Of a stretch of DNA of 64,000 nucleotides, positions 1-64,000 are shown piece by piece. The DNA lies in the NCBI GenBank assembly GCA_945860295.1, contig CAMAQH010000003.1, positions 186,001 to 250,000 of the forward strand. The letters are read 5' to 3'. Source of the DNA: Prosthecobacter debontii. GTDB taxonomy: Bacteria > Verrucomicrobiota > Verrucomicrobiia > Verrucomicrobiales > Verrucomicrobiaceae. Both the position numbers and the translations under genes were made by a program. The notes beneath the pieces were generated by a model. It saw nothing but the letters and a program-made list of their open reading frames with translations. It was not told the DNA's origin and ran no database searches. How positions within the stretch are numbered: position 1 is the stretch's first letter; the number at the start of each line of letters is the position of its first letter.

Positions 1-237
1 AAAGGCAGCGTCAGTCTCAAGGAGGCGATGGACGCCGCTCATGGCCATCCGCACAATGAAGACGGCACCGAGATGAGTAAGGAGCAACTTGCTGCGGGCG
101 GACACGAAGATCACGATCATGAGCACGGTGGCGAAAGCTGGAACATGCAGACCACCTTCTTTGCAGGCACCAGCGGGCTACTGTTGCTGCTGCTTGTTCT
201 CACACTGGTCATGAACCGGAAAACCGCAGCAGCGTAA
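1..237 (+). CDS. RND efflux periplasmic adaptor, C-terminal end (partial)
   Basis: The reading frame is open from the first base, so this is the 3' end of a gene that starts outside the window; the ATG at 28 is probably internal. What is visible is a linker, a His/Glu-rich stretch (about 8 His between residues 14 and 43 of the visible part) and a C-terminal hydrophobic helix rich in Leu, ending in a short Lys/Arg tail. The stop is 4 bp upstream of an HME-type RND permease, which is the usual place for the membrane-fusion (CusB-like) adaptor, and RND adaptors of this type often carry a His-rich tail. The His-rich tail plausibly binds metal ions. The adaptor assignment is inferred from position and tail style; the core lipoyl/beta-barrel domains lie outside the window. 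Confidence 0.6.
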   Translation, partial: KGSVSLKEAMDAAHGHPHNEDGTEMSKEQLAAGGHEDHDHEHGGESWNMQTTFFAGTSGLLLLLLVLTLVMNRKTAAA

Positions 238-241
238 CCTC

Positions 242-3200
242 ATGCTGAATCACCTCATTCGATTCTCACTGCATCATCGCCCTCTCGTTCTGATGGCGGC
301 GTTGGTCGTACTGGTCTTTGGCCTGCAAACGCTGACACAACTGCCGGTGGAAGTGCTGCCGGACATGACGAAGCCGACGGTCACCATTTTGACCGAAGCT
401 CCCGGGCTCGCTCCTGAAGAAGTCGAGACACTCGTCACGCAGCCCCTTGAAAGCGCGGTTCAAGGCGTCGGCGGACTGGATCGCTTGCGCTCGAACTCCG
501 ATGTCGGCCTCTCGCTGGTGTTTGCCGAATTCGGCTGGGGCACGGACATTTACCGGGCACGACAGCTCGTGCAGGAGCGCATGCAGTCCGTGCTCAGTTC
601 GCTGCCAAAAGGCGTCAAACCAGGCATGACACCCGTGTCATCGCTGATGGGAGAGATCCTGCTCGTCGGCCTGCGCAGCACGGATGGTAAAGTCGCTCCG
701 GTTGATCTCCGCACACTGGCGGATTGGACGCTGCGCCGCCGCTTGCAGAGCATCAGTGGCGTGGCGGAGGTACTGACCATCGGTGGCGGCGTGAAGCAGA
801 TTCAGGTGCAGCCAAATCCAAATCGTCTCGCGGCTTATGGCATCACCTTTGAAGAAGTGGAAACCGCCGTGAGCCGCTCGGCTGGCAATGCAACAAGTGG
901 TTATCTACAGGCTGGGCCGCGTGAGATCATGGTCCGCAATCTCGGCATGACGACACGGTTGGAAGACATCGCCCACACCGTCGTCAAAACTGTGGGAGAT
1001 CGGCCCGTGCTGATCAGCGATGTGGCGGAGGTTAAACATGCCGTGCAGCCCATGCGTGGTGATGCCAGCGTGAATGGCACGATGGGCGTGGTTCTCAGCA
1101 TCGACAAAGCGCCCGGCTTTGACACGCTCAAGCTCACCCACAGCATCGAGACCGCGCTCGAAGAACTGCGTCCAACTCTGCCCGCCGGAGTCACGGCGGA
1201 GATCATGTTCCGTCAGGGCGACTTCATCGAGCACGCCATCGGCAATCTCAAAGAAGCCATCCGCGATGGCGCGATCATGGTCGCGATCATTCTGTTTCTG
1301 TTCCTGCTAAACTTCCGCACCACCGCCATCACGCTCATGGCCATGCCGCTGTCGTTTGCTGTGACGATCCTCATCTTCAAAGCCTTTGGCATCAGCGTGA
1401 ATTCCATGACGCTCGGCGGTCTCGCCGTAGCCATCGGCATGGTCGTCGATGATGCGATTGTCGATGTGGAAAACGTGTGGCGGCGACTGCGTGAAAATCC
1501 CACCAAGTCGCTCCTTGAAGTCATTGCCAATGCGTCAGGTGAAGTGCGGAATTCCATCCTCTACGCCACCGTCCTCATCATCCTTGTCTTCCTACCGCTG
1601 CTTGGATTGGAAGGCATCGAAGGCCGACTGTTTACACCTATCGCCATCGCCACGATCACCAGCATGGCGGCTTCGTTTGTGGTGAGCCTCACGGTGATCC
1701 CTGTGCTGTGCTCATTGCTGCTGAAGCCGAAGGCTGGCACTCACAGTGACGGATTCTTGGTTCGCGGGATGAAGTTCATTGTGCGTCACACCTTCCTCCG
1801 CGTAGCTCTCGGCGCGCCGATGCTTGTCATCGCCTTCGCGGGCACGTTGCTGATCGCCTCGTTCATGCTTTACCCGATGATGGGAAAAGAATTCTTGCCG
1901 ACCTTTAATGAAGGCAGCGCCACTATCTCGCTTGCCAGCGCACCTGGCACTTCGCTGGCGCAATCGAATGAGATCGGCGAAGTCGGGACACGACTTTTGC
2001 AGACAATCCCGGAAGTGAAAAGCGTAGGCCGCAGAGCCGGACGTGCTGAGAAAGACGATCACGTCATGCCAGTGAGCGTGAATGAATTTGATGTTGAGTT
2101 TCACGACACAGGGAGATCGCGCGAAGTTGTCTTCGCGGAGATTCGCACCTTGCTCAAAACCATCCCAGGCACCTTCCTCAATGTCGGCCAGCCGATTGGT
2201 CACCGTCTCTCGCACATGCTCAGCGGCGTCTCCGCCAAGATCGCAGTGAAGATCTTTGGTCCTGACTTGGCCGTGCTGCGTGAGAAGGGCGCGCAGGTCC
2301 GCGATCTTGCCAAAATCATCCCTGGTTTGACCGATGTGAATCTCGAAGCCCAGGTGCCGATCCCGCAAATAAAGATCGAAGTAAACCGCGAGCGGGCGGT
2401 CGCATACGGAGTGCAGCCTGGAACCCTCAATGAACAAGTCTCGACGCTGCTCGGTGGCAAGACGCTCGCCGAATTGCGTGAAGGTCAGCGCACGGTCGAT
2501 CTCGTGCTGCGCTTGCCGGAGTCATGGCGTGATTCGCCAGAGAAACTTGGCGAACTGCTCGTCGAGTCAGATCGCGGTCAGCGCATTCCATTACGGCTCG
2601 TCGCCGACATTCGCGAGGGCAAAGGGCCGAACGTGATCAATCGCGAAAACACTCAACGCCGCATCGTCATCGGTGCCAACACCAGCGTGCGTGATCTCGA
2701 ATCACTCGTGCAGCAATGGGAATCTGCGGTGCGTGAAAAGGTGAAATTGCCCGAGGGCTACTTCCTGCGATTTGAAGGGGAGTTTCAGGCGCAGCAAGCA
2801 GCGGCGAAGCGCATCGCGTTCTATTTCACGCTCGTGCTGCTGGCGGTGGCCGTGCTGCTTTATGGCTACTTCCGCAGTCTCTCGTTAGCTTTGCAGGTCA
2901 TGCTAAACATCCCGCTCGCACTGATGGGCGGCCTCGCGCTTACCTGGATGCTGATCAATAACATCAGCATCGCCACCATCGTCGGCTTCATCGCTGTCGG
3001 AGGTGTAGCGGCCCGCAATGGCATCATGATGATCGGTCACTACCTGCATCTGATGAAGCATGAAGGTGAAAGCTTCACCCGCCAGATGATCCTGCGCGGC
3101 ACGCTGGAGCGACTCGTGCCGGTTTTAATGACCGCCCTCAGTGCTGGCATCGCCTTGATCCCGCTATTGCTCGCGGCGCATGAGCCGGGCAAAGAAATCC

Positions 3201-3334
3201 TGCATCCCGTGGCCGTCGTCATCGTTGGCGGACTGGTCAGTAGCACGCTGCTGGATCTCATGGTCACACCTTCCGTCTTCTATCTCTTTGGCCGCAAGGC
3301 CGCCCTCAAATACATCCAGCAAACCACCCCATGA
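242..3334 (+). CDS. Heavy-metal-type RND efflux permease (CusA/CzcA family)
   Basis: Inner-membrane proton-driven pump of the resistance-nodulation-division family, 1030 aa, the normal length. It has the duplicated RND layout: TM1 near residues 15-32, a large periplasmic porter region, TM2-6 (about 335-495), a second periplasmic region and a C-terminal helix bundle. The TM4 signature GGLAVAIGMVVDDAIVDVEN (near residue 400) contains the paired Asp of the proton relay and resembles heavy-metal-efflux members of the family. It follows the adaptor fragment by 4 bp and its TGA overlaps the next ATG (ATGA), so the three genes are translationally coupled. The metal is not decided by the sequence; the His-rich adaptor tail and the Cys-tailed small protein make Cu/Ag or Zn/Co/Cd the natural candidates. 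Confidence 0.88.
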   Translation: MLNHLIRFSLHHRPLVLMAALVVLVFGLQTLTQLPVEVLPDMTKPTVTILTEAPGLAPEEVETLVTQPLESAVQGVGGLDRLRSNSDVGLSLVFAEFGWGTDIYRARQLVQERMQSVLSSLPKGVKPGMTPVSSLMGEILLVGLRSTDGKVAPVDLRTLADWTLRRRLQSISGVAEVLTIGGGVKQIQVQPNPNRLAAYGITFEEVETAVSRSAGNATSGYLQAGPREIMVRNLGMTTRLEDIAHTVVKTVGDRPVLISDVAEVKHAVQPMRGDASVNGTMGVVLSIDKAPGFDTLKLTHSIETALEELRPTLPAGVTAEIMFRQGDFIEHAIGNLKEAIRDGAIMVAIILFLFLLNFRTTAITLMAMPLSFAVTILIFKAFGISVNSMTLGGLAVAIGMVVDDAIVDVENVWRRLRENPTKSLLEVIANASGEVRNSILYATVLIILVFLPLLGLEGIEGRLFTPIAIATITSMAASFVVSLTVIPVLCSLLLKPKAGTHSDGFLVRGMKFIVRHTFLRVALGAPMLVIAFAGTLLIASFMLYPMMGKEFLPTFNEGSATISLASAPGTSLAQSNEIGEVGTRLLQTIPEVKSVGRRAGRAEKDDHVMPVSVNEFDVEFHDTGRSREVVFAEIRTLLKTIPGTFLNVGQPIGHRLSHMLSGVSAKIAVKIFGPDLAVLREKGAQVRDLAKIIPGLTDVNLEAQVPIPQIKIEVNRERAVAYGVQPGTLNEQVSTLLGGKTLAELREGQRTVDLVLRLPESWRDSPEKLGELLVESDRGQRIPLRLVADIREGKGPNVINRENTQRRIVIGANTSVRDLESLVQQWESAVREKVKLPEGYFLRFEGEFQAQQAAAKRIAFYFTLVLLAVAVLLYGYFRSLSLALQVMLNIPLALMGGLALTWMLINNISIATIVGFIAVGGVAARNGIMMIGHYLHLMKHEGESFTRQMILRGTLERLVPVLMTALSAGIALIPLLLAAHEPGKEILHPVAVVIVGGLVSSTLLDLMVTPSVFYLFGRKAALKYIQQTTP

Positions 3335-3771
3335 AAACCAAACTCATCCTCCTCGTCAGCTTCATCACCACTCTCGCCTTCGCCCATGAAGGCGTCGAAC
3401 TCGGTCCCAACGGCGGACGCATTCTCGAATTCAGCAAAAACGAAACCATGCATGGCGAAGTCACCGTGAAGGGTGACAAGTTTCACGTCGCCGTTCTCGA
3501 CAAAGACATGAAACCTGTGGTGATGGATCAGCAAACGCTGACCGCTGTGACGGGCGACCGCAGTGCACCGAAGAAGCTCACCGTGGAAAAGGACGCCAAA
3601 GGCTTTCTCATACCAATCGTCAAGAGTGGCGAATGGCTGATTCTTCAGTACAAGAACAGCGCTAACGAAAAGGCCATCACCGCTCGTTTTGAATACAACA
3701 CGGCGGCCTGTGGTGAATGCAAAAACCCTGAATGGCTCTGCATATGCAAGCCAGTTGCTGAGAAGAAATAG
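3331..3771 (+). CDS. Small secreted protein with C-terminal Cys cluster, RND operon member
   Basis: 146-aa protein with an N-terminal signal peptide (MKTKLILLVSFITTLAFA, cleavage probably after AFA), so periplasmic. The mature N-terminus begins with HEG, and the C-terminus holds a compact cysteine cluster of the form CGEC-x5-C-x-C in the last 20 residues, suggestive of metal or redox chemistry. The middle is predicted to be beta-rich (many alternating Val/Lys/Thr). It overlaps the permease stop by ATGA. I do not recognise a named family. A role as a periplasmic metal chaperone or sensor for the pump is an inference from position and ligands. Confidence 0.75.
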   Translation: MKTKLILLVSFITTLAFAHEGVELGPNGGRILEFSKNETMHGEVTVKGDKFHVAVLDKDMKPVVMDQQTLTAVTGDRSAPKKLTVEKDAKGFLIPIVKSGEWLILQYKNSANEKAITARFEYNTAACGECKNPEWLCICKPVAEKK

Positions 3772-3777
3772 ACGAGC

Positions 3778-5937
3778 TCAGCCCAGCAATTTCTCCAGTG
3801 CTGCCGGCTCAGAGACGGGCGCTTGGCAGGTGTAGTTTTGGCAAACGTAGGCAGCAGGGTGATCGCTCACGGGCTTCATCAAAGCGAGGGCTTCATTCTT
3901 GCTGCCGAGCCAGGCTTGGGCTTCTGCACCGTCGGCGCGGAGTAGGACGGCGTTTGGTAGCAGGCGACTGTGTACCACTTTGAGCAAAGCTAGGAACTCG
4001 GGCGCTGCTTTGTCTCCAACCAGAACGATCTGTTGTTTGCCACGCTCCAAGAAATCAGCCGCGGTGACGAGCAGAGGCACCGCACTGGGGCTACTTTGTA
4101 GCGTGGTGCCAAACAGTGTGATGATCTTGTGCGCCTGCTCAGCATAGGCCTTGCCATCGAGCATGGCGGCGAGCCGTGCGAGGTTGAGCGCCGCCAGCGA
4201 ATTGGGTGATGGCTCAGCTCCGTCGTAGTCCTCTTTGATGCGGAGAACAGAGTGCGCCATGTCCGTGTGGACGCTGTAGTAGCCGCCTTTGTCTTGGTCG
4301 AGAAACAGGCTGTCCATCTCGGACTGGAGGGCGACAGCCCATTGCAGCCACTTCACGTCCAGGCCAGCTTGATAGAGATCGAGCAGTGCATGAATGAGGC
4401 AGGCGTAATCGATGCTAAAAGCCTTCGGACCACGCTCGCCTTCACGCCAGCTCCGGTGCAGGTCTTTGCCAGGCTGGGCGCAAAGTTGATCATGGATAAA
4501 CTGTGCCGCTTCAGTGGCCAGCTTGATGAAAGCAGGCTCACCAATCGCTGCACCCGCGCGTGCTAGGCCGGAGATCATGAGGCCGTTCCAGGCGGTGATG
4601 ATTTTATCATCGAGATGCGGACGCGGACGCTTGATACGGGCTGCAAAGAGTATCTTCAAACCACGCTCCACGAGTGACTGAATCTCTTCAGGCATTTTCT
4701 TGAAGAACTCAGCCGTCTTCTTCACCGAGAAGGCGCGGAAGAGTGTGTTAGTGCCTTTGAGATCACCATGCGGATCGCTTTCCGGACGGGCATTGCCATC
4801 ACGACGAGCGCCATAGGCATAACGAAAGATGCTTCCGTCCTCTTTGCCGATTAGGGCGTCGATCTCGGCAGCGGTCCAGATGTAGAAGGCTCCTTCGGTT
4901 TTGTGATCGTCCCCTGCTTTGCCGTAGCTGTCGGCGTCTTCGGCGGAGAAGAAGCCACCACCTTTGTGCCCCAAGTCACGCTGCACATAGTTGACGATTT
5001 GACGCGCCACATCCGCCAGGAAGGGAGCACCTGTGACGAGATAGCCCTCAGCATAAGCCCAGAGGAGCTGACCCTGATCGTAGAGCATTTTCTCGTAATG
5101 CGGAATGTGCCAGTAGGCATCAACGCTGTAGCGATGAAAGCCGCCACCAACGTGATCCCAGATGCCGCCATTGGCCATGGCCTTTAACGTGCGGAAAGAC
5201 ATCTCGGAGGCCCATTCACTCTCGGTTTTCTTTTCGGTCTTCAGCCAGGCGTGATGGATGCGCAGAAGCAGATTGATCGATGAAGAGCGCGGGAATTTCG
5301 GCGCACCGCTGAAACCCGCCTCATGGTAATCGTAGCTACTGGCGAGGTCGTCGTAGGCTTTCTGGATCACGGCGTCGGCCTGCACTTCAGCGCCAGTGTT
5401 TTCACCGTCGAGATGCTCTTGGAGTTTCATAACGCTGCGCTCTGCACTGGCCAGCAGCTTCTCGCGTTCTTCATGCCAGGCCTTGTTTAGCTCCATCAGC
5501 AAATTCTTGAAGCCGATGCGACCCGCCTTGTTCTCCGGTGGATAGTAGGTACCACCGAAAAACGGCTTTAAGTCCGGCGTCATAAAGACCGACATTGGCC
5601 AGCCACCGCCACCGCTGGCAGCCTGCACGTAGGTCATGTAGGTGAGGTCCACATCGGGCCGCTCCTCCCGGTCCACTTTGATCGGTATGAAGTGGTCATT
5701 GATGAGTTGCGCCACTTCCTCATTCTCAAAAGACTCGCGCTCCATGACATGACACCAGTGGCAGGTCGAGTAGCCACTGGAGAGAAAGATAGGCTTGTCG
5801 TCCGCCTTGGCTTTGGCGATGGCCGCATCACCCCACGGCATCCAGTTCACCGGATTGTGTGCGTGCTGGAGCAGGTATGGTGACTTCTCTTTGGCGAGAG
5901 CGTTCGTGTGTTTGGGCGTGGCGGGAGTTTCGCTCAT
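3778..5937 (-). CDS. Thioredoxin-like DUF255 protein (YyaL/SSP411 family)
   Basis: 719 aa, the usual length for this family. The N-terminal 170 residues form a thioredoxin-like domain with the active-site motif C59-H-W-C62, preceded by the conserved family start ([14 protein letters not shown]) and followed by the GGWPMSVF segment. The remainder resembles an (alpha/alpha)6 barrel of the N-acylglucosamine 2-epimerase/cellobiose-epimerase fold, with the [12 protein letters not shown] motif near residue 280. The biochemical role of the family is not settled; a redox or carbohydrate function is proposed. There is no signal peptide, so it is cytoplasmic. It converges on the RND operon with a 6-bp gap. 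Confidence 0.92.
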
Positions 5938-6073
5938 GTGGGAGGGAACGTGCCAAAGACGGTGCGGGTTGCAAGCCTGGGACAGTCTTCACGGGACCTC
6001 CTGGCCTGCGTCCTGCTAGGTTACTGGATTGTGTCTTGTGAAAACAGCCATCCAAGACCAAGCGTTTAACCCC

Positions 6074-7483
6074 ATGCGTAAAACAAAAATTCTCTGCACC
6101 CTCGGCCCTGCGACGGAAAGCCCCGAAGTTCTCCAGACTCTCATCGCTAAAGGCGCGGACGTGATCCGCCTGAACATGAGTCACGCCTCCCATGAGTGGG
6201 TGCGCATGGTCTATGCTCGTGTGCGTGAGGCCGCTAGCTCCGCTGGGCGCGAGATCGCCGTTCTCATGGATCTCACCGGCCCCAGCATTCGCACGGGGGA
6301 TGTGGAGGTGCCATGGCAGCTCAAAGTCGGCGACTGGGTTGAGTTTCGCTGCCGACCTGAAGTGGCCGCCACAGTCCCGCTTTCCGTCACCGTAAATTAT
6401 CCTGACCTGGGGAAAGACATGAAGGTGGGTGACATCATCATGGTCGATGGCGGCATGATCCAGATCAAGGCCACCGAGATCAGCGACAAGCGCGTCATCG
6501 GCACGGTGCTCACTCAGGGTGAGATGAAATCACGTCGCCATATCAATCTCCCCGGCGTGCCTGTGCGCCTGCCGCCGCTCACGCAGAAAGACTACGCGGA
6601 CCTGGATCTTGGCGTCGATCTCGGTGTCGATTTCTTTGCCCTAAGCTTTGCCCGTGAGCCAGCGCATATCCAGCATCTGCAATTGTTGCTGGAGCAAAAA
6701 GGCAGCAAGGCTCGCGTCATCGCCAAGATCGAAAATCAGCAAGCGCTGCAAAACATCGACACGCTCGTCGAAGCCAGCGGCGGCATCATGATCGCGCGTG
6801 GTGATCTCGGTAGTGAGTGCCCCATTGAGGACCTGCCACTCATTCAGCGCCACATCGTCGAGCGCTGCTCTTTCCATGGTCGCAAAGTCATCGTCGCTAC
6901 GCAGATGCTTGAAAGCATGATCGAAAACCCGGTGCCGACACGCGCTGAAGTCACCGACATCTTCAATGCCGTCATCGAGCAGGTGGATTGCGTGATGCTC
7001 AGTGGTGAGACCAGTGTCGGCCGCTACCCGGACAAGTGCGTCGAAGTACTCGATACCGTCATCCGCCGTATCGAGAAAAAATATCCCTCAGGTCGCTTCG
7101 CCAGTGATGCGCCGCTGAAGACCAACAAGCACAAGACCGTCAAGGCCGCCATCCTCCTGGCGAATAGCATCGAAGGCTCGAAGCTCCTCGTCTTCACCCT
7201 GCGTGGTGTCATGGCGCACTTGCTCGCCCATCAGCGTCCCGAGTTCGCACCGATCTTTGCCTTCACCCCGAAGCTCCATGTCAGCCGCACGCTTGTCACG
7301 GCGCGTGGTGTGCAGCCCTACGTCCTTGAGTTTGCCGAAGGCAATCCCGAGAAGTCCATCCGCGACGCTCTCGAAATGCTGCGCTCTTATGGCCTGATCA
7401 AGCCCGGCGACCCACTCGTCATCCTCAGTGATGCCCTCTATGACGGCGTGAATGTGGATGCCATCCTGCTGCGCGAGGCGTGA
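6074..7483 (+). CDS. pyk: Pyruvate kinase
   Basis: Catalyses phosphoenolpyruvate + ADP to pyruvate + ATP, the last step of glycolysis. 469 aa from ATG 6074, which starts directly with the family N-terminus (MRKTKILCTLGPATESPEVL); an in-frame TTG at 6029 would add 15 non-conserved residues and is rejected. The K-binding/PEP region IRLNMSHAS is near residue 36, the catalytic lysine sits in the signature IAKIENQQ near residue 220, and MIARGDLG and the ATQMLESMI block follow. The C-terminal allosteric domain is present. It ends base-to-base with the convergent acyltransferase: TGA at 7481-7483 abuts the reverse stop at 7484. No clear Shine-Dalgarno is visible. Confidence 0.95.
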   Translation: MRKTKILCTLGPATESPEVLQTLIAKGADVIRLNMSHASHEWVRMVYARVREAASSAGREIAVLMDLTGPSIRTGDVEVPWQLKVGDWVEFRCRPEVAATVPLSVTVNYPDLGKDMKVGDIIMVDGGMIQIKATEISDKRVIGTVLTQGEMKSRRHINLPGVPVRLPPLTQKDYADLDLGVDLGVDFFALSFAREPAHIQHLQLLLEQKGSKARVIAKIENQQALQNIDTLVEASGGIMIARGDLGSECPIEDLPLIQRHIVERCSFHGRKVIVATQMLESMIENPVPTRAEVTDIFNAVIEQVDCVMLSGETSVGRYPDKCVEVLDTVIRRIEKKYPSGRFASDAPLKTNKHKTVKAAILLANSIEGSKLLVFTLRGVMAHLLAHQRPEFAPIFAFTPKLHVSRTLVTARGVQPYVLEFAEGNPEKSIRDALEMLRSYGLIKPGDPLVILSDALYDGVNVDAILLREA

Positions 7484-8116
7484 TCAGGCGTCCACTTCCA
7501 GCACCTGCTGGAGCTTCACTCGCTGCACTTCAAACTCTTCCTCCGTCATCCGGCGTGGCACGGTCATGGTCGGCTCAAAGATGATCTTCACTTTGGAAAA
7601 GGGCAGGGGCAGCATGAATTCGTCCCAGGTCTTGAAACGCAGCGCACGGCTGTAAAGAACACGCACGGGCATGATGGTGCCGCCGGTTAGCTGGCCGAGC
7701 TTGATGATGCCGGGTTGCAGTTCGTACTTCGGTCCGCGTGGCCCATCCGGCGTGATGCCGACATCGCGGCCTTCCTTCACCTTGTCGGCCATCATGATCA
7801 AGGCGCTGAGGCCCTTGAGTGGCTTCGAACTGGAGCCGCGTGCGGCCTCGAAACCAAACGTGGCGCAGACATCGGCGATGATTTGTCCGTCACCGCTCGG
7901 ACTGCTCAAAATGGCACCGGGGATGTGGGCGAACCACTTGTCGTGGATGTAGGGAATCACGAACATGCGGTTATGCCAGAAGGCCCAAATCCAGCCGGTG
8001 CGTGATGTCTCAAAGGCCCCGGCTTTGTCCTCCACTTCAAAACGCAGTGTGGCCCCGATCCCGCGCATGATGAGGGCGATAACCTTGCCGATGTTCTTGA
8101 TGCGAATCTTTGCCAT
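7484..8116 (-). CDS. DUF374 lysophospholipid acyltransferase family protein
   Basis: 210 aa, a DUF374-type acyltransferase related to the LPLAT/HtrB superfamily. Visible motifs are AFWHNR (residues 48-53, the catalytic His region), the SGDGQIIA block near residue 75 and GITPDGPRGP near residue 120, which corresponds to the substrate-phosphate binding motif of the superfamily. In Gram-negative bacteria such proteins act on lipid A or phospholipid precursors at the inner membrane; the exact acceptor here is unknown. It is convergent with pyk without any gap, and its start lies about 110 bp from the divergent holA start. Confidence 0.87.
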   Translation of the reverse strand: MAKIRIKNIGKVIALIMRGIGATLRFEVEDKAGAFETSRTGWIWAFWHNRMFVIPYIHDKWFAHIPGAILSSPSGDGQIIADVCATFGFEAARGSSSKPLKGLSALIMMADKVKEGRDVGITPDGPRGPKYELQPGIIKLGQLTGGTIMPVRVLYSRALRFKTWDEFMLPLPFSKVKIIFEPTMTVPRRMTEEEFEVQRVKLQQVLEVDA

Positions 8117-8223
8117 GTGAGGCGCGATTCATAGCGGTGGGCAAAGAGGCGCGCAAGCATCGTGGCAGCATGGCAGACCAACGCTTGCTCCATGCCACGT
8201 TCTGGTTCAAACATGCGCCGCAC

Positions 8224-9363
8224 ATGCCACCACCCAAGAAAGCCTCCGCCGCCACCTCCAGCCAGGTCCATGTCGTCTTAGGCACGGACGATGCGCGGGT
8301 GAAGGAGGCGGCAATACGGATCGTGCAGCGCATCACACCACCAGATGCGGGTGATTTCGCCAATGAGATCATTGAGGGCCAGGCCGACAACGCGGAGCAC
8401 GCCGGGCAGATCTGCTCGAACGTGATCCAGGCTCTGCAAACGATGCCGTTTTTCGGCGGAGCCAAGATCGTGTGGTTGAAGGCAGCGAATTTCCTTGGTG
8501 ACACCCAAACCGGCAAAGCGCAGGCTGCCGTGCAGGGTTTTGAAAACATCCTCGACGTGCTGGAATCGGGCCTCGGAGCCGAGGTGCAGTTTGTGCTCAG
8601 CACGAACGTGATCGACAAACGCCGCACTTCTTACAAGCGCCTGTCGAAGCTAGCGAACTTCGAGATCTTCGACAAGCCCGACACCAGCAAAGCAGGCTGG
8701 GAAGGCGCGGTGATGGCCCATGCGAATGCTAAAGCACGCGAGCTAGGCCTGAGCTTTGAAAGCGGCGCGCTCGACCTGCTCGTGCAGATGGCGGGCGATG
8801 ACACACGCCAGCTCGAAAACGAGATCGAGAAAATCGACCTCTATCTCGGTGAGCGTCGTCGCTGCGGCATCAACACGGTGCGGGGCCTCGTTTCCATGAG
8901 TCGCGCTGGAGTGATTTGGGAGATCGGCAATGCCATCGGCACACGCGATCTCCAGCGCGCTTTAGAGCTGCTCGGAGTGCTCATGTATCAGGGGCAGAAC
9001 GCCATCGGCATCCTGCTCGGAGCTATCGTGCCGCGTGTGCGCAGCCTGCTCATTGTCAAAGAGCTGGCCAGCAAACATCGGCTCATCACCAACAGTTATA
9101 GCAGCTTCACCAACAGTCTGGACATGCTGCCGCCAAGTGCCACTTCTCATGTGCCGCGCAAAAAAGACGGCACGGGTTTCAACGCCTACCCGCTCTTCCT
9201 CGCGCTCGGTGAAGCCAGTCGTTTCACGTTGGATGAACTGCACAACTCGCTCGCCGCTTGTCTCGATGCGAACTCGAAGCTCGTGACCACGCAGCTTGAT
9301 TCCAAAGTCGTGCTGGAGCGCCTACTCGTCGGCATGTTGTGCCCGCGCAAACGCAAGGCATGA
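8224..9363 (+). CDS. holA: DNA polymerase III subunit delta
   Basis: Clamp-loader delta subunit, which opens the beta sliding clamp. 379 aa from ATG 8224, giving MPPPKKASAATSSQVHVVLG, which matches the short basic lead into the first beta strand seen in this family. ATG 8170 or TTG 8110 are possible but add non-conserved residues overlapping the divergent gene's 5' region. The protein shows the three-domain layout: an N-terminal AAA+-like fold without a P-loop, a middle helical domain (LLVQMAGDDTRQLENEIEKI, near 205-225) and a C-terminal collar region with LLGAIVPRVRSLL. Its stop overlaps the fdhD start (ATGA). Confidence 0.87.
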   Translation: MPPPKKASAATSSQVHVVLGTDDARVKEAAIRIVQRITPPDAGDFANEIIEGQADNAEHAGQICSNVIQALQTMPFFGGAKIVWLKAANFLGDTQTGKAQAAVQGFENILDVLESGLGAEVQFVLSTNVIDKRRTSYKRLSKLANFEIFDKPDTSKAGWEGAVMAHANAKARELGLSFESGALDLLVQMAGDDTRQLENEIEKIDLYLGERRRCGINTVRGLVSMSRAGVIWEIGNAIGTRDLQRALELLGVLMYQGQNAIGILLGAIVPRVRSLLIVKELASKHRLITNSYSSFTNSLDMLPPSATSHVPRKKDGTGFNAYPLFLALGEASRFTLDELHNSLAACLDANSKLVTTQLDSKVVLERLLVGMLCPRKRKA

Positions 9364-10265
9364 ACGACAGCGCAACATCTCACGTCAGTGTTCGGCGCAT
9401 CGCTCTACCCGATAGCGCGACCACTTTTGAAGACGTCACCGCACGCGAAGAGCCTTTAGAAATCCGCGTCGAAGGCCGCAGTGTCGCCGTCGTCATGCGC
9501 ACACCGGGGCACGATGAAGAACTCGTCGCTGGCTTCCTCGTTAGTGAAGGCGTGATCAAAAGCGCGCGCGATATTTTAGAGATCAGCCAATGCCCGAGCA
9601 CAGGCAACACGCATGGAAATGTCGTCGATGTCCTGCTTGGTGCCGTCGTCGTAAACTGGGATAATCTCACGCGCCATGTCTTCAGCGCATCGAGCTGCGG
9701 CATCTGTGGGAAGACGAGCATTGAGAGTGTGTTCCAGAGTTTTCCACCAGTGACTTCGGATCTGCGTGTGAGTCCTAAACTCATCACCACACTGCCCGCC
9801 AAGCTCCGCGCCGCGCAGGAAACCTTCTCCCAAACCGGCGGCCTCCATGCCAGCGCCATCTTCGATGAGCACGGTGAGATGCTCGTGCTGCGGGAGGATG
9901 TTGGCCGCCACAACGCGCTCGATAAAGTCCTCGGTCACGGTTTGCAAAACAACGTACTGCCTTACAGCCGTCACGTTCTATTGGTGAGCGGTCGTGTCTC
10001 TTTTGAGCTGATGCAAAAAGCACTCGCTGCCGGTGTGCCAATCGTCGCCGCCATCTCCGCACCCAGCAGTCTCGCCGTCGAATTCGCCCAGACCAGCGGC
10101 CAGACGCTCATCGGCTTCCTGCGTGGTCAGACGATGAATGTGTACACGCACCCTGAGCGGATAGCTTTCGAAGGGCACGATGACGCCTTGGTTGCCATGC
10201 AGCGACTGGCCGAACCTGCCCGACTATATTCTGCCCTCGAAGTACTGCGTGAATTAGGCTGCTAA
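9360..10265 (+). CDS. fdhD: Formate dehydrogenase accessory sulfurtransferase FdhD
   Basis: 301 aa. FdhD relays sulfur from IscS to the molybdenum/tungsten bis-MGD cofactor of formate dehydrogenase in the cytoplasm. The diagnostic SSCGICGK segment holds the C-x-x-C pair that carries the persulfide (near residues 115-118). EEPLEIRVEGR and the PGHDEELVAGFL motif in the N-terminal part, and GGLHASAIF and REDVGRHNALDK further on, are all family features. ATG 9360 overlaps the holA stop by 4 bp and is preferred over the upstream in-frame start. No formate dehydrogenase gene is in the window, so the client is elsewhere or is another Mo enzyme. Confidence 0.95.
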   Translation: MNDSATSHVSVRRIALPDSATTFEDVTAREEPLEIRVEGRSVAVVMRTPGHDEELVAGFLVSEGVIKSARDILEISQCPSTGNTHGNVVDVLLGAVVVNWDNLTRHVFSASSCGICGKTSIESVFQSFPPVTSDLRVSPKLITTLPAKLRAAQETFSQTGGLHASAIFDEHGEMLVLREDVGRHNALDKVLGHGLQNNVLPYSRHVLLVSGRVSFELMQKALAAGVPIVAAISAPSSLAVEFAQTSGQTLIGFLRGQTMNVYTHPERIAFEGHDDALVAMQRLAEPARLYSALEVLRELGC

Positions 10266-10342
10266 TGGGCATGTGGACGAGTGAGGCACCAGCCCTTGCC
10301 ACATGCTCCTGCCGCGCTAGGCTCGGCGCTCCATTTTCCATC

Positions 10343-13138
10343 ATGAGCGCCGAGACCCCTGCCAAGAAGAACTACAAAGACACCGTTCGCCTGCCAAAGA
10401 CCGACTTTCCCATGAAGGCGGACCTCGTCACACGCGAGCCCCTGCGCCTGGCCAAATGGGAAGCAGGCGGCCTTTACCAGCGAATCATGAAGCAGGCCGC
10501 CGGACGCCCGAAGTTTGTCCTGCATGACGGCCCGCCCTTTGCCAATGGCGATGTCCACATGGGCACCGCGCTGAATAAAGTGCTCAAGGACCTCATCGTG
10601 AAGTCCAAGACCATGGCCGGCTTCCACGCCCCCTTCATCCCCGGCTGGGATTGTCACGGCCTGCCCATCGAGTTCAAAGTGGTGAAAGAAGCCAAGGACC
10701 TCGCCCCTGCCGAAGTCCGCACGCGTTCGGAAGCCTACGCCCGCAAGTTCATCGACATCCAGCGCCAGTCCTTCAAGCGCCTCGGCGTCTTCGGCGACTG
10801 GGAGAACCCGTATCTCACGCTCGCACCGACCTATGAGGCCGACATCATGCGCACCTTTGCGAAGTTCCTGGAGAAAGGCCTCGTCTATCGTGCCAAGCGC
10901 CCCGTCCTCTGGAGCTACGGTGCCCAGACCGCCCTCGCTGAAGCTGAGGTCGAGTACAAAGAAAAGACCTCTCCGGCGATCTTCGTCACCTTTGCGCTGG
11001 TGAATCCACCGCCCGGACTCGATGGCGCGAATCTCGTGATCTGGACCACCACGCCCTGGACTCTTCCGGCCAACCTCGGCATCGCGCTGCATCCCGGCTT
11101 TGATTACATCTGTGGCACCTTCACCCACGCCGCCAGCGGCCGCAGCCTGAAGCTCGTCATCGCCACCTCACGTCTCGAGGCTTTCCAGGCGGCCACCGGT
11201 TTCGTGCTCGATCCCACCCATGCGCCGGAGAAGTTCAAAGGCAGCCTGCTCAATGGCGGCGCGGCTCAGCATCCCTTCCTGCCCCGCAGGTCAAAGATCA
11301 TCGAGGCCCTCTTCGTCACCGACGACACCGGCACCGGCGCCGTCCACATGGCTCCCGGCCACGGCGCAGACGACTACATCGCCGGCAAAGAGCACGGCTT
11401 GAAGATCCTATCGCCCGTCGATGACGCTGGCTGCTTCACGGCCGAGTGCGGTTTGCCCGAGTTCGTCGGTCAGCACGTCTTCAAGAGCAACGAAGGCATC
11501 ATCGCTATCCTTGAGGGCAAAGGCGCGCTCCTTGGCAACGAAAAATACGTCCATCAGTATCCTCATTGCTGGCGCTCCAAGACCCCGATCATCTTCCGTG
11601 CCGTCCCGCAGTTCTTCATCCGCATCGCCGCCTTCCGCGACGAAGCCCTAAAGGCTATCGACACCGTGAACTGGCTGCCCGCCTGGGGCCGCAACCGCAT
11701 CTACGGCACCGTCGAAAGCCGTCCGGATTGGTGCATCTCCCGCCAGCGCACCTGGGGCGTTCCACTGCCCATCTTCTACGATGCCGAAGGCCAGGCCATC
11801 ATGGATCACACGATTTCCCTGAAGGTCGCCGACGCCGTCGAGACGCACGGTACCAACCTCTGGTTTGAAAAAGACGACGCCTTCTGGAGCGACCTCGTCG
11901 GCCTGCCAGAGGGTAGCAAGCGCTGCAAAGACACGCTCGACGTCTGGATCGATTCCGGCTCCTCCTCCGTCGCCGTTTTGGATCGCCACCCAGAGCTGTA
12001 TTGCCCTGCCGATGTCTATATCGAGGGTACTGACCAGCATCGCGGTTGGTTCCAGAGCAGCCTCATGGTCAGCGTCGCCGTCCGCGGCATCGCCCCGTAC
12101 AAGACCGTCATCACCAATGGCTTCGTCGTCGATACCAGCGGCAAAAAGATCAGCAAAAGCGACCAGGGCACCGACAAAGCCGCCAAGCCCATGACCGCCG
12201 ACCACTACTACAACAAGTACGGTGGCGACATGGTCCGCCTCTGGGCCGCCAGCGTCGATTACCAAAACGACGTCCCCTTCAGCGAGGAACTCTTCCAGCA
12301 GACCGGCGAGAGCTACCGCCGCATCCGCAACACCTTCCGCGTGTTGCTTGGCAATCTGCATGATGAAGAAAAAGGAAAAGAAAAAAATCCTGTCGATCCT
12401 GCTAATTCTGTAATCCTGTCAAAACAGGCCGCCGATCTTCCGCTGATCGACCGCTGGATCCTCGAGCGCCTCCACAGCGTCCTCATCGACTGCCTCGCCG
12501 GATACGCCGCCTACGACTTCCGCAAAGTCGTCAGCACCATCACTCAGTTCGTCTCCGGCGACCTCTCCGCCCTCTACATCGACATCACCAAGGACCGCCT
12601 CTACTGCGATGCCGCCGACAACCCCCGCCGTCGCGCCACCCAGGCCACCATCCGCGAGATCACCGAGACCTTGACCAAGCTCCTCGCCCCCATCCTCGCC
12701 TACACCGCCGACGAAACCTGGGAGTTCCTCGGCCACTCTGACAGCGTCCACTTGGAGGCCTTCCCGCAGCCGAACTCAACGTTCGCCAGCACAGAGGCCA
12801 CTGCCGCCGTCGAAGAACTGCTGAAAGCCCGCGCCGTCATCCAGCAAGCCATCGAAGCCGCCCGTCAGGCTAAGAAGATCGGCTCCAATCTCGAAGCCAC
12901 CGTCAAGCTCACCCTCCCCGAGGCCGGCTTCACCAACCCCGTCTTTCAGGATCTGCCCACCCTCCAAGAATTCTTCATCCTCAGCGACCTCCACATCACC
13001 CGAGGCTCAGAACTGGCCGCCAGCGTCGAAGTCTGCACCCACCCCAAGTGCGAACGCTGCTGGAAGCTCCTCCCGGATGTGGGTACACATGACGCACATC
13101 CGACGCTCTGCGGACGGTGTGCTGAGGCGGTGGGCTAA
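10343..13138 (+). CDS. ileS: Isoleucyl-tRNA synthetase
   Basis: Charges tRNA-Ile. 931 aa from ATG 10343 (MSAETPAKKNYKDTVRLPKT); the in-frame ATG at 10265 would add 26 residues with no family resemblance. Class I signatures are present: PPFANGDVHMGTALNK (HIGH-type) near residue 62 and KKISKSDQG (KMSKS-type) near residue 602. The editing (CP1) domain lies between, with TTTPWTLPANLG. The C-terminal zinc site C-x2-C ... C-x2-C is present (CERCW, CGRC). An unusual Lys/Glu/Asn-rich linker of about 27 residues precedes LIDRW at the anticodon-binding domain, roughly ten longer than in E. coli IleS, and is encoded by a 9-bp-period repeat (separate entry). fdhD is immediately upstream. Confidence 0.96.
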   Translation: MSAETPAKKNYKDTVRLPKTDFPMKADLVTREPLRLAKWEAGGLYQRIMKQAAGRPKFVLHDGPPFANGDVHMGTALNKVLKDLIVKSKTMAGFHAPFIPGWDCHGLPIEFKVVKEAKDLAPAEVRTRSEAYARKFIDIQRQSFKRLGVFGDWENPYLTLAPTYEADIMRTFAKFLEKGLVYRAKRPVLWSYGAQTALAEAEVEYKEKTSPAIFVTFALVNPPPGLDGANLVIWTTTPWTLPANLGIALHPGFDYICGTFTHAASGRSLKLVIATSRLEAFQAATGFVLDPTHAPEKFKGSLLNGGAAQHPFLPRRSKIIEALFVTDDTGTGAVHMAPGHGADDYIAGKEHGLKILSPVDDAGCFTAECGLPEFVGQHVFKSNEGIIAILEGKGALLGNEKYVHQYPHCWRSKTPIIFRAVPQFFIRIAAFRDEALKAIDTVNWLPAWGRNRIYGTVESRPDWCISRQRTWGVPLPIFYDAEGQAIMDHTISLKVADAVETHGTNLWFEKDDAFWSDLVGLPEGSKRCKDTLDVWIDSGSSSVAVLDRHPELYCPADVYIEGTDQHRGWFQSSLMVSVAVRGIAPYKTVITNGFVVDTSGKKISKSDQGTDKAAKPMTADHYYNKYGGDMVRLWAASVDYQNDVPFSEELFQQTGESYRRIRNTFRVLLGNLHDEEKGKEKNPVDPANSVILSKQAADLPLIDRWILERLHSVLIDCLAGYAAYDFRKVVSTITQFVSGDLSALYIDITKDRLYCDAADNPRRRATQATIREITETLTKLLAPILAYTADETWEFLGHSDSVHLEAFPQPNSTFASTEATAAVEELLKARAVIQQAIEAARQAKKIGSNLEATVKLTLPEAGFTNPVFQDLPTLQEFFILSDLHITRGSELAASVEVCTHPKCERCWKLLPDVGTHDAHPTLCGRCAEAVG
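12386..12420 (+). repeat. 9-bp-period repeat inside ileS
   Basis: Four near-identical units follow each other: AATCCTGTC, GATCCTGCT, AATTCTGT (one base short) and AATCCTGTC. They encode part of the extra linker upstream of the anticodon-binding domain and stand out from the surrounding GC-rich codons by their A/T richness. The sequence phrase looks like a mobile or dispersed intergenic repeat that has been tolerated in frame. I recall similar phrases as intergenic repeats in PVC genomes, but cannot check that here. Confidence 0.55.
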
Positions 13139-13172
13139 CATTTTCAATTGTAACCCTGCCGCAACTCTAAAT

Positions 13173-13532
13173 ATGAAGCGTGATCTGGACGTTGTGAGGA
13201 AACTCATGGAGACCTTTGAAGAAAAGCTTCCTGGGCCACCTATTCGAACTTTCAGTGGCGACTTTGGGATGCCATCACCCGAAGCCTTGGAACACGTTGC
13301 GCTGATGTGTGATGCAGGGCTTCTTGAGAGCAATTGCGATCCGTTGCGGGGCCATGTTTATGTAAAGAGAATAACATGGGCTGGATACGACTTTTTGGAT
13401 GCGGCCAGAAATGAGGATGTCTGGCAAAAAACCAAGGAAAAAGCTACTGCCTCTGGGTCATGGACATTTGTCCAGCGACCAAGCCCTGACTCTTTTCAGT
13501 CGCACGGCAAGTCAGGCGATGTGGCGGCGTAG
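13173..13532 (+). CDS. DUF2513 domain protein
   Basis: 119 aa from ATG 13173, beginning MKRDLDVVRKLMETFEEK, which is the typical start of DUF2513 proteins (small winged-helix-like proteins frequent in prophages and mobile elements). The middle contains EALEHVALMCDAGLLE and the later ITWAGYDFLDAARNEDVW block, both typical of the family. Longer versions reaching back to 13077 overlap the ileS 3' end and are not supported. Function is unknown. Its lower GC content than the flanking ileS and DUF1501 genes suggests acquisition by transfer. Confidence 0.75.
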   Translation: MKRDLDVVRKLMETFEEKLPGPPIRTFSGDFGMPSPEALEHVALMCDAGLLESNCDPLRGHVYVKRITWAGYDFLDAARNEDVWQKTKEKATASGSWTFVQRPSPDSFQSHGKSGDVAA

Positions 13533-13559
13533 GTTAGGGTGTAACTCAACACCACCCGC

Positions 13560-14930
13560 ATGAATCCCAAGACTGCATCCATTACTCAGGCCTTCAGTCC
13601 CGCTCGCGGCGATCTGATGCGCGTCGGATCAACACGGCGTGGATTTTTGCAGACAGGACTCGCCGGACTGGCGGGCGTTTCGATGCCTTCGCTGCTGCAA
13701 ACACAGGCGCTCGCGGCGGCAGCAGGGCAAGCGAAGGGGAAGACGAACGTGATCCTCTTCTGGCTCTCCGGCGGCCCGAGCCACATCGACATGTGGGACC
13801 CTAAACCGGACGCGCCGAGCGAAATTCGTGGCCCCTTCGGTAGCATCTCAACCAAGGTGCCAGGCATTCATGTCTGCGAACACTTACCACTCACGGCAAA
13901 AATCATGGACAAGCTCACGCTGATCCGCTCGGTCGATTGCAGCGCCAGCAATCACACGCCGATCACCATGCAGGCCTGCAATCCGCTCGCCAAACGCACG
14001 AATGATGGCCGTGATGGCGGCGGCTGGCCGTCGATGGGTTCGATTGCGGCAAAGTTTCGCGGAGCGAACGCGCCGGGCATTCCTGGCTACGTCGCGCTGG
14101 CAGACTCACTGCCTGCCGACATCTGGGGCGCGGGGCACATGGGTGGCGACTTTGAACCTGTCAGCGGCAAGGATTTGTCAGGACGTCTCAAACTCTCCGA
14201 AGGCCTCACCGTCGAGCGACTCGGTAATCGCCGTGATTTGCTCACGCAGATGGACGATTGGAAGCGCAGCGTCGAGGGCAACGCGCAGATCGCCGCGGCG
14301 GATCGCTACACGCAGCAGGCCTACGAAGTGCTCATGACCGGCAACGCGCAGCGCGCCTTCAATCTCGATGCAGAAACGCCTGCGATGCGCGACCGCTATG
14401 GCCGCGATAGCATTGGCGAAAAGGCGCTGCTGGCACGTCGTCTCGTCGAAGCTGGCTCGACCTTTGTCACCGTGAGCGGCGCGTGGGGTTACTTTGATCA
14501 TCATGGCGATGAAGTGAAGTGGGGCGGCATCAAAAAGGGCCTCACGCCGCTGCTGCCAAGCGTGGACCGCACGCTGCACGCCATCGTCACCGATCTCGAA
14601 GATCGCGGACTGCTCGACAGCACGCTCATCCTCATGATGGGCGAGTTTGGCCGCAGCCCGACAATCAACAAGAACGCCGGACGCGATCACTGGCCGCGCG
14701 TGATGTCGATGGTCGTCGCCGGTGGCGGAATGCAGCACGGCCAGGCCATCGGCAGCACCGACCGCCAAGGTGGCGATATCGACAGCCGCCGCGTCGCGCC
14801 CGGCGATCTCGCCGCCACGGTGTTTCATCATCTCGGGATCGAGCAGAATACCAACTGGATCGATCCGCAGGGCCGTCCTCGTCCCATCGTCGCTGATGAA
14901 GGCAAAGTGATCAGCGAATTGGTGGGGTAG
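13560..14930 (+). CDS. DUF1501 secreted protein, Tat signal
   Basis: 456 aa. A twin-arginine leader ([19 protein letters not shown]) ends near residue 55 after ALAAAA, so the mature protein is exported folded. The core has the alkaline-phosphatase/sulfatase-like fold features of DUF1501: [14 protein letters not shown] near residue 70, the NHTPITM segment, WPSMGSI, and [12 protein letters not shown] toward the C-terminus. In Planctomycetes and Verrucomicrobia these proteins are usually paired with DUF1549/DUF1553-type cytochrome proteins; here the next gene is a DUF1080 protein instead. Substrate unknown. Confidence 0.9.
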
Positions 14931-15021
14931 GAAGCGCCCCGTCCCATACCTCGGCCACCGTCGGTCTTCTCACCCGCAGATGCACCTGTGTAGAATGTTA
15001 CGATCACCTGAAAGTCACCCC

Positions 15022-15726
15022 ATGAAACACCTCCTATTCTTAATTCTTCTATGCACTGCGGCTCGCGCTGCCGACGTGCCGCAGTGGCGCGATCTCTTCA
15101 ATGGCAAGGATCTCACTGGCTGGGTCGATGTGAATACCAGCAAAGACACCTGGAGCGTCAAAGACGGCCTGCTCGTCTGCAAAGGCCTGCCTATCGGCGT
15201 GATGCGCAGCGAGAAGCAGTATGAAAATTTCATCCTGCACATCGAATGGAAACACACGCAGGCGGGTGGCAACTCCGGCGTCTTTGTCTGGAGCGAGGGC
15301 AGCACGCCGCAGAATCGCCCGCTGCCCAAAGGCATGGAGGTTCAGATGCTTGAGCTCGAATATCCTTTTCTTCATCCCGAGAAAGACGGCACACCGCGCC
15401 ATCAGGGATTCGTCTCAGGCGAACTCTTTGGCGCGAATGGCCTTGAAGGCGTGCCCGATAATCCACGTGGCCGCCGTAGCATGTCGTATGAGATGCGCTG
15501 CAAAGGCAAAGGCGAATGGAACACCTATGATGTCGTCTGCGTCGATGGCACGATCAAACTCTCGATCAACGGCAAGTTCGTCAACGGCATCAGCCAGTCC
15601 ACGGTGCGCAAAGGCTACCTTTGCCTAGAATCCGAGGGTGCGGAGATTCACTTTCGTAACATCAAGATCATGGAACTGCCAGGAGGCCTTGTAACGCCTG
15701 AGCAGACGGCTCCGTTGGTAAGATGA
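15022..15726 (+). CDS. Secreted DUF1080 (3-keto-disaccharide hydrolase-like) protein
   Basis: 234 aa from ATG 15022, giving a clear signal peptide ([18 protein letters not shown]). The mature part opens with [17 protein letters not shown], the hallmark of DUF1080, a concanavalin-like lectin/glucanase fold, and continues with the GGNSGVFVW motif and a C-terminal [10 protein letters not shown] strand. Family members have been linked to 3-keto-disaccharide hydrolysis, but for most the substrate is unknown. ATG 14980 is rejected because it would hide the signal peptide. It lies about 90 bp after the DUF1501 gene on the same strand and converges with the ceramidase-like gene. Confidence 0.9.
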
Positions 15727-15730
15727 TGAC

Positions 15731-15770
15731 GGGTAAAATGATGGCTTTGATTCAGGACATCATTTTACCC
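15731..15770. terminator. Inverted repeat between convergent genes, possible bidirectional terminator
   Basis: GGGTAAAATGATG (15731-15743) is matched exactly by CATCATTTTACCC (15758-15770), giving a 13-bp perfect stem with a 14-nt loop. It sits at the junction of two convergent genes and overlaps the last codons of the minus-strand one, a typical place for a bidirectional terminator; a short T run follows. The same GGTAAAATGATG phrase recurs near 31,090, so it may instead be a dispersed palindromic repeat. Confidence 0.55.
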
Positions 15771-17097
15771 TTTCAACGAGTTCCTCGACCTTCATCGTGA
15801 TCCTCTCTTCCACCGTCTCCGTGTAAGGCGCACGATGCCCGTATTCAAACATGCCGGTCACGCCTTCGTAACCGCCTTCTTTGAGCACGCGCAGGCTGGG
15901 CACATAACTGAGAAGGTCGTTGTTGTAGCCGCACACCCAGGTGTTGTTCCAACCATAAGCCGCTTTGAACTTCAGCGAGTAATCCACCACCGTCTCACCC
16001 GTCAATGCAATGAAGGTGAAGTCCACCCCGATACGCCACACTTGAATCGGATACTTCACGCGATCCGGTGTCGAACCGAGCGCCTCATACTGACGGATGA
16101 AGTGCTCGAACTCACGCTTCGGCATACCCGTGAGATTTGGAAGACGCTGCTTCAACTCATCGAGCGAGATCCCCGGCTGCAATTCCAGTTCCGTCTCGCC
16201 CATCGCCGCACGAATAGGTCCGCTGAGCGGCTTCATGGTGCCTGCGATCACCTGGCGCACGGCTTCCGCCAAAATCTTGCCATACATGCCCGCCAGTTCC
16301 GTTGCCTCGACATCCTTCCCACGAATGCGCGGCAGTGGATTCGCATCGCCACCGCAATTCTGCACAAACATCGCCACCACGCCTGGAAATGACTTTTCCA
16401 ACTCCAACTGCGCAAAGCCCACGTAGTCACCATTGATACTAAAGCCGCCGAGCGCCGTCGTATGGCATGAATAACCGAAGACGATGGCTTTGAGGTCATT
16501 CCCGCTCTTCACCGTGATCACCGGCACATCCTGATCCACTTGCCCACCAAGCGCCCGACTCTCAGCGCCACGTGAGCGCCGCCGATTCACCGCCACACCG
16601 GCCAATCCCTGCTCAAAAGCCACCACCGCCGGTGCGAGATTCGCGATGGCCTTGCCGATCACTTCGTCATACTTCGTATAGACCATCGCCGTGTAGCGAT
16701 TCTTCGCCGCAGCCTCTTCTGGCGTGAATTCATAATACAACCACAGCACATCCTCCGTCACCGGGCACGAGTGATTGTGCGACGTGTTCAGGATCAGTCG
16801 CTCTCTCGAAATGTGATGCTTCTCAAGCGCGGCCTTTACAATCACCGCAATCATTTTGTGGCTTAGCCCAACCAAATCCGCCGTCACCAAAACCGAGGTC
16901 GCACCCGAGTCATCTTTGAGTGCCAGCGCCTTCAGCCAGATCGGATGCTCCACACGCTGCGACATGCGCGTCTTGCCGCCGTAACCTGCGAGAGGCACGG
17001 ATTCGGTCGGCGTGATGTCCGCTTTGGCCGCGCCCGCTTGCCAGGCGGCTGATGAAATCGCGCAAAGTCCAAATAGGATGACGAGGATTAGTCTCAT
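15760..17097 (-). CDS. Neutral/alkaline ceramidase-like secreted protein (second of pair)
   Basis: 445 aa with a signal peptide (MRLILVILFGLCAISSAA). The mature N-terminus AGAAKADITPTESVPLAGYG is characteristic of the N-terminal domain of neutral/alkaline non-lysosomal ceramidases. The metal-site region NTSHNHSCP lies near residue 105 and a second conserved His region SCHTTALGG near 210. The neutral ceramidase C-terminal domain is not evident, and the protein is shorter than true ceramidases (about 650 aa or more), so the substrate may be another amide. Its ATG overlaps the stop of the upstream paralogue by 4 bp, so the two are co-translated. Confidence 0.82.
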   Translation of the reverse strand: MRLILVILFGLCAISSAAWQAGAAKADITPTESVPLAGYGGKTRMSQRVEHPIWLKALALKDDSGATSVLVTADLVGLSHKMIAVIVKAALEKHHISRERLILNTSHNHSCPVTEDVLWLYYEFTPEEAAAKNRYTAMVYTKYDEVIGKAIANLAPAVVAFEQGLAGVAVNRRRSRGAESRALGGQVDQDVPVITVKSGNDLKAIVFGYSCHTTALGGFSINGDYVGFAQLELEKSFPGVVAMFVQNCGGDANPLPRIRGKDVEATELAGMYGKILAEAVRQVIAGTMKPLSGPIRAAMGETELELQPGISLDELKQRLPNLTGMPKREFEHFIRQYEALGSTPDRVKYPIQVWRIGVDFTFIALTGETVVDYSLKFKAAYGWNNTWVCGYNNDLLSYVPSLRVLKEGGYEGVTGMFEYGHRAPYTETVEERITMKVEELVERVK

Positions 17098-18530
17098 GGC
17101 TGAGCTTTGATCTCGTTCGCCATTTCCAGCAGCGCATCCATCATCTTCACGGAAGCTTGCGGCTCGAGATTGTTTGTGCCAGGCCAGGTTTCGTAGCCGC
17201 CAAGCTCAAAGTGACGCGGCGTGGGCATGTAGCCGTAGTAGCCGTTTGCTAGCTCGACCATGAAGGACTTGGCGAATGGATTACGCTTCCTGAATTCGAC
17301 TCCGGTTTCGGCAAAAGTTTCACAGGGAGATGAGCCGATACAGACATCTCCGATGCGTAATACCTGCGTGGCAAATTTCGTCTCGGGACTGGCCTTCGCG
17401 AGACGCTGCACGCGTCCGGCATAGGCTAGCGGCAGATCTGCTTTACCGCCTTGGATGCGTGGAGCCTTCGCCTCGATTTCTTTGGCCCAGGCGATCAGTT
17501 CATCGGGAACTTTGCGCCACTTCACGTCGAGTTCGCGATAACGAGCCGCGAGCGTGGCGCTGTTTTGCCACGTCAATTTTGCCAGTGCGCCATTTACCTT
17601 TGTAGCCACATCTTCGGCGACATAGCGCATCTGCTCATACGGCTTCTTGCTTGGCTGCGGATTGCGGAAGTTGATGTTGTTTGCGTCACCGCTGGTGCCA
17701 TTGGCCATCATCGCAACGAAGGGCGGATAGTCGCCGCCGCTGGCTTGCAGTTTCTTCAAAGCTTCACAATACACGCCGTAGTAGTCGGCGGAGATGTCGG
17801 CGCCAGTCACACCGCCGACGTAATGCAGCGAGTAGGCCGAATAGACGGAGATGAGCCTCCCGCCCGGCTCACGTAGCGCGATGATGCTGATCGTTGGATC
17901 GGGTTCACCCGCAGGCTCCACCAGTGCTGGATTGCCCGCGCCTGGGTTCATCTTCACCTTGTCAATCTTGCCGAATGGATTCGGTGGCATGGAGCCTTCC
18001 TTGAGAAACCAGCGGCGGATATGCACATGCTCCGGCACGTCCACCGCACCAAACGCGATCTCCGCTGGACGCAGTAAATTCACCGCTCGGCGCACCCCAT
18101 CGGCGATGCGTCGCGCAACAAACTTTTGGTAATCTGTTAGCTCCAAGTCAGAGAAGTAGCCGCGCACCGGTCCGCCGAGCGCATTCACGGCTGAATGCGT
18201 GTGCGTGCCACTGATGAGCACATTCGCCGCCGGGATACCGGATTCCTTTTCGATCAACTGCCGAGCCTTCTCTGTCACGCTGCGGTGCAGTCCGAGCAAA
18301 TCACACACCACGAGTGCCAGCTTCGTTTTGCCATCATCCAGCACGAGGCAGCGCGCATGCAGCTCATCATGAATGTTAGAACATGGATACGGTGCGAAAC
18401 CGCCCACGACCTCGCCTCCAAGTTCTGGGGTGATGTTGGACGTGGCCGCTCCAGCCATTAGCAGAGCCTTAGGAGCATCGGCGGCGGTGACGGAGGCGGT
18501 GACGATGAGAGCAAGCAGGAGTAAGCGCAT
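17094..18530 (-). CDS. Neutral/alkaline ceramidase-like secreted protein (first of pair)
   Basis: 478 aa, signal peptide MRLLLLALIVTASVTAADAP. Same family as its downstream neighbour: the N-terminal AGAATSNITPELGG strand, then the metal-binding GTHTHSAVNALGG motif near residue 110, and the MMANGTSGDANN segment in the second half, where neutral ceramidases have the conserved G-D-x-N region. The two genes form a tight operon (4-bp overlap). The pair probably arose by an old duplication, since only the motifs are shared. Substrate is not known; ceramide-like or peptide-amide hydrolysis is the family precedent. Confidence 0.82.
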   Translation of the reverse strand: MRLLLLALIVTASVTAADAPKALLMAGAATSNITPELGGEVVGGFAPYPCSNIHDELHARCLVLDDGKTKLALVVCDLLGLHRSVTEKARQLIEKESGIPAANVLISGTHTHSAVNALGGPVRGYFSDLELTDYQKFVARRIADGVRRAVNLLRPAEIAFGAVDVPEHVHIRRWFLKEGSMPPNPFGKIDKVKMNPGAGNPALVEPAGEPDPTISIIALREPGGRLISVYSAYSLHYVGGVTGADISADYYGVYCEALKKLQASGGDYPPFVAMMANGTSGDANNINFRNPQPSKKPYEQMRYVAEDVATKVNGALAKLTWQNSATLAARYRELDVKWRKVPDELIAWAKEIEAKAPRIQGGKADLPLAYAGRVQRLAKASPETKFATQVLRIGDVCIGSSPCETFAETGVEFRKRNPFAKSFMVELANGYYGYMPTPRHFELGGYETWPGTNNLEPQASVKMMDALLEMANEIKAQP

Positions 18531-18604
18531 GGAAGCAATACAGGTCCTCGTAGCATAGCCTTTCTAGGCTGTGTCATTCAAAGAGGCAGGCTAGAAAGCT
18601 TACC

Positions 18605-20038
18605 CTACCCAAACAACGCCATCACCGGCTTCCCTCCATCGACGATCGGGATCGGACGATTTTCGCGATTCGTGAGCATGAGATCGGGGTCGACGCCGAG
18701 CGACCAGTAGATCGTTTTGGCGAGATCCTCGGGCGACACCGGCTTGTCATCGGGATAGGCGGCTTCTTTATCGGATTTGCCGTAAACGATGCCGCCACGC
18801 ACGCCTGCGCCGGCGATGAGCGCGGGGAAGCAGGTGCTCCAGTGACCGCGGCCCCAGGTGGCATTTGGGATCGGCGTGCGGCCCATTTCGCCGATGGCGA
18901 TGACGAGGGTCTCATCGAGCAGTCCGCGCTCATCCAGATCGGTGAGCAACGCGGAGCAGCCTTGATCAAAGGTGGGCAGCAGATGGTCGCGCACATCGTC
19001 GCTGTTGCGATGCGAGTCCCAGCCGTAGCCGTCGGGGGAATCGTAATGCACGGTAACAAAACGCGTGCCCGCTTCGACGAGGCGACGCGCCATGAGGCAG
19101 CTTTGACCAAAGAGATGCCGTCCATAGCGATTGCGCATCGTTTCGGCCTCGGCGCGGAGGTTGAGAGCGCTGCTCGTTTTGTCCGAGGAGATGAGCGCCA
19201 TCGCTCGCTTGCGATGCAAATTCATCGTGTCGCCATCGCCCATGTCGAGTCGCATGCGCACAGCCTCGAACTGATCGAGTAGGCCGACGCGCTCCTGAAT
19301 CCGGCTCAATGGGATCACAGGCTTCAGGCCTTCGATCTCGTAGCTCAGTTCGCCATCCGAGCAGTCACGCCAGTAGGGATTGTCCTTCACGTCCTTCTTG
19401 TCGATGACGGTCGTCATCGGGTTGTAGGCCTGACCAAGCCAGCCCGCATACTCGCCGGGCCGTATGTATTGCCCACGATCCTGCAACTTACCAAGGCGGT
19501 TTGGCAGCACGGCGTACGAGGCCAGATCACGTTCCATGCCACCAGGCAGTTTTTGGCTCAAATGCTCCACCACCGAGCCCATCGATGGCCAGTCCTGAGG
19601 CGTGGCTGAAAATCCACCGCCGACCGGCAGATGCCAGCGGTGTCCTGTTTGCAAATAATGCCCCGCGCCGCTGTGATCGTTGTAGTTGTGCGTCATCGAG
19701 CGGATGACCGCGTATTTGTCCGAGATCCTCGCCAGTCGCCCGAGATGCTCGCTGATGAGCAAGTCCGGCGTGCGGCTGCGGATCGGCTTGAACGGCCCGC
19801 GCACCTCGCGCTTTGTATCCGGCTTCATGTCGAAGGTTTCAAGCTGGCTCGGTCCGCCAAACAGGAACAAAAAGATCACCGACTTCGCCTTGCCTCCTGC
19901 AAAAGACTGCTGCGCATCCTGAGCGGCGAGAATACCCGGCAGCGTCATCCCAAACAACCCCGAACCGCCAATCTGCAACAACTCACGCCGCGTGACGCCG
20001 GAGCAGTTGGTTCGAGATGTGCCGTTGATGGTGAGCAT
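18605..20038 (-). CDS. DUF1501 secreted protein, Tat-like signal
   Basis: 477 aa. The N-terminus has a TRRELLQIGGSGLFGMTLP leader of Tat type, cleaved after a short Ala-rich stretch. DUF1501 landmarks are FLFGGPSQLETFDMKPD near residue 60, the HNYNDHSGAGHYL segment, DWPSMGSVVEHL, and IGEMGRTPIPN near residue 395. It is a distinct subtype from the 13.6-kb DUF1501 gene (SGGPSHID versus FGGPSQLE). It lies 74 bp upstream of the ceramidase-like pair on the same strand and could be transcribed with it. Confidence 0.9.
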   Translation of the reverse strand: MLTINGTSRTNCSGVTRRELLQIGGSGLFGMTLPGILAAQDAQQSFAGGKAKSVIFLFLFGGPSQLETFDMKPDTKREVRGPFKPIRSRTPDLLISEHLGRLARISDKYAVIRSMTHNYNDHSGAGHYLQTGHRWHLPVGGGFSATPQDWPSMGSVVEHLSQKLPGGMERDLASYAVLPNRLGKLQDRGQYIRPGEYAGWLGQAYNPMTTVIDKKDVKDNPYWRDCSDGELSYEIEGLKPVIPLSRIQERVGLLDQFEAVRMRLDMGDGDTMNLHRKRAMALISSDKTSSALNLRAEAETMRNRYGRHLFGQSCLMARRLVEAGTRFVTVHYDSPDGYGWDSHRNSDDVRDHLLPTFDQGCSALLTDLDERGLLDETLVIAIGEMGRTPIPNATWGRGHWSTCFPALIAGAGVRGGIVYGKSDKEAAYPDDKPVSPEDLAKTIYWSLGVDPDLMLTNRENRPIPIVDGGKPVMALFG

Positions 20039-20089
20039 GAGGGCTGATTTATACGGGCGGCGGGAAGCGGGATTATCAAAGTGGCGCTG

Positions 20090-20707
20090 TCACTTGTTGC
20101 GGCTCAGATACGCCGACACTTTTCCTCGCGCGATGGCGATCTCAGCTTCATTCAGACTGAATCCCGTCGTGCCAGACTGCATGAGGTTGGTCGTATCCTG
20201 CCGATGCTTTAAACCGAGCGCGTGACCAATCTCGTGGGATGTCACGCGCGGCAGCGGCTCGTCCAGACCACCGGATACCTCGCGCAACTTCGCCGTGTCC
20301 TTCACGACTATAGGCTCGCCGTAATAGAAGCCGTTGGGCTGCACCTCCTTCACATAGCAGATGTCGATGGCATCAGCGCTGAGTCGATCTTTCGGGATCA
20401 TCGAATGCACTCGGTCAAACTCTGGCTTCAGCCGCATTTCAGGTGGCATTGGGATCGCCGTCGTCGGTGCAATTGATTCGATCTCAAACTGGATGCCTGC
20501 TTGTGCCCAGACTGAGTTTACTTTGCTAAAGATGCGTCGGATGTCTGACTCGACGAGTGTCGTATGCATGGCAGGCATCGAGTCAGATTGTACAAGGTGG
20601 ACACGCACCGGGAGAGTGATCGTCGGCAGCGGTACAATCAAAGATTCCTGACTCGGCGCCACTCCACCAAGAGCAACAGCGACTAGAGCGATGAGTGCAG
20701 TTTTCAT
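20090..20707 (-). CDS. Secreted matrixin-like zinc metallopeptidase
   Basis: 205 aa with an N-terminal signal peptide (MKTALIALVAVALGGVAPSQ). The catalytic zinc motif HEIGHALGLKH (HExxHxxGxxH) is near residue 160, as in matrixins and related metzincins, followed by the NLMQSGTTGFSLN segment where metzincins have the Met-turn. The preceding domain contains a FSKVNSVWAQAGIQFEI segment, frequent in bacterial matrixin-like proteins that handle time/date-like folds upstream of the site. There is no obvious propeptide Cys switch. The substrate is unknown. It is separated from the DUF1501 gene by 51 bp. Confidence 0.82.
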   Translation of the reverse strand: MKTALIALVAVALGGVAPSQESLIVPLPTITLPVRVHLVQSDSMPAMHTTLVESDIRRIFSKVNSVWAQAGIQFEIESIAPTTAIPMPPEMRLKPEFDRVHSMIPKDRLSADAIDICYVKEVQPNGFYYGEPIVVKDTAKLREVSGGLDEPLPRVTSHEIGHALGLKHRQDTTNLMQSGTTGFSLNEAEIAIARGKVSAYLSRNK

Positions 20708-20726
20708 GATGAGGCCAAGCGAGCGG

Positions 20727-21584
20727 CTACTTCTTCAGCACCTTCGCCAAGAACTCTGTCAGCGCTTTCGTCGCAGGATCATCGGGCAGACCGAGATCAT
20801 CGTTGAGCTTCACATGGCCGCTGTCCTTCGCGCCGAAGATGGTCACGGGAATGCCCGCCTCCTGCAGCACATTGCCCAGCCGCTTGGCTTGGGCACTGGT
20901 GTCTGGACTGGAGGCAATGTGCAGAATCAGGAACGGCGGGATGCTTTTACCTTTCTCGATGTGATACACCGCCGAGAAGTCTTTGTGCTTCTCCGGCGTG
21001 ATGCCGAACTTCTCGCGATGCCCGTTCACGCGAGGCGGGAACTGATGCGCGCGCAGCCGTGTCTCCGCCGTCTCGATGATGGCGGGAATGTCATACGTAT
21101 CGCCGTCCACAGGCACGCAGCCGATGACCGTCTCCAGTGCATTGCCGTTGTCCTTCAGGTAGCTCTCGTCGGTGCAAATGATCGCCGCGAGTTGTGCCCC
21201 GGCGGAGTGACCGCCCACGAGCACGCGCTTTGGATCACCGCCATATTCGGCGATGTGCTGCTGGGTCCATGCGAAGGCTTTCGCGACATCACGAATCAAT
21301 GTGCCCATGTCCACGGTCGGCAGCAGTCGGTAGTTCGTGGACACAAAGACAAAGCCCTTGTCCATGAACCACTGCGGCTTGGTCTTCACCTGCGTTTTGT
21401 CGCCATGCTCCCAGCCGCCACCATGAATCCAAAACACGACCGGCAGGTTCTTGGCATTCGGTGGCGCGTAGATGTCCAGCACCTGGCGCTCGTGGCCGCT
21501 TTCGACGTAGGAGATGTTTGATTTCATATTTTGCGCAACGGCGGTGGTGCAAAGAACAAGGCTGACAAGGAGGATGGACTTCAT
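20727..21584 (-). CDS. Secreted alpha/beta hydrolase (esterase/lipase)
   Basis: 285 aa with a signal peptide ([18 protein letters not shown]). It is an alpha/beta hydrolase of the hormone-sensitive-lipase/carboxylesterase type: the oxyanion-hole HGGG motif in [13 protein letters not shown] near residue 55, the nucleophile elbow GGHSAGAQ near residue 143 and a plausible catalytic His at SGHVKLN near residue 262. The substrate is unknown; such enzymes often sit next to sulfatases and sialidases in PVC genomes. It begins close to a decayed sialidase-like remnant. Confidence 0.87.
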
Positions 21585-21612
21585 GGCTGAAGCAATACGT
21601 GCTGAGCCGGGA

Positions 21613-21936
21613 TTACTTTTTCATAGCCACATACTTCGCCAGATCCCGCATCGCGATCACCGTGCAGGCTTCGTCTTTGAGATACTGCATGTACACAGTG
21701 AAAGGTCATCACCGCGATTTTGCTGTCTTTCGCCTGCGCCACGGCGGCCTTGAATTGCACACGGTGAGACGGGCGGATGCTGGTGTAGTTGAAGCCGACT
21801 TTGTCGGAGATGACGTGATGGCTCGGCCAAGTTTTGCCGCCGTCGTGGGAGAACATCTGCTTCATGCGGCTGTTATGATCCCCGCGAATAACGGTGGGTT
21901 GCTCGGTGGCGCCAAGGCGGCAGACAGTAGGACTTT
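21613..21936 (-). pseudogene. Sialidase/BNR-repeat protein remnant, truncated and frameshifted
   Basis: On the minus strand one frame reads LGATEQPTVIRGDHNSRMKQ, then MFSHDGGKTWPSHHVISDKV (an Asp-box/BNR motif, S-x-D-x-G-x-x-W) and continues to AVMTFH. The sense then moves to a neighbouring frame that reads YMQYLKDEACTVIAMRDLAK and ends at TAA (reverse, 21613-21615). The two halves join at about 21,700, so there is one frameshift. The 5' side is cut by an in-frame stop near 21,940, so only the last 100 residues of a sialidase-like exo-enzyme remain. It precedes the esterase gene on the same strand, suggesting a formerly larger catabolic operon. Confidence 0.65.
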
Positions 21937-22096
21937 TTATTCATGTGAGAGTGGCCTCTGAGGGAAGATTCAGAATTTAAGAGCAAGCCTGATCTAGCGT
22001 ACCGTGACAAACCTTATCTAAAACGCGCCCACACAAGCTAGGCGTCGATTTTCATGATTGCCGCCGCCTGCCTTAAACGTGTACTTTAACCCAGCC

Positions 22097-23005
22097 ATGC
22101 CCATCACTCTACCTCCGCTCACTCGTCGTCATTGGATCAAAGGCAGCCTCGCTGCCGCACTCGCGCCGTCTTGGGCGAGGGCGGTGGAGGCACTGAATGC
22201 GGAGACTTGGGTGCTCTTCTCTGACACTCACATCGCCGCTGATGCCAAGCTCGAAGCACGCGGTACGATGATGGCGGACAACCTCACCCGCTGTGTGAAT
22301 CAGGTGCTCAAGATTGGGCAGAAACCATTTGGCGTGATCCTCAATGGTGATGTCGCTTACCTCGACGGCCAGCAGGAGGACTACTCCACCTTTTTGAATC
22401 TCATCGCCCCGCTGCGTGAGAGTGCGATTCAAGTCCACTGCACACTAGGCAATCATGATGACCGCAAGCATTTCATCGGAGCAATGACTAGCCCGCAGGA
22501 TCTGCGTCCGGTTGAGGGCAAGCATGTCGAGCTGCTCAGCAGTGCCACCATGAACTGGGTGCTGCTCGACTCACTGCTTGAGATCAACAAAACGCCTGGC
22601 GAACTCGGCGCTCTCCAGCTCGGCTGGCTTGACCGCACGCTAGCCACCTCAGATGACAAGCCCACGGTCGTGATGACGCATCACAACCCTCAAGGCCCTG
22701 TGCCTGAAGGCAAAAAGTTCACCGGGCTCAATGATAGTGAGGCGCTCTTCACTGTGCTGGCGAAGCACAAGAAGGTGAAGGCCCTCATCTACGGCCACAC
22801 TCACACCTGGGAGCACAAGAAGCATGAGGCCACAGGCATCCATCTCATCAACCTGCCACCCGTGGCCTATGTGTTTAACCAAGAGCGCCCCAATGGCTGG
22901 GTCATCGCCCGTGCCACATCAGAGAAGCTCGAACTCGAACTCCGTGCCCTGAATCCCGCGCACGATCAGCACGGTGAAAAAGTGGAGATCGTCTGGGGCG
23001 CGTGA
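22097..23005 (+). CDS. Secreted metallophosphoesterase
   Basis: 302 aa from ATG 22097, with a Tat-like leader (LTRRHWIKGSLAAALAPSWA). The calcineurin-like metallophosphoesterase motifs are all present: FSDTHIA (D-x-H) near residue 39, LNGDVAYLDG (G-D) near 80, LGNHDD (G-N-H-D) near 117, VMTHHNP near 192 and IYGHTHTWEH (G-H-x-H) near 232. These coordinate the di-metal centre. The substrate is not evident; secreted members hydrolyse phosphomono- or diesters. TTG 22058 would add 13 residues in front of the leader and is less likely. A decayed D-aminoacylase-like gene follows directly on the same strand. Confidence 0.88.
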   Translation: MPITLPPLTRRHWIKGSLAAALAPSWARAVEALNAETWVLFSDTHIAADAKLEARGTMMADNLTRCVNQVLKIGQKPFGVILNGDVAYLDGQQEDYSTFLNLIAPLRESAIQVHCTLGNHDDRKHFIGAMTSPQDLRPVEGKHVELLSSATMNWVLLDSLLEINKTPGELGALQLGWLDRTLATSDDKPTVVMTHHNPQGPVPEGKKFTGLNDSEALFTVLAKHKKVKALIYGHTHTWEHKKHEATGIHLINLPPVAYVFNQERPNGWVIARATSEKLELELRALNPAHDQHGEKVEIVWGA

Positions 23006-23009
23006 ATCA

Positions 23010-23466
23010 CTTCGGCAGCTTCGCATCCAGCTCGCTGAGCTTGAAGCGCACACTCACCACATAGGCTGCGGCCGCAAAGACTACAGCCATGCCGTGATCG
23101 CACTCTTTGCAGATGATCCGAGTTTGAATGGTCTCTCGATGCCCGCAGCGACGAAACGCAGTCGCGGAAGAGACACTGTGGATGAGCAGATCGAGATGCT
23201 GCTCGACATTGAAAAGCGTGGCGGCGGCAGCGGCATCTTCCATGGCATGAATGAGGCAGACTTGATCTGCCGCATCCGCGCAGTGTGGGAACAACGCGCG
23301 CATTCTTGCCCGCTATGTGCGCGAACAAAAAGTGCTGACTTTGACAGATGTCATTCGTCGGATGACCTCACTGCCCGCCGCGACTTTTCATCTCAAAGAT
23401 CGTGGAGTGATTCGTGATGGACATGTGACGGAAGCCCGACCCGGCTGGCCTTTGCGGTGCTCGTAG
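23010..23466 (+). pseudogene. N-acyl-D-amino-acid deacylase (D-aminoacylase) remnant
   Basis: The first part, in one frame, reads FADDPSLNGLSMPAATKRSR, then RDTVDEQIEMLLDI and GGGSGIFHGMNEADLI, which follow the C-terminal half of D-aminoacylases. About 30 bases later the sense jumps to another frame: ARILARYVREQKVLTL, TDVIRRMTSLPAATFHLKD and RGVIRDGHV, ending at TAG 23464-23466. The ~20-residue metal-ligand segment normally between these two pieces is missing, so there is an internal deletion plus frameshift. The whole N-terminal half is absent too. The overlapping ORFs on either strand across the full stretch are not intact genes. Confidence 0.7.
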
Positions 23467-23514
23467 TGACATCTGTACTTGTCAGCTATGGGGAATCTCT
23501 GGCAGTTTGCGAGT

Positions 23515-24933
23515 ATGCTACTCTCTCGTCTTTTCGGTTTCCTGCTTCTCAATCTGACCGCCTCGGCTGAAACGCCACGCCCAAATATTCTCTGGCTCAT
23601 CGCTGAGGATTTTGGGCCGCATCTGGGCTGCTACGGAACGAAGGAAGTCACCACGCCAGTGCTCGATGCGATGGCCGCCAAGGGAATGCGTTTCACACGC
23701 TACTACACGACCGCACCCGTGTGCTCAGCGAGCCGATCTGCTTTTAATACGGGCATGTATCAGACAACCATCGGAGCGCATAATCACCGGAGTCATCGTG
23801 ACGATGGTTACACGCTGCCGAAAGATGTGAAACTGATCAGCGAGCGGATGAAGGACGCTGGCTACTTCACGGCGAACGTTCGGCAATTACCCGCCGAACT
23901 TGGCTTCAAAGGCGCGGGCAAAACAGACTGGAATTTTTCATCTCCCGCGAAGCCTTTTGATTCCGATCAGTGGAATGATCTAAAGGCGCACCAGCCTTTC
24001 TATGCGCAGCTTAATTTCCAAGAGACACACCGCACTTTTCACGCGCCATCCCATGCTGATCCGGCGAAGGTGGAGATCCCGCCCTATTATCCAGATCATG
24101 ATATCACGCGCAAAGACTGGGCCGCGTATCTGGATGCTGCCACGGAACTAGACAAGAAGATCAGCAAGGTGCTGGACCTGCTGAAGCGTGACGGCTTGCT
24201 GGAAAACACGGTGATCTGCTTTGTCGGCGACAACGGGCAGGCGCATGTTCGGGGGAAACAATTTTGCTATGAGGAGGGACTCAACGTGCCCTTCATTATG
24301 CAGTGGCCTGCGAGTCTTGCTGCACCCAAAGGATTCACCGCAGGCGCGGTCAGTGACCGACTGCTCATGTCGATTGATCTCACCGCCACTTCACTCAACC
24401 TCGCCGGTGTGCCGAAGCCTAGTGGGATGCAAGGTCAAGTCTTTCTCGGATCGGCTGCGGAGCCTGCACGTCAGTATGTTTTCGGCGCGCGCGACCGCTG
24501 CGATGAGACGGTCTTCCGCCTGCGCACCGTGCGTGATGCGCGCTACCGCTACATTCGGAATTTCACGCCGAATCAGCCCTTCCTCCAAGCCAACGAGTAC
24601 AAGGAAAAGCAGTATCCCGTCTGGAACCTCATCAAAGAGCTGGCCGCGCAAGATAAACTGACGCCAGTCCAAGCGGTGCTGGCTGCACCAACGATGCCAG
24701 AGGAGGAGCTCTATGACATGCAGACTGATCCTTATCAGATCAAGAATTTAGTCGGCTCGCCCAATCCGGAGTCGCTGGAGGCGCTAGAGCGGTTGCGTGG
24801 CGTATTGGCTCAATGGATCGAGGAAACCAGCGATCAAGGCCGTGTGCCAGAAGCTGAAGACGTGGTTAAAAACGAAGGCCGCACCAAACCCGAGCCAGAG
24901 AAGAGTCAGGGCAAGAAACGGAAGAAGAATTAA
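23515..24933 (+). CDS. Secreted sulfatase
   Basis: 472 aa from ATG 23515, which exposes a signal peptide (MLLSRLFGFLLLNLTASAE). The formylglycine motif is C70-S-A-S-R74 (C-x-A-x-R type), converted by FGE/anaerobic SME to the catalytic residue. PNILWLIAEDFGPHLGCYG at the mature N-terminus gives the metal-binding Asp residues, and VGDNGQAHVRGK near residue 240 supplies the second metal site. Such sulfatases desulfate glycans or steroid sulfates in the periplasm; the Lys-rich C-terminal tail has no known function. Upstream in-frame starts at 23479 and 23488 would bury the signal peptide. Confidence 0.92.
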   Translation: MLLSRLFGFLLLNLTASAETPRPNILWLIAEDFGPHLGCYGTKEVTTPVLDAMAAKGMRFTRYYTTAPVCSASRSAFNTGMYQTTIGAHNHRSHRDDGYTLPKDVKLISERMKDAGYFTANVRQLPAELGFKGAGKTDWNFSSPAKPFDSDQWNDLKAHQPFYAQLNFQETHRTFHAPSHADPAKVEIPPYYPDHDITRKDWAAYLDAATELDKKISKVLDLLKRDGLLENTVICFVGDNGQAHVRGKQFCYEEGLNVPFIMQWPASLAAPKGFTAGAVSDRLLMSIDLTATSLNLAGVPKPSGMQGQVFLGSAAEPARQYVFGARDRCDETVFRLRTVRDARYRYIRNFTPNQPFLQANEYKEKQYPVWNLIKELAAQDKLTPVQAVLAAPTMPEEELYDMQTDPYQIKNLVGSPNPESLEALERLRGVLAQWIEETSDQGRVPEAEDVVKNEGRTKPEPEKSQGKKRKKN

Positions 24934-25186
24934 GCGCCTTGGGGTGGGCTTTGCTTTGCCTTGGCACGCTCACTGACAGCTCTAAGGCTGGCCTCGCGGA
25001 TTCGTTTTAAGCGGCGCAAAAAGCTGGCACTTAATGCACGGGTTTTTAGGCGCATATCGAGATTGGAATAGTTCATGGGCTTGCGGCTGAGACAAGCATA
25101 GCCTGTGAGATGTTCAGCCGCTCGCGCAGACCCAAGACACTTCTTGCACTCGCTGTGGATCGTGTATGTTCGCGCCCCACCGCAAC

Positions 25187-25260
25187 TACCCCTTAGTGTA
25201 ATGGTAACATCACAGATTCTGACTCTGTTGTTCAAGGTTCGAGTCCTTGAGGGGTAGCCA
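25187..25260 (+). tRNA. tRNA-Gln (anticodon CTG)
   Basis: 74 nt with the CCA end encoded (25258-25260). The acceptor stem TACCCCT pairs fully with AGGGGTA, giving U1:A72 and discriminator G73, both identity features of tRNA-Gln. The anticodon stem is ACAGA/TCTGT with loop TTCTGAC, so the anticodon is CTG (reads CAG). The T stem is CAAGG/CCTTG with loop TTCGAGT, and a D arm with AATGGTAA is visible. It lies in the 250-bp gap downstream of the sulfatase and is convergent with the next gene. Confidence 0.95.
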
Positions 25261-25262
25261 CT

Positions 25263-27125
25263 CTATTTCAACATCGGCACTGCGACGACGATACCTAGAT
25301 CGACAGTGGGTTCCGTAAGATCAAGCAATGGCGGCTGAGTGACCTTGCCGCCCTCCTTTGCCAGATTAGTGCCGACGGAAAACAGTAGGCCCTTGAATGG
25401 GTCATACTGCATGGGTTCTCCCGAAAAGGGGTCCATCGGCAAATCCAATAAATAGCCGGGAGACAAATCAGTAAGGCCTGTGGGGAGCTTTTGATGGTCC
25501 GCGACATAACGGCGAATGGCAAAAAAGCAGAGCACCAGCGTGTGGCGTGCTTTTGATAAACTGTGCCGCTCTGGCAGGAGCATGTAGGCATCGATGTGCT
25601 CTGAGAAATAAGCCTCTCCCGAACCATTCGGCTGGAAGAAAAGAGAACGGGGACGGCGCACGCGACGAACAGATTGGGATGACTGCCCAAGGGCCGCGTA
25701 GGGAGCCACGATGGCTTCGTCACGCAATTGACGGAAGGCATCTGCAAAGAGGCCGAGCGTCTCGTGTTTTTTAAAGAACACCCGCGCAGGCCGCTCCTGA
25801 GTCACGCCGCCAGGAAGGGTGTCTAGGGGCACGCCACTGTTCTCACCAAAGATCTGCTTCTTTTCATGCAGATAAAAAGCATTTAGCCCATTTTGAAGAA
25901 GCGCGTCAGATGGCTCACACCGGATGAACTCATCCTGAAAAAGCTTGAGCCGCTGACTGCTTAAACGTGTTTGTTTGAGGATCTCCGCAGTGGTCTGCAC
26001 TGCCGCCATGTGGAGCTCCTGAGCGCGCTCCATGAAGGAAGGCCAAGCCCAAAGCTCCTGCATACGCCGACTCATTTCAGCGATGTCGATGGCTGTGGTG
26101 AACGCAGCTTCTTCATTGCTGAGCCGGATCAGATACGCGGCCTGCGCCTGAAGCAAAATGCGGACATGCGGCCAGGCGGGGTGCTCGCCCAAATCTTCTG
26201 CGTGCCAGGCGGCATGATGCTGATGCCAATCAAAGTCTTCTAGAAGATCCCTCAAATTGTCAAAAGCCACCCCATTCGACTGAACATAAGTGGAGAGAGA
26301 CGGCGTATCCCAATTCCAAGCAGGCTTCATGGCTAGCTCCATGTTCTCGATCTTTTGAATGGCATCCAAGAAGACTTTCAGCCGCTCAGGCGCATTGATT
26401 TTAACCGCCTGATCCACGGGCACCTGCGTGCGCAAATCTTCATCCGACTCGGACTTCGTATCCGTCAGATAAATCCATGCCAGCAAGACAAAGCCAAGCA
26501 GCCCAAGACAGAGCATGATGGGCGACATCCAGGATATTCCCGTGGCTCGGCCATGGCCTTGGCTTGTAGGAACATCTTTAGGGCGGCGCGCAGGAATCAC
26601 CAGCTCAGGAACAGAGGGTGGTTTCGCAGAAGTTTGTATCTTTGTGCGCGGCACCTCCACAACTGTAGCTACTCTAAACGGGGATTCTCTTTTAACCTCT
26701 GCATTCTGATGAGTCGGTTGCGGTGGCTGAAAGCGATTAATATCAAAAGCTGACACTAGCTTGTTCGGAGGTCCCTCTTGGGGAGTTGGTGATGACTCCT
26801 GCGTTACTTTTAGCCCACCAAAACTATGGAAGGATTTAACGAGTAAAGAGGGAACCACGCGAATGGTCGTTTCCTGAACGACTTCCCTTGCCAACACTTC
26901 ACCCGCCGAATTCGCGGTGACCGTCACCATAGGATTCTGCTCAGTCCTCGCCTTGGGCAAAGCCCTAACCTCAGGGGCGGGCGCGGCACCGCTAAGCTTT
27001 AATTCTGGTGCAGCCGTATCATGTCGCACCTGACCGAACGCATAGTCATCATCGAAGCTCCAAGGCGATACCCAACGCGCCGGTTTTTTGGGCGGAGTTT
27101 CGCGTTCATCACGGTGAGGAGTCAT
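25263..27125 (-). CDS. Membrane-anchored hypothetical protein
   Basis: 620 aa. The first ~195 residues are Pro/Lys/Thr-rich and probably disordered in the cytoplasm. A single transmembrane helix follows (MSPIMLCLGLLGFVLLAWIY, about residues 200-222). The remaining ~400 residues are likely periplasmic and mostly helical, with a C-terminal HQKLPTGLTDLSPGYLLDLP, MDPFSGEPM and YDPFKGLLFSVG run, a pattern seen at the end of several PVC proteins with pseudopilin-like or DUF-type periplasmic domains. No enzymatic motif is visible. It ends 3 bp from the tRNA-Gln gene and lies upstream-adjacent to rppH on the same strand. Function unknown. Confidence 0.7.
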   Translation of the reverse strand: MTPHRDERETPPKKPARWVSPWSFDDDYAFGQVRHDTAAPELKLSGAAPAPEVRALPKARTEQNPMVTVTANSAGEVLAREVVQETTIRVVPSLLVKSFHSFGGLKVTQESSPTPQEGPPNKLVSAFDINRFQPPQPTHQNAEVKRESPFRVATVVEVPRTKIQTSAKPPSVPELVIPARRPKDVPTSQGHGRATGISWMSPIMLCLGLLGFVLLAWIYLTDTKSESDEDLRTQVPVDQAVKINAPERLKVFLDAIQKIENMELAMKPAWNWDTPSLSTYVQSNGVAFDNLRDLLEDFDWHQHHAAWHAEDLGEHPAWPHVRILLQAQAAYLIRLSNEEAAFTTAIDIAEMSRRMQELWAWPSFMERAQELHMAAVQTTAEILKQTRLSSQRLKLFQDEFIRCEPSDALLQNGLNAFYLHEKKQIFGENSGVPLDTLPGGVTQERPARVFFKKHETLGLFADAFRQLRDEAIVAPYAALGQSSQSVRRVRRPRSLFFQPNGSGEAYFSEHIDAYMLLPERHSLSKARHTLVLCFFAIRRYVADHQKLPTGLTDLSPGYLLDLPMDPFSGEPMQYDPFKGLLFSVGTNLAKEGGKVTQPPLLDLTEPTVDLGIVVAVPMLK

Positions 27126-27154
27126 TGAGTCCAGCTTAAACAGGAGCTGCGGCC

Positions 27155-27643
27155 TCAGTCACGCGGCATCTCCAGGTCCACCTGAAAAAAATCCATCAAG
27201 ACCTGTCGATAGGTGGCTCGTTTGAATTTCGGCACCCAGCTCATCTGAAATTCATGCGGCAGAATCCACTTCCAACTCGCGAACTCTTGATGCGTCGCCG
27301 CGAGATCAATGTCTGCATCCGTGCCAAGAAAGCGGCATAAAAAATACGTCTGCTCCTGGCCACCATAGATGCCGTACTTGAGTCGGTTCTTGCTGAACGC
27401 ATAACGGTAGCCAGCTCGCTGTTGCACGATCTCTAGCTTGTCACGAGCCACACCGATCTCTTCCGCCAGCTCTCGAAACAGCGCCGTCTCCGCATCTTCA
27501 CCCTCATCGACCCCGCCCTGAGGAAATTGCCAGGCACCTTTGATATTGATTCGTTCAGCCACAAAGATCTGATCCTTCGCATCAAGCAGAATGGCAGCGA
27601 CATTGGGTCTATAAACGATGGGCGTAGCGGGGAGTTCTTCCAT
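27155..27643 (-). CDS. rppH: RNA pyrophosphohydrolase (Nudix)
   Basis: 162 aa. RppH removes pyrophosphate from the 5' end of transcripts and starts RNase E-dependent decay; related enzymes hydrolyse diadenosine polyphosphates. The N-terminal YRPNVAAILLDAKDQIFVAE and AWQFPQGGVDEGED are characteristic, and the full Nudix box G-x5-E-x7-R-E-U-x-E-E-x-G-U is present as GGVDEGEDAETALFRELAEE near residues 43-62. The C-terminal WKWILPHEF and FKRATYRQVLMDF segments match the family. The start ATG 27643 gives the normal length. It could be co-transcribed with its neighbours. Confidence 0.93.
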   Translation of the reverse strand: MEELPATPIVYRPNVAAILLDAKDQIFVAERINIKGAWQFPQGGVDEGEDAETALFRELAEEIGVARDKLEIVQQRAGYRYAFSKNRLKYGIYGGQEQTYFLCRFLGTDADIDLAATHQEFASWKWILPHEFQMSWVPKFKRATYRQVLMDFFQVDLEMPRD

Positions 27644-27705
27644 GAAGGCCCGAGATTACCCGCAGGCGCTGGTTTGTCACACGGTTCGTCGGCTTGTTCG
27701 CCAAT

Positions 27706-29496
27706 TCAAACCCACGTCGGCGGACTCGACTCATAGGTTACACGTTGCTTCGTCAGCGGATGAGTGAAGGAAATGCGCTGGGCGTGCAGGCACATCGGCG
27801 CATCCTGTTTATCCAAAGTCTGCGTGTCACCTTTCGCACCGCCGGGGAGATAAACAGGGTCACCCACGACAGGGAAACCGAGCTGCCACAGGTGAATACG
27901 GATCTGATTCGTGCGACCCGTCAGCGGGCGTGCCTCCAGTAAAGCGGTGCCATCCGCATCACGCCGCAGCACACGGAATTCGGTGCGCGAGGCATCCCCG
28001 CTCTCTTCATCCACTTCACGACTGCCTAAAGTGCTCGCCTCTGAACTGATCGGCGCATCACAGGCAAACTCATCATCGACCGGATGGCCCTGAACACGCA
28101 CCTGATAGAGCTTCTCGACCTCACCCCGCGCGAACTGTGGCTGCACCTGACCGGCAAAGTGTCGCGAGCGTGCCACGACCACGAGCCCCGTGGTGTTCGC
28201 ATCTAGCCGATGGCAGGCGCGCAGCTTCTGAGGGTGATAAACTTCGTCGAGAATGTATTGCAGCGTGTTGCGGTTAAAACGACCGCCAGGATGCATCGGC
28301 AGTGGTGCCGGTTTTTCCAGAACCAAGATAGCCTGATCTTCATGCAGCAAGTGAATATCGGCATTCACATCGGGCTCCACATTCGCCGCCACGAGTTGCA
28401 CAAAACGCTCGCCTGCTCTGACGATTTGATCCGCTGAAGCAGGGCTGTGCGTCTCCATTCCCAGCAGACGTCGATTTTCAAAACGCATCAGCCATTCAGT
28501 GCGCGGCACGACTGGGAGGATGGCCACCAGCGTGTCCAGCAGCGTCATGCCATCACACGTTTTCGGCACGGAAAGCGGGCGGTAATTATCATACGGCGTG
28601 CTCCCGGGCAGCGGCGTGGTCAGACGACGAATCGCCTCATGCCGTTTAACGATACTTTCCTGCATCTGCTGCTCAGTGGACTTGAAGCAATAGGGACAGG
28701 ACACGTTTTCCACAAAGCGCGTATCAGCTTGATCAGCATCCGACAGCGGCGACTGGCACATGTAGCATTGCGTGGACTGCGTCTCCTCCAGCCCAGGGTC
28801 CACACCCACACGCTGATCGAAGACAAAGCACTCACCATCGTAGTGATCACCGCCCACTTCCTCGAAGTACTTTAAGATGCCACCTTCGAGCTGCCAGATC
28901 TGCGCAAAACCCTCGCGCTCCATGAACGGCGCGGCCTTCTCACAGCGGATGCCACCCGTGCAAAAAGTCACGATCGGCTGCTTCTTTAATTCAGGTGGGA
29001 GCGCGCGCACCGCCGCCGGGAAATCACGAAACGTGTTCACCCCGATCACATGCGCGTTTTTAAACGTGCCCAGCTTCACCTCATAATCATTGCGTGTGTC
29101 CAGCAGCGTCACCGGACGACCTTCATCTAACCATTGCTTCAAAGTCCGCGCCTCGATCCGTGGTGATGTGTATTCCCCCGGCTCGATGCCTTCGACTCCA
29201 AACGCGATGATCTCCTTTTTTATGCGCACCAACATGCGGTTAAACGGCTGATGCTCACTGTCGCTGTACTTGGGTGCCAGTCCTTCCAGTCCTGGAATGC
29301 GGCGAATCTCTGCCACCAGCATGTCCACCTCCTCGCGCGATCCCGCGATGAACAAATTGATCCCCTCTGTGCTCAGCAAAATCGTCCCCTTCAGGCCCCA
29401 ACCTTTGCACAGCATGATCAACCGCTCCCGCAGCGACTTGAGGTCAGAGAGCGTGGCAAACTTATAGCAGGAGATGTTCGTGATCGTAGCGGTCAT
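27706..29496 (-). CDS. Fusion of tRNA uridine hydroxylase TrhO with an RluA-family pseudouridine synthase
   Basis: 596 aa. Residues 1 to about 290 are the TrhO/UPF0176 rhodanese-type protein that makes 5-hydroxyuridine at tRNA wobble position 34: the ferredoxin-like N-domain (GTILLSTEGINLFIAG), a rhodanese domain whose active-site Cys is in TFCTGGIRCEKA, and a Cys-rich segment (QCYMCQSPL ... SCPYCF). After a helical linker, residues from about 370 form an RluA/TruC-type pseudouridine synthase with the catalytic Asp in CHRLDANTTGL (near 430), LYQVRVQG and GRTNQIRIHLW. Both halves look intact, with no internal stop. Whether both modify the same tRNA is not known. Confidence 0.9.
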   Translation of the reverse strand: MTATITNISCYKFATLSDLKSLRERLIMLCKGWGLKGTILLSTEGINLFIAGSREEVDMLVAEIRRIPGLEGLAPKYSDSEHQPFNRMLVRIKKEIIAFGVEGIEPGEYTSPRIEARTLKQWLDEGRPVTLLDTRNDYEVKLGTFKNAHVIGVNTFRDFPAAVRALPPELKKQPIVTFCTGGIRCEKAAPFMEREGFAQIWQLEGGILKYFEEVGGDHYDGECFVFDQRVGVDPGLEETQSTQCYMCQSPLSDADQADTRFVENVSCPYCFKSTEQQMQESIVKRHEAIRRLTTPLPGSTPYDNYRPLSVPKTCDGMTLLDTLVAILPVVPRTEWLMRFENRRLLGMETHSPASADQIVRAGERFVQLVAANVEPDVNADIHLLHEDQAILVLEKPAPLPMHPGGRFNRNTLQYILDEVYHPQKLRACHRLDANTTGLVVVARSRHFAGQVQPQFARGEVEKLYQVRVQGHPVDDEFACDAPISSEASTLGSREVDEESGDASRTEFRVLRRDADGTALLEARPLTGRTNQIRIHLWQLGFPVVGDPVYLPGGAKGDTQTLDKQDAPMCLHAQRISFTHPLTKQRVTYESSPPTWV

Positions 29497-29595
29497 GTCT
29501 GAGAGATAGCGGGCGCATCATTACCCACAAAGAAGCGTCTGAGCAGCAAAGATTTGTCCCCCGCATTGTCATCATTGCCTCATTTTCTGCCAGTC

Positions 29596-30912
29596 TCAGG
29601 ATGGTGAACCTGGGCAATTTTGCCGGACCCAGGCTAGAGCCTCCTCCTTGGTGGTGATCACGCCTTCGAGCTGAGCGTTTTGCACCTCGGTCAGGATGAC
29701 GCCGAGCGTCTTCCCAGCTTGCCAGCCGAGCGCCATGAGATCGCGACCATTGAGCAGGGGCTGAGGGATCAGCGGCTCGGTGGAGAACTCTTCGGCTTTG
29801 GCCTGCATGAACTCATAGTTATCCAGCAGACCATTGGAACCCAGGCAATCGACACGATGCAGCGCCAGTTCATCCGACCAAGTCGGGCGGGCCATCATGC
29901 GCTTGAGCGTGCTCTTCTTCATCTTCTTCACGTCCTTGAAGACCATGTGATGCTCCACCGAGACCTGCGTGGGTTCGATGACGTCGTTCGGGAATTTGAG
30001 TCGGCGTAAAATGTCTCCCGTCATCTCGGCCCCGAGCTTGTCGTGACCGTTAAAGCGGATGCGGCCCGTTTCATCGACGGTAAAAGTCGCCGGCTTGGCG
30101 ATGTCATGCAGCAGCACGCTGAGCACGAGAGGCAGCGAGACTTGCTCCGGCAGCAGGCTGAGCATGAGTCGTGTGTGGATGAAGACATCTCCTTCCGGGT
30201 GCCACTGCGGCGGCTGCTCCACACCTTTGAGCACGAGGATCTCTGGCAGCACCTGCGCCATGAGGCCGCTGTCCATCAGCAGATCAAAGCCACGCACGCG
30301 ATTGGAATGCAGGAAAATTTTGATCAGCTCATCACGGATGCGCTCGGCGCTCACCGATTGGATCGAAGCAGCGTGCTCGCACACCGCACGCCACGTTTCC
30401 GGCTCGATTTCAAAGCCAAGCGTGGTGGCAAAACGTACCGCACGCAGCAGGCGCAGCTTGTCTTCATCGAATCGCTTCGAGGGATCACCGATCGCCCGCA
30501 ACACGCGCTTTTCTAAATCAGCCTGACCACCGACATAATCAATGATGCTTCCTGCAATGGGATCGCGAAACAGCCCGTTCACCGTGAAGTCACGACGCTG
30601 CGCATCTTCTTCTGCGGTGGAAAAAGTCACGCTCTCAGGATGACGGCCATCTTTGTAGCTGCCATCCGTGCGGAAGGTCGCCACCTCGACGTGCTCATCA
30701 CCCTGGCGGACAATCACCACTCCGAAGTGAGCACCCACTGTCAGCGCACCTGGGAACAAAGCGATCACCTGCTGCGGTGTCGCGCTCGTGGCTACATCAT
30801 AGTCCTTCGGCTCGCGGCCCAGCAGATAATCACGCACGCAGCCACCTGCGAGCAGGGCCTCATGGCCTGACTGGCGGAGCTTTTGAATGATCTGAATGGC
30901 GGCAGCGAGCAT
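29596..30912 (-). CDS. CCA tRNA nucleotidyltransferase / poly(A) polymerase family protein
   Basis: 438 aa from ATG 30912. The class II nucleotidyltransferase head domain has GGCVRDYLLGREPKDYDVAT: GG-x-VRD and the catalytic D-x-D pair. FRTDGSYKDGRHPESVTF and RRDFTVNGLF are further head motifs, and LRLLRAVRFATTLGFEI is the neck region. A metal-binding HD-type segment VLLHDIAKPATF is present near residue 275, as in bacterial CCA-adding enzymes with a phosphohydrolase domain. The alternative is PcnB; CCA-adding is more likely given the HD domain. The window's tRNA already encodes CCA, so here it would act in repair. The start at 30960 adds unconserved residues. Confidence 0.87.
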   Translation of the reverse strand: MLAAAIQIIQKLRQSGHEALLAGGCVRDYLLGREPKDYDVATSATPQQVIALFPGALTVGAHFGVVIVRQGDEHVEVATFRTDGSYKDGRHPESVTFSTAEEDAQRRDFTVNGLFRDPIAGSIIDYVGGQADLEKRVLRAIGDPSKRFDEDKLRLLRAVRFATTLGFEIEPETWRAVCEHAASIQSVSAERIRDELIKIFLHSNRVRGFDLLMDSGLMAQVLPEILVLKGVEQPPQWHPEGDVFIHTRLMLSLLPEQVSLPLVLSVLLHDIAKPATFTVDETGRIRFNGHDKLGAEMTGDILRRLKFPNDVIEPTQVSVEHHMVFKDVKKMKKSTLKRMMARPTWSDELALHRVDCLGSNGLLDNYEFMQAKAEEFSTEPLIPQPLLNGRDLMALGWQAGKTLGVILTEVQNAQLEGVITTKEEALAWVRQNCPGSPS

Positions 30913-31018
30913 GGTCGTAGGATGACGATATACCCGAGTCCGCTTTCCGAAAGGCTGCAACTGAGAAACGAAAAGAGACGAGGACCTTTGGCTTCTCGCA
31001 GATTCAGTTAACTTGTCT

Positions 31019-31103
31019 TCATCGTTCTACCCCACATCGTTTTACCAATCCGACTCCGCCGAGGCGAGTAACGGTAGGATGATGAAGGGTAAAATGATGG
31101 GAG
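31019..31103. repeat. Imperfect inverted repeat with GGTAAAATGATG motif
   Basis: In the gap before the large cytochrome gene, CCCACATCGTTTTACC (31031-31046) is mirrored by GGGTAAAATGATGGG (31087-31101), with a further related CATCGTTCTACCCC copy to the left and a GGTAGGATGATG copy to the right. The motif is the same as the arms of the perfect hairpin at 15731-15770. The repeat may be a dispersed palindromic element or serve as a terminator/attenuator upstream of 31177. I see no further gene in this gap. Confidence 0.5.
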
Positions 31104-31176
31104 CATGCTAAAGATCTGCATCGGAGGACGCACTGGGCCATGAAAGGAATGTGCGGGGGAACGTGATCTTGTTTTC

Positions 31177-34080
31177 ATGAAGCTGCTTCTTCCCCTCCTG
31201 ATCCTCATCACTGGCATCGCTCAAGCGCAGATGGCGAACCAGCCACCGATGCCACAGTGGATCGGGGTTTCGACGGAAGCTGAGGTGGGAATCGAGACGC
31301 GCTTTGAATCCCAAGGGCGGCTGCTGAAGGCGATCCTGCTACTGGCCTGCGGGACGAACACGGAAGTGCAGTTGAACGGCAAAATCTTGCGCAAGGTGAT
31401 AGCGACGAAGGATCAGCCTGCGGTGAGCCTGGATCTCACGGCGCAGATCACTCCGGGAACGAATGTGCTGCGACTGAAAGCGGTGAAGCCACGCATTGCA
31501 GCACTGCTGGAACTCAATGGTGATCTGGCGCAATTGCGGTGGATTGCGAGTGATGAGACGTGGACTTCACCTGATGGCAAAGTGGTCATACTCGGTGCGG
31601 TGGATGCTGATCCGGCGGCGAACCCTTTCGATTTGAAGAAGACCTTTGATGCCTACAACTCATGGCAGCTTGCGAAGCCTGGCGCACAGAGTCAGGCGAC
31701 TGATCCGGCGAGCTTCACGCTGCCACCGGGATTCAAGGCGGAGTTGATCCGCTCGGCCCAGCCGAACGAGGACTCGTGGGTGGCGCTGGCCTTTGATCCT
31801 CAGGGACGTGTCACACTGGCGAAGGAGAAGAAGGGCCTGCTAAGACTCGACCCAAAGGACGGCTCAATGCGCGAGATCGAAAGCACGCTACTGGAGTGTC
31901 GCGGACTGCTGTATGCGCATGGCGTTCTTTATGCGAACGCGAACAACAGCAAAGGCCTCTACCGGCTGCGTGATGCGGATGGCGACGGAGTCTTTGAAGA
32001 CAAGCACGAACTCATGCACACGGAAGGCGGTGTGGGGCATGGGCGCAATCACATCAAGCTCGGGCCGGATGGGCGGATCTGGGTGGCACACGGCAACAAT
32101 GTGCTGCTGCCGAGTCCGCTCGCTGAGAATTCGCCACTGCGGAACTATGCGAACGATCAAGCCGTGCTGAACCCATGGGATGGCAGCATGTTTGACGGCA
32201 ACGTGGAACTGCCTGCGGGGCATGTCGTCGCTTATGATCCTACAGATGATCGCACTGAGTTGGTCGCGGGTGGCTTACGCAACCCGCTGGACATCGCCTT
32301 CAATCGCGAGGGCGAGCTGTTCACTTTCGACGCCGACATGGAGCGCGATGTGGGCACTTCATGGTACATGCCGACGCGCGTACTGCATGTGGTGCCGGGC
32401 GCGGACTTCGGCTGGCGTCGCGGCACGGGGCGTTATCCGTCGTGGTATGTGGATACGCCACCAAGCGTGGTGGACATCGGCCTGTCATCGCCCACCGGCA
32501 TCTGTTTTGGCTATGGCGCGAAGTTTCCGAAAAAGTATGAAGAGGCGCTGTTCATCCTCGACTGGAGTTATGGGCGAATCATCGCGGTGCATCTGAATGC
32601 GAAAGGCGCGAGCTACACGGGCACGCAGGAGACTTTTGTTTCGGGTCGTCCACTGAATGTCACGGATGCGTGCGTGGGGCCGGATGGAGCGCTGTGGTTC
32701 ACGACGGGCGGTCGCGGTACGCAGAGTGGATTATATCGGGTGGTGTGGGAGGGGGAGAGCGGTCAAATGAGTCAAGACGAGGGTCAAGAGGTCAAGAAGC
32801 TGAGGGCGCTGCGGCATAAACTGGAGGCGCTGCATGGCGGTATCGCAGTCGAAAAGCGTGACGCAGCGTGGAAGCTGATTTTCGTGAATCTTGATCATAC
32901 TGACAGGCACATTCGATATGCAGCACGCGTGGCTTTGGAACAGTTGCCGATGGCGTTTTGGCAAGGGCGTATCACGAAGGCTGACTCTGTCTGGCAGCGG
33001 ATTCTCGGGCAGTTGGCGGGCGTGCGTAGCGGTCAAAAATGGGACCCATGGGACCTATACGGCTTATGGGACCTATCTGCCTGGAAGGCGATGGATGATG
33101 AGCAGCGTTTGGCGAACCTTCGCACGCTGAGCGTGACGCTGGCGCGACTCGGCGATCCGGCGGATAAGCAGCAACTTCTCGCATGGTTAGAGCCGCTCTA
33201 TCCCGCGACCACACGCGAGATGAATCAAGAACTCTGCCGCCTGCTCATTCGTCTCGGCTCCAACCAGGTGCTAGAGAAGACGCTGCCGATGCTGCGTAAC
33301 GCGACGGCGAGTGAGGACCTCGTTTTTTATCCTCTACATCTGCGTTATCTCAAAGAGGGCTGGTCGCTGGAGGCAAAGCGCATCGTCTTCGAGGCACTGA
33401 ACCGAGCTGAGAAGCTGAATGGAGCCAGCACTTATTTCAAAAGCATCTCGGATACGCGCGGTGAACTGGCGGCGGCGCTTTCGACTGAGGAGATGTCAAA
33501 ACTTGCCGAGGTGATTCATCCGCCGAAGCCTGCCGCGCTTTCACCTCATGCAATGCCTGGGCACACCTTCCGCGTCTGGAAGTTGGAGGACCTCGAATCA
33601 CGACTGACCGAGGTGAGCAAAGGACGTTCGTTTGAAAAAGGCAAGGCAGCAGCGATCAGCACGCAGTGTGTCTTCTGCCACACGATGAGCACTGATCGGT
33701 CACTGCCAGCGGGTTTGTTTGGCCCGGAACTGGTGCAGGTATCCGCACGTTTTGGGCGGCGTGACTTGCTGGATCACATCCTCAATCCATCGAAGATCGT
33801 GGATGAAAAATTTCGCTTCGTGACGATCAAGCGCACGGATGGCACAACCGTCATGGGCAGCCTGGAGAGCGAGGACGATGAGCGTGTGATCTTGAAGCCA
33901 AACCCGCTTTCACCCGAAACAGTGGAGATCGGCAAGAGCTTGATTCGTGAGCGCTCAGTTTCGGCCATTTCCCCCATGCCCGCAGGTTTGCTTAATGCCC
34001 TGAAGGCTGAGCAAATTCTGGATCTGCTGGCCTTCATCGAGGCGGGTGGTGACGCGAAGAAGGCGAACTTCAAGCCTTGA
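31177..34080 (+). CDS. PVC-type secreted dehydrogenase-like beta-propeller with HEAT-like region and cytochrome c domain
   Basis: 967 aa, signal peptide MKLLLPLLILITGIAQA. An N-terminal beta-sandwich (residues ~25-140) is followed by a PQQ-dependent sugar dehydrogenase-like propeller (about 180-525) with FTLPPGFKAELI, GVGHGRNHIKLGPDGRIWV and DACVGPDGALWFTTGGRG. A helical repeat (HEAT-like) region spans about 535-800. The C-terminal class I cytochrome c domain carries C831-VF-CH835. This arrangement is a common 'membrane-bound dehydrogenase' type in Planctomycetes and Verrucomicrobia, thought to oxidise sugars or similar periplasmic substrates. Two 9-bp-period repeats are embedded in the coding region between propeller and HEAT part (separate entries). 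Confidence 0.85.
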   Translation: MKLLLPLLILITGIAQAQMANQPPMPQWIGVSTEAEVGIETRFESQGRLLKAILLLACGTNTEVQLNGKILRKVIATKDQPAVSLDLTAQITPGTNVLRLKAVKPRIAALLELNGDLAQLRWIASDETWTSPDGKVVILGAVDADPAANPFDLKKTFDAYNSWQLAKPGAQSQATDPASFTLPPGFKAELIRSAQPNEDSWVALAFDPQGRVTLAKEKKGLLRLDPKDGSMREIESTLLECRGLLYAHGVLYANANNSKGLYRLRDADGDGVFEDKHELMHTEGGVGHGRNHIKLGPDGRIWVAHGNNVLLPSPLAENSPLRNYANDQAVLNPWDGSMFDGNVELPAGHVVAYDPTDDRTELVAGGLRNPLDIAFNREGELFTFDADMERDVGTSWYMPTRVLHVVPGADFGWRRGTGRYPSWYVDTPPSVVDIGLSSPTGICFGYGAKFPKKYEEALFILDWSYGRIIAVHLNAKGASYTGTQETFVSGRPLNVTDACVGPDGALWFTTGGRGTQSGLYRVVWEGESGQMSQDEGQEVKKLRALRHKLEALHGGIAVEKRDAAWKLIFVNLDHTDRHIRYAARVALEQLPMAFWQGRITKADSVWQRILGQLAGVRSGQKWDPWDLYGLWDLSAWKAMDDEQRLANLRTLSVTLARLGDPADKQQLLAWLEPLYPATTREMNQELCRLLIRLGSNQVLEKTLPMLRNATASEDLVFYPLHLRYLKEGWSLEAKRIVFEALNRAEKLNGASTYFKSISDTRGELAAALSTEEMSKLAEVIHPPKPAALSPHAMPGHTFRVWKLEDLESRLTEVSKGRSFEKGKAAAISTQCVFCHTMSTDRSLPAGLFGPELVQVSARFGRRDLLDHILNPSKIVDEKFRFVTIKRTDGTTVMGSLESEDDERVILKPNPLSPETVEIGKSLIRERSVSAISPMPAGLLNALKAEQILDLLAFIEAGGDAKKANFKP
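32761..32798 (+). repeat. GTCAAG-type short repeat inside the cytochrome gene
   Basis: GTCAA occurs four times, at 32762, 32771, 32783 and 32791 (spacings 9, 12 and 8). The units GGTCAAATGA, GTCAAGACGA and GGTCAAGAGG are near copies. In the protein the stretch reads GQMSQDEGQEVKKL, a hydrophilic spacer right after the propeller domain. The codons differ in style from the surrounding GC-rich sequence. It is best read as a small repeat element accommodated in frame in a linker. Confidence 0.45.
33039..33076 (+). repeat. ATGGGACCT 9-bp repeat inside the cytochrome gene
   Basis: Four consecutive 9-mers: ATGGGACCC, ATGGGACCT, ATACGGCTT (degenerate) and ATGGGACCT, then AT. They encode the Trp/Asp/Leu-rich peptide KWDPWDLYGLWDLS between HEAT-like helices. 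The 9-bp period keeps the reading frame intact. The phrase resembles a short dispersed repeat family that I recall from PVC intergenic regions, which cannot be verified here. Confidence 0.55.
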
Positions 34081-34110
34081 GTTGAGACTTGATGAGAACG
34101 AGTTGATCCC

Positions 34111-34680
34111 GTGGAAAAAACGGAAGCCATCATCATCGGACGCACGCGTTACTCGGAGACGACGCTGATCGTCCACTGGTGCTGCCCGGAGATGGGATTG
34201 TTTCGGACGATTGCTAAAGGTGCGCTGCGACCGAAGTCGGCTTTTGCGGGGACGCTGGATCTTTTTGTGACTGCTGAGATCCGCTTTGCACGGGCCAAGA
34301 GTGGCGATCTACACACGCTGGCGGAGGCGCGCTGGACGAACCCGCGCCTCGGACTCCGTCAAAGTTATGGGCGGGTGTTGGCGGCGACTTATTTGGTGAA
34401 AATCATCGCCCTAGTCGTGGAGCCTCATGCGCCGATTCAGGCCATCTTCGAGTTACTGACCAAGGCACTGAACTATCTCAACGACCACGACCCGAGCGGG
34501 GCATTCGTCGAGCGTTTTGAGCTGAGGCTGGCAGAGGATCTGGGGCTGGTGGGTGAGGGCATTTCAGCCGTGGGCGAGTCCGCGCGCGCCATCGAAGAGA
34601 GCTTTCACCGTCGCCTGCCTGTGCAGCGGCGACAGTTGCTTGAGTGGATCACCGAACACAGCGCCGTGGCACCGAATTGA
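34111..34680 (+). CDS. recO: DNA repair protein RecO (short form)
   Basis: 189 aa, GTG start. RecO loads RecA on SSB-coated DNA together with RecR. The N-terminal OB-fold is evident: EAIIIGRTRYSETTLIVHWC, then GLFRTIAKGALRPKS, FAGTLDLFVTAEI. The helical middle (GRVLAATYLVKIIALVVEP) also fits. The protein is shorter than the typical 230-250 aa, and the C-terminal zinc-finger module (four Cys) found in many RecO proteins is absent. The frame ends at a clear TGA with no sign of a frameshift, so this looks like a natural short form. It lies 30 bp after the cytochrome gene. Confidence 0.8.
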   Translation: MEKTEAIIIGRTRYSETTLIVHWCCPEMGLFRTIAKGALRPKSAFAGTLDLFVTAEIRFARAKSGDLHTLAEARWTNPRLGLRQSYGRVLAATYLVKIIALVVEPHAPIQAIFELLTKALNYLNDHDPSGAFVERFELRLAEDLGLVGEGISAVGESARAIEESFHRRLPVQRRQLLEWITEHSAVAPN

Positions 34681-34784
34681 TCGAATGTTTTGCTTGATGC
34701 CTAGTGGGATGAGCCGCGAATATAATTTCCAACTTAACCCGCTCATTTTTCTCTGTGCCCGACAGCCAACCTAATAGCCTTTCC

Positions 34785-35645
34785 ATGCCGGAAAACCACG
34801 CCATCTCACTTCTGGCAGAGGGTAAACTTGATGAAGCCCTTGATGCTGCGAAAACTGACCTCAACGCATGGCGCCAGAAAGTCGAGGATGACGAAAGTCT
34901 ATGGCCACAGACTTTCGCCACCCTGCAAGTGCTCGGTGATGTGCAGCGTGAGATGAGTGATGTCGGCGGTGCAGAGGCCAGTTACAATGAGGCGCTAGAC
35001 ATCGCCGGAAAGCACCCGATCAGCCAAATATTGACAGCTCGGATGCGCACGCAGCTCGCCACGCTGCTGGACTTCAGTCAGCGTGAGGCTTTGGCGGCTC
35101 CGCTCTATGAGCAGGCGATCACGGACTATGAATCCCTGACGCCGCCAGATGACCTCTCTGCTGCGCAGATCCGCAATAATTTGGCGATGATCTACAAAGG
35201 TCTGGGCAAGTACGCTCTGGCCGAGCAGCACTACTTGCGCTCACTCGAGGTCTTGGAAATCAATATGGGGCGCGACTCTGAAGAGATGGCCTCCGTATAC
35301 AACAATCTCGGCAGTCTCTACTACACCGCGGGTTTCCCAGATCAGGCCAAAGAGATGTTTGCGGAAGGATTGAGCATTCGCCTGAAAATCCTGGATCTGG
35401 ATCACCCTGATTTGGCGCAGTCGCTGTGCAACATCGCCACGGCTAAGCACGAGCTCGGTGAGAACACTGACGCGCTACTCGACTTTGAGCAAAGTCTGCG
35501 AATCCTAGAGTTGCACATCAAAGATGAGGCCAACAGCTACGAAGCCGTGGGTCGCGACTACATCTCACTCCTGGAAAATCTGGGGGACGAACGCAAAGCG
35601 ACTGCCTTCAAGAAGCGGATGGAGAAAGTGCTCGCCAGCCTGTGA
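34785..35645 (+). CDS. TPR-repeat protein
   Basis: 286 aa from ATG 34785 (a GTG at 34755 would add 10 residues). Tandem tetratricopeptide repeats with canonical Gly/Ala/Tyr spacing occupy about residues 40-260: for example GDVQREMSDVGGAEASYNEA, NNLAMIYKGLGKYALAEQHY, YNNLGSLYYTAGFPDQAKEM and CNIATAKHELGENTDALLDF. No signal peptide or transmembrane helix is visible, so it is probably a cytoplasmic scaffold. No partner is apparent; neighbours are recO and a solute-binding lipoprotein. Confidence 0.88.
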   Translation: MPENHAISLLAEGKLDEALDAAKTDLNAWRQKVEDDESLWPQTFATLQVLGDVQREMSDVGGAEASYNEALDIAGKHPISQILTARMRTQLATLLDFSQREALAAPLYEQAITDYESLTPPDDLSAAQIRNNLAMIYKGLGKYALAEQHYLRSLEVLEINMGRDSEEMASVYNNLGSLYYTAGFPDQAKEMFAEGLSIRLKILDLDHPDLAQSLCNIATAKHELGENTDALLDFEQSLRILELHIKDEANSYEAVGRDYISLLENLGDERKATAFKKRMEKVLASL

Positions 35646-35686
35646 TGCTGCTTTCTTTTGGTGGGCAGCCTTTCTAAAGGTGCTGC

Positions 35687-36460
35687 ATGTCCACCGCCCG
35701 TATTTTTTGCCTCATCACATTGTTGTTCGTCGGCTGCGCTAAGCGTGATGTACTCATCATCGGCACCGACGCGACGTATCCACCGTTTGAATTTGTCGAT
35801 GCGCAAGGCCGCATCTCTGGCGTCAGTGTCGCTATTGCTGAAGCGATAGGTAAAGAGCTGGGCAAGCCAGTGGAGTTCCGCAATCTGAACTTCGATGGCC
35901 TGATCCCCGCGCTGCAAAGTGGGCAGATCGACCTCATCATTTCTTCACTCACCGCGAACGAACAGCGGCGGCAGTCAATTGATTTCTCAGAGCCCTATGT
36001 GAAGACCGGGCTGTCGATCCTCGCCGCTAAAGACTCGACGGTGATGTCGGCAAAAGATTTGAGCACTCCTGGGAGAAAGCTGGCGGTGCGACTCGCCACC
36101 ACGGGTGAGCAGTGGTGCCGCAAAGAGCTGCCACAGGCGAAGCTCGTTGCCTTGGACACCGACGCAGCCTGCGTGCTGGAGGTCATCAACGGCACCGTGG
36201 ACGCCTGGGTCTATGATCAGGTCAGTGTCATGAATTACCATACCAAACACCCGGATCGCACTCGCGCGCTGCTGTCTCCTTTGCGCGAAGAGGTCTGGGC
36301 CGTCGGAGTCAAGAAAGGGCGTGACGATTTGAAATCCAAAGTGAATGCAGTCATCGCTCGAATGAAGCAGGAAGGTGCTTTTGCCAAACTCGCGAGTCAT
36401 TTTTTATCCAAGGAGCGGGACATGATGAAGTCGCAAGGTCTGCCGTTTGTGTTTGAGTGA
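35687..36460 (+). CDS. Amino-acid-type ABC transporter substrate-binding lipoprotein
   Basis: 257 aa. Lipoprotein signal with lipobox LFVGC (Cys17), so it is tethered to a membrane. The family 3 solute-binding fold is clear: IIGTDATYPPFEFVDAQGRI at the N-terminus, the NLNFDGLIPALQSGQIDLII block with its conserved Asp/Gly, and IDFSEPYVKTGLSILAA. The C-terminal lobe has EVWAVGVKKGRDDL. Such proteins bind amino acids or similar ligands; the cognate permease and ATPase are not adjacent, so it may serve an orphan transporter or act as a sensor. Confidence 0.88.
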   Translation: MSTARIFCLITLLFVGCAKRDVLIIGTDATYPPFEFVDAQGRISGVSVAIAEAIGKELGKPVEFRNLNFDGLIPALQSGQIDLIISSLTANEQRRQSIDFSEPYVKTGLSILAAKDSTVMSAKDLSTPGRKLAVRLATTGEQWCRKELPQAKLVALDTDAACVLEVINGTVDAWVYDQVSVMNYHTKHPDRTRALLSPLREEVWAVGVKKGRDDLKSKVNAVIARMKQEGAFAKLASHFLSKERDMMKSQGLPFVFE

Positions 36461-36468
36461 TTCCAACT

Positions 36469-37161
36469 ATGTCTGCCATCGCCGCCTGTCTTGAGAACAT
36501 TCGTGAATGCATCCACGCCGCTGCCATTCGGTCAGGGCATGATGCTGCAGCCGTGGAGTTGCTGGCTGTTTCCAAGACACATCCCATCGAATCGATTCAG
36601 CAAGCAATCGATGCGGGGCAGCTCGTTTTTGGTGAGAATCGCGTGCAGGAAATCCTGATCAAGCAGCCGCAACTGCCGAGCCATGTGCGCTGGCATCTCA
36701 TCGGCCCGCTGCAATCCAACAAGGTGCGCAAGGTGCTGCCGCTGGTGGAGATGATTCATGCGGTGGATAGCTTTGATATCGCAAAAGACATCAATCGAAT
36801 CGGCGGCGAACTCGGGTTGCGGCCACGTGTGCTAATCGAGATCAATCTGGGCACCGAGTCCTCGAAACATGGATTCAATCCAACGACGATCCGTGAGCAA
36901 TGGGCGCCACTCTGCGCGCTGGATAAACTCAATATTCAGGGGGTGATGTGCATCCCGCCGTTTGATCCATTGCCAGAAAAAACACGGCCTTACTTTGTCA
37001 TGCTGCGCGAGCTGCGTGATGAACTTGAAAAGCGCGGTGGTGCGCCTTTGCCACAGCTTTCCATGGGCATGAGCCACGACTATGAAGTGGCTATTGAAGA
37101 AGGTGCCACGATCGTGCGTGTCGGCAGTGCGATCTTTGGAAGTCGGGCGGCCAAAGCGTGA
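36469..37161 (+). CDS. YggS-family PLP-binding protein
   Basis: 230 aa from ATG 36469; a GTG at 36457 overlapping the upstream stop is an alternative. The family maintains pyridoxal 5'-phosphate homeostasis. The PLP-binding lysine is K36 in LLAVSKTHP, near the barrel start. GENRVQEI, WHLIGPLQSNKVRKVL and the LSMGMSHDYEVAIEEGATIV and RVGSAIFG segments are diagnostic of the fold-type III barrel. The gene follows the binding-protein gene by 8 bp and converges with folP. Confidence 0.92.
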   Translation: MSAIAACLENIRECIHAAAIRSGHDAAAVELLAVSKTHPIESIQQAIDAGQLVFGENRVQEILIKQPQLPSHVRWHLIGPLQSNKVRKVLPLVEMIHAVDSFDIAKDINRIGGELGLRPRVLIEINLGTESSKHGFNPTTIREQWAPLCALDKLNIQGVMCIPPFDPLPEKTRPYFVMLRELRDELEKRGGAPLPQLSMGMSHDYEVAIEEGATIVRVGSAIFGSRAAKA

Positions 37162-37212
37162 GGTCACGGAGTGCGGCCATCTTGGCCTCGTCCTAACTTC
37201 ATCTTGCATGTA

Positions 37213-37231
37213 TGAGGGCTAGAAGCCCTCA
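37213..37231. terminator. Hairpin between convergent yggS-type gene and folP
   Basis: TGAGGGCT (37213-37220) and AGCCCTCA (37224-37231) form a perfect 8-bp stem with a 3-nt loop AGA in the short gap between two convergent genes. The right arm contains the folP stop codon. There is no T tract, so rho-independent function is uncertain; the location favours a shared terminator. Confidence 0.4.
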
Positions 37232-38068
37232 CTCCTTGATTGCTTCCGTCATGCGCATGGCTTGGACGTTTGGCTTCACGTCATGCACGCGCACCAGCCG
37301 TGCGCCGAGTGCGCGCGCGTGGGCCGTGAGTGCCACGGTGGGCCAGTCGCGGTCATTGATTTCATCTGAGCCGACGAGTTTTGCGATCATGCTCTTTCGG
37401 GAAACTCCGACGAGCAGTGGGCGACCTGCGTTGGCTAACTTTGGCAGCGCGCGCATGAGTGCCACATTGTGATCGAGTGTCTTGCCGAAACCAAAACCTG
37501 GATCGAGCACCACGCGCGCGGGACTGATCCCTTCACGCTCCAAGGCGCGCAGACGATTTTCAAAGTAATGCTGCACGTCCTGCACGACATCCGCATACTG
37601 AGCCTGCTGCTGCATGGTGCGCGGCGTGCCGATCATGTGCATGATCACGAGACCAGCATCACAAGCAGAGGCGACTCGTGACATGGCGGGATCACCGCGC
37701 AGACCGGTCACATCATTGATGATGTCCGCCCCTGCATCCAAAGCAGCACGGGCGACGGCGGCTTTCATGGTGTCGATGGAGATGAGCGTCTTTGTCGCGG
37801 AGCGCACGGCGCGTATGACGGGAAGCACGCGGCGCAGCTCCTCGGCCCCCTCCACCGGCTCGGCACCGGGGCGGGTGGATTCACCGCCGATGTCCAGGAT
37901 GTCGGCGCCCTCGGCCACCAGTTTCAAGGCGTGCTCGACAGCACGGCCCGTGTCAAGAAAACGGCCACCATCGGAAAAGGAGTCTGGCGTCACATTGACG
38001 ATGCCCATGACCATGCCGCGCGTGGTGAGATCGTGATCGGTGTCATGGATGCGCCAGAAGAAATTCAT
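37229..38068 (-). CDS. folP: Dihydropteroate synthase
   Basis: 279 aa. Condenses 6-hydroxymethyl-7,8-dihydropterin pyrophosphate with p-aminobenzoate in folate synthesis, the target of sulfonamides. Both signatures are visible: MGIVNVTPDSFSDGGRF near residue 21 and ILDIGGESTRPGAEPV near 57. INDVTGLRGDP, LDPGFGFGKTLDHN and LVGVSRKSMI also match the TIM barrel family. The N-terminus starts MNFFWRIHDTDHD, and the length is normal. Confidence 0.95.
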   Translation of the reverse strand: MNFFWRIHDTDHDLTTRGMVMGIVNVTPDSFSDGGRFLDTGRAVEHALKLVAEGADILDIGGESTRPGAEPVEGAEELRRVLPVIRAVRSATKTLISIDTMKAAVARAALDAGADIINDVTGLRGDPAMSRVASACDAGLVIMHMIGTPRTMQQQAQYADVVQDVQHYFENRLRALEREGISPARVVLDPGFGFGKTLDHNVALMRALPKLANAGRPLLVGVSRKSMIAKLVGSDEINDRDWPTVALTAHARALGARLVRVHDVKPNVQAMRMTEAIKE

Positions 38069-38111
38069 ATCGGCATTTCAAAGCAGTCCGCCCAGGAAGT
38101 AAAGCCCGCCC

Positions 38112-38430
38112 TCAAGGCACGAGGAAGAAGCCGTGGAAGGGCGGCAAGAGAGACTCTTTCGAGAGATCGGTCTTCGTGTCGTCATCCTGACGCGTCCAGA
38201 TGGCGGCGTCATCGGTCTGTAGGAAGAAGAGGCTTTCGTAGCCTGTGGCATCCGCCTCGGAGTCAGCTTTCGGCTGGCGGCGCTGGCGCTATTCGCAGCA
38301 CGGAAGCCATTGGTCACGGTAAGACCGGCTTCCACTGGCGATTGTGCAAGAGACAGCCCGGTGCTGATGAAGTGGTTGCCGGGTTCAGGCTTCAGCGGTG
38401 CGGCAGCAGCCATTTGACCAACAAGGAGCA
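38112..38430 (-). pseudogene. Decayed secreted/surface protein remnant (minus strand)
   Basis: Two pieces in different frames read as one protein: APLKPEPGNHFISTGLSLAQ and SPVEAGLTVTNGFRAANS upstream, then, after a frameshift near 38,270, ATGYESLFFLQTDDAAIWTR and KESLLPPFHGFFLVP ending with TGA at the reverse position 38112-38114. A possible signal peptide (LLLVGQMAAAAP) precedes them. The pattern, 'GNHFIS...' early and '...LPP.HGFFL' late, vaguely resembles the TIGR02597 family of Verrucomicrobia, but that is only a suggestion. Not an intact gene. Confidence 0.45.
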
Positions 38431-38478
38431 GGCTGACTTCAGCGCTGCGCGAACAACTCGCCGAACTCATCGGCAGAG

Positions 38479-38817
38479 ATGCGCAGCCAACTCACCTGCT
38501 TCAAAGCGCTGATTGACGCCATCCTCACCATCACCACCGCACAAGTCGATGGTATGAACACCCTGCCGCCAGGTAATCCAGCCAGCGTGAGCCTCAGCGT
38601 CGTCGGCATCACGCTGCACTTCACCTTCGACATCCCGCAGGGCGGAGTGACCAACGCCGACATGAACAACGCCATCGCCAATGCCATCAGCGGCACGAGC
38701 AACAACACGAATGGAGTGGGCACGCTGAGTCAGAGCGCGGACTTCAATTACAATCAGAGCCAGATGCAAGACGTGCTGAACAACCTCGATGAGTTTCTCA
38801 CCGCCGCGCGGCGGTGA
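38479..38817 (+). CDS. Hypothetical phage-tail/collagen-like protein fragment
   Basis: 112 aa. PPGNPASVSLSVVGITLHFT followed by FDIPQGGVTNADMNNAIANA resembles tail-fibre or collagen-like proteins that contain short beta-strand repeats followed by 'TN-A-x-x-x-A-I' helices. Just upstream, another frame reads REQLAELIGRDA, which looks like the preceding part of the same protein, so a frameshift probably removed the original start. The gene lies between two minus-strand genes in a degraded patch. Function unknown; a phage origin is an inference. Confidence 0.4.
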   Translation: MRSQLTCFKALIDAILTITTAQVDGMNTLPPGNPASVSLSVVGITLHFTFDIPQGGVTNADMNNAIANAISGTSNNTNGVGTLSQSADFNYNQSQMQDVLNNLDEFLTAARR

Positions 38818-38824
38818 AGCGACT

Positions 38825-38992
38825 TCAATGACGTGCACTCATGGCAAACAGCAGCCCCATCACGCCGCCGTAGATGGCACCGCGCCACCAAGTGGAGGTG
38901 AGTGGGCAGGTGCCGGAGCTGCATTGGCCGAAGTAGCCCATCGCCGAGCCGAGGACGGCTCCGATGGCGATGGGGATGAGGTAGCGGGTCAT
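38825..38992 (-). CDS. DUF6132-type small membrane protein
   Basis: 55 aa, starting at the reverse ATG of 38990-38992 and ending with TGA at 38825-38827. The protein reads [20 protein letters not shown], then [16 protein letters not shown], then a second helix. Two transmembrane helices flank a short loop with the motif C-x4-C-P-L-T-S that is typical of the DUF6132 family. Its ATG overlaps the stop of the RND permease (ATGA), so it is the last gene of the efflux operon. The Cys pair suggests a thiol or metal link, which is an inference. Confidence 0.7.
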
Positions 38993-41900
38993 AAACTTGC
39001 GGCTTCGGGATGGGAATGTTTGTTCGCCATGAAGTAGAGCACGGGCACAGCCATGCGGCTGATGAGCAGGCTGGCGATTTCTCCGGCCATGAGGGCGATG
39101 GCGAGGCCTTGGAAGATGGGATCGGCAAGGATGATGGCGGCTCCGACGACGACAGCCATGGCGGTGAGGAGCATGGGACGAAAGCGTACGGCTCCGGCGT
39201 CGATCACGGCTTCGCTCAGCGGCATGCCTTCACGCACACGAAGCTCGATGAAATCGACGAGGATGATCGAATTCCTCACCACAATGCCGCCGCCAGCCAT
39301 GAAGCCGATCATGCTGGTGGCGGAGAAGAAGGCGTCCATCAATCCGTGCGCGGGCAGAATGCCGACAAGGGAGAACGGAATGGCGATCATGACGATGGCG
39401 GGCGTCAAAAAGCTGCGGAACCAACCAACCATGAGGACGTAAATAAGGATGATACACGCTCCGAAGGCCGCGCCGAGGTCGCGGAAGACCTCAATGGTGA
39501 TGTGCCACTCGCCATCCCATTTCATCGCGGGTTCAGCATCGCTGAAGGGCATGGAGGCGTTGAGGATTTGCAGTTCCGCGCCGCTGCCGCCGAACTCGCG
39601 TGTGTCGAGCTTCTTGAGCGCTTCATTCATCTGGAAGATGGCATACACGGGGCTTTCGACGACTCCAGCGACATCGCCGATGACGTAAATCACGGGCATG
39701 AGGTTCTTGTGATAGAGGCTCTTCTCGACGGTGACGTGTTCGACCTTCACCAGTTCACGCAAAGGCACGAGCGGCGAGTCGCTGGCACCGGGTTCAGGCA
39801 GCACATTGGCATCGCCGGAGCGCACGCGGAGGGCGAGAAGCTCCTCGGGCGTAGTTTTGGCACTGCGGGGCAATTCGAGGCGAATGTTGACGTCTTCCTT
39901 CTCGGCGGGCTGATGCAGCAAATCGACGTTTTCACCATCTACGGCGATCTTGAGCGTCTGTGAGATCGTAGCGGCGCTGATGCCGTGCAGCGCGGCTTTT
40001 TCTTTGTCGATGATGAAGCGGGCTTTTTGCTGATCGGCCTCGATATACCAATCGACATCCACCACGCCTGGCGTGGCCTTGAAGATGGTCTTCACGGCTT
40101 TGGCGAGCTTCTGTCGTGCTTCTTCGTTAGGCCCATAAATCTCGGCGACGAGCGTTTGCAGCACCGGCGGACCAGGCGGCACTTCGGCGATGGCGACACG
40201 GGCCTCGTAGCGATCCGCGATGGCCGTGACGGCAGGACGGATGCGTTTGGCGATGTCGTGGCTCTGCGCTTTGCGCTCGTGCTTGCCGACGAGGTTGACC
40301 TGGATGTCGGCGACGTTCGCACCGCGACGCATGAAGTAGTGACGCACGAGGCCGTTGAAGTTGTAGGGCGAGGCGACGCCGGCATAGACCTGGTAATCGA
40401 TCACTTCCGGCTCAGTGCGGATCGCTGCGGCCATTTCGCGAGCGACCGCGGCGGTTTGCTCAAGAGACGAGCCTTCCGGCATGTTCAGGATGACTTGGAA
40501 TTCGCTCTTGTTGTCGAACGGTAGCATTTTGACCTTTACCCAGCCGAGACCGACGGTCGCCATGCTCGCGAGCAATAGCACGGTGATGCCGATGAGGAAT
40601 GTCCAGCGCCAGCCGGTGTGATGCAACAGCGGTCCCATGACGCGGCGGTAGAGTTTCGTGAAGAAATCCTCGGGGTGCTCGCTGGCGTCGTGATGTTCGA
40701 GATCTTTGGCCAAGGGCGTGCCGTCAGTAAGCGTCGAATACTTCTTTCCCCAACGCAGAATGCGAATCGAAGCCCACGGCGTGACGATGAAGGCGATCAG
40801 CAGCGACCAAAACATTGCCGCGCTGGCACCAATCGGAATCGGGCGCATGTAAGGTCCCATGAGGCCACCAACGAATGCCATCGGCAGCACGGCGGCGATG
40901 ACGGCAAAGGTGGCGAGGATGGTGGGATTGCCCACTTCGCCCACGGCTTCCACGGCGATGGCGGACCAGTTGCGGCCCTTATTTTGCGGCAGATGGAAAT
41001 GCCGAACAATGTTTTCGACAACGACAATGGCATCATCGACCAGGATGCCGATGCTGAAGATGAGCGCGAAGAGCGTGATGCGATTGAGCGTGAAGCCGTA
41101 GAGATAAAAAACGAGCAGTGTGAGCGCCAGCGTGGCCGGAATAGCTACGGCAACGATACCGCTCTCGCGCCAGCCGAGAGTGAGCCAGATGAGGATCGCC
41201 ACGCTGAAAACGGCGATGCCCATGTGCAGCAGCAGCTCGTTGGATTTCTCCGCTGCGGTCTCGCCGTAGTTGCGCGTGATGCTCACGGTGACATCGGCGG
41301 GAATGACGCTGCCCTTGAGCAGATCGACTTTGCGCAGCACTTCATCAGCCACGCTGATCGCGTTCGCACCGGGGCGTTTGGCAATGCTGAGCGTGACAGC
41401 CGGCTGTTCGCTCGTTTTACTGCCGTGGAAGACGTATTGCGTCGGTTCTTCGCCGGTGTCGGTGATCTCGGCGACTTCGCGTAGATACACGGGACGTCCG
41501 CTGAACACGCCGATGACGACATCGCCGACTTCGTGTGCCGTTTTCAAAAAGCCGCCGGTTTCGACGAGCACTTCATTGTTGCCGGTGGTCAGGCCGCCAG
41601 CGCGGAATTGCCGGTTCGCCTGCTGGAGCATCGGCACGAGGCCTGCGGGGCTCAGATTGCGCGAAGCAAGCTTCACGGGATCAAGCATCACGCGCACGGT
41701 GCGGCGAGAACCTCCGATCAACGTCGTCTCGGCGACCAGCGGCACTTGTTTGATCTCCTCGTCGATTTGCGCGGCCAAACGACGCAGCGTGAGATGATCG
41801 TAGCGGGCGCTGTGCAAGGTGAGAGCTAGGATCGGCACATCGTCGATGCTCTTGAGCTTGATGAGCGGTGCGCTGACACCTATCGGAATGCGGTCGTAGT

Positions 41901-42276
41901 TCGAGCGCAGCTTCTCCGTGAGCCTCACGAGGCAGACATCAGGATCTTCACCCACCTTGAAACGTACGATGACGAAGCTCTCGCTATCGCTTGAGGTGCT
42001 GTAGATGTATTCCACGCCGGGCAACTCCCAGAGCAGCTTTTCCATCGGTCGCGTGGCGCGTTCCTCGATCTCCTTCGCCGTGGAGCCGGGCATGGCAACC
42101 ATCACATCGACCATCGGCACCTTGATCTGCGGCTCTTCTTCACGCGGCAGCAAAACAATCGCCGCCACGCCGAGCAAAACGGACGCGATGACGACGAGCG
42201 GCGTCAGCTTTGAGTCGATGAACGCCGCCGCGATGCGGCCTGCGATGCCAAGATGGCTGGAGGAAGGCTCGCTCAT
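38989..42276 (-). CDS. RND efflux permease (second system)
   Basis: 1095 aa inner-membrane RND pump with the two-repeat layout: TM1 near residues 25-43, a porter domain, TM helices about 350-510, a linker cytoplasmic helix, then the second half ending near 1075. TM4 carries the proton-relay Asp pair in [19 protein letters not shown] (near residue 410). The N-terminal [20 protein letters not shown] and the porter motif differ from the heavy-metal permease at 242, so this is a separate, probably hydrophobe/multidrug-type system. It overlaps the adaptor gene (4 bp) and the DUF6132 gene, and its operon faces an ArsR-type regulator. Confidence 0.9.
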
Positions 42277-43280
42277 GGCTGGATCGTCACGGGTTGGCCG
42301 TCGGTGAGTTTGGCGATTTCGCTCACGATGATTTGTTCGCCTTCTTCGAGGCCAGAGAGGACCTCGACGCGATCTTCGAGCTCCTTGCCGGTCTTCACGA
42401 GCCTCAGCGCGGCTTTGCCGTCTTTGGCGACGAAGACCAGTTCCATCTGCCCACGCTTCAAAACGGCACTTTGCGGCACGAGCAGTAGCTTAACCTCGGC
42501 CACGGGCACCAAGACGCGGCCAAACTGACCCGTGCGTAGTCCATCGGTCGGCGGCAGATCGAGCTTCACGTTGAAGGTGCGACTTACCGGATCAGCCACG
42601 GGCGAAATTTCACTCACAGTGCCTTCGATGACCTTCGCGAGACGCACCGACATCTTTTCACCGAGCTTCACGCGGTCGAGAATCGCTTCCGGCAGATCGG
42701 CTTCAAATCGCAGCGAGGTCGGCGCTTCGATTTCGAGCAGCGGTTTGCCTGGCATAGCGAGATCACCCACGTCGGCGAACTTGCGCGTGACGACACCATC
42801 GAAGGGCGCGGTGACTTTGGCGTAGCTCATCATCGTTTCGGCTTCGCTAACGGCTCCGGTGCCTATTTTCACACGAGCATCGGTGGCGTCGAATTCCTGC
42901 CGCGTGGTGGCATTGCTGACGATAAGCTGCTTTTGACGATCAAAGTCACGTTTGGCCTGATCGAGCATCGCGCGGGCCTGATCGACCTTGGCCTGGATTT
43001 CTTGAACATCGAGCCGAGCCAACAAATCGCCCGCCTTCACCATAGCGCCCGGTGTGGCAGTGTATTCGAGCACACGACCACTGACCTTTGCCTCGACGAC
43101 GGCGCGTTGTTTTGACCGCACGGTGCCCACGGCTTCCTCCACTGCCATGTGAGGACTCCATTTCACCGCTTCGGCCTTCACGGTGACGGTCGGCAGTGGT
43201 GCGGATAAAGCAGGGTACTGCTCAGGCTTGCCGCAAGCGGTCAACAGCAGGACGGGGAGGAGGCGTGAGAGGATTTTCAT
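42273..43280 (-). CDS. RND efflux periplasmic adaptor lipoprotein
   Basis: 335 aa membrane-fusion protein that bridges the pump and an outer-membrane channel. Lipoprotein signal with lipobox LTAC (Cys16). The lipoyl/barrel-sandwich parts are [20 protein letters not shown] and [18 protein letters not shown], with an alpha-helical hairpin of about 40 residues between them ([20 protein letters not shown]). The beta-barrel and membrane-proximal domains follow ([12 protein letters not shown]). The stop overlaps the permease start. No outer-membrane channel gene is next to it, so a shared TolC-like protein must be used. Confidence 0.9.
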
Positions 43281-43304
43281 CGGGGGAAGAGGCTGGTGAT
43301 TGGT

Positions 43305-43511
43305 TCAGGTCTTCGGGCAGCAACTCCCGCCGGCACCGAACTTTCTGAGAATGTTTTCCGCCGGGCAAAAGCCAGTAAAGGCGGATTGCAGGAGATTGAC
43401 TCCCACAAAGGCGGTGAGCCAGAGCCAGTGAGGGCTCAAGTAATGAGCCAGCGTGAGACTGGTAAGGATCATGGTGCCTGCGAGGGCGCGGATGGCGTTT
43501 TCGAGCTTCAT
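43305..43511 (-). CDS. DUF2892 (YgaP-like) small membrane protein
   Basis: 68 aa: a short amphipathic start (MKLENAIRALAGTMILTS), two transmembrane segments (LTLAHYLSPHWLWLTAFVGV) and a C-terminal CPAENILRKFGAGGSCC. This is the DUF2892 domain also found at the C-terminus of the rhodanese YgaP. It lies 24 bp upstream of the adaptor gene on the same strand, at the operon's 5' end. The three Cys residues (FTGFCP, SCC) are notable. In other bacteria DUF2892 proteins accompany sulfide/thiol or metal-related regulation, so a similar theme here is an inference. Confidence 0.8.
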   Translation of the reverse strand: MKLENAIRALAGTMILTSLTLAHYLSPHWLWLTAFVGVNLLQSAFTGFCPAENILRKFGAGGSCCPKT

Positions 43512-43532
43512 AGTATGCGGGGTGATTCGAGG

Positions 43533-43593
43533 TTGACGATTGCGGGCTTAGAAGGATAATTAAATATAACTATATGAGTCTATACGCATATAG
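43533..43593 (+). promoter_or_regulatory. arsR-type promoter and candidate operator between divergent genes
   Basis: On the plus strand TTGACG (43533-43538) and GATAAT (43555-43560) are separated by 16 bp, a good sigma-70-type promoter for the regulator. Just downstream, CTATATG (43570-43576) and CATATAG (43587-43593) form a perfect 7-bp inverted repeat with a 10-bp spacer, placed to block transcription. On the opposite strand TTGCGG, 16 bp, TATAGA gives a candidate promoter for the efflux operon overlapping the same repeat. A shared operator for autoregulation by the ArsR-family protein is the natural reading. Confidence 0.6.
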
Positions 43594-43620
43594 AATTGCT
43601 CCGCAATCACTATCTCCATC

Positions 43621-43971
43621 ATGGCTACCCGCCCGAAAAAAACTCCGCCTCCCGTGTCCGAAGAGGCGCTCCTCTTGATCGCCTCGTGGTTTCGCACGCT
43701 CGCCGAGCCCAGCCGCCTGAAAATCCTGCGGGCGCTGGAGGAAGAAGAGAAGAATATCACCGAACTCGTCGAGGCCACCGGGCTCACGCAGGCGAACGTC
43801 TCGCGTCATGTGCAGTCGCTCGTCGATGCTGGAATGGTCGGACGTCGCAAAGAAGGCCTCTCCGTGATCTGTTTCATCGCCGATCCCAGTATCACCGACT
43901 TGTGCGACACCGTTTGTAATAACCTGCTAAAGCGCCTTTCAAATCAGGTGAAGAAGCTGGGGGGTTCGTGA
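43621..43971 (+). CDS. ArsR/SmtB-family winged-helix regulator
   Basis: 116 aa. The winged-helix core is clear: AEPSRLKILRALEEEEKNIT as the first helices, ELVEATGLTQANVSRHVQSL as the recognition helix-turn-helix, and VGRRKEGLSVICFIADPSI as the wing. Two Cys near the C-terminus (LCDTVCNNLL) could sense a metal or thiol. It is transcribed divergently from the DUF2892-RND operon, which it probably represses; the palindrome at 43570-43593 is a good operator candidate. The inducer is not determined. Confidence 0.88.
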   Translation: MATRPKKTPPPVSEEALLLIASWFRTLAEPSRLKILRALEEEEKNITELVEATGLTQANVSRHVQSLVDAGMVGRRKEGLSVICFIADPSITDLCDTVCNNLLKRLSNQVKKLGGS

Positions 43972-44121
43972 TCAACCGTTCTAGCGAGTTAAGGCTTGGA
44001 CAAACAGCTCGGTTTATTGGAGTCGAGCACAAAAGTAGCGGCTTCGGGGCGTGACATGGCTTGACCATGTAGGAGGCTTCCGCTAGCCTGAAGGCCTAAC
44101 CAAAACCCTTCTCCTCACACT

Positions 44122-45279
44122 ATGGAAACCGTCAGACTTGGCATCGTTGGACTCGGCAATATGGGCAAAGCCCATCTCGGAAACATTCGTGCGGGCAAGG
44201 TCCCCGGACTCAAAGTCACCTGCCTTTGCGAAAGCCACGGCACCATCCCACCGCTTCAGGATGGCGAGCAGGCATTCACCGATGTCAGCCTCATGATCAA
44301 GTCGGGCCTCATCGATGCCATCCTCATCTGCACGCCGCATTTCAGTCACACGACCATCGGTATCGAAGCGCTGGGCGCTGGGCTACACGTCCTTGTTGAA
44401 AAACCCATCTCCGTCCACAAGGCCGACTGTGAGCGACTAATCGCCGCGCACACGGACAAAACAAAAATCTTCGCCGCCATGTTCAACATGCGCACGAATG
44501 CCTGCTTCAAGAAAGTAAAGGACCTCATCGACAGCGGCGAACTCGGCACCGTGCGTCGCGTCCACTGGGAAGTCACCAACTGGTTCCGCACCAATTATTA
44601 TTATGCCACCGGCGGCTGGCGCGGCACATGGAAAGGAGAAGGCGGCGGCGTCCTCATGAACCAGTGCCCACACAATCTGGATCTCTTCCAGTGGATGTTC
44701 GGCATGCCGCAAAAGGTCCGAGGCTTCTGCCAGTTTGGCCGCTTCCATGAGATCGAAGTCGAGGACGATGTCACCGCCGTACTTCAATACGACAACGGCA
44801 CCACAGCCACCTTTGTCACCTCCACCGGCGAGGCCCCAGGCGTGAATAAGCTGGAAATCACGGGCGAACAAGGTCGCCTCACCGTCACTGACGGCAACAA
44901 AATCCACTTCCAGCGAAATCGCCAACCCATGAGCAAGTTCTGCATGGAAGCCGAAGCTGCCTTTGCCATGCCGGAATCCTGGCACATGGAAATCCCCGTC
45001 GCTGAGACCGGTGGCCAGCATGTGGAGATCCTGCAAAACTTCACCAATGCCATCCTCAAGGGTGAAAAGCTCCTCAGTCCCGCCGAGCAGGGCATCTACA
45101 GCGTCGAACTGGCCAACGCCATCCTCCTCAGCACCTGGCAGGACAAAGCCATCGACCTTCCCATGAGCAGCGCCGACTACGAGCGCATCCTCATCGAGAA
45201 AGGCGAAAAGAGCACCTTCCAGAAAACCAAAGTCGTCGCCAAAGCCAGCTCGGATGACTTCGCCAAGAGCTTCCGCTAA
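44122..45279 (+). CDS. Gfo/Idh/MocA-family oxidoreductase
   Basis: 385 aa. The N-terminal Rossmann domain opens with RLGIVGLGNMGKAHLGNIRA (NAD(P)-binding G-x-G-x-x-G), and the conserved EKP motif is in HVLVEKPISVHK near residue 96. The substrate-side HRGPHNLDLFQWMFG-like segment here reads NQCPHNLDLFQWMFGMPQ near 180, with the catalytic His. Such enzymes oxidise sugars, inositols or related polyols, and are very numerous in PVC bacteria. No signal peptide is present, so it is cytoplasmic. A strong terminator follows. Confidence 0.9.
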   Translation: METVRLGIVGLGNMGKAHLGNIRAGKVPGLKVTCLCESHGTIPPLQDGEQAFTDVSLMIKSGLIDAILICTPHFSHTTIGIEALGAGLHVLVEKPISVHKADCERLIAAHTDKTKIFAAMFNMRTNACFKKVKDLIDSGELGTVRRVHWEVTNWFRTNYYYATGGWRGTWKGEGGGVLMNQCPHNLDLFQWMFGMPQKVRGFCQFGRFHEIEVEDDVTAVLQYDNGTTATFVTSTGEAPGVNKLEITGEQGRLTVTDGNKIHFQRNRQPMSKFCMEAEAAFAMPESWHMEIPVAETGGQHVEILQNFTNAILKGEKLLSPAEQGIYSVELANAILLSTWQDKAIDLPMSSADYERILIEKGEKSTFQKTKVVAKASSDDFAKSFR

Positions 45280-45301
45280 TCCCACCAAACTCCCCTCCCC
45301 T

Positions 45302-45334
45302 GCCCCGATGCGCCCCAAGCCATCGGGGCTTTTT
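45302..45334 (+). terminator. Rho-independent terminator after the oxidoreductase gene
   Basis: GCCCCGATG (45302-45310) pairs with CATCGGGGC (45321-45329) across a 10-nt loop, and a T run (45330-45334) follows directly. This is a classic intrinsic terminator, placed 22 bp after the stop codon of the Gfo/Idh/MocA gene. Confidence 0.85.
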
Positions 45335-45499
45335 GCTAAATTGTAATGAACCCAACAGCCCAGACTAAGCTACCACCCATGACGCCATAGCCTCGAATAG
45401 GATGCCTTTTGCCTTGGTTCCTCGTGCTGCTTGTTCTGCCAGCTAAAGCCGCCTGTTTAACTGCCTGCACTTTGTGATTTTACGGTCAACGCCTAACTG

Positions 45500-45515
45500 C
45501 GTTCCACATGGAACA
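45500..45515. other. Candidate weak parS (ParB-binding) site
   Basis: CGTTCCACATGGAACA differs at two positions from the Pseudomonas-type parS TGTTCCACGTGGAACA. It lies 62 bp upstream of mnmG, in the 240-bp intergenic region that holds no gene that I can see. The paired, better site inside mnmG supports the reading. ParB spreading from parS organises the chromosome origin. Confidence 0.45.
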
Positions 45516-45577
45516 CTCCCCGTCTTTGTGCTAGCCTTCCAGCACCTTCGTCATTCGTCATACTTATTCTTCATTTC

Positions 45578-47452
45578 ATGTACACTTTTCCAAAACACTA
45601 CGATGTCATCGTCTGCGGCGCTGGCCATGCTGGCGTGGAGGCAGCGATGGCTGCCGCTCGGCTCGGCTGTCAGACGGCGATCCTCACGCAGAATCTGGAC
45701 ACCATCTCCCAGATGTCCTGCAATCCTGCCATTGGCGGCTTGGCCAAAGGCCATGTGGTGCGCGAGATCGACGCGCTGGGTGGCGTCATGGGATTAAACA
45801 CCGACGCAACGGGCATCCAGTTCCGAATGCTCAACGCCACGAAAGGCCCCAGCGTCCAAGCTCCGCGAGCTCAGTGCGACAAGAAAGCCTACCAGTTCCG
45901 TATGAAGTGGCTGATCGAGAACCAGCCGAACCTCGACATGCACCAGGGGAACGCTGCTGAGATCCTGGTCGAAAACGATGTTGTCACCGGCATCCGCACC
46001 AGCCTCGGCATGATCTATCGGGCCAAATCCGTCATCATTTCTTCCGGCACATTCATGCGCGGCCTGCTCCATGTCGGTCTGCAAAACCAGGCTGGTGGAC
46101 GCATGGGCGATAGCATTTCCACCCTGTCCGACAGCCTTGCCCATCTCGGATTCGAGATCAAGCGCTTCAAAACCGGCACCCCCTGCCGCATCAACAGCCG
46201 CAGCATTGACTTCTCCAAATGCGAAATCCAGCCGGGAGACAGTCCTACCCCAGCCTTCTCCTACCTCTCCGGCATTGTCCCAGAGGATTCCGAAGGCGAT
46301 TCCGGCACCGGCCCTCCCCAATTCACCCTGAACTCCTGGCGGCCTGAAACGTTCCACGTGGAACAAATTCCCTGCTGGATCACCTACACGAACACTCAAA
46401 CACACGACATTATCCGGGCGAATCTGGACAAATCCCCCATGTATTGCGGCCGGATTCAGGGCGTTGGGCCACGCTATTGTCCGTCGATCGAGGACAAGGT
46501 GGTGCGCTTTGCGGAGAAGGAACGGCACCAGGTTTTTCTGGAACCAGAGGGTCGCCACACTCGTGAGTTCTACATCAATGGCGTCTCGACTTCCCTGCCC
46601 TATGAGGTGCAGCACGACTTTATCCGCAGCATCACCGGCCTAGAAAAGGCCGAGATCATCCGCCCCGGCTACGCGGTGGAGTATGATTACTGCCCACCCA
46701 CACAGCTCTATCCGACCTTGGAAACGAAGCGCATCTCCGGCCTCTACTTCGCCGGCCAGATCAATGGCACCTCCGGTTACGAAGAGGCTGCCGGTCAGGG
46801 CCTGCTCGCTGGGGCCAATGCGGCTCTGAAAGTGCAGGACAAACCACCCTTCATCCTCAGCCGTAGCGAGGCCTATCTCGGTGTGTTGATCGATGATCTC
46901 GTGACCAAGGGTGTCACCGAGCCCTATCGCCTCTTCACCTCCCGTGCCGAGTATCGTCTGCTTCTCCGGCAGGACAATTGTGACCTCCGCCTGACTCTCC
47001 GTGCTGCCGAAATTGGCCTCACCTGCTCCGTGAGAAACCAGCTCACGCAGGTGAAAGCCGACCTCCTTGTCAAAGCCACCCAGTTCGCCCTCACCACCAG
47101 TCACGAGGGCATGAAGTTGCATTCCTGGATTCGCCGCACTGAAAACGACCACACGAAGCTCCCCACAGACATCCGCTCAGAATTCCCTGATCCCGTCTGG
47201 CAGCAGCTCGATTACAGCCTGAAATACGAAGGCTACGTCCAGCGCCAGGAAGTCATGATCGGCAAAACCACCCGCATGGATGGCCACAGCATACCACCCG
47301 ACTTCGATTACACCACCGTCCACAGCCTAAAAAAAGAAGCCCAGCTCCGCCTCACCGAGATCCGCCCCACCACCCTCGGCCAAGCCGCCCGCATCCAGGG
47401 TGTCACTCCAGCAGAGATTTCGTTGTTGGCAGTAATGCTGCGGAAGGGGTGA
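45578..47452 (+). CDS. mnmG: tRNA uridine-5-carboxymethylaminomethyl modification enzyme MnmG
   Basis: 624 aa. With MnmE it makes the 5-(carboxymethylaminomethyl) group on wobble uridine of several tRNAs, in an FAD-dependent reaction. The FAD-binding Rossmann motif is G14-A-G-H-A-G19 near the N-terminus. [23 protein letters not shown] and [20 protein letters not shown]-type segments (here split) and [20 protein letters not shown] are diagnostic. The start ATG 45578 gives the canonical N-terminus. rsmG, parA and parB, often next to mnmG, are not adjacent; the downstream region is decayed. A parS-like site is embedded at 46350-46365. Confidence 0.95.
46350..46365. other. parS (ParB-binding) site inside mnmG
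   Basis: CGTTCCACGTGGAACA differs from TGTTCCACGTGGAACA only at the first base; the central 14-mer is a perfect palindrome. In the protein it encodes TFHVEQ, an unremarkable segment, so the DNA sequence could be maintained for ParB. mnmG commonly lies near oriC and parAB in bacteria, which fits. Chance occurrence of this 14-mer is unlikely but not excluded. Confidence 0.7.
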
Positions 47453-47485
47453 AAGGAACGCATCAATCAAACAACATGAAGACAT

Positions 47486-48051
47486 CAAAGCGATCGTTCA
47501 ATACAGCCGAAACTCGCGGCTGCGTCTCGCTGTCGTGGCTATTATTGGGATAGCCGTAGCATTCTTTGCACTGCTCATATCTCTTTTGCCAAGCTCTCGA
47601 GAAAAGTCAGACTTACCCTTCAATACTGAATCCGACGACTCGGCGATCCAGTTCTTCATGAGTCACCAAGAGTCGATCGAGGACTTTAGAGAGCGGATTG
47701 AGAAGAAAACCGCTCTCGTCTATTACGACCTCAAAAGAGTCCGAAGCTATTTCCGCAACGGCACTGCTTCCAGAGGATGAGGACCGACAAATCATTCGTC
47801 AACTCATGACAAATCTTGGTTTGTGAGCTTTGAACGGCCCAGCATCAAACTGGGGTTTGCGAATGATCTTTCAAAGCGAAGGCATGGTCATGGTCATGAG
47901 CAGTAGAACCAAGAGCTTTTACTTCAGTCGTCAGACACCTCCGAGGCCCGTGCCGTGTATTGAGAACTTCGTCATCGATGAGCCAGAGTCAGAGGGTGTT
48001 AATAGAAAAATCGTCCCAAACTGGTATCTGAAGTTGGATTGGGGCGGCTGA
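47486..48051 (+). pseudogene. Decayed membrane-anchored protein gene
   Basis: The reading sense moves through at least three frames. The first (GTG 47535, and open further upstream without an ATG) reads RLRLAVVAIIGIAVAFFALL (a membrane anchor) and then a soluble part to YYDLKRVRSYF. Then LPEDEDRQIIRQLMTNLG, then SFERPSIKLGFANDL and finally SRTKSFYFSRQTPPRPVPCI, FVIDEPESEGVNRKIVPNWY ending at TGA 48049-48051. The pieces read as one ~190-residue protein with frameshifts near 47,765, 47,815 and 47,870. I do not recognise the family. The coding is AT-richer than mnmG. From 48052 to 48265 I see no gene. Confidence 0.45.
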
Positions 48052-48265
48052 TCTTTCGGCACTCATGAAATGTGGCGCATGTGTACTTTTGAATACATTG
48101 CTGCCGCCAAATTAGCCGAACTAGTCACCTCCTATTCCCCCGGCATCTCCGAATTTCCGGAATGGCCTTCCATCGCGGTCCACGGGGATTCGGACTTTTC
48201 GCAACGGCCAGCCGATGGGTTCCCCGACTATTCTGCGTTTTCGGAAGGGCGGGAACGGGCGGCGA

Positions 48266-48480
48266 TCAGAGTTCCAGGACGGGCCAGAGGGGTTTTTGCT
48301 GGCTAAGCCAGGTGAGCCCTATTTCGTCGGTGTCGATGGTGACGCCGGCACTGAGGCGGAGATAGGGGTGGAGATTCTGGCGATCATGAGCCGGAAGTCG
48401 TTGTAGAAGTCATTGTCCTCGCTGCGGAGGCGGAGCTCTCCGCTAACGAGGGCGGCGATGGCTTCAGGCTCGAGCTTAAG
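48266..48480 (-). pseudogene. Broken minus-strand gene fragment
   Basis: The minus strand reads PEAIAALVSGELRLRSEDND and FYNDFRLMIAR in one frame, then after a 1-base slip near 48,370 continues as NLHPYLRLSAGVTIDTDEIG and LTWLSQQKPLWPVLEL, ending at TGA. The two parts join into a coherent protein, so this is a frameshifted gene with no start codon near the other end. I do not recognise the family; it looks like a small phage/mobile-element-type protein. It is divergent from the 48510 gene. Confidence 0.45.
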
Positions 48481-48509
48481 AGAAAGCAACTAATATTAAT
48501 CATTAGGTC

Positions 48510-49160
48510 ATGGCACGCTTTGATTTGAGTTTTTTCGACAGCGGAACTCGCATTGACACTCCAGACGGCAACCCAGCCTGCACCATAAGAGACTTAGCCC
48601 ACTTCCTCGACAACCCGTTTGATGATAAGGAAATCAGCGAGACCGAACTGGCCGCCTTCACCACGGATCATCTGGCACGGATGATCGCAAACAATGAGAA
48701 TAATGAACTAACAGTGCGCATCACAGCAACGCAGAGCGCGTTTAATCTCATCGCCGATCGTATGACGGACAACGATGCGCCGCTAGCCATCCGCAAGGCG
48801 CGGAAGCTGGCCAAGGACAACTACCGTGAGAACACGATCCCGCGTGATGTGGCGCGCATCGAGGGAGCCTTTGTCAGTGCCTATGGCGCAGATTCGCCAG
48901 TGATCCTGGAGGCGCTGCCCAATGGCCGCTTGATCTTTCAGGAGTGCCGTGATGATCAGGTAAAGTCAAAACTGGACATCCTGCGGCAAGCGGTGACCGC
49001 GCATCAAGCCGACCTGGTGCCTGCCACCGTGAGCTTAACGACTGCGCTGAAGGCGAACTGGCTAACTATTTATGCACCCAGCGAGGCCTCGACCAGCTCC
49101 TCATCCACGACGCAGGATGGCAAGAAGATGGCGCGTGATGGCCTGCAACTGATGCTCTAG
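48510..49160 (+). CDS. Hypothetical protein cut short by an in-frame amber codon
   Basis: 216 aa, ATG 48510, starting MARFDLSFFDSGTRIDTPDG. It is a mostly helical acidic/basic mixed protein of unknown family with no signal peptide or enzymatic motif. The TAG at 49158-49160 is followed in the same frame by LNLCKLMEMFPRQPEKMSIY, MQQHLLENPASAEEPEPRVP and a stop at 49290-49292, which reads as a natural continuation. The gene therefore probably encoded about 260 residues and was truncated by one point mutation. Neighbouring genes are also decayed. Upstream, an AT-rich run TAATATTAATCATTAGG may carry its promoter. Confidence 0.5.
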   Translation: MARFDLSFFDSGTRIDTPDGNPACTIRDLAHFLDNPFDDKEISETELAAFTTDHLARMIANNENNELTVRITATQSAFNLIADRMTDNDAPLAIRKARKLAKDNYRENTIPRDVARIEGAFVSAYGADSPVILEALPNGRLIFQECRDDQVKSKLDILRQAVTAHQADLVPATVSLTTALKANWLTIYAPSEASTSSSSTTQDGKKMARDGLQLML

Positions 49161-49312
49161 CTGAACCTCTGCAAGCTCATGGAAATGTTCCCCCGCCAGC
49201 CCGAGAAGATGTCGATCTACATGCAGCAGCACCTGCTGGAAAATCCTGCGAGCGCGGAAGAACCCGAGCCGCGGGTGCCACCGACGCCGTAACTTGTCCG
49301 CTTCAGAGGAAA

Positions 49313-49371
49313 GGTAGAAAGATTCATGGGTAGAAAAATTTCAGACTCCCTGTTCTGAAAATCTTTCTACC
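49313..49371. repeat. GGTAGAAA palindromic repeat
   Basis: GGTAGAAAAATTTCAGA (49329-49345) is mirrored by TCTGAAAATCTTTCTACC (49354-49371), with one mismatch and one bulge and an 8-nt loop; a further direct copy GGTAGAAAGATT precedes at 49313-49324. The hairpin sits between the amber-truncated gene and the DUF2233 pseudogene. It looks like a dispersed REP-like element. Confidence 0.55.
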
Positions 49372-49385
49372 TTAACATCCGGTTC

Positions 49386-50130
49386 ATGCATCGCCTCCTC
49401 ACACTCCTCAGCCTAACCATCGCGCCAGCTCTTCTGGCAACAGAGACACTCGAACATGATGGCGCACTGTATCATGTCTATCGCGTTCCTTTGGCGGCTC
49501 AGTCAAAGTTGCATCTGCGCTGACTGGATCAGGCGGGGAAGCCGAGGTCGAACTTCGGCGCGCACCAGCAGCAGCTTGAACGCCAGGAGAAGAAGATCGA
49601 CTCTGCAACGAATGCGGGGATCTATGAGCGGGCGCTAAAGCCTGGCAGACTAACTATTTGTGATGGGAAAGAACTGGTGCCGCTGAACCTCGCAGACGCT
49701 GAGGGTAATTTCTTCTTGAAACCGAATGAGGTGTTTTATCTGGAGGACGTGACAGGGCCTGGGATTGTGAAGGCAGGTGCGTATTCCCCGCTCACGATCA
49801 AGCCACGACTCGCGAATCAATCAGGTCCACTAATCCTGCAGAAAGGAGTGATCCATCCGGTTTTCAATGCGAACTCGCCTAACCTAAGGCAGAGCAGTGC
49901 GGTGGCTGTGGTGACGAAAACCAAGGAGATTATTTTTGTGATGAGTGATCGTGAGGATCGAGTGAAGGGGAGTTGTCACCTTTCGTCAGCTCGCGCGCTT
50001 GTTTCTGCATCTCAGTTGTGAATATGCGCTGTATCTGGGTGGCGACATCTCCCAGATGATCACCTCCCCTGCCCCGAGCACGAGCTTCACGCCGAACACG
50101 TTTGCGGGCATGTTTGTGGTAATGGATTAA
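49386..50130 (+). pseudogene. Phosphodiester glycosidase family (DUF2233) pseudogene
   Basis: The frame begins with a signal peptide (MHRLLTLLSLTIAPALLA) and runs through LYHVYRVPLAAQSKLHLR to a TGA at 49521-49523, where homologues most likely have Trp. Beyond it, in the same frame, the sense continues: ATNAGIYERALKPGRLTICD, GNFFLKPNEVFYLEDVTGPG, PRLANQSGPLILQKGVIHPV, VTKTKEIIFVMSDREDRVKG. Near 49,968 the frame shifts and goes on as TFRQLARLFLHLSCEYALYL and FTPNTFAGMFVVMD, ending at TAA 50128-50130. So there is one nonsense and one frameshift in an otherwise readable secreted DUF2233 protein of about 248 residues. Confidence 0.75.
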
Positions 50131-50142
50131 GCCACCATCAAA

Positions 50143-50203
50143 GACCGCCTGAAGGCGGTGCTCCGAAATCTGAACGTTCGGAGCACCATCTTCAGACGGC
50201 TAC
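50143..50203. repeat. Long inverted repeat (hairpin) after the DUF2233 pseudogene
   Basis: GGTGCTCCGAA (50157-50167) is matched exactly by TTCGGAGCACC (50177-50187), an 11-bp stem with a 9-nt loop. Outer flanks ACCGCCTGAAG and CTTCAGACGGC extend it imperfectly, giving a cruciform of about 60 bp. No T tract follows. It resembles REP-like palindromes. The rest of the gap up to recQ (50204-50338) holds nothing that I can identify. Confidence 0.55.
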
Positions 50204-50338
50204 CCAAAGCCCGAGCACACATTGAAGCCCGAACTACGAACGGTCACTTTTCCTTCACTACCATGAACGGCAAGAGTAGCACATAGCATTGCATACGCCG
50301 CTTGCACCGAGGCCTGTTCCTTCGCATGAAGTAGTGTC

Positions 50339-52498
<2,160 letters not shown>

Positions 52499-52568
52499 TC
52501 AAAGCCCCGACATCGGCCTCAGCCGTAACCGCGCCACCGCCGCCTGGTCCTCATCAGCATGGCCATGA

Positions 52569-52937
52569 GTGATAAGGCGTGTAACCAGGCCTGCGGTGCT
52601 CGGAGCAGTCATTCAGTTGGGCAATTGCTTCGACCTCCTAGACACGCAGCACACATCCATGATGAAGCGGGCGCATGAGAACTACCTCCAGGCAGCTTTG
52701 CATCCCTTGCCCATCAACAAAGGGCTGATGCATCGGCTGGACTGCGCCGTCATCAATTACGGACTGCCCTGGATCGAGCAGCTTTGGAACTTCCAGTTCC
52801 AGACCGTGCGCGGAGTTTTTCAGGAGGGGCAGCCAGTGTTCACGGGCTCTGACATCCGCGAAAAGTCCCACATCCAGATTGCTGTACGCGATCCTGCGAG
52901 CATTTTAGGCTACTTCAAACCCCGCCAGCCCAACTAG
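52569..52937 (+). CDS. Hypothetical protein, probably 5'-truncated
   Basis: 122 aa from GTG 52569; an in-frame stop lies directly upstream, so no more N-terminal coding is available. PAVLGAVIQLGNCFDLLDTQ, the later CAVINYGLPWIEQL, and SHIQIAVRDPASILGYFKP form a pattern that I recall from a larger family whose N-terminal half, resembling a nucleotidyl or ADP-ribosyl-transferase-like fold, is missing here. I cannot name the family with confidence. It is followed 2 bp later by a small partner gene, and the pair may be a remnant of a mobile two-gene unit. Confidence 0.5.
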   Translation: MIRRVTRPAVLGAVIQLGNCFDLLDTQHTSMMKRAHENYLQAALHPLPINKGLMHRLDCAVINYGLPWIEQLWNFQFQTVRGVFQEGQPVFTGSDIREKSHIQIAVRDPASILGYFKPRQPN

Positions 52938-52939
52938 TC

Positions 52940-53161
52940 ATGCCTGCCACCAAGACAAAGCCCAGCGCATCCAAGGCCCGCAAACCACCCGCCCCCAAAC
53001 GGCCTTCCAAGCCCTTCCCAGGCTACCTGACGGATGAATGGTATCAATACACCATGGCCTGCATGGAGCGAGTGACCCCAGCCGAAGTGCGCCGTGACTT
53101 GGTGAAGTTCGGCATCATCGACAAGAAGTGTAATTACACGGCTCCGTATCGGAACGAGTAA
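52940..53161 (+). CDS. Small basic protein, partner of preceding gene
   Basis: 73 aa. The N-terminus is Lys/Pro/Ala-rich (MPATKTKPSASKARKPPAPK), probably disordered and nucleic-acid-like in charge, and a C-terminal helical part contains GYLTDEWYQYTMACMERVTP and AEVRRDLVKFGIIDKK. The small size, the 2-bp spacing and the basic tail resemble a two-gene toxin-antitoxin-like arrangement, but the upstream partner is truncated and no known antitoxin domain is visible, so that is only an idea. Confidence 0.5.
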   Translation: MPATKTKPSASKARKPPAPKRPSKPFPGYLTDEWYQYTMACMERVTPAEVRRDLVKFGIIDKKCNYTAPYRNE

Positions 53162-53217
53162 CTCGGGTTAACGCACTTTAAGCTAACGAGTTTCGCAGTT
53201 TAGATACCAGTGCTGCT

Positions 53218-54051
53218 ATGAATAATTCTTTCGAAACAGTCCAGATTGGTTCTTGGCGAGAAGTGTTTGATTTACCCGAGGTTAAACACGGTCCTTCTGT
53301 TTTCAGAGGACAAAGTGCAGATCAAGATTTGGAGACTTCGCTTGAAAGGCAGTTCCGCAGATACTCCATTAGGGGCGAACATTTTCTTCATAAAGAATGG
53401 GCTTTGCTTCGCGAGTTTCAGCGCAGGGCTCATCTCTATCTCCAAGATGTTCCAACCAACGAAGATTTGGTGGGTTGGATGGCACTCATGCAGCATCATG
53501 GAGCGCCAACAAGATTGCTCGACTTCACATATTCGTTCTTTGTAGCATGTTATTTTGCATTCATGGAGTGCTCCGAAAAGCCTGTTGTCTGGGCAGTCAG
53601 TGACCTTTGGCTGCGAGAATGCTTATCTCCTAACGAACTGAGGCATGATTTGCTCGGAAGACAGATTGATGTGGCAAATACTCAACTTAAAATGCTTCAT
53701 GAAGAGTTTCGTGGAGGAGGCTCTCCAACCAGAGTGCTGGACATGGTGTTGATGATCGAACCCACGCATCAGATCCAAAGATTAGCAGTTCAGCAGGGGC
53801 TTTTTTTGATGCCACTTAATCTCCACAATGGCTTCATGAAGAACCTGCTTTCCACTCCTTCACATTCTGATGACGCTGACTCCGACTGGATCTCTGAGAC
53901 CTCAAAGCACATTAAAAAATTGCAGTTTTCAAAGGAAGTTGCTCGGGAAGGGCTGCTAGAGCTAAGGAAAATGAATATTACTGCTGAGAGCTTGTTTCCG
54001 GGCATTGATGGCTTAGCAAAGTCACTGAACCACACCGTACTCGCTGTATAA
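53218..54051 (+). CDS. FRG-domain protein
   Basis: 277 aa, AT-richer than its surroundings. The FRG domain (named for its Phe-Arg-Gly motif) is present: VFRGQSADQDLETSLER near residue 29 and the diagnostic MQHHGAPTRLLDFTYS near residue 91. FRG proteins are found in phage-defence islands and as toxins, but their activity is not established. No membrane segment or signal peptide is visible. It stands alone between two other poorly known genes in an accessory island. Confidence 0.87.
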   Translation: MNNSFETVQIGSWREVFDLPEVKHGPSVFRGQSADQDLETSLERQFRRYSIRGEHFLHKEWALLREFQRRAHLYLQDVPTNEDLVGWMALMQHHGAPTRLLDFTYSFFVACYFAFMECSEKPVVWAVSDLWLRECLSPNELRHDLLGRQIDVANTQLKMLHEEFRGGGSPTRVLDMVLMIEPTHQIQRLAVQQGLFLMPLNLHNGFMKNLLSTPSHSDDADSDWISETSKHIKKLQFSKEVAREGLLELRKMNITAESLFPGIDGLAKSLNHTVLAV

Positions 54052-54067
54052 AAGAGCCTCGATCTTC

Positions 54068-54475
54068 ATGAGAACTCTAACCGCTTTTTTCGTCGGATTG
54101 TTGTCTGCTGCAACATGGGTTGCAGCAATTTATGGATGCCTTTTTGTGTTATCACAGACATCGTTCGATCACAAATCGATCCCAGGTTTTTTCTGGTAAG
54201 CATCAGCCATAACAATTCTAGCTGTTGCGATATGGTTTGCTCGTTTCGGCTACAATTACGTTTTCGCAAAGTGGAAGATAGAGCATGGGGCAGAATGGAC
54301 ATACTGCGCAGAGAGAGGTTTCTGCAATTGCGGGCTGCCAAAAGTGTGTAGCGCATTGGATTGCAATTGTGAGCGCCTTCATGTTTGTGCCTCGCCAGAA
54401 TGTGAATGTGATAGACCCAAAGTTTGCAGAAAGCCCAAGTGCAACTGCATCCACCCGAAAGCTTATGGCATGTGA
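54068..54475 (+). pseudogene. Two-helix membrane protein with Cys-rich tandem repeat, split by in-frame TAA
   Basis: ATG 54068 gives a 43-aa membrane peptide (MRTLTAFFVGLLSAATWVAA ... PGFFW) that stops at TAA 54197-54199. In the same frame, without any start codon, follow a second helix (AITILAVAIWFARFGYNYVF) and a Cys-rich tail of 12 Cys in the pattern C-x-C-x5-C-x4, repeated three times with period 13, plus a final C-x-C (FCNCGLPKVC, DCNCERLHVC, ECECDRPKVC, KCNCIHPK), ending at TGA 54473-54475. The Cys codons vary synonymously (TGC/TGT), so the protein sequence was under selection. Either a point mutation has inactivated it or the TAA is read through. The repeat suggests metal binding. Confidence 0.6.
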
Positions 54476-54537
54476 GCATAGACTGGTTGGGTGTGTAACA
54501 TTCACGACTTAGATCATAGCCCCAACTCGACATACAT

Positions 54538-54927
54538 ATGACTGCCAACACTCGAAGATTAATCTGGCCACCAAAGTGGTGGTTTTTACTTGCAGCAGTG
54601 AACTTGGCGTTCTTCGCCAATATGACCTACATGGACAACCGTACAATCCAGAGAAGGCTACTTGAGGGAACGAGCTTCATAAACCGACCTTCTATGTCGC
54701 AAAAACTAGGCTCAGCTTATTCACAAGGACTGTCTGTTGGCTTGGAAGAAAGTCTCTATGTTTTGGCCGAGCTCTTTGGAGGGCTCTTTCTTTGTGCTGT
54801 CCCTGCAATGTTCTGCATAATCGCAACACTTTATCAAAGAGAGTGGACTGGTTTACTTGGTTGGCTGCTCTCTACACTTGCTGTGCTAATGGTTGCAATT
54901 ATCCTGAGGCTAGCCGCTGGAACCTAA
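54538..54927 (+). CDS. Hypothetical membrane protein
   Basis: 129 aa, ATG 54538. Three hydrophobic segments are likely: LIWPPKWWFLLAAVNLAFFA near residues 8-27, LFGGLFLCAVPAMFCIIATL near 78-97, and GLLGWLLSTLAVLMVAIIL near 104-122. The loop between them (MTYMDNRTIQRRLLEGTS) is polar. No family is recognised. Codon use is AT-rich like the adjacent FRG gene and unlike the 55-kb genes. It is probably cargo of the same accessory island. From 54,928 to 55,195 there is no gene, only a tandem repeat. Confidence 0.5.
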   Translation: MTANTRRLIWPPKWWFLLAAVNLAFFANMTYMDNRTIQRRLLEGTSFINRPSMSQKLGSAYSQGLSVGLEESLYVLAELFGGLFLCAVPAMFCIIATLYQREWTGLLGWLLSTLAVLMVAIILRLAAGT

Positions 54928-55014
54928 CGAGAAAAGCCGGAGACGGAAGCGACAGCAATGGCCGTGTATAAAAATGTCGAGCGAATCTGAATGATCTGGT
55001 TTTTCGTGAGTGCT

Positions 55015-55120
55015 GCTCCTTTCGCTAGAAAAAGGAAAAGATGAGGAAAAGATGCGTGGCAAATAGTGCTCCTTTCGCTAGAAAAAGGAAAAGATGAGGA
55101 AAAGATGCGTGGCAAATAGT
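55015..55120. repeat. Two perfect 53-bp tandem repeats
   Basis: 55015-55067 is repeated identically at 55068-55120. Each unit begins GCTCCTTTCGCTAGAAAAAG, contains the AGGAAAAGATG phrase twice, and ends GGCAAATAGT. The inner sub-repeat makes the unit purine-rich. Because both copies are identical, the duplication is recent or recombining. It lies in the intergenic gap at the end of the accessory island. Two copies without spacers do not make a CRISPR. Confidence 0.9.
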
Positions 55121-55195
55121 GCTGCTGTGGGTTGAGTTACTGAATCCACACCGTGCATCCAGAACCACGGAGCTGTCACCGCAGGTGTGGTTTCT

Positions 55196-56860
55196 TCAAT
55201 CCTTCGAATTGATGTTCCCCGATTTCCGAATCGCGCGCATCAGACGCCAGCCGAGGAAGAGACTCAGCAGGTAGCCGAGCGCACCGAAGACTGAGATGCC
55301 CCAAACTACTGGTTTGGCCTCGCGACTCCACAGCTCGGAGGAGCCGAGGAAAATGGCGGCGGTGAGGACGCCTAACACCAAACGGTTCACGATAGGATCG
55401 AGGTGACGATGATCGAGATGCACGGTCAGTGTGCCGTCGCGGAACCTCGCGAGAAGATCCACGAGATCACGCGGCAGTGCGGAGATGAGGCGATCCCAAT
55501 CACGATAAGCGCGGCGCGCACGACGGACGATGCGGTTTGGTGCGAAGCGACGCAGCAACATGCGCTGACAGAATGGCTGCATCAGCTCGGCCAGGCTCAC
55601 ATCAGGACTGAAGCGGCGGCTGGTGCCTTCGAGCACGATGATCGTTTTCAAAAGCATGGCCAGTGGCGGCGGAAGCGTGATGTGATAACGGCGGATGATC
55701 TCGATCAATGAACTCAGCGCCGAACCAACGTTAATATCACTCAAGGGATGCCCAACAAAGTCGGCCATGAAGTCGTCGAGATCCGCGCGCAGTCGATCTT
55801 GTGCAAAGTCATGAGGCACAGAGCCGAGGCGTAGCACTTGCTCGGTGACTTGCTCGGCATCGTTCTCGACGATGCCGAGAAGCAGCGCCTCCACTTCATC
55901 GCGCAGCTCATCATCAATGCGACCCACCTGCCCGCAATCAACGACACCGACCACATTTCCTGGCAGCAGGATCAAGTTTCCCGGATGCGGATCGGAATGG
56001 TAGAAGCCATCACGGAAAACCATTTCCAAATACATGTTTGCACCGCGCCGCGCGAACTCAGAGAGATCTTCGCCCGATGCCTTCAAGGCCTCAATGTCCG
56101 TGCCAGGAATGCCATCGAGCCGCTCCATCGTGACGATCTGATGCGAGCAAAAATCAGAATACACTCGCGGGATGCAGACGTTGGGATCTTCCTCAAAATG
56201 CAGCGCAAACTCCTCCAGGTTTCGCTTCTCATAAGTGAAGTCCATCTCGCGTAGCAAGGTGCGGCGAAACTGCCGAACGATGGCCACTGGCTGATACGGG
56301 CGCAGTGACGCCGACTGACTCTCGACCAATTCCGCCAGCAACTGCAATATCTCCAGATCCGTGATGACACGGCTCTCGATCCCCGTGCGCCGTACCTTCA
56401 CCGCGACACGCTCACCACTCGGTAACACAGCTCCGTAAACCTGTGCGATGGAGGCTGCGGCCATTGGAGTCTCATCGAACTCAGCAAACAGCTCCTCCAA
56501 GGTCGCACCGAGATCTTTTTCGATAAGCGCACGCGCTGATTCGGCTGACTCTGCCGGCACATTCGACTGCAACTCAGACAGCTCGGCTGTCATTTCCGGT
56601 CCGATCAAATCAGCGCGCGTGCTTAGCATCTGACCCAGTTTGATGAAGGTCGTACCCAGCTCAGTCAGCGCCATGCGCACTCGTGCGGCAGTGGTCACTC
56701 CGGCCAGAGCTTGGCCATCCGCACTGCGCAGCCGATCATTCAGCCAGGGATAGTCGAGACTGCCAAACAGATCCGCCAATCCATATTTCCCCAGCACCGT
56801 CGCGATCTCGCCGAGGCGCATCGCATGTCGTTCAAGTCGCGCTATGACATCCAGTTTCAT
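55196..56860 (-). CDS. AarF/UbiB-family (ABC1) kinase-like protein
   Basis: 554 aa from ATG 56860. Atypical kinase of the UbiB/COQ8 family that supports quinone biosynthesis in membranes. TTFIKLGQMLSTRADLIGPE (KxGQ motif), AAASIAQVYGAVLPSG (Ala-rich loop replacing the Gly loop), VAVKVRRTGIE (ATP-binding Lys) and YHSDPHPGNLILLP are all present, as is the VVDCGQVG Mg-binding segment. Two C-terminal transmembrane helices (LVLGVLTAAIFLG and FGALGYLLSLFLGWRL) anchor it. It lies upstream-adjacent to a DEAD-box gene on the same strand. Confidence 0.93.
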   Translation of the reverse strand: MKLDVIARLERHAMRLGEIATVLGKYGLADLFGSLDYPWLNDRLRSADGQALAGVTTAARVRMALTELGTTFIKLGQMLSTRADLIGPEMTAELSELQSNVPAESAESARALIEKDLGATLEELFAEFDETPMAAASIAQVYGAVLPSGERVAVKVRRTGIESRVITDLEILQLLAELVESQSASLRPYQPVAIVRQFRRTLLREMDFTYEKRNLEEFALHFEEDPNVCIPRVYSDFCSHQIVTMERLDGIPGTDIEALKASGEDLSEFARRGANMYLEMVFRDGFYHSDPHPGNLILLPGNVVGVVDCGQVGRIDDELRDEVEALLLGIVENDAEQVTEQVLRLGSVPHDFAQDRLRADLDDFMADFVGHPLSDINVGSALSSLIEIIRRYHITLPPPLAMLLKTIIVLEGTSRRFSPDVSLAELMQPFCQRMLLRRFAPNRIVRRARRAYRDWDRLISALPRDLVDLLARFRDGTLTVHLDHRHLDPIVNRLVLGVLTAAIFLGSSELWSREAKPVVWGISVFGALGYLLSLFLGWRLMRAIRKSGNINSKD

Positions 56861-56897
56861 GATCAAGCATACACGCTAGAGAAGCCTTGTCGAAAGC

Positions 56898-58124
56898 TCA
56901 CAAACCCGCCGCCGCCTCGCGCAGTTTATCCTTCTTGCTCTTGCGCCAACCTTTGATGCCGCCCGTGCTTGGAGATGGCGGAGGCGCTTGATCCATTGGC
57001 TCGAAGCCTGGGATCTGCTCGCGCACGAGGCTCAGATGATTGCGCTTCTCGATCAGACAAAAATGCGCATGAGATTCTGCTGCGATGAAACTCACCGCGA
57101 CACCCGCCTCACCCGCGCGACCCGTGCGACCAATGCGATGTGTGTAGTCCACCGCAGAGCGCGGCAGATCGTAATTCACCACCGCTGGCAACTGCGCGAT
57201 ATCCAATCCGCGACAGGCCAAGTCCGTGGCTACAAGCACCTGAAAGAACGAGTCTTTAAACTCCGCCAAAGCCTGCATCCGCGCGCCCTGACTCAGTTCG
57301 CCATGAAAGGCCACCGCGCCGATGCCATGACGCCTCAATTTATCAGCGACATGTTCCGCCGTGTATTGCTTTGCCACAAAAACAAGCACCCGCTTCCAGC
57401 CTTCCGTCTTGATCAAATGACGCAGCAATGGCGTGCGCTGCGCCGTGTCCACTTCAATAGCACGCTGCTCGATCACCGGCATCTCAGCAGGCGCACTTTC
57501 GATCTCGATCCGTGTCGGCTCATGAAGAATTTGATCTGCCAGCGATTGCACCTCTTCAGGAAACGTCGCCGAGAATAACAAGTTTTGCCTGCGCTTAGGC
57601 AACAACGCCAACACCCGGGACAACTCATCTGCAAAGCCCAGATCCAACAGCCGATCTGCCTCATCCAGCACCAGCGCCGAGACATGATTAAGTTGCAGTG
57701 CATTGTGATCCACCAGATCCAGCAAGCGGCCCGGCGTCGCGATGATGAAGTCCGCGCCACCGCGCAGCGCCATCATTTGAGGATTGATGGAGACTCCACC
57801 AAACGCGCTCACCACTTTGAGGCGTTCTGGCAAATGGACCGCACAGCGCAGCACTTCTTTCGTCACCTGAGCCGCCAGCTCGCGCGTCGGCACTAGGATC
57901 AAAGTGTGTACACGCCGTGGCTTCTCCATCCGTGTCGCCAGCCAGCGCTGGAGCAGCGGCAGCACAAACGCCATCGTCTTGCCCGAGCCTGTCTGCGCCG
58001 TCGCCAGCACATCTCCGCCTTTCAGCACCAGCGGAATCGCAGCCGACTGCACCGGCGTCGGAGCCACATATTGACTGAGAGCGCTGACGAGCGAGTCAGA
58101 AAGACCGAGAGATGAAAAGGGCAT
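56898..58124 (-). CDS. DEAD-box RNA helicase (RhlE-like)
   Basis: 408 aa. All canonical motifs are present in order: the Q motif region (PTPVQSAAIPLVLKGGDVLA), AQTGSGKT (Walker A, near residues 43-50), PTRELA, TPGRLLDL, LDEADRLLD (DEAD), SAT, the VATDLACRGLDI segment and HRIGRTGRAGE (motif VI). The C-terminal tail is short and basic (KGWRKSKKDKLREAAAGL), as in RhlE-type helicases that remodel RNA and ribosome precursors. The start ATG 58124 gives MPFSSLGLSDSL, the usual beginning. It is divergent from the DUF1080 gene. Confidence 0.94.
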   Translation of the reverse strand: MPFSSLGLSDSLVSALSQYVAPTPVQSAAIPLVLKGGDVLATAQTGSGKTMAFVLPLLQRWLATRMEKPRRVHTLILVPTRELAAQVTKEVLRCAVHLPERLKVVSAFGGVSINPQMMALRGGADFIIATPGRLLDLVDHNALQLNHVSALVLDEADRLLDLGFADELSRVLALLPKRRQNLLFSATFPEEVQSLADQILHEPTRIEIESAPAEMPVIEQRAIEVDTAQRTPLLRHLIKTEGWKRVLVFVAKQYTAEHVADKLRRHGIGAVAFHGELSQGARMQALAEFKDSFFQVLVATDLACRGLDIAQLPAVVNYDLPRSAVDYTHRIGRTGRAGEAGVAVSFIAAESHAHFCLIEKRNHLSLVREQIPGFEPMDQAPPPSPSTGGIKGWRKSKKDKLREAAAGL

Positions 58125-58201
58125 GGCCTTTCCTATAAGCCCGATCCGCGCTGCATAAAACTTGGAATCATCCCGTCTTCAAACCGCGTTTAGACTTCCC
58201 C

Positions 58202-58840
58202 ATGAAACTCGCCCTCATCCTACCACTCATTGCTGGACTTACTTTCGCCGCTGATCATCCAGAAACCACTGGCTGGAAAGATCTCTTCGCTACCGATCTC
58301 TCAAACGCCGTTGCTCCTGGCGGCTGGGGATTCACCAATGGTGAACTCGTCGCCAAAGACCACGACACACTCTGGACCAAGGCCTCGTATGGCGACTTCA
58401 TCCTCGATCTCGAATTCAAAGTGATCGCCGAGTCCAACAGCGGCGTCTTCCTTCGCTCCGGCGATATCAAAAACGTGCTCTCCGCGCTCGAAGTCCAAGT
58501 CCACGACAGCGCTGACGGCAGCAAATACGGCATGGTCGCCGCCATTTATGATGCCATGCCGCCAATCAAGAGCATGGCCAAACCCATCGGCGAATGGAAT
58601 CACTTCACCATCACCTGCAAGGACAGTAAGGTCAGCATCCTCTTCAATGGTGAACTCGTCATCGACGCCGACCTCAACAACTGGCCCGCAGTCGGCAAGA
58701 ACCCAGACGGCACACCGAACAAGTTCAAGAAAGCCCTCAAAGACTACGCCCGCAGCGGCCCCATTGGCCTTCAGGGACTCCATGGTAAAGCGCAGGCTCC
58801 GGTGTGGTATCGGAATGTGAAGATCAAGATCTTGGAATAA
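58202..58840 (+). CDS. Secreted DUF1080 protein
   Basis: 212 aa with a signal peptide (MKLALILPLIAGLTFAADH). The mature protein has the DUF1080 lectin/glucanase-like fold: GWKDLFATDLSNAV at the start, GGWGFTNGELVAKDHDTLWT, and SNSGVFLRSGD near residue 79. The C-terminus APVWYRNVKIKIL closes the sheet, like the paralogue at 15 kb. It overlaps the following DUF1592 gene by one base (TAATG) and is the first gene of a probable three-gene operon for a polymer or sugar substrate. Confidence 0.9.
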   Translation: MKLALILPLIAGLTFAADHPETTGWKDLFATDLSNAVAPGGWGFTNGELVAKDHDTLWTKASYGDFILDLEFKVIAESNSGVFLRSGDIKNVLSALEVQVHDSADGSKYGMVAAIYDAMPPIKSMAKPIGEWNHFTITCKDSKVSILFNGELVIDADLNNWPAVGKNPDGTPNKFKKALKDYARSGPIGLQGLHGKAQAPVWYRNVKIKILE

Positions 58841-61392
58841 TGATGATACGAGTCCTAACGCCCACTTCACAAACAGCCGTGTGGAATGTCTTCGTTCGAC
58901 TCTCGCCTTTTCTATATGGAGTTTGTACAATCGTTGCCTTAGCGACGACCACTACTCCACCGCAAATTGAGCAGAGCTGCATCGAGTGCCACGACAAAGA
59001 AACCAGCAAAGGCAGCCTCGATCTCACGGCGCTGAAGTTTGATCTCAGTGATAGCGCGACGCGTGAGCGTTGGGTGCGCATCCATGATCGTGTGGAGAAA
59101 GGCGAGATGCCACCGAAGGCGAGCGACATGTCGGCGGAGGATCGTGCAGCTTTGGTGAAGACGCTTGATGCATCGCTCGATGAGGCGGATCGCACGGAAG
59201 TGCTGGCGAATGGTCGTGGGCCGCTACGCAGGCTGAATCGCGATGAGTATGAGCAAAACTTACGCGATGTGCTGCAACTGCCGGATCTCGACATTCGCGA
59301 TATTTTGCCGGAGGACCGCGAGGGGCATCGCTTCAACAAAACGGGCAGCATGCTCGACATGTCGCGTGTACAACTCACGGCTTACCTAGATGCTGCAGAG
59401 GCTGCTTTGCGCGCGGCGATGGTCACGGAGCCTGCGCCGCCGAAGGTGACGAAACGTCGTGTCGTGGGCACGGATTTGTTTCCAGGGAAGAGCACGTTTG
59501 GGAATCGGGAGGCGATGTTCTTCGCCAAGGCTAGCAAGTACATCGAGTTGGATGGCAAGAAGGCAAAAGAGGCTGCAATGGATGAAGGTATTGAGTTGGC
59601 GTTGTTTCGCTCGGCTAGCTGGCCTTATCTCGGCACGCCACGTGACGTCGTCGCGAAGCACTCCGGGCACTACAAAGTGCGCTTTTCGGCACGGGCCGTA
59701 CTGCAGCAGCCTGGGTTCACGTTGCTTCCTGCGAAGCAACCGGTGCCGATGACCTTCCGCACGCGTAAACCGGCCGGTGTGGACATCATCAATGAAGTGC
59801 GTGCCTCCGGTGGCGTGATCGACATCGAGCCTGAGCAGCAAGTCTATGAAACCACGATCACGTTACGCGCTGGCGAGTCGTTTGAATACAGCCTGCTCGG
59901 CCTGCCGATGCCGCTAGCGCAGAACCCCAACGGCTCTGCGCCGACCTATCGCTATCCGCCTTTCCCAGAGGGCGGCCAGCCGGGTATCGCGGTGCAATGG
60001 CTCGAAGTCGAAGGCCCCATTCCTCCGCCAAGCTGGCCGCCGCCCTCGCATCGCGTGCTGTTTGATGATCTCGGCATCGACGCGAAACCAAAGAACACTC
60101 AGGAAGATGCGAAACGCCTACTGCGTCGCTTTGTAAGTCTCGCCGCGCGTGAGCCGGTGTCGGAAGATGAGTTGCGCTTGTTTGATGCCCTCATCGCCGA
60201 GCGTTTGGGGAAAGGTACGTCGTTCAAAGAGGCCATGCTGGCCGGTTACAAAGCTTTTTTGGCCTCCGGCGACTTCATTTACCTCCGCGATCCAGAATCG
60301 GCGGACGACCACTTTTCCATCGCATCACGCCTCTCGCACTTTCTCACGAACTCGCGGCCTGATGCGCGATTGAGCGATCTTGCAGCGAAAAAACAGCTGC
60401 GTGATACCAAGACGCTGCGTGAAGAAACCAAGCGTCTCATTGCCAGCGTTGGCTTCGAGCGCTTCGCGAAAAACTTCACCGACTACTGGCTCAGTCTGCG
60501 CCACATTCGTCGTGATGATCCCGACATCCGGCTCTTCCCGGAGTATCGCTTTGACGAATATCTCGTGGAGAGCATGGAGCGCGAGACGCGGACTTTTTTC
60601 ACTGCGATGATTCGCGGCAACATGCCCGCCAGCGTACTCGTAAAGGCGGAGTTCGTCTTCGCCAACGACCGCCTTGCGAAGCACTACCAGCTCCCGCCAC
60701 TCAGCGGCTCCGCCATGCGAAAAGTCCCCGTACCGCAGGGCAGTCCACTTGGTGGATTGCTCACGCAGGCCGCTGTTTTGAAAGTCAGCGCGAATGGCAC
60801 GAACACCTCACCCGTCGTGCGCGGTGCGTGGGTGATGGAGCGGCTCATCGGCCAACCGCCGCCTCCACCGCCGCCCAGCGTGCCCGCCGTAGAGCCGGAC
60901 ATTCGCGGTGCCAAAACCATTCGCGATCTCATGGCGCTGCACACCAAAGAAAAATCGTGCGCTGGCTGCCATGCGAAGTTTGATCCCGTCGGCCTTGCTT
61001 TGGAGAGTTTTGATATTCTCGGCGGCTGGCGTACCCGCTATCGCGGCATTGAGGAAGGCGAGCGCATCATCGGCATTGACCGCGCCGGTCACGACTTCAG
61101 CTACGCACTCGCCGCGAACGTCGATCCCAGCGGTAAACTTATCGACGGCCGCACCTTTAAAGATGTACACTCTCTGAAAGCCATCCTTGCAGCCAACCCA
61201 CGCCAACTCGCGCGGAATCTGCTCCACCAGTTTACCGTCTATGCCACCGGCACACCCGTCCGGTATTCCGACCGCCGCGAGATCGAGTCCATGCTCGATG
61301 CCTGCGAGAATAACAAGTATCGCGTGCGAGATTTGATGCTCGCGTTGGTGGGGAGCCAGATTTTCCTCGGCAATCACCAAGAAGGCCCGTAA
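58840..61392 (+). CDS. Secreted DUF1592-type planctomycete cytochrome c protein
   Basis: 850 aa from ATG 58840, overlapping the preceding TAA; an ATG at 58843 is equivalent. An N-terminal hydrophobic leader/anchor is near residues 15-38. The first haem-binding motif is C47-IE-CH51, followed by the MPPKAS segment. The usual domain chain is readable: DUF1587 (LNRDEYEQNLRDVL), DUF1595, DUF1592 and DUF1588, ending in a DUF1585-like part; a second CxxCH (CAGCH, near residues 707-711) lies in the C-terminal part with FDPVGLALESFD. This family is nearly confined to PVC and Acidobacteria-like groups and is paired with DUF1552 genes; substrate unknown. Confidence 0.9.
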   Translation: MMIRVLTPTSQTAVWNVFVRLSPFLYGVCTIVALATTTTPPQIEQSCIECHDKETSKGSLDLTALKFDLSDSATRERWVRIHDRVEKGEMPPKASDMSAEDRAALVKTLDASLDEADRTEVLANGRGPLRRLNRDEYEQNLRDVLQLPDLDIRDILPEDREGHRFNKTGSMLDMSRVQLTAYLDAAEAALRAAMVTEPAPPKVTKRRVVGTDLFPGKSTFGNREAMFFAKASKYIELDGKKAKEAAMDEGIELALFRSASWPYLGTPRDVVAKHSGHYKVRFSARAVLQQPGFTLLPAKQPVPMTFRTRKPAGVDIINEVRASGGVIDIEPEQQVYETTITLRAGESFEYSLLGLPMPLAQNPNGSAPTYRYPPFPEGGQPGIAVQWLEVEGPIPPPSWPPPSHRVLFDDLGIDAKPKNTQEDAKRLLRRFVSLAAREPVSEDELRLFDALIAERLGKGTSFKEAMLAGYKAFLASGDFIYLRDPESADDHFSIASRLSHFLTNSRPDARLSDLAAKKQLRDTKTLREETKRLIASVGFERFAKNFTDYWLSLRHIRRDDPDIRLFPEYRFDEYLVESMERETRTFFTAMIRGNMPASVLVKAEFVFANDRLAKHYQLPPLSGSAMRKVPVPQGSPLGGLLTQAAVLKVSANGTNTSPVVRGAWVMERLIGQPPPPPPPSVPAVEPDIRGAKTIRDLMALHTKEKSCAGCHAKFDPVGLALESFDILGGWRTRYRGIEEGERIIGIDRAGHDFSYALAANVDPSGKLIDGRTFKDVHSLKAILAANPRQLARNLLHQFTVYATGTPVRYSDRREIESMLDACENNKYRVRDLMLALVGSQIFLGNHQEGP

Positions 61393-61404
61393 CCACACGA
61401 TTCC

Positions 61405-62712
61405 ATGAACGCCCCTCACATCGCCAAGTCCTTCTCGCGTCGCCGCTTTCTGCAAAGCGCGGGTGTCACGCTGGGATTGCCGCTACTTGAATGCATGACG
61501 CCGGTGTTTGGTCGTGCGGCACAGGTGAAGACACCTCGTCGGATGCTCATCATCTCCAACAACCTTGGTTTTCTACCGAAGCCGTTTTTTCCGAAGACCG
61601 CTGGGCGAGACTACGAACCGACACAGACGCTTGCGCCACTCACTGATGTTAAGAGTGAGTTCAGCATCTTCAGCGGAATGTCGCATCCGGATGTGAATGG
61701 CGGGCATAGCGCGGAGAACTGCTTCCTCACGGCTGCGCGCGGGCCGACGAAGAGCGGGTTTCGCAATCAGATCTCGCTCGATCAGTTCACGGTGGAAATG
61801 CTCGGCCAGCTCACGCGATTCCCGACACTAAACCTCGGTGTGAACATCGACAAAGCGAACCGCAGTCTCTCTTGGACACGCGACGGCGTGTTGCTGCCTG
61901 CCGAGGACAACGCGCCGGCTTTGTTTCGACGCATGTTTGTTCAAGGCGATCCCGAAGCCGTGAAACGACAACTCAACGCACTCGACGAGCGCGGCAGCAT
62001 TCTCGACACCTTGATGGATCACACGAAGAAGCTCAGTCGCAGCCTCGGCAGTGATGATCGCTCGCGTCTCGATCAATACCTCACCTCCGTACGCGAGGTG
62101 GAGGAGCGCCTGCTCACCGCTCGCGATTGGGAACTCAAACCCAAGCCCGTCACCAAGCTGCCCGAGCCTGCGGACATCCAGGACAAAAAGCTCATCTTTG
62201 AAAAGCTCGACCTCATGCTCGCCATGGCGCAGCTTGCCTTCGAGTCCGACTCCACGCGCATCATCACACTCATGGTGGATGCCTTTGCCACGCCCGCCTT
62301 CAAGATCGACGACCACGAAAGCACCACCGAAGGCTACCACGGTCTCAGCCATCACGGACAGGCTCCACAAAAGGTGAAGCAGCTCGAAGACGCTGACCGT
62401 CAGCAGATGGTGCTACTACGCAAACTCATCCAGAGCCTCGCCGCGAAGCGTGAAGACGACGCCCGACTGCTCGACCGCACCATGGTCCTCTTCGGCAGCA
62501 ACATGGGCGACGCCAACAAGCACGACAACACCAACCTCCCCATCATTCTCGCCGGCGGAGGTTTCACTCACGGCCAGCACCACGCTTTCAAAGGCGATCA
62601 CGACAAGCCCCTCTGCAATCTCTACGTTTCCATGCTCCAGCACCTCGGTGTGGAGACGGATGCGTTTGGATCAAGCACGGGGACGCTGACAGGATTTGAT
62701 TCTCGCGGCTGA
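61405..62712 (+). CDS. Secreted DUF1552 protein, Tat signal
   Basis: 435 aa. A twin-arginine leader (FSRRRFLQSAGVTLGLPLLE) is at the N-terminus, so the protein is exported folded. DUF1552 landmarks include MLIISNNLGFLPKPFFPKTA, FSGMSHPDVNGGHSAENCFL and SNMGDANKHDNTNLPIILAG. It begins 12 bp after the DUF1592 gene and forms with it and the DUF1080 gene the well-known PVC module, thought to act on a periplasmic carbohydrate or lipid substrate coupled to a haem protein. The role of DUF1552 itself is not known. Confidence 0.92.
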   Translation: MNAPHIAKSFSRRRFLQSAGVTLGLPLLECMTPVFGRAAQVKTPRRMLIISNNLGFLPKPFFPKTAGRDYEPTQTLAPLTDVKSEFSIFSGMSHPDVNGGHSAENCFLTAARGPTKSGFRNQISLDQFTVEMLGQLTRFPTLNLGVNIDKANRSLSWTRDGVLLPAEDNAPALFRRMFVQGDPEAVKRQLNALDERGSILDTLMDHTKKLSRSLGSDDRSRLDQYLTSVREVEERLLTARDWELKPKPVTKLPEPADIQDKKLIFEKLDLMLAMAQLAFESDSTRIITLMVDAFATPAFKIDDHESTTEGYHGLSHHGQAPQKVKQLEDADRQQMVLLRKLIQSLAAKREDDARLLDRTMVLFGSNMGDANKHDNTNLPIILAGGGFTHGQHHAFKGDHDKPLCNLYVSMLQHLGVETDAFGSSTGTLTGFDSRG

Positions 62713-62762
62713 TCGTCACGTCTTCACGTGGGTTGCAGTTCACCTCATCAGAGGAATGTTTG

Positions 62763-64000
62763 GTGATTTTGAATCGCTGGCTCATCACCTTTGCCTTGTT
62801 CACCATCAGCGCACACGCTGATGGGCCTTGGTCGTGGCTGAATGCGGAACTCGGCGCCATCGAACAGGAGCAAGAGCGGCATCGGTCTGTGATTACCACG
62901 CTGCCGCCATCACCCACTGCTCAGCCACATGAGCATGCGGGCTTTCACAGCGGCTTTGCGCCGCTGCAGGATTCCATCCGCTGGGTGCAGGTCGATTTGG
63001 GAAAGGAATACGCGATGGATGAAGTGATCGTGATTCCAGCCATGCTCGGCAGCGTGGAGGCTTATGGTTTCCCGCATCGCTTCCGGGTCGATGCGTCGAA
63101 TGACCCACTTTTTGGCGAGTCCATCACGCTACTGGATCAAACCGGCAGTGATGTCTCTTCAACACTCGCTCCATGGCGCATCGATGCGAAGAAGACGATG
63201 GCGCGTTATGTGCGCTTCACGGCAACCAAGCTCTCGTCCCAGCCTCACTCGAGCCAGCGCTTCATCTTCTGTGTAGGTGAGTTGATTGTCTTCAGCGGCG
63301 GGCAAAACATCGCACTGCAAGCAAGAGTGCTCGCACCAAATTCCGTCGAGACATTGCCCACATGGTCGCCGAAGCATCTCGTTGACGGTTCTCACGCGCT
63401 TGGTCTGCCCGTCAAAAACGATGATGTGAGCAGCAACGGTTGGCACAGCGCTGTGTCGAGCACTGCTGATGCCACGAAATGGGTGCAGGTTGATCTCGGC
63501 TCGGTGTGTGATCTACAAGAGATCCGCCTCATTCCCGCTCACCCGCGTGATTACCCGGATCGCTTCGGTTTCGGCTTTCCTCATCACTTCAAAGTCGAGG
63601 CAGATGGCCGAACCATCTTTGATAGCACGACGACCGATTTCCCAAATCCTGGCGATACACCTGTCGCATTCCCGACTCCTGGACTCAGAGCGAAAACAAT
63701 CCGCATCACCGCCACGAAGCTCTGGGAGCGCAGTGGCGACTTCGTTTATGCGCTGGCCGAGTTGCAGGCCTTCGCGGATGGCAAAAACATCGCCCTTGGC
63801 AGCCGCGTGACCAGTTCTGACGACACCATCGCGCCTTCATGGCAACGCGAGTTTCTGGTGGATGATCGCAGCAGTTCTGGTCTGCTCATCAACGAAGAAA
63901 AATGGCTCACCGATTTGTCGAAGCGTCGCGAAATCACTCATGAAATCGCCGAACTCGATCTTCGGCATAGCGCAGGTGTTTCGCTGGCTCAATCGCGTGC
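62763..64000 (+). CDS. Discoidin (F5/8 type C)-domain secreted protein, partial at 3' end
   Basis: The frame is open from GTG 62763 to the end of the window (412 codons visible). GAGGA at 62751-62755 is a good ribosome site for GTG 62763; TTG 62760 and 62769 are alternatives. After a hydrophobic leader (RWLITFALFTISAHAD), three repeats of a discoidin-like fold follow, each with WVQVDLG: about residues 80 and 239 and a partial copy near the end, with YVRFTATKL, TIRITATKLWE and FALAEL-type strands. Such proteins bind carbohydrates, and some PVC members of this kind are sensor kinases, but the C-terminal part lies outside. Confidence 0.75.
   Translation, partial: MILNRWLITFALFTISAHADGPWSWLNAELGAIEQEQERHRSVITTLPPSPTAQPHEHAGFHSGFAPLQDSIRWVQVDLGKEYAMDEVIVIPAMLGSVEAYGFPHRFRVDASNDPLFGESITLLDQTGSDVSSTLAPWRIDAKKTMARYVRFTATKLSSQPHSSQRFIFCVGELIVFSGGQNIALQARVLAPNSVETLPTWSPKHLVDGSHALGLPVKNDDVSSNGWHSAVSSTADATKWVQVDLGSVCDLQEIRLIPAHPRDYPDRFGFGFPHHFKVEADGRTIFDSTTTDFPNPGDTPVAFPTPGLRAKTIRITATKLWERSGDFVYALAELQAFADGKNIALGSRVTSSDDTIAPSWQREFLVDDRSSSGLLINEEKWLTDLSKRREITHEIAELDLRHSAGVSLAQSR

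Follow-up and report, generated by a model that had tools for sequence, protein, structure and literature searches.

A four-unit AATCCTG iteron array in the ileS linker of Prosthecobacter debontii belongs to a dispersed repeat family whose arms also flank GxxExxY genes

Palindromic repeats lying in frame within genes are already known. The Rickettsia palindromic elements are dispersed repeats found within and outside genes and read in frame (PMC3733652); the passage of that paper on REPs names terrae (Verrucomicrobia), and parts of the same paper report that other species have REPs in tRNA synthetase genes and that recB of two Xanthomonas species has different REPs at roughly one site; they also describe TIRtrons, in which tyrosine transposase genes lie within long terminal inverted repeats. 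Like GTAG REP/REPIN sequences with their RAYTs, the AATCCTG repeats described here are short palindromes, mostly intergenic with some in coding sequence; unlike them, they lack a GTAG tag, consist of more than a single stem-loop and are not near Y1 genes. As in MITEs and TIRtrons, a gene can lie inside inverted repeats and gene-less copies have the same ends, but the GxxExxY elements enclose a PD-(D/E)XK protein and end in tandem iterons, mostly of 8–10 bp. The palindromes of Rickettsia are likewise dispersed in and outside genes and add residues in frame, whereas the AATCCTG family is made of 9-bp iterons. A preliminary description had compared the repeat, in frame in an essential gene, with those of Rickettsia. 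This palindromic-element analogy was right, because elsewhere in the genome the dispersed family of the array forms two-armed palindromes; the likeness is in behaviour, the ileS copy has one arm only and the family lacks the defining features of GTAG REPs. In the open-licence PMC literature no mention of 16-mers of the AATCCTG family was found, and no joint report of iteron palindromes and a GxxExxY nuclease was recognised (ISfinder and preprints lie outside that literature).

The stretch studied, here called the window, was 64,000 nt of Prosthecobacter debontii (GCA_945860295.1, contig CAMAQH010000003.1, positions 186,001–250,000 of the forward strand). Positions are given in window numbering, and the own genome (G000) is the 4.68-Mb, 95%-complete assembly. 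As shown in Table 1, the array lies in an ORF for isoleucyl-tRNA synthetase, whose probable start codon is the ATG at 10343, ahead of a conserved NYKDTVRLPKTDFPM, because homology begins there. The tRNA-synt_1 domain covered residues 62–672 and Anticodon_1 residues 729–881, indicating that the repeat (about residues 701–724) is in the linker upstream of the anticodon-binding domain, as had been proposed. The four near copies reported at 12386–12420 read AATCCTGTC-GATCCTGCT-AATTCTGT-AATCCTGTC. Their 9-bp period holds for the first two spacings (9 and 9 bp) and is not strict, the third being 8 bp. The frame is indeed kept, through the length of the whole linker (38 vs 26 codons, longer overall by a whole number of codons) and not through a period of nine. 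This linker was 12 residues longer than that of the solved IleRS 8c9e; the predicted IleRS structure was poor (mean pLDDT 50.5) and was left out of the analysis. The purine-rich stretch of the linker was common to G281 and partly to G287.

Table 1. Features of the ileS locus in window numbering
Feature	Position	Strand	Basis or remark
ileS, isoleucyl-tRNA synthetase ORF	10265..13138	+	957 aa as listed; domain matches
Expanded linker EEKGKEKNPVDPANSVILSKQAAD, catalytic core to anticodon-binding domain	12365..12436	+	12 codons above distant genera L131–L139
Purine-rich stretch GAAGAAAAAGGAAAAGAAAAA, in the place of a complete element's other arm	12365..12385	+	sequence reading
Iteron unit 1 AATCCTGTC	12386..12394	+	sequence, pattern matches
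Iteron unit 2 GATCCTGCT	12395..12403	+	sequence, pattern matches
Iteron unit 3 AATTCTGT, 8 bp	12404..12411	+	sequence, pattern matches
Iteron unit 4 AATCCTGTC, then AAAA	12412..12420	+	sequence, pattern matches

The longest AATCCTG chain in the window (at most one mismatch per unit, spacing 8–10) had four units, against two at most in 60 dinucleotide shuffles; the ileS array is not due to chance. The single 9-mer showed no enrichment in the window (10 matches vs 13.6 expected), indicating that the signal is the array and not the unit. When array copies were counted genome-wide, a check proposed in the preliminary description, a 3-unit pattern gave 13 matches in the own genome and none for its reversed control, and a looser 2-unit pattern gave 65 against 9. 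Copies lay both in frame within an ORF and between genes; among the 12 own-genome loci with at least three units, ileS alone was shown between protein domains. The repeat was present in 35/240 genomes of the phylum (reversed control 0 in each genome) and in 26/39 of the genus (control, three matches in two genomes). Complete copies in the own genome were inverted pairs of a CAGGATT arm and an AATCCTG arm with 3–4 iterons per arm, and two-armed copies folded as hairpins (DNA z-scores −4.3 to −9.5 for the six folded, three from the own genome and three from G203). The ileS copy, a single arm, folded to just a 5-bp stem, so this intragenic copy is not palindromic. In other genomes, the right arm of several complete elements has the same outer end, AATCCTGTCAAAA, as its fourth unit.

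Long AATCCTGTT arrays were observed in G297 and a AATCCCGTC array in G266, indicating that iterons can expand in place. Such expansion, the tandem order of the ileS units and the G281 linker, where the flank is the same and the array has diverged, would fit local slippage, in which a 9-mer was duplicated in tandem inside ileS independently of the other copies. Minisatellite slippage would, however, expect an array unique to the ileS locus, and the own genome, the phylum and the genus all held others. The unit is dispersed with the same spacing in the own genome and the phylum, the AATCCTGTCAAAA end agrees with complete elements, relatives carry other families at the same linker site, and the reversed controls (0 and 9) speak against chance matches. 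We regard slippage as the least probable of the origins considered.

The linker was compared in 50 ileS orthologues, the own included. The compared window of the linker spanned 38 codons in the own sequence, 26 in the distant genera (L131–L139) and 22–28 in other repeat-free linkers, i.e. those without a recognised repeat. The distinct families that fill it include at least three counted as dispersed within the genus, namely AATCCTG, AATCTG and GTAG/GTGG REPs (the last in L117, L124 and L098, for example); the ACAGGTT, TTCGGGC, CACGC, GACTT and GTCAA inserts were judged by eye or from a stem-loop only, and the GTCAA linkers (L096, L099 and L100) are candidate repeats only. All linker repeats were in frame and 50/50 linkers read through; internal stop codons were reported in 6/30 ileS matches that received a locus, the linkers themselves reading through. 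Inserts of at least 7 residues occurred in 15 sequences at the linker vs 5 elsewhere in residues 40–955, and on a tree (n=48) the 12 linker labels required 18 changes, the AATCCTG label (G000, G290) at least two. The linker is the one ileS site struck repeatedly by distinct repeat families. Protein-level conservation across distant Verrucomicrobia, named earlier as the observation that would refute a repeat insertion, was not seen in the alignment: the linker is variable, and many congeners carry other in-frame repeats there. One essential-gene linker refilled by several distinct repeat families in one genus records in nature how mobile DNA becomes protein sequence.

Repeated refilling in one clade, with stability in other genera, might also arise if selection favoured the insert for a function (such as pausing for co-translational folding, or regulating ileS) and repeats were recruited for it. 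Against this, the inserts vary in sequence, codons and length (up to 33 codons beyond the 26-codon window), five congeners (L109, L110, L123, L125 and L127) have no recognised insert, and REPs also lie inside further proteins, an Lhr-like helicase and UvrA (G258). Selection for function is thus improbable.

Y1_Tnp was searched in the own genome, 39 genus genomes, 16 repeat-rich genomes and around 127 repeat loci (L043–L089 and L219–L298; 34 further repeat loci lay outside this test). Y1 ORFs were not enriched near AATCCTG repeats, with one match in the 127 loci (745 kb) both by a 9-sequence profile and by an iterated one recovering 63/63 Y1 loci. None of the three Y1 genes of the own genome was flanked by AATCCTG repeats, and a loose 3-unit cluster was present somewhere in 5/63 Y1 loci, four of them of mixed orientation. 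By reading, no GTAG-tagged stem-loop was seen in the inspected AATCCTG copies, which show iteron arms instead. A RAYT origin of the family was rejected, as it has no GTAG tag and Y1 genes are not near the repeats.

The ORFs of 114 repeat loci were compared all-against-all for recurrent neighbour families, and the top ones were an ABC-transporter-like cluster (8 loci), another cluster (5) and GxxExxY genes (5). GxxExxY was picked partly on prior knowledge and was thereafter tested on separate loci. L361, L352 and L351 matched the GxxExxY family (TIGR04256/PF13366), a PD-(D/E)XK nuclease. The predicted fold resembled SSO0001, a Cas4 protein; PADLOC matched none of three GxxExxY proteins. The family name gives no function; the term occurs in two papers of the open-licence PMC literature, and a passage of one of them uses it only to name a neighbour gene.

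With significance taken from per-locus shuffles, inverted flanking repeats were found at p≤2/200 in 48/66 GxxExxY loci (37/49 once loci with homologous flanks were merged). At p≤1/100 they flanked 49 of the 66 unmerged loci vs 4/200 random intervals, and scores of at least 40 were reached in 32/66 vs 0/200, the random intervals being taken near ileS and near REPs of the AATCCTG family and not from all genomes with GxxExxY loci. An earlier flank test based on the 99th percentile of cross-pairs (GxxExxY 0/27, PF05635 0/25, Y1 2/40) was replaced because high-scoring cross-pairs, probably homologous loci, had inflated the threshold. Direct-orientation repeats also exceeded chance (17/66 vs 6/200 at p≤1/100), indicating that GxxExxY neighbourhoods are repeat-rich in general. 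The best lag of the GxxExxY arms was 8–10 bp in 19/24 positive loci. Arrays of 9 bp numbered 31 in 13/30 GxxExxY loci, 8 in 8/59 Y1 loci and 13 in 9/50 ileS loci, counts that include several arrays resembling GC-rich coding periodicity.

AATCCTG-type arms were present around GxxExxY genes at five independent places (L335/L354, L340, L352, L402 and L345/L347/L358/L361). Those at L340 were borderline (p 2/100), and the last four copies, from four congeners, share one common locus and so represent one event. The dispersed AATCCTG family thus also supplies inverted-repeat arms on either side of GxxExxY genes. The catalytic D..[ED]xK, counted from alignment columns, was kept in 48/48 armed loci vs 9/18 arm-free ones (Fisher p 1.3e-6; an earlier regex gave 47/48 vs 7/18). 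The one PF13366 gene of the own genome (L351) has lost E-x-K and has no iteron arms, its best inverted match being non-iteron and >100 bp off on both sides (p 2/100); thus no active partner is known in the own genome, and no intact armed GxxExxY gene was found in its 95%-complete assembly.

Inverted arms were also found around PF05635 four-helix-bundle genes (20/25) and Y1 transposase genes (23/40), so arms alone are no proof that they are moved by the gene they enclose. The palindromes might be passive landing pads spread by host recombination or another transposase, with GxxExxY and four-helix-bundle genes as cargo. The flanked PF05635 genes, whose arms mostly have different periods (best lag 7, 8, 10 or 11 in 18/20), would fit such cargo, as would the direct repeats abundant around GxxExxY and the three repeat-bearing genomes (G142, G230 and G212) with palindromes and no PF13366 match. 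However, the 8–10-bp lag of the GxxExxY arms, the catalytic motif kept in armed copies and the scarcity of Y1 transposases by the AATCCTG family argue against it, and we consider the cargo explanation rather unlikely.

We put at about 0.7 the probability that the ileS array derives from a GxxExxY iteron element, has kept one arm and no gene, and is tolerated in a permissive linker, and we infer a role for the nuclease in its mobility. The array would be the right-hand arm, with four AATCCTG iterons, of a dispersed miniature palindromic element that probably entered the linker in or before the ancestor common to the own species and G287, the closest relative sampled. Iterons, gene and inverted iterons would together form a minimal mobile element, the nuclease may act on the iteron arms or on the hairpin formed by them, and gene-less copies would be non-autonomous derivatives. 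The ileS copy may survive because it adds a net multiple of three nucleotides, contains no stop codon and lies in a linker that tolerates extra residues.

Tentatively, GxxExxY proteins, as small Cas4-like nucleases, could be the mobility enzymes of widespread minimal elements ending in inverted arrays of ~9-bp iterons, whose gene-less palindromes, scattered in many phyla, write in-frame linkers into essential proteins such as IleRS. This link would supply an enzyme for an orphan repeat class present in many phyla, and the iteron arms found at GxxExxY genes would assign a role to a family named without one; if true, minimal mobile elements of a new kind become open to direct test. In G282, the AATCTG family was found both in ileS and beside a GxxExxY gene.

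The ORF carrying the repeat was identified as ileS because of its Pfam domains, which included tRNA-synt_1 (62–672), Anticodon_1 (729–881) and zf-FPG_IleRS (928–954). As the preliminary description had it, four near copies of a ~9-bp unit (iteron) lay in the linker upstream of the anticodon-binding domain, between tRNA-synt_1 and Anticodon_1. They were placed in frame, but the proposed period of nine was not strict, since the fourth unit followed at a step of 8 bp. The linker, put earlier at about ten residues longer than in E. coli, was indeed longer, with 12 additional residues compared to IleRS 8c9e and 12 additional codons compared to distant genera (loci L131–L139). The longest chain of units in the window was four, versus at most two in dinucleotide shuffles (n = 60); the array is more than a chance occurrence. 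The single 9-mer, with one mismatch allowed, showed no enrichment in the window.

Features of ileS in the window, and in-frame linker repeats in the window's genus and nearest neighbours (G numbers, genomes; G000, own genome)
Feature	Location	Strand	Remarks
Iteron array	window 12386–12420	+	reads AATCCTGTC GATCCTGCT AATTCTGT AATCCTGTC
ileS ORF	window 10265–13138		957 codons; repeat array inside
AATCCTG iterons in linker	G000, G287, G290		diverged array in G281
AATCTG/CACAGATT iterons in linker	G267, G271, G282		related longer palindrome in G273, G280
GTAG- or GTGG-type REPs in linker	G258, G241, G254, G268, G261, G274, G269, G265		some inverted pairs
GGACAGGTT...AACCTGTCC palindrome in linker	G275, G262		
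Other linker inserts	G283, G252, G278		judged by eye

Copies of the array were counted, as had been proposed, in the own genome (4.68 Mb in 75 contigs; window, C3:186001–250000). A 3-unit pattern gave 13 matches and its reversed control none, with copies both inside and outside ORFs; a 2-unit pattern gave 65 and 9, respectively. Loci were obtained for 30 of these 65 matches and sequences printed for 20, of which 12 contained at least three units. Among these 12, the ileS copy lay between two Pfam domains. In three of the other 11 (L002, L006 and L029) the repeat was on the 5′ side of a long ORF, ahead of the first Pfam domain, in two (L012 and L023) it overlapped predicted frames without a Pfam match, and in the remainder it was outside ORFs of 100 codons or touched them by 5 bases. 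Several copies were inverted pairs of arms (CAGGATT units, a short centre, AATCCTG units), and others were one-armed. Folded as single strands, two-armed copies (three each from G000 and G203) gave long hairpins (z −4.3 to −9.5); a 5-bp stem was all that the ileS copy formed. The ends of several copies in other genomes of the phylum read TTTTGACAGGATT ... AATCCTGTCAAAA or nearly so, and their centres measured ~13 to 410 bp. The ileS copy terminated in AATCCTGTCAAAA and was therefore a right-hand arm including the outer end; a purine-rich stretch occupied the expected place of the centre and left arm. Elsewhere in the window, a perfect tandem duplication (55014–55123, period 53 bp) contained AGGAAAAGATG-type 11-bp repeats in each unit.

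An ileS protein match was found in all 59 family genomes searched, in some to related synthetases only, and linkers were read at 50 loci from 50 genomes, including the own. In this alignment of relatives, suggested in the preliminary description, the linker was refilled by differing repeats, and distant genera (L131–L139) had a repeat-free 26-codon window. Inserts in G283 and G275/G262 were unrelated though the rest of the protein was almost identical. On an IleRS tree with the linker removed (n = 48), 12 linker labels required 18 changes, the AATCCTG label at least two. Inserts of at least 7 residues occurred at the linker in 15 sequences and elsewhere in residues 40–955 in five. Linker content agreed with genome copy numbers in several genomes (GTRG pattern versus control: G258, 36 and 0; G274, 46 and 3; AATCTG: G282, 10 and 0; G267, 15 and 0); the counts left out G241, G254, G265, G280 and G287. 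By contrast, AATCCTG was counted once in G281 and twice in G290, and AATCTG once in G273 and twice in G271, so some linkers hold a repeat family now rare in their own genome.

In G282 (L105), ileS had, besides its linker insert, another repeat-like insertion that kept the frame (24 and 7 residues), near the C-terminal part at query residue ~841. A GTTCGTAGTTCGGGCTTCAGCCCG-type palindrome in the editing-domain coding region of G264 ileS (L099) resembled the G283 linker insert. GTGG-type REPs of G258 lay well inside long ORFs at 2 of 20 fetched loci, in frame in an Lhr-like helicase (WH_Lhr/DEAD_assoc interval) and UvrA (L173 and L179).

PMC3733652 describes intragenic GTAG and CGTC REPs (the former most numerous in O. 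terrae), REPs in tRNA synthetases of other species and differing REPs near one and the same position of recB; thus, in-frame intragenic palindromes, even at recurrent sites, were already known. Searches of open-licence PMC papers yielded no account of the iteron family, of iteron arms enclosing GxxExxY genes or of repeats in the ileS linker.

The repeat was present in 26 of 39 genomes of the genus (reversed control, 3 matches in 2 genomes) and 35 of 240 of the phylum (control, 0). The named GTDB collection had at least 114 stretches with the exact 3-unit arm GACAGGATTNACAGGATTNACAGGATT. Judged from record titles, behind which binning errors are possible for MAGs, these included Verrucomicrobiota, Kiritimatiellae, Chloroflexi, Beta-, Gamma- and Deltaproteobacteria, Bacteroidetes, Nitrospinota, Clostridiales and two archaeal MAGs, and the named strains Thiobaca trueperi DSM 13587 and Spirosoma telluris HMF3257. 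Head-to-tail runs of AATCCTGTT and AATCCCGTC with many more than four units (G297:C639:741–873 and G266:C16:23048–23126) suggest that iterons can expand in place.

Support for a RAYT (Y1 transposase) origin of the AATCCTG family was lacking: none of the three Y1 genes in G000 had flanking units, and 127 AATCCTG loci (745 kb) contained one Y1 ORF by a profile that recovered all 63 Y1 loci. Several Y1 genes of the genus had stem-loop REPs instead.

A possible mover of the repeat came from a recurrent ORF near the repeats (5 of 114 loci, named collection), which encoded a GxxExxY nuclease (PF13366). A PF13366 search of 22 genomes gave 80 matches spread over 19; 70 loci were fetched and 66 kept, L338, L356 and L423 (near contig ends) and L341 (off-register) being dropped. 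Inverted repeats flanked GxxExxY within 250 bp at 49 of 66 loci (p ≤ 1/100), versus 4 of 200 random 340-bp intervals; scores of at least 40 were reached at 32 of 66 and 0 of 200, and direct repeats occurred at 17 of 66 and 6 of 200. With 200 shuffles, 48 of 66 loci had inverted flanks; once those whose flanks were homologous had been merged, the count was 37 of 49, with 24 clusters reaching score 40. The arms consisted largely of tandem units; among the 24 positive loci of the first set, the best lag was 9 in 11 and between 8 and 10 in 19. AATCCTG-type arms were seen at L335/L354, L340 (borderline), L352, L402 and one orthologous locus (L345, L347, L358 and L361), where the neighbouring gene reads like pheT. 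The AATCTG family of G282 was found both in ileS and adjoining GxxExxY (L404).

The D..[ED]xK motif was kept at 48 of 48 armed loci and 9 of 18 without arms. The own genome's GxxExxY (L351, G000:C33:16374–16721) had neither arms nor E-x-K; with L411 and L417–L422 it formed an armless paralogue group, seen here in genomes of the window's genus, that had lost E-x-K and is possibly domesticated. A GxxExxY structure model (pLDDT 91.6) best matched SSO0001, a Cas4 protein (Foldseek E 2.5e-05; VIA Z 10.2, rmsd 7.5, 115 aligned). The next matches (Z 6 to 9) were Wolbachia Cin/Cid nuclease domains, restriction enzymes, Cas4 and Holliday-junction resolvases, with which the model may share an arrangement only.

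Four-helix-bundle genes (PF05635) also had inverted iteron arms, in 20 of 25 tested, so arms by themselves do not identify the mover; the best lag was 7, 8, 10 or 11 in 18. These loci (L363–L392, from 22 genomes) encode proteins of the 23S rRNA intervening-sequence type, and their arm period was mostly 7, 8, 10 or 11, not 9.

Follow-up and report, generated by a model that had tools for sequence, protein, structure and literature searches.

A recent nonsense mutation has probably disabled this copy of a small gene for a Cys-repeat membrane protein. The gene lies within the window, by which we mean the whole stretch of 64,000 nucleotides analyzed. In its intact form, of the type carried by two related genomes (G023 and G058), it would encode a ~135-aa protein in which two membrane helices are followed by a C-terminal tail whose 12 Cys fall into 13-residue units. 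In the present genome the stop would have arisen at an Arg codon between the two helices, on a mobile FRG island, and we infer that the tail protein is no longer made in this strain.

Layout of the interrupted reading frame

A 43-aa open frame on the forward strand (54068..54199, +), comprising helix 1 and a loop, is closed by an in-frame TAA (54197..54199, +) and aligns end to end with the intact homologues of G023 and G058. The same frame continues (54200..54475, +) for 91 codons through helix 2 and a presumably cytosolic 12-Cys tail to a natural stop, TGA at 54473, and 54068-54475(+) translates as MRTLTAFFVGLLSAATWVAAIYGCLFVLSQTSFDHKSIPGFFW, the in-frame stop, and ASAITILAVAIWFARFGYNYVFAKWKIEHGAEWTYCAERGFCNCGLPKVCSALDCNCERLHVCASPECECDRPKVCRKPKCNCIHPKAYGM. 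The Cys region of the tail (54305..54448, +), delimited by its Cys codons and examined by a shuffle test, consists of one lone Cys, three units of C-x-C-x5-C-x4 and a last C-x-C. The translation agrees with the initial annotation, which had described a 43-aa membrane segment ending in TAA, followed in the same frame by helix 2 and a tail of 12 Cys with this arrangement. Its statement that ATG, GTG and TTG are absent between the TAA and helix 2 also holds, as the earliest in-frame codon of this kind is GTG at 54344, past helix 2.

The full Cys spacing pattern was never reproduced when the residues of the tail were shuffled (0/200,000), and all 91 codons remained open in just 0.5% of base shuffles. 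The part beyond the TAA contains no further stop and no indel, and 12/12 Cys are kept. The existence of homologues proves the frame 54068-54475 to be coding.

Homologues, selection and the age of the stop

Comparison of the post-TAA part with 143 related genomes returned two clear relatives, in G023 (same genus; 79% identical after the TAA, E 9e-51) and in G058 (same family, Verrucomicrobiota; 48% identical after the TAA, E 1e-25), together with a divergent third in G045, which has one helix only and then the Cys tail. Both G023 and G058 encode the full-length protein without a stop, and the codon at the site of the TAA is CGA (Arg) in G023 and CGG (Arg) in G058. The initial annotation had proposed a search for full-length, stop-free homologues and a comparison of the codon at 54197; the homologues do not all end at the TAA, and the Cys part is not without homologues. 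It had also left two readings side by side, a nonsense mutation or readthrough. The first is supported by the intact, stop-free homologues and the Arg codon at the site, as expected of a recent nonsense pseudogene, and for the second we found no positive evidence.

A profile search across 68 genomes of the family placed the Cys family in only 4/68 (G023, G058, G045 and this genome), and the same type of search over broader samples of the phylum and class gave no convincing match. The lone phylum match (G179, E 2e-4) covered part of the profile and crossed a stop. Weak genome matches such as that in G008 were rejected as spurious, the matched stretch overlapping an ordinary 384-aa ORF. The Cys family had no match in Pfam, NCBIfam, PHROGs or PDB, in keeping with the earlier description of the protein as undescribed, and no relatives were found in viral contigs, plasmids or phages. 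Outside the family, the matches listed for a DNA pattern of two Cys units were all simple repeats of TGC type or frames lacking similarity. The Cys-repeat membrane proteins form a rare, undescribed family of sporadic occurrence in one bacterial family.

We next consider selection on the frame. Relative to G023, dN/dS was 0.14 before the TAA and 0.12 after it. The Cys codons of the tail mix TGC and TGT; the initial annotation had taken synonymous differences between the repeats as a sign of conservation at the peptide level. Omega after the TAA, estimated with a purpose-written codon model for three sequences, was 0.16 on the branch of this genome (95% interval approximately 0.08-0.30, taken from the profile), compared with 0.10 on the other branches. 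This difference was not significant (p 0.26, likelihood-ratio test), and the branch lengths of the model are poorly determined owing to a saturated outgroup. An omega of 1 for the post-TAA branch was rejected, being 14.0 worse in 2lnL. The part after the TAA was under purifying selection until recently.

The intact state of the tail also bears on the age of the stop. Of substitutions placed at random in the tail, approximately 15% would remove a Cys or create a stop, and none of this kind was seen. As no Cys has been lost and no stop gained, at most ~20 neutral substitutions, or ~0.07 per site (95%), can have accumulated since the TAA if the tail is unselected. Set against a synonymous divergence of ~1.1 between this genome and G023, this value means that the TAA either is young, falling in about the last eighth of the lineage if rates are equal on the two branches, or that the tail is still produced. 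A tail without detectable decay is fitted equally well by one that is still expressed. Against a single very recent hit, the change from CGA or CGG to TAA needs two substitutions; the site must therefore have passed through TGA or TAG, or else through a sense intermediate. From the Arg codon, CGA-TGA-TAA and CGA-CAA-TAA would both be plausible routes.

Alternatives to a nonsense mutation

Functional readthrough, by which few ribosomes would pass the TAA and yield a low level of full protein, the stop setting the dose while the tail stays selected, strikes us as unlikely. It would account for an undecayed tail under purifying selection, and the need for two steps from an Arg codon could point to a long-lived stop. 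The in-frame TAA, however, was seen in this genome only and is common to no relative, whereas programmed readthrough is recognized by a stop that persists across species together with a conserved extension. No suppressor tRNA was found (stop-reading anticodons in 0/42 tRNA genes from an Rfam search of a genome that is ~95% complete), and the RNA downstream of and around the TAA folded no better than shuffles (z ~0), placing structure at chance level. TAA is, moreover, normally an efficient stop and not usually leaky. A survey of bacterial in-frame stops speaks to both sides: many had dN/dS below 1, which suggested frequent readthrough, but most were short-lived and without functional recoding (PMC7918605). 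The same work describes in-frame stops in conserved bacterial genes as common and mostly short-lived, and as commonest in the genes of mobile elements (PMC7918605). The locus described here agrees with the survey's picture (PMC7918605).

A sequence or assembly error is improbable. The genome is a draft of 75 contigs and the only one of its species in the comparison, but an error would have to affect two bases of one codon (taking CGA as the reference) while leaving the gene free of frameshifts and otherwise clean.

Two further readings, in which both parts of the frame are used, we hold to be very improbable. The UAA could act as a switch: chains terminated there would have a single helix, and occasional readthrough would add helix 2 and the metal-binding tail; if true, this would amount to translational control of topology and dose beside a candidate phage-defence gene. 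Alternatively, and with similarly slim prospects, the gene could be split, with helix 1 made alone and helix 2 and the Cys tail produced by re-initiation at a rare start after the stop, for which in-frame ATA (54209) and ATT (54215) codons are available soon after the TAA. The relative in G045 provides a natural example of one helix with a Cys tail, but no relative is divided at the position of the TAA, ATG, GTG and TTG are all absent ahead of helix 2, and topology would be expected to shift once a helix has lost its partner.

A -1 frameshift at the T-run ahead of the TAA (slippery T TTT TTC ending at 54193) was rejected, because it leads into a frame that closes at 54351 and does not include the Cys tail. 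The 43-aa peptide as sole functional product was rejected on account of the conservation of the tail.

The island, its FRG gene and the predicted role of the Cys protein

The interrupted gene lies on an inserted island of ~2.7 kb (52495..55195) between recQ and an ABC1-kinase gene. G039 and G003 lack the island and show an empty site, with a few bases separating recQ from the ABC1-kinase gene. The island has a GC content of ~46% vs ~56-58% in the flanks, consistent with its earlier designation as AT-rich; its three genes from the FRG gene on have 45-46% GC and a GC3 of 44-46%, and the GC3 of recQ is 69%. These features mark the island as apparent mobile DNA. In G037, a ParE-type toxin-antitoxin pair is located downstream of recQ. 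With an empty site in G039 and G003, the FRG island here and the ParE-type pair in G037, the recQ/ABC1-kinase junction looks like an insertion hotspot. The island also carries an orphan membrane ORF of 129 aa (54538..54927, +), for which no relative was found in the 143 related genomes, Pfam, NCBIfam or PHROGs. Just inside its right end, a 53-base unit is present in two perfect tandem copies (55014-55119).

Sixteen bases upstream of the Cys frame lies the gene of a 277-aa FRG-domain protein (53218..54051, +), a candidate phage-defence protein of type PDC-S15. The initial annotation had named this neighbor correctly: it belongs both to Pfam FRG (PF08867, E 6e-23) and to PADLOC PDC-S15 (E 5e-35). 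Among phage protein families, it matches one without a known function (phrog_4962, E 1.5e-24). FRG domains have been assigned to the ADP-ribosyltransferase superfamily, with a proposed role as anti-viral effectors that consume NAD (PMC9503650). G023 retains the FRG-Cys pair (FRG 64% identical), which there follows ileS and precedes a Y1 (IS200-like) transposase gene, so that the pairing is seen in two genomes at differing chromosomal sites. The same search found no close relative of the FRG protein in G058 or G045. In contrast to the FRG candidate defence proteins (PDC-S15), the Cys protein is not an FRG protein and stands without an FRG neighbor in these two genomes. Because the Cys gene accompanies the FRG gene in mobile islands but is also present without it, the role of the Cys protein is probably independent of FRG.

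The two helices are joined by a short loop and have Lys/Arg at both ends, a positive-inside pattern which suggests that both termini are cytosolic and that the Cys tail resides in a reducing compartment. Structure prediction returned the two helices and a tail without a confident fold (mean pLDDT 53, tail below 40). Judged from the Cys pattern only, the likeliest role would be that of a membrane-held metal-thiolate cluster, with the cytosol-facing tail keeping zinc, or perhaps copper or cadmium, at the membrane. Should the tail bind metal, the intact protein would represent a bacterial metal-thiolate protein anchored in the membrane. The nonsense mutation is itself ordinary; it is the intact family, with two helices and 13-residue Cys units, that is worth keeping.

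Metallothioneins (bacterial SmtA/BmtA, animal MT) likewise contain a short Cys-rich stretch with C-x-C motifs, but the Cys protein differs from them in having two membrane helices as an anchor and regular 13-residue units, and none of the four homologues matched a metallothionein model in Pfam, nor in NCBIfam or PDB. The zinc cluster domains of the CXC, or tesmin-TSO1, type combine C-x-C with single-Cys spacing in a manner comparable to the Cys tail. They occur in nuclear DNA-binding proteins, whereas the Cys protein is a bacterial membrane protein, and the Pfam CXC-domain model gave no match at E up to 10 (HMMER's filters on). The closest parallels to the stop itself are the cases of Belinky et al. 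2021, which likewise combine one in-frame stop with a conserved gene and a dN/dS well below 1, whereas the gene described here belongs to a small family that has no name, lies on a mobile island and is known to be affected in a single genome (PMC7918605).
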